Virus record (IMG/VR): IMGVR_UViG_3300030419_004901
Coordinates: 1-21,551 of that record
Length of the DNA stretch: 21,551 bases
Strand: one strand, 5' to 3'
Source: a virus
Positions 1-21,551 of this stretch are shown here, in pieces. The notes beneath the pieces are model-generated. The model did not search any database and was not told the origin of the DNA. It saw only the letters and a list, made by a program, of their open reading frames with translations. The number at the start of each line of letters is the position of its first letter. The first letter of the stretch is position 1. The translations under genes and the position numbers were made by a program.

Positions 1-30
1 AAAGATAGAGACCCTAACCTACAGAGGTGA
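1..30 (+). other. Possible 3' tail of an upstream gene
   Basis: Reading from base 1, nine codons (KDRDPNLQR) run in from the left edge and end at a TGA at 28-30. This could be the last part of a preceding gene, which would leave a 96-nt intergenic region before the gene at 127. A second frame, starting at base 2, stays open to a TAA at 101-103 and contains the tract TLTYRG, but its later part (KNFPRPKTPFITFF) does not look like a conserved protein. The sequence to the left is needed to decide between them. Confidence 0.2.
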
Positions 31-99
31 CAATTCGAGTTGTATATATAAAAATCTCAAAAATTTTCCCAGACCCAAAACCCCCTTTATTACCTTTTT

Positions 100-106
100 C
101 TAAATA
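100..106 (+). promoter_or_regulatory. Late-promoter-like box CTAAATA
   Basis: CTAAATA followed by TAAAA lies 21 nt upstream of the ATG at 127. It resembles the T4-family late promoter core (TATAAATA, read by the gp55/gp33/gp45 system) and matches the box in front of gene 8 (CTAAATA at 18393-18399). The rest of 1-126 is AT-rich with no hairpin or other signal that I can see. It probably drives the 74-aa protein and the oxygenase late in infection. The AT-rich background makes chance matches possible. Confidence 0.4.
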
Positions 107-126
107 TAAAAAATCCCCAATATAAT

Positions 127-351
127 ATGAACGAGACAACCTATCACATCTACGCAAAGGATAAGGTTTTATATCATAATTTAAAGAAGGACGATTTTGA
201 AGAGAAATGGGAAATGCTCAATGTATTAGTCGGACTTTTAAAGACTGACTATGCATCCGAGGACTTGTCATTTATTGAACTTCCGTCTAAAATAGGGTAT
301 GGTGGAGGATCTATTTCTTGGCCAGATGCACCCGGAGAACCGTCTTTTTAA
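127..351 (+). CDS. Conserved small phage protein, 74 aa, function unknown
   Basis: A short soluble protein opening with MNETTYHIYAKDKVLYHNL. Next comes an amphipathic, probably helical stretch (DFEEKWEMLNVLVGLLKT, about residues 22-40), then an acidic segment (DYASEDLSF), and a Gly/Pro-rich tail with GYGGGSISW and PGEPSF. The YHIYAKDK...YH opening and the GYGGG...PGEP ending resemble small uncharacterised proteins I associate with T4-like cyanophages, where they sit near recombination or baseplate genes. No catalytic motif, signal peptide or membrane segment is visible. No clear Shine-Dalgarno precedes the ATG. Its TAA (349-351) is two bases before the next ATG (354), so it is probably co-transcribed and coupled with the oxygenase. 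Confidence 0.75.
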   Translation: MNETTYHIYAKDKVLYHNLKKDDFEEKWEMLNVLVGLLKTDYASEDLSFIELPSKIGYGGGSISWPDAPGEPSF

Positions 352-353
352 AA

Positions 354-983
354 ATGAAACTAACTTGTCATGAAGTTGATCATCCATGGATCAGCATCGA
401 AGATTTCTATAATGAAGAAGAACTAAGGATGGTATGGGAGGAACTTGAGTTCTTGTCTTACCCCCATAAGTTATTGCCGCCTGATAAAACAACAGCAGCA
501 ATAAAGGATGGAGAGATACTTAAAAAGAATGCAGCAGTATTCTTAGATCATCTTTATGCAAATAGAGGAATATCCAATATTTTAAGTGTTAATAGAAAGT
601 TACTGAATTGTAATATCACTAATGATCATAACCTTGATATCTTTAAGAACCATGATAATTGGTTTTTTAAGTACTATAAGACATGGGATGATTTTACCAT
701 GATATCATACTATGAGGATAGTGATTATTACAAACCTCATGATGATAAATCTGGAATAACAGCAATAACTTGGTTTTTTAAAGAACCAAAGAGGTTTACT
801 GGAGGAGATTTAATATTTCCACATACAAAAGAAAAGATAGAATGTAAGAATAATAAGGTAGTAGTATTTCCTTCTTGTGTAATACATCAAGCAACGGAAA
901 TAAAAATGGAAAAGAAATATCAAGGACAAAGACTTGGTAGATATGCTATGTCACAGTTTTTATCTCCTGCACCAACTTTATAG
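354..983 (+). CDS. 2-oxoglutarate/Fe(II)-dependent oxygenase (prolyl-4-hydroxylase-like)
   Basis: A 209-aa single-domain dioxygenase that should couple 2-oxoglutarate decarboxylation to hydroxylation of an unknown substrate. The iron triad is visible: H129-x-D131 in YYKPHDD, and distal H178 in FPSCVIHQATEI. R196 in GRYAMSQF, or less likely R193, would bind the 2-oxoglutarate carboxylate. Between them lie the typical strands TAITWFF and GGDLIFP. The ~90-residue N-terminal region carries no motif I recognise. An in-frame TTG at 318 would extend the protein by 12 residues into the preceding gene, but the ATG at 354, two bases after that gene's stop, is far more natural. Such oxygenases are common accessory genes of marine T4-like phages. 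Targets could be phage structural proteins, host proteins or nucleic acid; nothing in the sequence decides. Confidence 0.85.
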   Translation: MKLTCHEVDHPWISIEDFYNEEELRMVWEELEFLSYPHKLLPPDKTTAAIKDGEILKKNAAVFLDHLYANRGISNILSVNRKLLNCNITNDHNLDIFKNHDNWFFKYYKTWDDFTMISYYEDSDYYKPHDDKSGITAITWFFKEPKRFTGGDLIFPHTKEKIECKNNKVVVFPSCVIHQATEIKMEKKYQGQRLGRYAMSQFLSPAPTL

Positions 984-1012
984 TTGACTTATACATAATT
1001 ACACTGTATAAT
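984..1012 (+). promoter_or_regulatory. Sigma70-type promoter TTGACT-17-TATAAT
   Basis: A -35 box TTGACT (984-989) and a perfect -10 box TATAAT (1007-1012) are separated by exactly 17 nt and begin right after the oxygenase stop codon (TAG, 981-983). Transcription would start near 1019. The mRNA would carry TGAAGG (1018-1023) as a weak, rather distant ribosome site for the ATG at 1036. It is the only near-consensus host-type promoter I noticed in the window. It suggests that the glycosyltransferase unit is transcribed by unmodified host polymerase rather than from the late system used by its neighbours. Confidence 0.7.
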
Positions 1013-1035
1013 TGAAATGAAGGTAATTAAAGTTT

Positions 1036-1809
1036 ATGGCAAAAGGATTTACTGTTAAAGCTAATACTCCTAAGAAGAAAGCACCAACTTGGGATTATGA
1101 TGCTATTAAGGCACGGATGAAAGGAAAGACAATAGTGTTTTGTCTTCCAGGTCGTGGATGTTCTTACATCTTCATGAAAAACTTCGTGCAGTTATGCTTT
1201 GATATGGTTCAGAATGGTATGTCCATCCAAATTTCACAGGACTACTCTTCTATGGTGAACTTTGCACGTTGTAAGTGTCTTGGTGCTAATGTTTTACGTG
1301 GTCCTGATCAGATTCCTTGGGATGGGAAACTGACTTATGATTATCAACTCTGGATCGACTCAGATATTGTCTTTAACACAGAGAAGTTCTGGCAACTTTG
1401 TGATGTGGCAATTCCTGCAGAAGAAGAGGGGAGAGAAATTACTGCTGGTTGGTATGCAACAGAAGATGGCTCAACGACTTCAGTAGCACACTGGTTAGAA
1501 GAAGATGATTTCCGTAAGAACGGTGGAGTGATGAATCATGAAACTGTTGAATCAATGGGCAAACGCAACAAACCTTTCACTGTTGATTACACAGGATTTG
1601 GTTGGGTAATGATTCAGAAGGGTGTGTTTGAAAATAAAGAAATGAAGTATCCTTGGTTTGCTCCAAAGATGCAAGTCTTTGAATCAGGTGCTGTTCAAGA
1701 TATGTGTGGCGAGGATGTCTCGTTCTGTCTTGATGCAATTGATGCAGGTTATAAAATCTGGTGCGATCCTCGTATAAGGGTTGGCCACGAAAAAACTCGC
1801 ATTATATAA
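1036..1809 (+). CDS. GT-A type glycosyltransferase
   Basis: A 257-aa protein that should transfer a sugar from a nucleotide-sugar donor. After a basic leader (KANTPKKKAPTWD), the first Rossmann-like strand and loop is TIVFCLPGRGCSYIF (residues 32-46). The metal-binding DxD is in LWIDSDIVF (D108, D110). Near the C-terminus come GEDVSFC (225-231), the acidic motif seen in GT2/GT27-like enzymes, and RVGH (H251), matching the late His that often completes the metal site. There is no signal peptide or membrane segment, so it is cytoplasmic. It starts behind a strong sigma70 promoter and ends one base before the next ATG. It is GC-richer (26/60 at 1261-1320) than the oxygenase upstream (15/60 at 541-600). 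Donor and acceptor are unknown; candidates are virion proteins, phage DNA bases or host surface glycans. Confidence 0.75.
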   Translation: MAKGFTVKANTPKKKAPTWDYDAIKARMKGKTIVFCLPGRGCSYIFMKNFVQLCFDMVQNGMSIQISQDYSSMVNFARCKCLGANVLRGPDQIPWDGKLTYDYQLWIDSDIVFNTEKFWQLCDVAIPAEEEGREITAGWYATEDGSTTSVAHWLEEDDFRKNGGVMNHETVESMGKRNKPFTVDYTGFGWVMIQKGVFENKEMKYPWFAPKMQVFESGAVQDMCGEDVSFCLDAIDAGYKIWCDPRIRVGHEKTRII

Positions 1810-1810
1810 T

Positions 1811-1897
1811 ATGCAGATAGCGTCGTTGCTCGGACTCGTAGTTGTTTTAGCAATTTGCGGGTTCGCTCTCTACCTTAAATCTTACAATCCACACTAA
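1811..1897 (+). CDS. 28-aa single-helix membrane peptide
   Basis: A very short ORF. It starts at an ATG one base after the glycosyltransferase stop (TAA, 1807-1809) and ends at TAA 1895-1897. The product is MQIASLLGLVVVLAICG followed by FALYLKSYNPH. Residues 3-22 form one uninterrupted hydrophobic helix, and the K-S-Y-N-P-H tail would sit at the membrane face. No Shine-Dalgarno is visible, so translation is probably coupled to the upstream gene. The helix with a short polar tail recalls tiny photosystem or cytochrome subunits and phage membrane peptides, but I cannot match it to a named family. The clean hydrophobic pattern, tight spacing and location before another small gene argue that it is real. 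Confidence 0.6.
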   Translation: MQIASLLGLVVVLAICGFALYLKSYNPH

Positions 1898-1905
1898 TTT
1901 ACATT

Positions 1906-2058
1906 ATGGCAGTCAAAACTAAAGCAGGTGCATGGGGAAGTACCACTTTTAGCGATACACCCCCCAAGAAAACTCGTCAAGGAAGAGGAAAACATACTAA
2001 ATACGCCGCGAGTTCTCGGAATTTAGCAAAAAAACGCTACCGAGGACAAGGAAAATAA
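1906..2058 (+). CDS. 50-aa basic conserved phage protein
   Basis: Begins MAVKTKAGAWGSTTFSDTPP and continues with a strongly basic second half: KKTRQGRGKHTKYAAS, then RNLAKKRYRGQGK at the end. I count about 16 Lys/Arg in 50 residues against one Asp. It is probably nucleic-acid binding or disordered in the free state. Small basic proteins ending in a K/R-rYRGQG tail are, to my recollection, recurrent uncharacterised proteins of T4-like cyanophages. The start lies 8 nt after the membrane peptide's stop and no ribosome site is obvious. The intrinsic terminator begins immediately after its stop, making it the last gene of the sigma70-driven unit. Local GC is high (29/60 at 1921-1980). Confidence 0.7.
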   Translation: MAVKTKAGAWGSTTFSDTPPKKTRQGRGKHTKYAASSRNLAKKRYRGQGK

Positions 2059-2060
2059 AT

Positions 2061-2087
2061 AAAAGGGACTCGAAAGAGTCCTTTTTT
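2061..2087 (+). terminator. Rho-independent terminator
   Basis: A perfect 6-bp stem GGACTC (2066-2071) / GAGTCC (2076-2081) closes a GAAA tetraloop (2072-2075) and is followed by six T (2082-2087). The A-run before the stem (2061-2064) can pair with the T-run, so the structure could also terminate from the other strand. It sits 3 nt after the stop of the 50-aa protein and closes the transcription unit that starts at 984. Confidence 0.9.
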
Positions 2088-2093
2088 AATGAA

Positions 2094-2098
2094 AGAGG
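2094..2098 (+). promoter_or_regulatory. Ribosome binding site AGAGG that fixes the start at 2104
   Basis: AGAGG lies 5 nt before the ATG at 2104. The in-frame ATG at 2089 overlaps the end of the terminator T-run and has no ribosome site, so 2104 is the better start. Confidence 0.6.
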
Positions 2099-2103
2099 TA
2101 AAA

Positions 2104-2304
2104 ATGGCTGCACAACACGATTTTTTAGACAATTTGGCAAATCATCAACACCAAAAGATGCTTCGAGAAATCTCAAATGACGATTTAACACCTAAAAAAC
2201 ACGATACTATAGTCCAAAATGACCTATATGAACGAAAAGATGGTGAATTTGAAGATGATGGCCTTGATTATGACACAGATGCCATTCCTTTAGCAGAATT
2301 TTAG
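2104..2304 (+). CDS. 66-aa acidic-tailed protein, unknown function
   Basis: From the ATG at 2104 the protein begins MAAQHDFLDNLANHQHQKML. A charged middle (REISNDDLTPKKHDT, IVQNDLYERKDG) leads to a strongly acidic C-terminus (EFEDDGLDYDTDAIPLAEF). The first ~30 residues could form a helix; the rest is probably flexible. There is no membrane segment, cysteine or catalytic motif. An in-frame ATG at 2089 would add five residues (MKEVK) but lacks a ribosome site. It lies between the terminator and the gene 25 late promoter, with no clear promoter of its own. GC is low (19/60 at 2161-2220), like the baseplate genes. I do not recognise the family. Confidence 0.65.
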   Translation: MAAQHDFLDNLANHQHQKMLREISNDDLTPKKHDTIVQNDLYERKDGEFEDDGLDYDTDAIPLAEF

Positions 2305-2316
2305 TTAAATATACCT

Positions 2317-2324
2317 GATAAATA
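2317..2324 (+). promoter_or_regulatory. T4-type late promoter GATAAATA
   Basis: GATAAATA within TACCTGATAAATAACTC matches the T4-family late promoter core NATAAATA. It lies in the 50-nt gap between the 66-aa gene and gene 25, 30 nt before the ATG at 2355. Transcription should start about 10 nt downstream. The same extended context recurs before gene 8 (18387-18400), which supports a functional box. It is the likely promoter for 25, 6 and the giant gp7-like gene. Confidence 0.7.
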
Positions 2325-2354
2325 ACTCAATAATCATAGTATTTTAATATTCTT

Positions 2355-2756
2355 ATGCCTGTAGAACGGGTAAGTCAAACTTTTAAAGATATTAGTTCTT
2401 CATTTGAGGTAAATCCTCTTAATGATGACCTTATTGCGATTAAAAATGAAACAGCAATTGCTCGTTCTTTGAGAAATTTGATCATGACAGTGCCTGGAGA
2501 ACGGTTTTTTAACCCAATTTTAGGTTCTGAAGTCACAGGACTCCTTTTTGAGAACATTGATGAGTTAACCGCATCAGAAATTAGTGATCAAATTAAGATA
2601 ACAGTTGAAAACTTTGAACCAAGGGTAATATTAACGAATGTTGAAGTGTCTCCTGACTATGATAATGGAGAATTTAATGTAACTATAAATTATGACATTG
2701 TTGGAATTGACTTATTACCTCAACAATTACAATTTGCATTACAACCAACACGATAA
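2355..2756 (+). CDS. 25: Baseplate wedge protein gp25 (sheath initiator)
   Basis: A 133-aa protein, essentially the length of T4 gp25 (132 aa), with a single GPW/gp25 domain. In contractile injection systems gp25 (TssE in type VI secretion) joins the wedge core bundle to the first sheath ring. Visible family signatures are TVPGERFFNP (residues 45-54, the loop before the domain's first strands), the helix GLLFENIDEL, and the EPR motif (88-90, NFEPRV) characteristic of gp25/TssE. An alternating strand region (LTNVEVSPDY...FNVTINYDIVG) follows. A late promoter lies 30 nt upstream. The stop overlaps the start of gene 6 by one base (TAATG), so the two are translationally coupled, as expected for proteins of one wedge complex. 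Confidence 0.95.
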   Translation: MPVERVSQTFKDISSSFEVNPLNDDLIAIKNETAIARSLRNLIMTVPGERFFNPILGSEVTGLLFENIDELTASEISDQIKITVENFEPRVILTNVEVSPDYDNGEFNVTINYDIVGIDLLPQQLQFALQPTR

Positions 2757-4654
2757 TGGCATTAGTAAACTTCGCAGATCTGGATTTTGATCAAATAAAG
2801 ACATCTATAAAGGATTATCTTCGATCAAACTCAAATTTTACTGATTATGACTTTGAAGGGTCGAACCTTTCATCAATTATTGATGTTTTAGCGTATAATA
2901 CTTACATTACCTCATATAACACCAATATGGTGACAAATGAGGTATTCATTGATAGTGCCACATTAAGGGAAAACGTTGTTTCTCTTGCAAGAAATATTGG
3001 TTATGTACCAAGATCGAAAAAAGCATCAGCATCCCAAATATCGTTCTTTGTTGATACTTCAGATTTTACTAATGCACCCGCTTCGGTTATTTTAAAGGCA
3101 GGTGTAGTCGCTACAACCAATACTTTTGGTCAACAAAGCTATACTTTCGTTACTACATCGGATACTACGGCACCTGTTGCAAATAATATTGCAGAATTTA
3201 CTAATATTGACATTTATGAAGGAAATCGTGTTACTCAGACTTGGACATTTGATACAACGACTCCAAATCAGCGATTTATTCTTGATAATGCCGGAATTGA
3301 CACAAGTTTATTAAAAGTAACTGTTTCTGAAAGCGAAGGAGGAGCAGCAGATACATATACTCTTGCTGATAGTCTTTTTGACTTAAAAACTGACTCAAAA
3401 GTCTTCTTTATACAAGAAATTGATGATGAAAGGTATGAATTGATTTTTGGAGATGGAATTTTTGGTAAAAAGTTAGTTGATGGGAATTGGATTGAAGCAC
3501 ATTACGTTGTTACCAATGGTCCAGACGCTAATAACCTAAATTCTTTCAATTTTAGCGGTACTTTACAGGATGATGCGGATAGAGAGATAACAACTGGGAT
3601 TTCTTTAGTTACAGTTACCCAAAGTTCGCATTCTGGTGAAAATATTGAAAGTGTAGAGTCAATTAAGAAGTATGGAACTCGAATTTATGCTTCCAGGAAT
3701 AGAGCAGTAACTGCATCTGACTATGAAGCAATAATTCCATCCATTTATCCGGAAACTGAGTCTGTTGCTGCTTATGGAGGAGAAACCCTAACCCCACCTC
3801 GGTTCGGAAAGGTTTATATTAGCATAAAACCAAATAATGACAGATATATCTCTAATTTGATCAAAGATAACATTAAAAGAGAACTTACGAAGTATAGTGT
3901 TGCAGGAATTGTTCCTGAAATCATTGATTTGAAATATTTGTACTTAGAAACCACTTCAAACGTTTATTATAACGCTAATATGGCACCTTCTTCGGCTGCA
4001 GTGAAAAGTTTGGTTTTTTCTAACATTAATAAATATGCTGATTCGACAGAATTGAATAAATTTGGTGCAAGATTCAAATATAGTCAATTTGGGACTATAA
4101 TTGATGAAAGTCATCAATCTATCACTTCTAATATTACTACAGTAATAATGAGAAGAGATTTGGGTGCAGTATTAAATACTTTTGCCGATTATGAAATATG
4201 TTATGGTAATAGATTCCATATTTCTGATCATAAAGGGTATAATATCAAATCTTCAGGATTTACTGTAAGTGGAATTACAGGAACTGTGTATTTGGGTGAT
4301 ATTCCAAATGCAGATGACAAAACTGGTATTATTAATCTCTTTAAATTAAATTCTCCAACACAACCTCAAATTGTGAGAAGAAATGTAGGAATAATTGATT
4401 ATGTGAAGGGTGAAATTAAATTAAGTCCAATTAATATTATTGATACTGTTGTCAATAAGGGAACTCCACTTATTGAAATACAAGCAGTTCCATATTCAAA
4501 TGATGTTATTGGATTACAGGATCTTTATTTACAACTAGATACTACTAATACAGTTGTTAATATGTGGACTGATGAAATTTCTTCTGGAAATGAAAGATCA
4601 GGAACTAATCATCAAGTATCGTCAAGTTATTCAAACGGAGTCTTTGTAAGATAA
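2756..4654 (+). CDS. 6: Baseplate wedge protein gp6 (baseplate J-like)
   Basis: A 632-aa protein, near T4 gp6 (660 aa). gp6 dimers link neighbouring wedges into the inner baseplate ring and rearrange when the sheath contracts. The N-terminal signature DYDFEGSNLSSIIDVLAYNT (30-49) corresponds to the DYDFEGS...DLLAYNT block of T4 gp6 and is followed by the helix with NEVFIDSATLRENVV. FGDGIFGKKL (231-240), with a downstream TNGPDANN, and the segment YASRNRAVTASDYEAII (about 311-327) are typical of the Baseplate_J/gp6 core. The C-terminal third, with several SxGxTG and beta-rich segments, matches T4 less obviously and probably faces the periphery. Its stop is 3 nt before the giant ORF's ATG, so expression is coupled along 25-6-giant. 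Confidence 0.95.
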   Translation: MALVNFADLDFDQIKTSIKDYLRSNSNFTDYDFEGSNLSSIIDVLAYNTYITSYNTNMVTNEVFIDSATLRENVVSLARNIGYVPRSKKASASQISFFVDTSDFTNAPASVILKAGVVATTNTFGQQSYTFVTTSDTTAPVANNIAEFTNIDIYEGNRVTQTWTFDTTTPNQRFILDNAGIDTSLLKVTVSESEGGAADTYTLADSLFDLKTDSKVFFIQEIDDERYELIFGDGIFGKKLVDGNWIEAHYVVTNGPDANNLNSFNFSGTLQDDADREITTGISLVTVTQSSHSGENIESVESIKKYGTRIYASRNRAVTASDYEAIIPSIYPETESVAAYGGETLTPPRFGKVYISIKPNNDRYISNLIKDNIKRELTKYSVAGIVPEIIDLKYLYLETTSNVYYNANMAPSSAAVKSLVFSNINKYADSTELNKFGARFKYSQFGTIIDESHQSITSNITTVIMRRDLGAVLNTFADYEICYGNRFHISDHKGYNIKSSGFTVSGITGTVYLGDIPNADDKTGIINLFKLNSPTQPQIVRRNVGIIDYVKGEIKLSPINIIDTVVNKGTPLIEIQAVPYSNDVIGLQDLYLQLDTTNTVVNMWTDEISSGNERSGTNHQVSSSYSNGVFVR

Positions 4655-4657
4655 GAG

Positions 4658-7600
4658 ATGTCAGAAACTAGAGTTAAACTACAATCTGTTGTTGAAAATC
4701 AACTCCCGGAATTTATTGCGGAGGAAAATCCTCTTTTAGTAGAATTTTTAAAACAGTATTATATTTCTCAAGAATACCCTGGTGGATCAACTGACCTTGT
4801 TCAGAATCTTGACAAGTATATTAAGCTTAATGAGATTTTAGCATCTCCCACTACATGTACTCTTCAAAGTGATTTATCTTATAATGATACCACTATTGAT
4901 GTAGCGACTGTTAATTCTAAAGGTACTACAAGAGGAACCAAAGGATTCCCTGATAAGTACGGAATTTTAAAAATAGAAGATGAGATAATAACATATACCA
5001 GTAAGACAGATACGTCCTTTGAGGGGTGTGTAAGGGGGTTCAGCGGCGTTACTTCTTACTCTAAGGCAAATAACCCTGAAGAGTTAGTTTTCAGCACTTC
5101 ACAGGCGACTGAGCACACTGTGACGGCGGATGAATTTGGGTTTGTAACTGGACCAAAAATTGAAAATTTAAGTGGATTATTCTTAGTAGAATTTTTAAAT
5201 AAATTAAAGCAACAAATTCTTCCTGGATTTTCTGAAAGAACTTTAGATTCTGGTTTGGATCAGAATATTTTCATTAAACAGTCTAAAGATTTTTATGGAT
5301 CCAAGGGAACTGATCGTTCTTTTAAGATTCTTTTTGGTGCTCTTTATGGTGAACCTGTAGATGTTATTAAACCAAGGGATTACTTATTCCGACCATCTGA
5401 TGCAGGTTGGAGAAGAACAAAAGATATTGTAGTTGAATCGATATCTGGTGATCCTACAGATCTTTTAAATAATACCTTATATCAAGCAGAATATAAAGAT
5501 TATGGTATTGGGGAAGCATATGCATCTATTACCGATGTAGAGAAAATTTCTCTTGGTAATACATCATACTATAAACTTAGTTTCGACGCAGATTATAATA
5601 AAGATTTAACTTTAGAAGGAACAGTTTACGGAAACTTCTCAGTTCATCCACAAACTAAAGTAATTACTCCAGTTTCAGCAGGATCGACTTTTATAGATGT
5701 AGATTCAACTGTTGGATTTGCTCAATCTGGATCAATAGCATTTAATTATGATAATGGACTTGCAGGAATAGCATCTTATTCTTCAAAATCAGTCAATCAG
5801 TTTTTTGGAATAGCAAGTACTACAATATCAAGTGGAATTGGAACAGGAGCAAATATTAGATTAGATGCTATAGCATATGGATTTGCTGGATTGTCAACAT
5901 CTGATCCTATTCAGGTTAGGATAGGTTCTGTTCTTCAAGATGTTGTAATTAGAGATAAGACTTATCTCTTCTCAAAAAATGATACAGCTAAAATCAAAAC
6001 TTTAGGAATTTCTTCACTTACAACAAGAAGAGATAATTGGTTTGATAATGTTGCTAATAGTTTTGAAATTGATAGCTTTACAATACAAGATACTTCTAAT
6101 TTTACTTATGAAGTAGAAACTTATGACGTTAATAATTTTAAAGTAGGAGATAAAGCTCTTATTACTAAGAATGAAAATGAGAAAACAAATACTGAAATAG
6201 TTTCTATTCAATCTTCTACCAAATTTAGTATTAGGGGTCAAGGAGCATTAGATGCTAATGCTAATTATTCTATTCAGAGAAAAATTAGAAAAGTAGCATC
6301 TTACCTTTATCCACATCTACAAAAGTATAATGCAAACGTTCAAAATACTTACACTAATTATTCTAATGAAATCTTAGTTGCTTCACCATCTCTTCCTGAT
6401 TATTCTGTTGAATCTTATGATAGAAAAATTAGTTTAAATGGTAAATTTGATGGAACTGTATTAGATATACTTGCAAATGATCCAAATGCTCCTGCTGATC
6501 ATGGATTCTATACAGGTGATAGAGTTTATTATGAACCAAAGATAATTAAGACCAGTGTAGTCGTTGGTTCTGGTTTAACTGTAACTACAGAGGTAACTAA
6601 TAGTATTTCTCCTTTAGAAGAGGGATTATATTATATTAAGAGAGTAAGTGGTTCTGAAATAAGTTTAGCAAAGAGTCCTTCTGATATTTCTAATGGAGAT
6701 TATATCAGTGTTTCGACTGGATCTACTGATGCTGTAAGTAATGTTCTTCAAGATTATAGTTTTAGAAAAAAAGTTATAGAAGCACAGAATATTCTTAAAG
6801 TAGTACAAGATCCTGTTAATAAGAGTGGTAATTATACAACCGAACCAGGCAAAACTGGTGTTTTAATTAATGGTGTTGAGGTTCTTAACTACAAATCACC
6901 AGAAACCATTTATTCTGGTGTTATTGAAAAGATTGATGTAGGAGCTCCTGGATCTGGTTATGATATTATAAATCCACCAAGTTTAGAAATTACTGATGCT
7001 GTAGGTAGTGGTGCAACTGGTATTTGTGCTGTAGATGGATCTTTAAAGAGAATAGAGATTCTTGACGGTGGATTTGATTATGTTGACAGACCATTTATTA
7101 CTATAACTGGTGGTAATGGTAAAGATGCAAGTGCTACTGTTAATATGAAGTCAATATCTCATAGTGTTTCCTTTGATACAACTAATCAAGGAAAAGATGG
7201 GGATGTATTCATTCAAGCAGGAAGTGCTACTACCAGTTTAATTGGATTCTCTACTTATCACAAATTTAGAGATAATGAAACAGTTATATACGACACTGAT
7301 AAACAGACCGCTTTAAGTGGACTTACTACAGATGCCACTTATTATGTTGCTGTTGTTGATGCTACAACTATTACCTTACATCCAAAAGAAAGAGATTCTA
7401 TATCAGGAATAAACACAGTTTATATTAGTGATTATGGAAAAGGTATTCAACAGCTTAAATCAACTGCTAAGAAAAAGATAATTTCTGATATTGTTGTTAC
7501 TGATAGTGGTGAAGGATATGAGAATAAGAAGAGAACTGCAGGAATTGCTGGTATTAGTACCTCTTTAAATCGTATTAACATAGATTCTCATGGATATCAA

Positions 7601-10600
7601 ACAGGAGAAACTCTTTCTTATGCTACAACTGGTACAGCAATTGATGGATTGAATACTTCTAATGAATATCTTGTTAAAAAAGTAAATGAGGATTCTTTTA
7701 AACTTGCTCCTGTTGGATTAGGAACTACATCTAAAAATGAATATTTGGATAGTGAACAGTATGTTGATTTAAAATCTGTAGGTACTGGAATTCATTCATT
7801 CAATTATCCGGTAATTTCGGTTACTGTTACTGGGAATATTGGAGTATCTACTTTAGCAAATCAAGATTTTAATGCCCAATTGCAACCTATTTTTAGAGGT
7901 GGTGTAAACTCGGTTCATCTCACCAATAAAGGTTCTGCATATGGATCCAATGAAATTCTTAATTATGACAGACAACCTCAATTTGAATTAAGAAGTGGTA
8001 AAGAAGCTGAAGTATTGGTAGTTGTTAGTAATGGAAAAATTCAAGAAGTTTTAGTTACCACAGGAGGATCTGGATATAATACTCCTCCTGATATCACAAT
8101 TAATGGTGAGGGTAATTATGCTGTTCTTACTCCTGTTGTAGAAAGTGGAGAATTAAAAGAAGTTAAAGTCATTAGTGGTGGAACTGGATATACTGATGAT
8201 ACCACTCTTACCATAGAGGCAGCTGGTACTCAGTCTGAGATGAGAGCAGATCTTCAGAAATGGACTGTTAACCTCTTTAGAAAGAATTTAAACAGTATTA
8301 GTCCTGATGATGGAATTATTACAAAATCAGAAAGAGATAATTTTGGAATAGAATATACTCATTTATATGCTCCTCGTAAACTTAGAGAATCCACATATGT
8401 AAGGAATACTGCTAATGAGGTTCAGTATGGAACTTATGATCTTAAACTGTTACAGAATCAAGAACAGTCCTCAGGATATCATTCTCCTATATTAGGATGG
8501 GCATATGATGGAAACCCCATCTATGGTCCTTATGGATATACTACCCCTACAGGTGGTGTTGCCAGAGTAATGAAAACTGGATACGAATTAGTTACTAAGT
8601 CTAATCGTCCTTCTACTTCCATTTTCCCTCAAGGATTCTTTAATGAGGATTATGAGTATAGAGGTAATGGAGACCTTGATGAGCATAACGGTAGATATGG
8701 AGTAACGCCAGAATATCCAAATGGTGTTTATGCATACTTTACTACTATTAATACTGGACAAAGAGATACTTCTGGAGCATTTGAAAACTATTGGAGACCA
8801 GCGTTCCCATATGTTATTGGAACATGTTTCTATTCGGAACCAAATATAACCAACTGGGCTAAATCTTACAATCAAGAAGAAGTTGATTTAAATTCAAATG
8901 AAGGTAAGTGGTTTAGAAATACTTTAAATTATCAATTTAAATCCAGTAATAGTTCTTATGATTTTGTTTTTGATCCTGATGCTAAGAAAAATCAATTAGT
9001 TAATATTGATTCAGTTTCCACAGGTGAAGTTGGATCTGTTGGTGTATTAACAGGAGGAACCAATTATAATACCAATGACAGAGTTTTATTTGATAATTCT
9101 CTTACTGGTGGAACTAATGCATCTGCTAAAGTTAAGAATTTATACAGTCCTGGAATTTCTTCTGTAAGTGTAGCTACCACTTCTATATCTAATGTCGAAT
9201 TTGCTACTTTTGATAAAGTTGGAAATATAGTAGGATTTGCTACTGCTCCACATGGATTCAAAAATGGAGAAACCTTTACTGTTTCTGGATTAAGTACTTA
9301 TTTGCCTCATCTTGAAGGATCATATGAGATTGGCATAAGAACTGATAATTTTGTAACTACTCTTGGTATTGGAAGCACTAATGTAACTGGATTAACTACT
9401 TTCTTCTATACTACAGGATTCCTTGATTATCCCTTTATTAGAGAGAATGATATTCTTAGTATAGGTAATACTGAGAAAGTTAAGGTTCTGAATATAGACA
9501 AAGTTGGTAAAAGAATTAGGGTTAGAAGAGCAGTTGATGGAACCGTAGGTTTTGCATATAGTTCATCTACTCTTCTAAAAGAAAATCCACGTAAATTTAC
9601 TATTAATACTGGATTTAGAACTGATTACAGTTATACTGCAAATAAAGAGATTTACTTTAATCCTAATGAATCAGTTGGTATTGGAACATCTGCTATTGCC
9701 GGAATAGGATCAACAGCAGTCTTCTCAATGCCTGGATTGGGAGCAACTCAAGTATTTGTTCCATATAGTCAGATCTATATTCCAAATCATGGATTAAAGA
9801 CTGGCGAGAAAGTTACGTATTCAAATCAGGGTGGAACAGGTATTCAATGTTGGCATCCTATAACAGGAATTACTTCTGGAACTACTTTTAAACTACCTGA
9901 AGGTACAGATCTTTATATTGCTAATTTTGGAAGAGATTTTATTGGAGTTTCAACTGTTAAAGTAGGTTTAGGAACTACTGGAACTTTTGTCGGGGTAGGA
10001 TCTACTACTACACAAAGATTGCCATATTTCCAGAATTTTGGTATTGGCGATTATCATAGTTTCACTACAAAGAGATCTAGTGTAATAAGTGGAGAACTTC
10101 AGCAAAATATAGTTACTGTATCTGCTGCATCTACTCATGGATTGAGTTTACTTGATGAGGTCCAATTTAAAGCCATTCCAACAAGTACTCAAAATGTAAA
10201 TGTAAAATATGATGATGACAATAGAAGAGCAGTATTTAATTCTGTAACTTGGGCAGCAGGAGATGTAGATACTACTTACGATACTATCACCCTTAATAAT
10301 CATGGATTGAAGACAGGAGATAAAGTACTTTATAAAGCTTCTTCTGCTTCTGGTGGATTGACAAATGAGGCAATGTATTATGTTCTGTATTACAGTAAGG
10401 ATAAGATTAGATTATGTGCTACTGAATATGATTTAAACTTAAATGTTCCAAATTATATTGATATTACAAGTGCTACTATAGGAACTATATGTTTAATCAA
10501 TCCTGAACTTAATGTCTATAGAAACAAGATTATTGAATTTGATTTATCAGATTCTACTTTATCATCTACAGTAGGTTTTACAACTTATTCAGCATTTGCT

Positions 10601-13600
10601 CTTAATTTCTATAAGGATGCTGAATTTAGATATAATTTTGAATCTACTGGAACTTCTGATAATTTTGAAGTTGTTAGAAATGGGCAAGTTGGTATCAGTA
10701 CAGATGCAAATGTTAAATTGATATTAAATGATGATGTTCCTAACAATTTGTATTATAAGTTAGATGTTGTAAATGAAAATCTTATTGATGATGTTAAGAA
10801 AGAAATTGTAATTGATACCGATGTTTATAATAATAATCAAATCAATTTAGTTAACAGTAAGTATTCCGGAGCTCATAAGGTTGTTGGTCTGGGTACAACT
10901 ACATTTACATACAATCTGAAGGAATATCCTGAAGTAGATTCTTATACCTCAACAACGGCAAATCTTTATTATACTACCAAATCTTTAACTGCTTACGGTG
11001 CTATTGCTTCTATTGAAATGGTTAATGGTGGTAGAAGTTATGAGTTTGCTCCAGGAATTGATACAGTATCTTCTTCTTACGGAAAAGGTGCTATTTTAGA
11101 AGTAAGTAGTGAATCTATTGGAAATATTAAGAAAGATACAATTGAAGATATTGGTTTTGATTATCCATCCGATTTTACATTAAGTCCTTCTCTCAATCTT
11201 CCTGAAATTCTACAAATAGAATCTCTTGCTTCTTTCTCCCATATTGGCGTTTCTTCAGGTGGTAAGAATTACATAACTGATCCAAGTTTAGTTGTAATTG
11301 ATGGATATACCAATAAAGTAATAGAAGATGTTGCTCTGGAGTTTAAGGTAGGAAATCCTACAGTTAGGATCCTTAAGAATACTTCAGGAATGTATGATAC
11401 ACAACCAACAATTATTCCTATTAGTAATTCAAATGGTGTTGGTATCAATAGTATCACTTATACCACCACTTCTCCCGGTATTGTAACGGCAGGAATTAGT
11501 ACTGGATTCAGCGAGGATTTCCCAATTGCTGTTGGAGATAAAGTATTGGTTGAAAATGTAAGTGTTGGAGTTGGATCTACTGCTAAAGGATTTAATTCTG
11601 CTGCTTACACTTATGCTTTATTCCCTGTTATTGCTGTAGAAGAAAGTTTGGGTGGCAATAAAGGATCTATTACCTATGATATGTCTTCGGTTCTTGATTC
11701 TGGAGAATTCCCTGGTTTATTCAATGAGGATGCTTCTGCTGGTAGAATAATACCACAGAAAGATTTCCCAATATTTGATATAGTCTTAAAGAAAAATAAT
11801 TACTTAATTGGAGAAAAGGTTTCTTCAAATACTGCAGATGGTACTGTTGAAACATGGAATAGCAAAACTGAAACTTTAAAAGTCTCTACAAATTCTGATC
11901 TTCTTGTAGGAGAAGTAATAAGTGGAGATACTTCTGGAACTCAAGGTGTTATTAAGAAGAAATATGATTTTGATTCTTATATTACATTGGGAGCTTCTTC
12001 TGATGTTAACAAAGGATGGACATATGATACTGGAAAACTAAATGATACTGTCCAAAGGATTCCTGACAATAATTATTATCAATATTTCTCATATGCATTA
12101 AAATCTAAAGTTCCTTATGAAACTTGGAATGAACCAGTTACTTCATTAAACCATACTTCAGGATTTTTAAAGTTCTCTGATTTGATTATTGAAAGTAAAG
12201 ATAATAATCCATCTACTGTAGGTCTTGGTACTACTACTTCATATATTGAAGTTATTGCTGATCTTTATGGAGAAGGAAGTATAAACTGTGTTTATAATTT
12301 CGACTTAGCAACTGAAGAAGCATCTATAATAGGCGGTTCTTTAGTTTCTGATGAAATTGTTTTCCAGAATCGAGTCTTAAGTGATTATTCTGAGGCAATT
12401 GGTAATAGAGTTCTTATAATAGATGACTTCAGTGGAGACTTTAATCATAAACCAAGGGCAACCAAATACTCTGTTGTTGATGAGTTTAAATTAACTTCTG
12501 CAAGAACTAAGAAGTATTTTACTCTTGTACGGGATACTTTATACACTAAAGAAAGACAGGTACTTATTGTTTCTCTTCTTCAAGATGGAGTCAATGGATA
12601 TCTTAACCAATATGGTAGAGTTGAGACTCATCCAGATCTTGGATCATTTGATTGGAAGATAAGTGGAACTGAAGGACAACTTCAATTCTATCCTATTAAG
12701 TCAAAATATAACAACTATGATGTTACATATCTTTCACACGATTTAAAGAGTAGTGCATCTGGAATAGGTAGTACTGCTTTAGGAAGTATTGCTCACATTA
12801 ACTCTCATCATAAAGCACTGGCCAGTGGAACAAATAGTGCAACTACTATCGTAGGAATTGCTTCTACTTATCGTTCTGCTAAAATTTTGGTGGAAATAGG
12901 AGCAGATGATGGTTCTTACTATGAGTTTGATGAATTAAATCTAATTCATGACGACTCAACAGTTGATATGGTTGAGTATGGACAATTAACAGATCATAAT
13001 AATAGTCCTTTTGGTGTTGGTGGATTAGGAACTTATTATTCTTATCTTGATGGATCAAGAATAAAAATTGACTTTACTCCTGATTCTGCATTAGGGGTAG
13101 GACATAGTGTTAATGCTCTTACAGTTTCAATAGCAAGCAGTGTATCTACTGCAACTGGAGTAGGAACTGCTAAGGAATTAAATACTGGTCTTCTTGATTC
13201 TTGGTATACTTCTATTGCTGCTTCAGGAACACCTGGTGTAAGTACTATTGCAGAATATCATCCAGATTCCATGGGTGCTTATTATGTGGTTCAAATAGAA
13301 GATACAACCAATAAGCGTTATGAAATGTGCGAAGTTGTTGTCTGTGATGATTATAGTTCTGAGACTACTGATACTGATTATGTGGCACTAACAGAATTTG
13401 GTAATATTAGAGCTCATACAACTGGATTAGGAACTATTAGTGCTAACATTACAGGTTCTAATAGAACTCATCTAACCTTTATCCCAAATCATAACATTAA
13501 GGTTCAAGTAAGAGTATTCCAGAATGTTTTGAGTTTGGTTAAAGACGGAATTGATGCAAGTAGTATTGACTTTACTAATGCTGAAATTCTATCAAGTTAT

Positions 13601-16600
13601 GGTACATACAAAGGAACTCATGCTGATATTAAGAGAACCTTTGGATTACTTCATAACCAAAGACCAATCTTCCAGAGATTTGTTGATGGAAGTGATTCCA
13701 GCATAGTTAGTGTTTCTGCAGATACTATTGTTATTCCAGAGCATTATTTTGTAACGGGAGAACAACTTAAGTATTCTTATGCTGGATCTGGTACTACTCA
13801 GGCAATTGGAATTGCGTCTACTTCTGTAGCAGGTATTGGTACTACTACCAGATTACCAGAAACAGTTTATGCTATTAAGATAGATGAGAGACGTATTAAG
13901 TTAGCAACAACTGCTACTAATGCTCTTTTACAAAATCCTGTCGCAATTGGAATTACTGCTGTTGGAATTGGAACTTCTCACTCCTTTACCGCAACAAACC
14001 AAAACGCAAAAGCAATGATTGCAATTGACAATTGGATACAATCTCCAATTGTTGGTGGATCTGTTACTACTACTCTTGCTAAAGATGTATCTCTTTTAGA
14101 TGATAAAATTACATTCACTGGTATAACCTCATTCTTTAGTGGAAATCTAGTTCAGATTAACAATGAAATTATGAAGATCAACACTGTTGGTCTTGGAAGT
14201 ACTAATAGAATACTTGTTGAAAGACCTTGGATGGGAACAGGACTTTCTACTCATTCATCTGGTACTTTGGTTCAAATCATTGAAGGTAATTATAATATTC
14301 GCGAGAATAAGATTCATTTTGTTGAAGCACCATATGGTCCAGATCCTATATCTACAACAACTGCTGAACCAGATGATAGAGATTGGGTAGGTGTCTCTAC
14401 ACATTCCACATTCCAAGGTAGAACCTTTATGAGGAATGCTGCAACAGGAACGGATGCTACACCATATACTAATAATATAATTTTTGATGATATTTCTAAT
14501 CAGTTTACTGGTATTGCTAAGACATTTACTCTTAAGAAAGATGGTGGTACTAATGCTACTGGATTCTCCACCAGCAATGGTATTATCTTAATTAATGGAG
14601 TTTTCCAAGGTCCTGAAGGGACTCAAACTGATGTGGAAGATTATGATATGAGTGAGAGTTCTGGTATCTCCAGTATTACATTTACCGGAACTGCTACTTC
14701 GGCAACTTATGATGTAAACAATGCAAATATTCCCGTAGGTGGAATAATTGTTTCTGTAGGATCTACCGAAGGATTTGGATTACAACCTTTAGTTGCTGCT
14801 GGTGGTACTGCAGTTGTTTCTGCTGCTGGAACTGTTTCATCAATTGGTATTGGAACAAGTGGAACTGGATATAGACTTAATGTTCAACCAACGGTTAATG
14901 TTGCCATTCAAACTTCCAGTTTGTATGCTGCGAATTATACTGGAATTGGTACTGCTCAAATCGTTAATGGTGGAATTACTGGAATCGCAATTACAAATCC
15001 ACATGTCTTCTATGCTCCAGTAGATGTTTCTAATGTTGGATACAGTTCTATAACCGGACTTTCAACTGTTACTACACATCAAGCTCATGGGTTGCAAGTT
15101 GGAGAACAAGTAAATCTATCAGGTATTGCATTCACTTGCGATTACACTGCTCCTATTGGCATCTATACAGCGGATTATACAAGTAGTACTGGTGTGATGA
15201 CAGTTACTACCAGCAGTGCTCATGGATTTAATGCTACTAACAAGTCAAGTGTTGTCATCTTTACCGGACTTGGAATGACATGTGCTATAGATGCTGGTGT
15301 CACAACACATTACTATCCTAGAGGTAAGGATCCAGCATATAACAGTGCTGTTGCAATTGCTTCAACATCAACAACTCAAATTACAGTTAATGTTGGTGTT
15401 GCTGGTCCTGGAGATCAATATGCTCATACATTTAAGAGAGCAAAGGCAAATGCTATAGTTTCTGGTGGTGATTACCTTCATAACTTTGTTAGTGGTGTAA
15501 CAAGTTGTGTTGTTAGTGGTGGTAATTATCTCCACACCTTTGATAGTGTTGGAGTTACAAGTATTACTGTAACAGGTATTGGATCTATTACTCCTACCGC
15601 TGCTACTTACAATCCTCTAACTGGTAATTTGGTACTAACAGTAGGGTCTGGACACACTTACACCACCAGTGATACTGTAGGTATTGGTACAAGTGCATTA
15701 GTCTTTACTTGTGCTTTAGATGATGATTCTACTACACATTCTTATCCTCGCTCTACAGACCCTGTAGCGGGCGTGAACACTGCTATTACGGCAATAACGG
15801 ATTCTACCATCACCGTCAATGTAGGCACCTCTAAGAGCGTCTTCTTCGATGTTTACGATGCTCAATATACTGGTTCAACTGGTATTATGACTTTGAATAT
15901 TGGAAGTCATGGATTAACTACTGGAACCAGCATAAGATTGATGAATGAAGGATTATCATTCCGTTGTGCAATGGATGATTATAAGACTATTCATAAGTAT
16001 CCTCGTTCTACTGATCCATATTATGATACTGCAATTTCTATTGCTGCAACGACTGCAAGTACTATTGCATTAAATGTTGGTATTACGAGTTTGAAATATG
16101 ATGATGTTTCTGCTGCTACATATGATCCAGCAACTGGTGATTTGGTTCTAACTGTTGGTGCAGGACATAGTTTAAGTGAAGGAGTTAATGTTGCAATTGC
16201 GACAGCATCTTTAACTTTCACTTGTGCAAGAGATGCTCATGCTACAGAGCATAGTTATCCAAGGAAGCCTGATCCAACATATGCTGGTGTTCCTATTGAT
16301 AGTGTAGGAACAACAACTACCTTTGTTGTTAATGTTGGTACATCTACTGTTCCTACATTCTATCAAGGTGGAGGAAAAGTTCAAGCAGCTATTATTGCTC
16401 CAAGAGCAAAGAATTTCTCATCTTCAACTCAAGATCCTGCTTCTCGTGGAACCCCTGTTGTAAGAGTTCTTGATAATAAAACATTTACTGTCAATACTGG
16501 AGTATCAACAAGAACTCATTTCTATGCAAGAGGTGGTAAAGTTGAGAAAGATCTTAAGGTTAAATTCGATGATCCTCTATCATACTCCGATCTTGATCTG

Positions 16601-18385
16601 ATTTATAGTTCAGAATCTGTTCAAGGAATAGGAACTAATGCTAAGATTGATGTTGTAGTTGGACAAGGATCAAGTATAATTGACTTTAGCATTAGAAATA
16701 CTGGTTATGGATTTGGTCAAGGTGAAGTATTAACAGTTCATACAGGAGGAAGTGCAGGAATTCCTACAGATCCTTCCTTAACATATAAGGAATTCCAGAT
16801 TACTATTCAGGATACTTATAGCGATTCATTCGCTGGGTGGACAATAGGTGATCTTCAAGTTCTTGATGATTTTGATGCGCTATGTGATGGAAGCAATAAA
16901 ACATTCCCACTCAAACTTGATGGAGAGTATTTGACAATTAGAGCAGCTAAAGGATCTGCTATAGCAGTTGATGCATTACTTCTAATCTTTGTTAATGATA
17001 TTCTTCAAAAACCAGGAGAGTCTTATATCTTTAATGGTGGTAGTACATTAACCTTTAATGAAGCTCCTAAGGCAGGAGATACGACCAAGGTTCTCTACTA
17101 TAAAGGAACTGGTGATGTTGATGTTGTATTTAAAGATATTCTTGAAACTGTAAAAGTCGGTGATAATCTCACCTTAAGAAATGATCCTTCTTTGGGACAA
17201 GGATGGGGTTTAAGACAGGATTCAAGAGTTGTTACTGGAATTAATACTACTGACTCTGTTGAAACCAATCCTTATGCGGGACCAGGAGTTAGCACAGATG
17301 ATACTTTGGCAAGACCTGTTAAATGGTGTAAACAGATCAGAGACAAGTATATTAATGGAGTAAGAATTGGTAAGGATAGAGTTCATTATGAACCTCTTAT
17401 TCAACCTACAGCATTCATTATTCAGAATATTGGTGTAGGATCTACGTGTGCTTGGGTACAAAATGCGAAACCATTCTTCGATCCTGCTAATGAAAGTAAT
17501 ACTGATGCTAACACATATACTGTAGAAATTATTTCTCAAGATAATAAAGTAGGTGCTTCTGCGACTGCTAATGTTTCTACTGCTGGAACAATTACGTCAT
17601 TAACTATTAGTAGTGGGGGATTTGGATATAGTTCAGCACCAACAGTAACAATTGGTTCTCCTGTTGGACTTGGAACTACTCCTGGTGATAATCAAGCATA
17701 TGCTACTGCTACTATTAGCAGTGGAGTTGTTAATGCTATAACTATAGGTTCTACTCCAGGATCTGGATATACTTCTACTAACCCTCCTGAAGTATTAATT
17801 GCTGAACCAACACCAATTAGAGGAAAAGCAACTAGTGTAACTTATGAAGGTGATTTTGGAATAATCAGTGGTATAAAAACAACTTCTGTAGGTGTTGCTT
17901 CTACTGGAATAGTATTTGATCTCTTTATTCCACCTGATTCAGAACTTAGAGATTCTAACATTGTAGGTGTTACAACCGTTAGTGGAATTGGCACAGGATA
18001 TTACTTCACTGTCAGTAATTCAACTGTTGGTAATGGAGTAACATCTCTTGATGCTGGTAGTGCCACTGTAGGTATCGGAACAACCTTCCTAGATAATGTA
18101 TATCAAGTTGCTGCTGTTTCCATTGGAGTTACTGCAGCGGAAAATAAAACTGGTGCTGGTTTAACAGCAGTTGCTCATGTTACCGTTAGCGTAGCCAATC
18201 TTGAAGGATTAAGTGGTCTTGGTTACAGTGATTACTATGGCGACTTTACATGGGGTAAAGTTTTATTTGGAGATAGAGATGATCCTCAAGCATATAATGC
18301 ATATACTAATGATGGAACTACTGGAATATCTACTGGTGGTATAGTTAGAAGACTATATCCTCTTAAGTGGAATAACTATAGCTAA
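4658..18385 (+). CDS. Giant (4575 aa) gp7-like baseplate wedge / tail structural protein
   Basis: One uninterrupted 13.7-kb frame. Residues ~16-60 and ~171-265 resemble the C-terminal part of T4 gp7 (notably DFYGSKGTDRSFKILFGALY, 211-230), and the position between 6 and 8 is that of gene 7. The rest is modular and Gly/Thr/Ser-rich: HG[L/F]xTG modules (H615, H978, H1711, H1882, H3029, H3477), GGxGY modules (about 765, 1137, 1175, 4321, 4368), a YHYH domain (~1270-1395), two DDxxxxF...ING modules (~3273-3345, ~4070-4150), and FTC...H.YPR..DP repeats (3492-3870). G[I/V/L]G[S/T]T turns occur throughout. There is no protease, lysozyme or membrane segment. I infer that the N-terminus is built into the wedge while the extension forms a large external beta-structure, perhaps contacting the host or organising fibres. 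T4 gp7 has 1032 residues, so this is over four times larger. It starts 3 nt after gene 6 without a clear ribosome site. Confidence 0.9.
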   Translation: MSETRVKLQSVVENQLPEFIAEENPLLVEFLKQYYISQEYPGGSTDLVQNLDKYIKLNEILASPTTCTLQSDLSYNDTTIDVATVNSKGTTRGTKGFPDKYGILKIEDEIITYTSKTDTSFEGCVRGFSGVTSYSKANNPEELVFSTSQATEHTVTADEFGFVTGPKIENLSGLFLVEFLNKLKQQILPGFSERTLDSGLDQNIFIKQSKDFYGSKGTDRSFKILFGALYGEPVDVIKPRDYLFRPSDAGWRRTKDIVVESISGDPTDLLNNTLYQAEYKDYGIGEAYASITDVEKISLGNTSYYKLSFDADYNKDLTLEGTVYGNFSVHPQTKVITPVSAGSTFIDVDSTVGFAQSGSIAFNYDNGLAGIASYSSKSVNQFFGIASTTISSGIGTGANIRLDAIAYGFAGLSTSDPIQVRIGSVLQDVVIRDKTYLFSKNDTAKIKTLGISSLTTRRDNWFDNVANSFEIDSFTIQDTSNFTYEVETYDVNNFKVGDKALITKNENEKTNTEIVSIQSSTKFSIRGQGALDANANYSIQRKIRKVASYLYPHLQKYNANVQNTYTNYSNEILVASPSLPDYSVESYDRKISLNGKFDGTVLDILANDPNAPADHGFYTGDRVYYEPKIIKTSVVVGSGLTVTTEVTNSISPLEEGLYYIKRVSGSEISLAKSPSDISNGDYISVSTGSTDAVSNVLQDYSFRKKVIEAQNILKVVQDPVNKSGNYTTEPGKTGVLINGVEVLNYKSPETIYSGVIEKIDVGAPGSGYDIINPPSLEITDAVGSGATGICAVDGSLKRIEILDGGFDYVDRPFITITGGNGKDASATVNMKSISHSVSFDTTNQGKDGDVFIQAGSATTSLIGFSTYHKFRDNETVIYDTDKQTALSGLTTDATYYVAVVDATTITLHPKERDSISGINTVYISDYGKGIQQLKSTAKKKIISDIVVTDSGEGYENKKRTAGIAGISTSLNRINIDSHGYQTGETLSYATTGTAIDGLNTSNEYLVKKVNEDSFKLAPVGLGTTSKNEYLDSEQYVDLKSVGTGIHSFNYPVISVTVTGNIGVSTLANQDFNAQLQPIFRGGVNSVHLTNKGSAYGSNEILNYDRQPQFELRSGKEAEVLVVVSNGKIQEVLVTTGGSGYNTPPDITINGEGNYAVLTPVVESGELKEVKVISGGTGYTDDTTLTIEAAGTQSEMRADLQKWTVNLFRKNLNSISPDDGIITKSERDNFGIEYTHLYAPRKLRESTYVRNTANEVQYGTYDLKLLQNQEQSSGYHSPILGWAYDGNPIYGPYGYTTPTGGVARVMKTGYELVTKSNRPSTSIFPQGFFNEDYEYRGNGDLDEHNGRYGVTPEYPNGVYAYFTTINTGQRDTSGAFENYWRPAFPYVIGTCFYSEPNITNWAKSYNQEEVDLNSNEGKWFRNTLNYQFKSSNSSYDFVFDPDAKKNQLVNIDSVSTGEVGSVGVLTGGTNYNTNDRVLFDNSLTGGTNASAKVKNLYSPGISSVSVATTSISNVEFATFDKVGNIVGFATAPHGFKNGETFTVSGLSTYLPHLEGSYEIGIRTDNFVTTLGIGSTNVTGLTTFFYTTGFLDYPFIRENDILSIGNTEKVKVLNIDKVGKRIRVRRAVDGTVGFAYSSSTLLKENPRKFTINTGFRTDYSYTANKEIYFNPNESVGIGTSAIAGIGSTAVFSMPGLGATQVFVPYSQIYIPNHGLKTGEKVTYSNQGGTGIQCWHPITGITSGTTFKLPEGTDLYIANFGRDFIGVSTVKVGLGTTGTFVGVGSTTTQRLPYFQNFGIGDYHSFTTKRSSVISGELQQNIVTVSAASTHGLSLLDEVQFKAIPTSTQNVNVKYDDDNRRAVFNSVTWAAGDVDTTYDTITLNNHGLKTGDKVLYKASSASGGLTNEAMYYVLYYSKDKIRLCATEYDLNLNVPNYIDITSATIGTICLINPELNVYRNKIIEFDLSDSTLSSTVGFTTYSAFALNFYKDAEFRYNFESTGTSDNFEVVRNGQVGISTDANVKLILNDDVPNNLYYKLDVVNENLIDDVKKEIVIDTDVYNNNQINLVNSKYSGAHKVVGLGTTTFTYNLKEYPEVDSYTSTTANLYYTTKSLTAYGAIASIEMVNGGRSYEFAPGIDTVSSSYGKGAILEVSSESIGNIKKDTIEDIGFDYPSDFTLSPSLNLPEILQIESLASFSHIGVSSGGKNYITDPSLVVIDGYTNKVIEDVALEFKVGNPTVRILKNTSGMYDTQPTIIPISNSNGVGINSITYTTTSPGIVTAGISTGFSEDFPIAVGDKVLVENVSVGVGSTAKGFNSAAYTYALFPVIAVEESLGGNKGSITYDMSSVLDSGEFPGLFNEDASAGRIIPQKDFPIFDIVLKKNNYLIGEKVSSNTADGTVETWNSKTETLKVSTNSDLLVGEVISGDTSGTQGVIKKKYDFDSYITLGASSDVNKGWTYDTGKLNDTVQRIPDNNYYQYFSYALKSKVPYETWNEPVTSLNHTSGFLKFSDLIIESKDNNPSTVGLGTTTSYIEVIADLYGEGSINCVYNFDLATEEASIIGGSLVSDEIVFQNRVLSDYSEAIGNRVLIIDDFSGDFNHKPRATKYSVVDEFKLTSARTKKYFTLVRDTLYTKERQVLIVSLLQDGVNGYLNQYGRVETHPDLGSFDWKISGTEGQLQFYPIKSKYNNYDVTYLSHDLKSSASGIGSTALGSIAHINSHHKALASGTNSATTIVGIASTYRSAKILVEIGADDGSYYEFDELNLIHDDSTVDMVEYGQLTDHNNSPFGVGGLGTYYSYLDGSRIKIDFTPDSALGVGHSVNALTVSIASSVSTATGVGTAKELNTGLLDSWYTSIAASGTPGVSTIAEYHPDSMGAYYVVQIEDTTNKRYEMCEVVVCDDYSSETTDTDYVALTEFGNIRAHTTGLGTISANITGSNRTHLTFIPNHNIKVQVRVFQNVLSLVKDGIDASSIDFTNAEILSSYGTYKGTHADIKRTFGLLHNQRPIFQRFVDGSDSSIVSVSADTIVIPEHYFVTGEQLKYSYAGSGTTQAIGIASTSVAGIGTTTRLPETVYAIKIDERRIKLATTATNALLQNPVAIGITAVGIGTSHSFTATNQNAKAMIAIDNWIQSPIVGGSVTTTLAKDVSLLDDKITFTGITSFFSGNLVQINNEIMKINTVGLGSTNRILVERPWMGTGLSTHSSGTLVQIIEGNYNIRENKIHFVEAPYGPDPISTTTAEPDDRDWVGVSTHSTFQGRTFMRNAATGTDATPYTNNIIFDDISNQFTGIAKTFTLKKDGGTNATGFSTSNGIILINGVFQGPEGTQTDVEDYDMSESSGISSITFTGTATSATYDVNNANIPVGGIIVSVGSTEGFGLQPLVAAGGTAVVSAAGTVSSIGIGTSGTGYRLNVQPTVNVAIQTSSLYAANYTGIGTAQIVNGGITGIAITNPHVFYAPVDVSNVGYSSITGLSTVTTHQAHGLQVGEQVNLSGIAFTCDYTAPIGIYTADYTSSTGVMTVTTSSAHGFNATNKSSVVIFTGLGMTCAIDAGVTTHYYPRGKDPAYNSAVAIASTSTTQITVNVGVAGPGDQYAHTFKRAKANAIVSGGDYLHNFVSGVTSCVVSGGNYLHTFDSVGVTSITVTGIGSITPTAATYNPLTGNLVLTVGSGHTYTTSDTVGIGTSALVFTCALDDDSTTHSYPRSTDPVAGVNTAITAITDSTITVNVGTSKSVFFDVYDAQYTGSTGIMTLNIGSHGLTTGTSIRLMNEGLSFRCAMDDYKTIHKYPRSTDPYYDTAISIAATTASTIALNVGITSLKYDDVSAATYDPATGDLVLTVGAGHSLSEGVNVAIATASLTFTCARDAHATEHSYPRKPDPTYAGVPIDSVGTTTTFVVNVGTSTVPTFYQGGGKVQAAIIAPRAKNFSSSTQDPASRGTPVVRVLDNKTFTVNTGVSTRTHFYARGGKVEKDLKVKFDDPLSYSDLDLIYSSESVQGIGTNAKIDVVVGQGSSIIDFSIRNTGYGFGQGEVLTVHTGGSAGIPTDPSLTYKEFQITIQDTYSDSFAGWTIGDLQVLDDFDALCDGSNKTFPLKLDGEYLTIRAAKGSAIAVDALLLIFVNDILQKPGESYIFNGGSTLTFNEAPKAGDTTKVLYYKGTGDVDVVFKDILETVKVGDNLTLRNDPSLGQGWGLRQDSRVVTGINTTDSVETNPYAGPGVSTDDTLARPVKWCKQIRDKYINGVRIGKDRVHYEPLIQPTAFIIQNIGVGSTCAWVQNAKPFFDPANESNTDANTYTVEIISQDNKVGASATANVSTAGTITSLTISSGGFGYSSAPTVTIGSPVGLGTTPGDNQAYATATISSGVVNAITIGSTPGSGYTSTNPPEVLIAEPTPIRGKATSVTYEGDFGIISGIKTTSVGVASTGIVFDLFIPPDSELRDSNIVGVTTVSGIGTGYYFTVSNSTVGNGVTSLDAGSATVGIGTTFLDNVYQVAAVSIGVTAAENKTGAGLTAVAHVTVSVANLEGLSGLGYSDYYGDFTWGKVLFGDRDDPQAYNAYTNDGTTGISTGGIVRRLYPLKWNNYS
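4700..5455 (+). other. gp7-like wedge domain of the giant protein, split by an inserted module
   Basis: Residues ~16-60 contain the helix NPLLVEFLKQYY, comparable to FEAFCEAYIQYL in T4 gp7. Residues 209-236 read SKDFYGSKGTDRSFKILFGA then LYGEPVDV, comparable to the T4 gp7 tract beginning SYDFYSTKGIEASYKFLF and ending LYNEEVEI. Between them, residues ~62-165 form an extra module (KIEDEIITYT...GCVRGFSGVTSY) that does not belong to the helical domain. The comparison relies on the T4 sequence as I remember it, not on an alignment run. Confidence 0.7.
8465..8840 (+). other. YHYH domain inside the giant protein
   Basis: Residues ~1270-1395 contain HSPILGWAYDGNPIYGPYGY (1275-1294), then NGDLDEHNGRYGVTPEYPNG around H1343 with YAYF directly after, and FPYVIGTCF (1383-1391). 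This order of Y/G/N/H-rich blocks is characteristic of the YHYH domain, found in bacterial secreted proteins and in marine phage structural proteins. Its biochemical role is not established. Clustered His, Asp and Tyr would allow metal or glycan binding, but that is inference. Confidence 0.8.
15030..16365 (+). repeat. FTC...H.YPR..DP protein repeat array (about 85-aa units)
   Basis: Within the giant ORF, a unit of the form A-TYDP-TGDLVLTVG-HGL-(FTC)-x2-D-x5-T/E-x-H-x-YPR-x2-DP-...-T-I-x-V-N-VG recurs. The FTC-type cysteines are C3494 (truncated unit), C3542, C3685, C3770 and C3856. The YPR triplets are at 3553-3555, 3696-3698, 3781-3783 and 3867-3869. Units 2, 3 and 4 are 85-86 residues apart. 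Units 1 and 2 are separated by an insert holding a tandem SGG[D/N]YLH pair. The repeats are diverged at DNA level, so they are old and maintained as protein. Similar FTC/YPR segments occur, to my recollection, in tail-fibre-like proteins of cyanophages. Confidence 0.8.
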
Positions 18386-18391
18386 TTACCT

Positions 18392-18399
18392 GCTAAATA
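18392..18399 (+). promoter_or_regulatory. Late promoter GCTAAATA before gene 8
   Basis: GCTAAATA in TTACCTGCTAAATAAGT lies in the 33-nt gap between the giant gene's stop and the gene 8 ATG (18419). It matches the gene 25 box (TACCTGATAAATAACT) over its extended 5' side. It would give gene 8 and the DUF4815 gene their own late transcripts, independent of readthrough across the 13.7-kb gene upstream. No terminator is visible in the gap. Confidence 0.65.
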
Positions 18400-18418
18400 A
18401 GTAAAAAACTATTGTCCA

Positions 18419-19984
18419 ATGGCTGCAATTATAACTGATCAACTTCGTATATTAAACGCCAAGAATTTTGTTGCCGGAGTTGCTTCAGCATCTAATGCTT
18501 ATTATACGTTTGTTGGCTTGCCTAATCCTACCGATTATGAGACGGATTGGGATAGTGATCCTCCTTCACCGGTGGATAACTTTAACCAAGCTGATAACTA
18601 TTGGGATACAATGGTTGCATTGAAGAAAATTAATAAGGCTGATGTTAGACAAGTTGTAAGAAAATTGTCTTGGACATCTGGTATTACCTATGATATGTAC
18701 CGCAATAATATAAGTGGTTCTGATGTTGCAGGTGCTACTAATTCATTAAACTTATATGATGCCAATTATTATGTTGTTAATAGTGATTATAGAGTATATG
18801 AATGTCTTCAAAATGGAACTTCTCCAGATAATCCTAATGGAAGACCATCATTAGATGAACCTACTTTTACTGATTTAGAACCTAAATCTGCTGGAACCAG
18901 TGGCGATGGGTATATTTGGAAATATCTTTATACGATTAGTCCTAGTGATATTGTTAAGTTTGATTCTACAAATTATCTTCCTGTTCCACAAGATTGGGAA
19001 ACCAATACAAATGATGCTGCAGTAAGAAACAATGCTTCAAGTAGTGGTCAACTTAAAATTGTTACTATTAAAAATAGAGGAGTTGGAGTAGGAACAGCAA
19101 ATAAAGTTTATACTCGTATTCCAATTAAAGGGGATGGTTCTGGAGCAGAAGCAACTGTTACTACAAATGCTGATGCTAAAATTGAATCAGTAACTGTTTC
19201 TAATGGTGGATCTGGATATACCTTTGGAACTTTAGATTTGGCTGCTAAAGGAATCGAAGGAACTACTGCTCCTATTTTTGATGTTATTATTCCACCTCAA
19301 GGTGGGCATGGAGCAGATATCTATAAAGAATTAGGTGCATCCAATGTTCTTCTTTATTCAAGAATTGAAAATGATAGTGATAATCCAGACTTTATTACAG
19401 GAAATCAAATTGCCAGGGTAGGGGTTGTTGAAGGTCCTAAAGCTCATGGTTCAGATTCCAATCTATCATTAGATAAAGCAAGTGCTGTTTATGCTCTTAA
19501 ATTAGCAGGAACTGGTTATAGTTCTGTTACTTTTGATGCTGATGCTCATGTTACTCAAACAATTGGAGTTGGTTCAACTGCTTTTGGTAGGGTTGTTAAG
19601 TATGATCCAGTTACTGGTGTATTAAAGTATTGGCAAGATAAATTCCATTGTGGTTTTAATACCGATGGAACTAAAAATACAGATCCTACTTATGGATTTA
19701 CAATGCAGAGATTCACTGCCGATATAGGTAGTGGTGGTTCACTTAACATTCTGGGAGGAAGTGCGACTTTAGCAATTCAAACTAATTTTGGTAGTAGTGC
19801 TAATCCGGGTATTAATACCGTAATAAATAGTCGTACATATAACTTAGGACAATCTTTCATAAAAGGTGTGGCACAGCCAGAAGTGAAAAAATATTCAGGA
19901 AATATTATCTACGTCGATAATAGACCTGCAATTACTAGATCATCAAACCAAAAAGAAGATATCAAAGTTATTTTGCAATTCTAA
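18419..19984 (+). CDS. 8: Baseplate wedge protein gp8
   Basis: A 521-aa homologue of T4 gp8 (334 aa), which dimerises in the baseplate wedge with gp7 and gp10. Matching blocks are the N-terminal ILNAKNFVAG...YYTFVGLP region (T4: MLNFY...IFITFGR), DYRVYECLQNG (123-133; T4 VYRCL), GDGYIWKYLYTI (162-173; T4 GDGYVWEYLFEI), and the C-terminus IIYVDNRPAI...DIKVILQF (T4 MIYMENRPPI...EINILFTF). The ~190 extra residues lie mainly in the middle. They include GDGSGAEATV and SNGGSGYT (261-268), a module also found repeatedly in the giant upstream protein. A late promoter precedes it. The start has no obvious Shine-Dalgarno. Its stop is 6 nt before the next ATG. Confidence 0.92.
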   Translation: MAAIITDQLRILNAKNFVAGVASASNAYYTFVGLPNPTDYETDWDSDPPSPVDNFNQADNYWDTMVALKKINKADVRQVVRKLSWTSGITYDMYRNNISGSDVAGATNSLNLYDANYYVVNSDYRVYECLQNGTSPDNPNGRPSLDEPTFTDLEPKSAGTSGDGYIWKYLYTISPSDIVKFDSTNYLPVPQDWETNTNDAAVRNNASSSGQLKIVTIKNRGVGVGTANKVYTRIPIKGDGSGAEATVTTNADAKIESVTVSNGGSGYTFGTLDLAAKGIEGTTAPIFDVIIPPQGGHGADIYKELGASNVLLYSRIENDSDNPDFITGNQIARVGVVEGPKAHGSDSNLSLDKASAVYALKLAGTGYSSVTFDADAHVTQTIGVGSTAFGRVVKYDPVTGVLKYWQDKFHCGFNTDGTKNTDPTYGFTMQRFTADIGSGGSLNILGGSATLAIQTNFGSSANPGINTVINSRTYNLGQSFIKGVAQPEVKKYSGNIIYVDNRPAITRSSNQKEDIKVILQF

Positions 19985-19990
19985 GGAATT

Positions 19991-21551
19991 ATGTCTCAGG
20001 AAACAAATCTCAACGTCGCTCCTTACTTTGATGACTTTAATGAACCAGTAATTGGCGGTAAAGCTCAAGACTATTATAAGGTTTTATTTAAACCGGGATC
20101 GCCAGTTCAAGCAAGAGAATTGACGACCTTGCAGTCAATGCTGCAAGATCAAGTGGAACAGCTTGGAAGTCATTTTTTCAAAGAAGGTGCAAAGATAATT
20201 CCTGGTGATTTAACTTATATTGATAGATTTTATGCTGTAGAAGTAGAAGATAATTTTCTTGGAATTCCTGTATCTCTATATTTGGATGAATTAGTTGGTG
20301 TATCTATTAGAGGGGAGAGCAGCGGGGTAACAGCAAAGATAGAGAAGGTAATTACTTCTGCTGAGTCTGATAGAGGGCATATTACTCTATATGTAAGTTA
20401 TAAAGAATCTGGTAATAATAATCAAGTAAGAGATTTTGAAGATGGTGAGAATTTAATTACTGATACTAATATCACTTATGGTAATAGTTTTATTAGTGCT
20501 GATGAGGGATTTGCAAAAACTATAGCAGTAAATGCATGTTCTATTGGATCTGCATTTCGGATAAGTGAAGGAGTTTATTTTTTAAGAGGATATTTAGTTA
20601 CTGTTGATAGTGATATTTTAATTCTGGACCAGTATGATAATACTCCAAGTTATAGGATTGGTCTGGATATCATTGAAGAAATTGTAAATGCTGATGAAGA
20701 TCCTTATCTAAATGATAATGCTAATGGTTTTAATAACTATGCTGCTCCTGGTGCTGATAGATTAAAGATTACCACTAAATTAGCAAAAAAAGATTTAAAT
20801 GTATTTGAAGTTCCCAATTTTGTTGAATTGGCGAATGTTAAAAATGGTATTCTTCGTCGAATAAACAATAAAACCGAATATAATATTCTTGCCCAAGAAT
20901 TTGCCAGAAGAACATTTGATGAATCTGGAAACTATTATGTTAAGTCTTTTGATGTTTTCTGCAAGGAAAGCTTAAACAATGGTAAAGGTAATAATGGAAT
21001 TTATAAGGAAAATCAATTAACTGATTCAGGACAAAAACCATCTGAAGATTTGATGGTTTATAAGGTTGGTCCTGGTAAAGCATATGTAAGAGGATTTGAA
21101 GTAGAAACTATAGCACCTACTCTTTTAGATATAACGAAACCTCGTACAACTCAACTACTTGAAAATCAAGCAGTTAATTTTACTTTTGGTTCTACATTAA
21201 GATTAGATAGAGCTTCTGGATCACCTAAGATTGGTCTTAGTACTTCAGAAACTATTAGTTTAAGAAAAGATAGAGTTGGTGTAAGTTCTTTAGCTCCTGC
21301 TGGAAAAGAAATTGGTATTGGTAGAGTATATGATTATGCTTTGGAATCGGGTGGTTATGAAGCCAGTAATTATAATTTAAATAGATGGGATCTTTCTTTA
21401 TATGATGTTCAAACTTTTGGTGATCTGGAAGTTAATGAAGCAGTCACATTAACGGTTCCAACTCATATTACAGGAGATTCTAGTGGAGCAACTGCATTTT
21501 TGAAGAATGCTGTATCTGCAGGAACTGCTTTAACTGTCTATCAGATATCTG
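19991..21551 (+). CDS. DUF4815-type virion structural protein, 3' end outside window
   Basis: The frame is open from the ATG at 19991 to the right edge (520 codons plus one base). AAGGA (19983-19987) just upstream is a ribosome site, though close to the ATG. The N-terminus (MSQETNLNVAPYFDDFNEP, then YYKVLFKPGSPVQARELTTL) and the later blocks QLGSHFFKEGAKIIPGDLTY, GNYYVKSFDVF and DLMVYKVGPGKAYVRGFEVE are characteristic of the DUF4815 family, which I know from marine T4-like phage structural proteins. The 3' part becomes Gly/Ser/Thr-rich (ITGDSSGATAFLK), suggesting beta-modules and a long protein. Its position after gene 8 is where T4 has 9/10, so a role at the wedge periphery or in fibre attachment is plausible but unproven. 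The true length is unknown. Confidence 0.85.
   Translation, partial: MSQETNLNVAPYFDDFNEPVIGGKAQDYYKVLFKPGSPVQARELTTLQSMLQDQVEQLGSHFFKEGAKIIPGDLTYIDRFYAVEVEDNFLGIPVSLYLDELVGVSIRGESSGVTAKIEKVITSAESDRGHITLYVSYKESGNNNQVRDFEDGENLITDTNITYGNSFISADEGFAKTIAVNACSIGSAFRISEGVYFLRGYLVTVDSDILILDQYDNTPSYRIGLDIIEEIVNADEDPYLNDNANGFNNYAAPGADRLKITTKLAKKDLNVFEVPNFVELANVKNGILRRINNKTEYNILAQEFARRTFDESGNYYVKSFDVFCKESLNNGKGNNGIYKENQLTDSGQKPSEDLMVYKVGPGKAYVRGFEVETIAPTLLDITKPRTTQLLENQAVNFTFGSTLRLDRASGSPKIGLSTSETISLRKDRVGVSSLAPAGKEIGIGRVYDYALESGGYEASNYNLNRWDLSLYDVQTFGDLEVNEAVTLTVPTHITGDSSGATAFLKNAVSAGTALTVYQIS

Follow-up and report, generated by a model that had tools for sequence, protein, structure and literature searches.

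A conserved glycosyltransferase unit with a composite-looking promoter in T4-like cyanophages

In our preferred reading, to which we would give a probability of roughly 0.7, the segment from 984 to 2087 is an ancient, vertically kept unit of a T4-like cyanophage lineage, in which a predicted glycosyltransferase (GT) and a small basic protein stand behind what looks like a composite of an early and a late promoter. The segment lies in a 21,551-nt IMG/VR fragment (the whole of which is called ‘the window’ here) from a cyanomyovirus of the Kyanoviridae type that resembles myoviruses of Synechococcus and Prochlorococcus most closely; its features are collected in Table 1. A preliminary description of this DNA had recognised three genes, all of which are present as open reading frames, in a closed unit expressed on its own from an early-type promoter; each element that it listed is found at the coordinates given, and this part of its interpretation is consistent with the conservation of both ends in relatives. 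The recent acquisition and the membrane-peptide partnership that it also proposed are at odds with synteny, GC, divergence and the distribution of the peptide. The unit belongs to a known phage group; what was unexpected, judging from the sequences compared, is an unusually well conserved, composite-looking promoter.

Table 1. Features of the unit and of its surroundings in the window
Feature	Position	Strand	Remarks
or74	127-351		first listed gene in the order of the window
2OG-Fe(II) oxygenase	360-983		between or74 and the cassette
Cassette	984-2087		promoter, GT, membrane peptide, basic protein, terminator
-35 TTGACT	984-989	+	directly 3′ of the oxygenase stop codon; homologous -35 in relatives
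Late-promoter-like box ATACATA	991-997	+	in the sigma70 spacer; TANATA in relatives’ spacers
-10 TATAAT	1007-1012	+	pattern search; relatives’ promoters
Predicted GT-A-fold glycosyltransferase, 257 aa	1036-1809	+	PHROG 1574 / T4-GC 102, fold, residues
Single-span membrane peptide, 28 aa	1811-1897	+	variable slot, not conserved with GT
Basic protein, 50 aa, PHROG 516	1906-2058	+	profile match
Intrinsic terminator GGACTC-GAAA-GAGTCC + T6	2061-2086	+	closes the unit
ac71	2089-2304		directly 3′ of the cassette
Classical late box ATAAATA	2318-2324	+	beyond the cassette; part of the following unit, gp25-gp6
gp25, then gp6, a 4575-aa gp7-like gene and gp8	from 2355		downstream of ac71

Relatives of the GT were found by tblastn in 104 phage records (101 with at least 80% coverage) and, in a scan of IMG/VR, at least 599 times. 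Up to 80 loci were read in each of two samples, ranked by similarity to the window GT or to the distant S-TIM5 protein, along with reference phages; as both samples were picked by GT similarity, the frequency of GT absence cannot be read from them. Part of the loci in the two samples share contigs, and the loci are mutually non-independent, which a tree and clustering lessen and do not abolish.

The promoter TTGACT-17-TATAAT, as previously described, is present at the head of the unit, where it scores 11/12 and would be expected to start transcription near 1019. A lone pattern of this kind is indeed at chance level (one site of at least 11/12 observed in the window, 1.75 expected), but conservation in relatives decides against a chance match: 84 of the 89 loci with a promoter of at least 9/12 5′ of the homologous GT gene share the design of the window promoter. 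The homologous -35 of relatives is mostly TTGACA and lies about 52 nt 5′ of the GT start.

Late promoters have the form NATAAATA in cyanomyoviruses (PMC2984593) and CTAAATA in Aeh1 (PMC1524935). In the first sample, 84 of 89 promoters have a related box, TANATA, nested in the spacer, where shuffling gives 5.3 on average and 13 at most; it lies either 5-7 nt or 2-3 nt 3′ of the -35 hexamer. Across a combined set of 162 promoters the nested box is found in 118, and a further 23 have [AC]TAAATA upstream of TAnAAT, in most cases some 70 nt 5′ of the start codon; the sigma70 signal stands alone in 14, and seven carry neither. After clustering at 83% nucleotide identity, 54 of 80 have the nested and 15 the upstream box; in a GT tree of 80 rows the nested form occurs across the whole tree, with the upstream form grouped in one part, and eight of nine loci fetched later, for another purpose, have the nested form. 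Where a sigma70 site of at least 10/12 is lacking, 17 of 23 loci have an exact late box upstream, such a box being expected by chance 0.035 times per 110 nt (S-SM2). A recognisable late box is absent in about 13% of loci, and the promoter in a few.

One might instead suppose that the unit is purely sigma70-driven and early, and that TANATA is an A+T-rich feature of the spacer or the site of another regulator, a view that we hold to be possible at appreciably less than even odds. The third base of the nested box (T 47, C 30, A 19, G 4; mostly TATATA or TACATA) differs from the late consensus, in which this base is almost always A (late genes of S-SM2, with TAAATA, and gp25 promoters), and some lineages keep the sigma70 promoter with no box at all. 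Composition, however, would give a box in only 5.3 of the 89 spacers, against the 84 observed; the sites of the form TTGACN-16/18-TANAAT in six complete phage genomes (9-31 per genome) nearly all lack a spacer box; the derived part of the tree that has no nested box has a perfect [AC]TAAATA upstream; and the distance from the box to each of the two hexamers differs by about 3 nt between groups, a freedom that an element of its own could have. With a strict composite pattern, each of three genomes that carry the GT gave a single occurrence, at that gene, and two genomes without a GT at the usual place gave none. Because the third base is off consensus, a late-promoter function of the nested box is probable and short of demonstrated; the box might work as a late promoter of low strength, or be recognised by some other factor.

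No late box was found between the GT and basic-protein genes in 134 loci, and one 5′ of or74, considered as a general feed of the unit, was seen in only 1 of 90. The gp25 promoters of the same loci are dominated by [AC]TAAATA (mostly ATAAATA or CTAAATA); the late boxes earlier attributed to neighbouring genes were located at 2318 (gp25) and 18393 (gp8).

Other promoter arrangements were also seen. At the loci with an upstream box (L114, L119, L120, L128, L142, L158, L171, L175 and others) the late box, mostly CTAAATA, is followed by a conserved block that ends in GTGGTAnAAT or similar and has the look of an extended -10, the arrangement as a whole lying about 70 nt 5′ of the GT start. A small subgroup without any late box (L151, L154, L157, L170, L173, L179 and L197) carries, 5′ of the GT and just 3′ of TATAAT, a perfect conserved palindrome, TGAATGCATTCA or TGAATCGATTCA, that is operator-like. 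Another promoter type recurs in S-SM2 (186745), SynMITS9220M01 (186569), P-SSM2 (235229) and DSL-LC03 (163422): TTGACTATATA...TATAAT, in which TATATA adjoins the end of the -35 hexamer.

Overlapping early and late promoters have been proposed for middle genes of the T4-like phages RB49, S-PM2 and Syn9 (PMC2984593), and the GT has, like these, a sigma70-type promoter together with a late-like box before one gene. Set against the late-box form NATAAATA/CTAAATA, the 118 nested boxes agree only if the third base is relaxed, and the 23 upstream boxes are exact. In contrast to those promoters, the window-type box sits inside the spacer, with its third base off consensus, the layout is near-fixed across the whole locus family, and a search with the strict pattern found the composite nowhere else in the genomes checked. 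T4-like cyanophages are said to lack MotA/AsiA and to have gp55, gp33 and gp45, their early-to-late timing being described as unclear (PMC2984593). In S-SM2 (the window itself being only a fragment) the annotation includes gp55, gp33 and gp45 and lists neither motA nor asiA.

At its other end the unit is closed, as the preliminary description had it, by a clean intrinsic terminator (-14.5 kcal/mol, shuffle z -5.6), of which a generic terminator scan listed the minus-strand side only. Its position is conserved: by strict criteria a terminator stands 3′ of the basic-protein gene at 63 of 163 loci (39%; 52 distinct sequences) and 3′ of the GT at 5 of 182, and none was found after gp25, gp6, or74 or ac71 in the same locus survey.

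The placing of the cassette ‘inside the late region’ does not hold for S-SM2, where the GT gene marks the boundary between a long run of small hypothetical genes with sigma70 promoters and the late block of gp25-gp6-gp7-gp8, followed by neck, sheath and tube genes. There, sigma70 sites of at least 11/12 number five in the 50-60 kb bin and 1, 0, 0 and 0 in the next four bins to 100 kb; the GT promoter, at 59,175, is the last strong site ahead of some 40 kb in which late structural genes predominate, with the exception of one TTGAAA site inside gp7. It is this border position, rather than a foreign origin, that accounts for an early-type promoter beside late boxes.

The same comparison bears on the suggestion that the cassette is a moron; that is, a recently acquired block of foreign GC, independently expressed within the late region. 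With the morons of tailed phages it shares its own promoter and terminator, its GC lies above that of neighbouring genes, and the usual place holds no GT in further genera, among them those to which S-RIM2 and S-CAM4 belong, two phages that keep the basic protein near gp25. Morons are optional inserts, whereas this unit is non-optional among its relatives: the GT lies within 3.5 kb 5′ of gp25 at all 146 loci holding both (loci chosen for the GT), and the order GT to basic protein, on the same strand, is kept at 160 of 161. What varies around and between these two genes is the membrane peptide, proteins of about 50 aa, other small genes, oxygenases and a protein of about 223 aa.

The four GC counts behind that suggestion were correct on recount, and the GT exceeds gp6 in GC at 79 of 79 loci; the contrast is due chiefly to the low GC of the baseplate genes, so that the neighbours chosen were unrepresentative, a choice for which the window offered no alternative. 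In S-SM2 the GT stands at only the 75th percentile of GC and the 65th of GC3, and gp25-gp8 are the outliers, with GC3 of 0.23-0.27, near the 10th percentile (0.236). Median fourfold-site divergence is 0.556 for the GT, 0.585 for gp6 and 0.606 for gp25; synonymous sites in the GT are thus as saturated as those of gp6, which argues against a recent sweep, since that would lower the GT value only. A host origin of the GT was also considered, and a genome scan gave no cellular source: its ten hits are cyanophage contigs binned into unrelated MAGs (L191-L200; labelled Euryarchaeota, Chlamydiae, Woesearchaeota, Flavobacteriales and others). Among relatives, then, the genes, their place and the GC contrast are the same, an outcome that the preliminary description had itself named as contrary to its reading, with the GT missing there only at the deeper family level of S-RIM2 and S-CAM4; we regard a moron as most improbable, and the unit, as far as these sequences tell, is an old and fixed part of the genome in relatives that may go back to an ancient single gain within the cyanophages.

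A better candidate for a recent insert would be the oxygenase, in view of an or74-to-GT gap of 688 nt in the window, where the oxygenase intervenes, versus a median of 40 nt in 92 loci. No protein similar to it was found near the GT in the relatives fetched, which also speaks against a fixed oxygenase and GT pair, an idea that came from the LH3-like fold described below; other 2OG-Fe oxygenases near the GT are sporadic only and at differing places.

The GT is a member of PHROG 1574 (E 3.9e-119) / T4-GC 102, a family that carries no function and is ‘hypothetical’ in P-SSM2, S-SM2 and S-SSM7, and it is 76-89% identical to most marine relatives. The GT-A assignment of the window member is made here, from a predicted structure and from catalytic residues. 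Its AlphaFold2 model (pLDDT 88.9) matches LH3, Mnn9 and GalNAc-T in Foldseek (E 1.7e-7) as well as phage proteins of GT-A type, and a profile search reached a single solved structure, A197 (PDB 2c0n; E 5.7e-4), which we take to be the glycosyltransferase of an archaeal virus. With the GT domain of LH3, Mnn9, GalNAc-T2 and A197 it has in common the predicted fold and a DxD metal site; at about 8-14% identity and a TM of about 0.5, donor and acceptor are not transferable from these fold hits. Across 40 aligned GT sequences, down to 27% identity, D108, D110, E226, D227 and H251 are invariant, so the DxD site and the downstream acidic and His residues are kept in the family. Taken together with the predicted structure, in which no membrane segment is apparent, this suggests a soluble, metal-dependent GT-A glycosyltransferase that would be enzymatically active.

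Phage glycosyltransferases often act on host surface sugars. The GT adjoins a 28-aa membrane peptide in the window, for which an action on the host envelope had been suggested; jointly the two might modify the host surface, for instance to exclude other phages. The peptide, however, is missing in nearly all relatives: it has one match in 50,697 phage records, similar short hydrophobic peptides were seen only in L043, L051 and L093 among the loci fetched, and the slot mostly holds an unrelated protein of about 50 aa, or nothing. With a GT that is predicted to have no membrane span, we find such a pair very unlikely and set the peptide aside as a partner. As the GT has neither a membrane segment nor a conserved membrane partner, a conserved cytoplasmic acceptor (a host protein, a phage protein or DNA) would seem the likelier target than the envelope, a preference in which we have about even confidence.

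The basic protein matches PHROG 516 (E 7.1e-21; matches in 447 phage records), which also occurs in phages without a GT at the usual place. In S-RIM2, one of these (L086:3433-3996), its gene lies between gp25 and a gene with a weak resemblance to PAAR (E 0.0036, short of the Pfam cut-off), a position that suggests a late or tail-related role of its own; if so, the basic protein would benefit from late activity of the GT promoter. In 111 loci the protein of about 223 aa, missing from the window, lies between the basic-protein gene and gp25 (L042:2886-3578; SSM2_093 in S-SM2; SynMITS9220M01_079); it is annotated purM in the latter two genomes, and the L042 copy gave no significant Pfam match.

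Under our preferred reading of an ancient composite unit, we propose that it sits where a region of small early genes gives way to the late baseplate module. Early in infection, the RNA polymerase of the host, carrying the principal sigma factor, would initiate from TTGACT-17-TATAAT; later, the phage sigma factor gp55 would restart the unit from the box nested in the spacer, or from the one just upstream in loci that belong to one part of the tree. The transcript would yield the GT and the basic protein and end at the terminator, which would stop early transcription short of gp25. We tentatively suggest, at a little under even odds, that the nested promoter, with its two interchangeable architectures, is a single switch by which one enzyme is transcribed through the whole infection.

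The GT is far more constrained than its neighbours (median amino-acid distance 0.14, against 0.41 for gp6 and 0.40 for gp25), which predicts an important and conserved target. A compact, conserved promoter that carries both signals offers a clean test object for gene timing in cyanophages and, if the reading proposed here is true, would supply a concrete case of the unexplained ‘middle’ or continuous transcription of cyanomyoviruses, at least for the GT unit.
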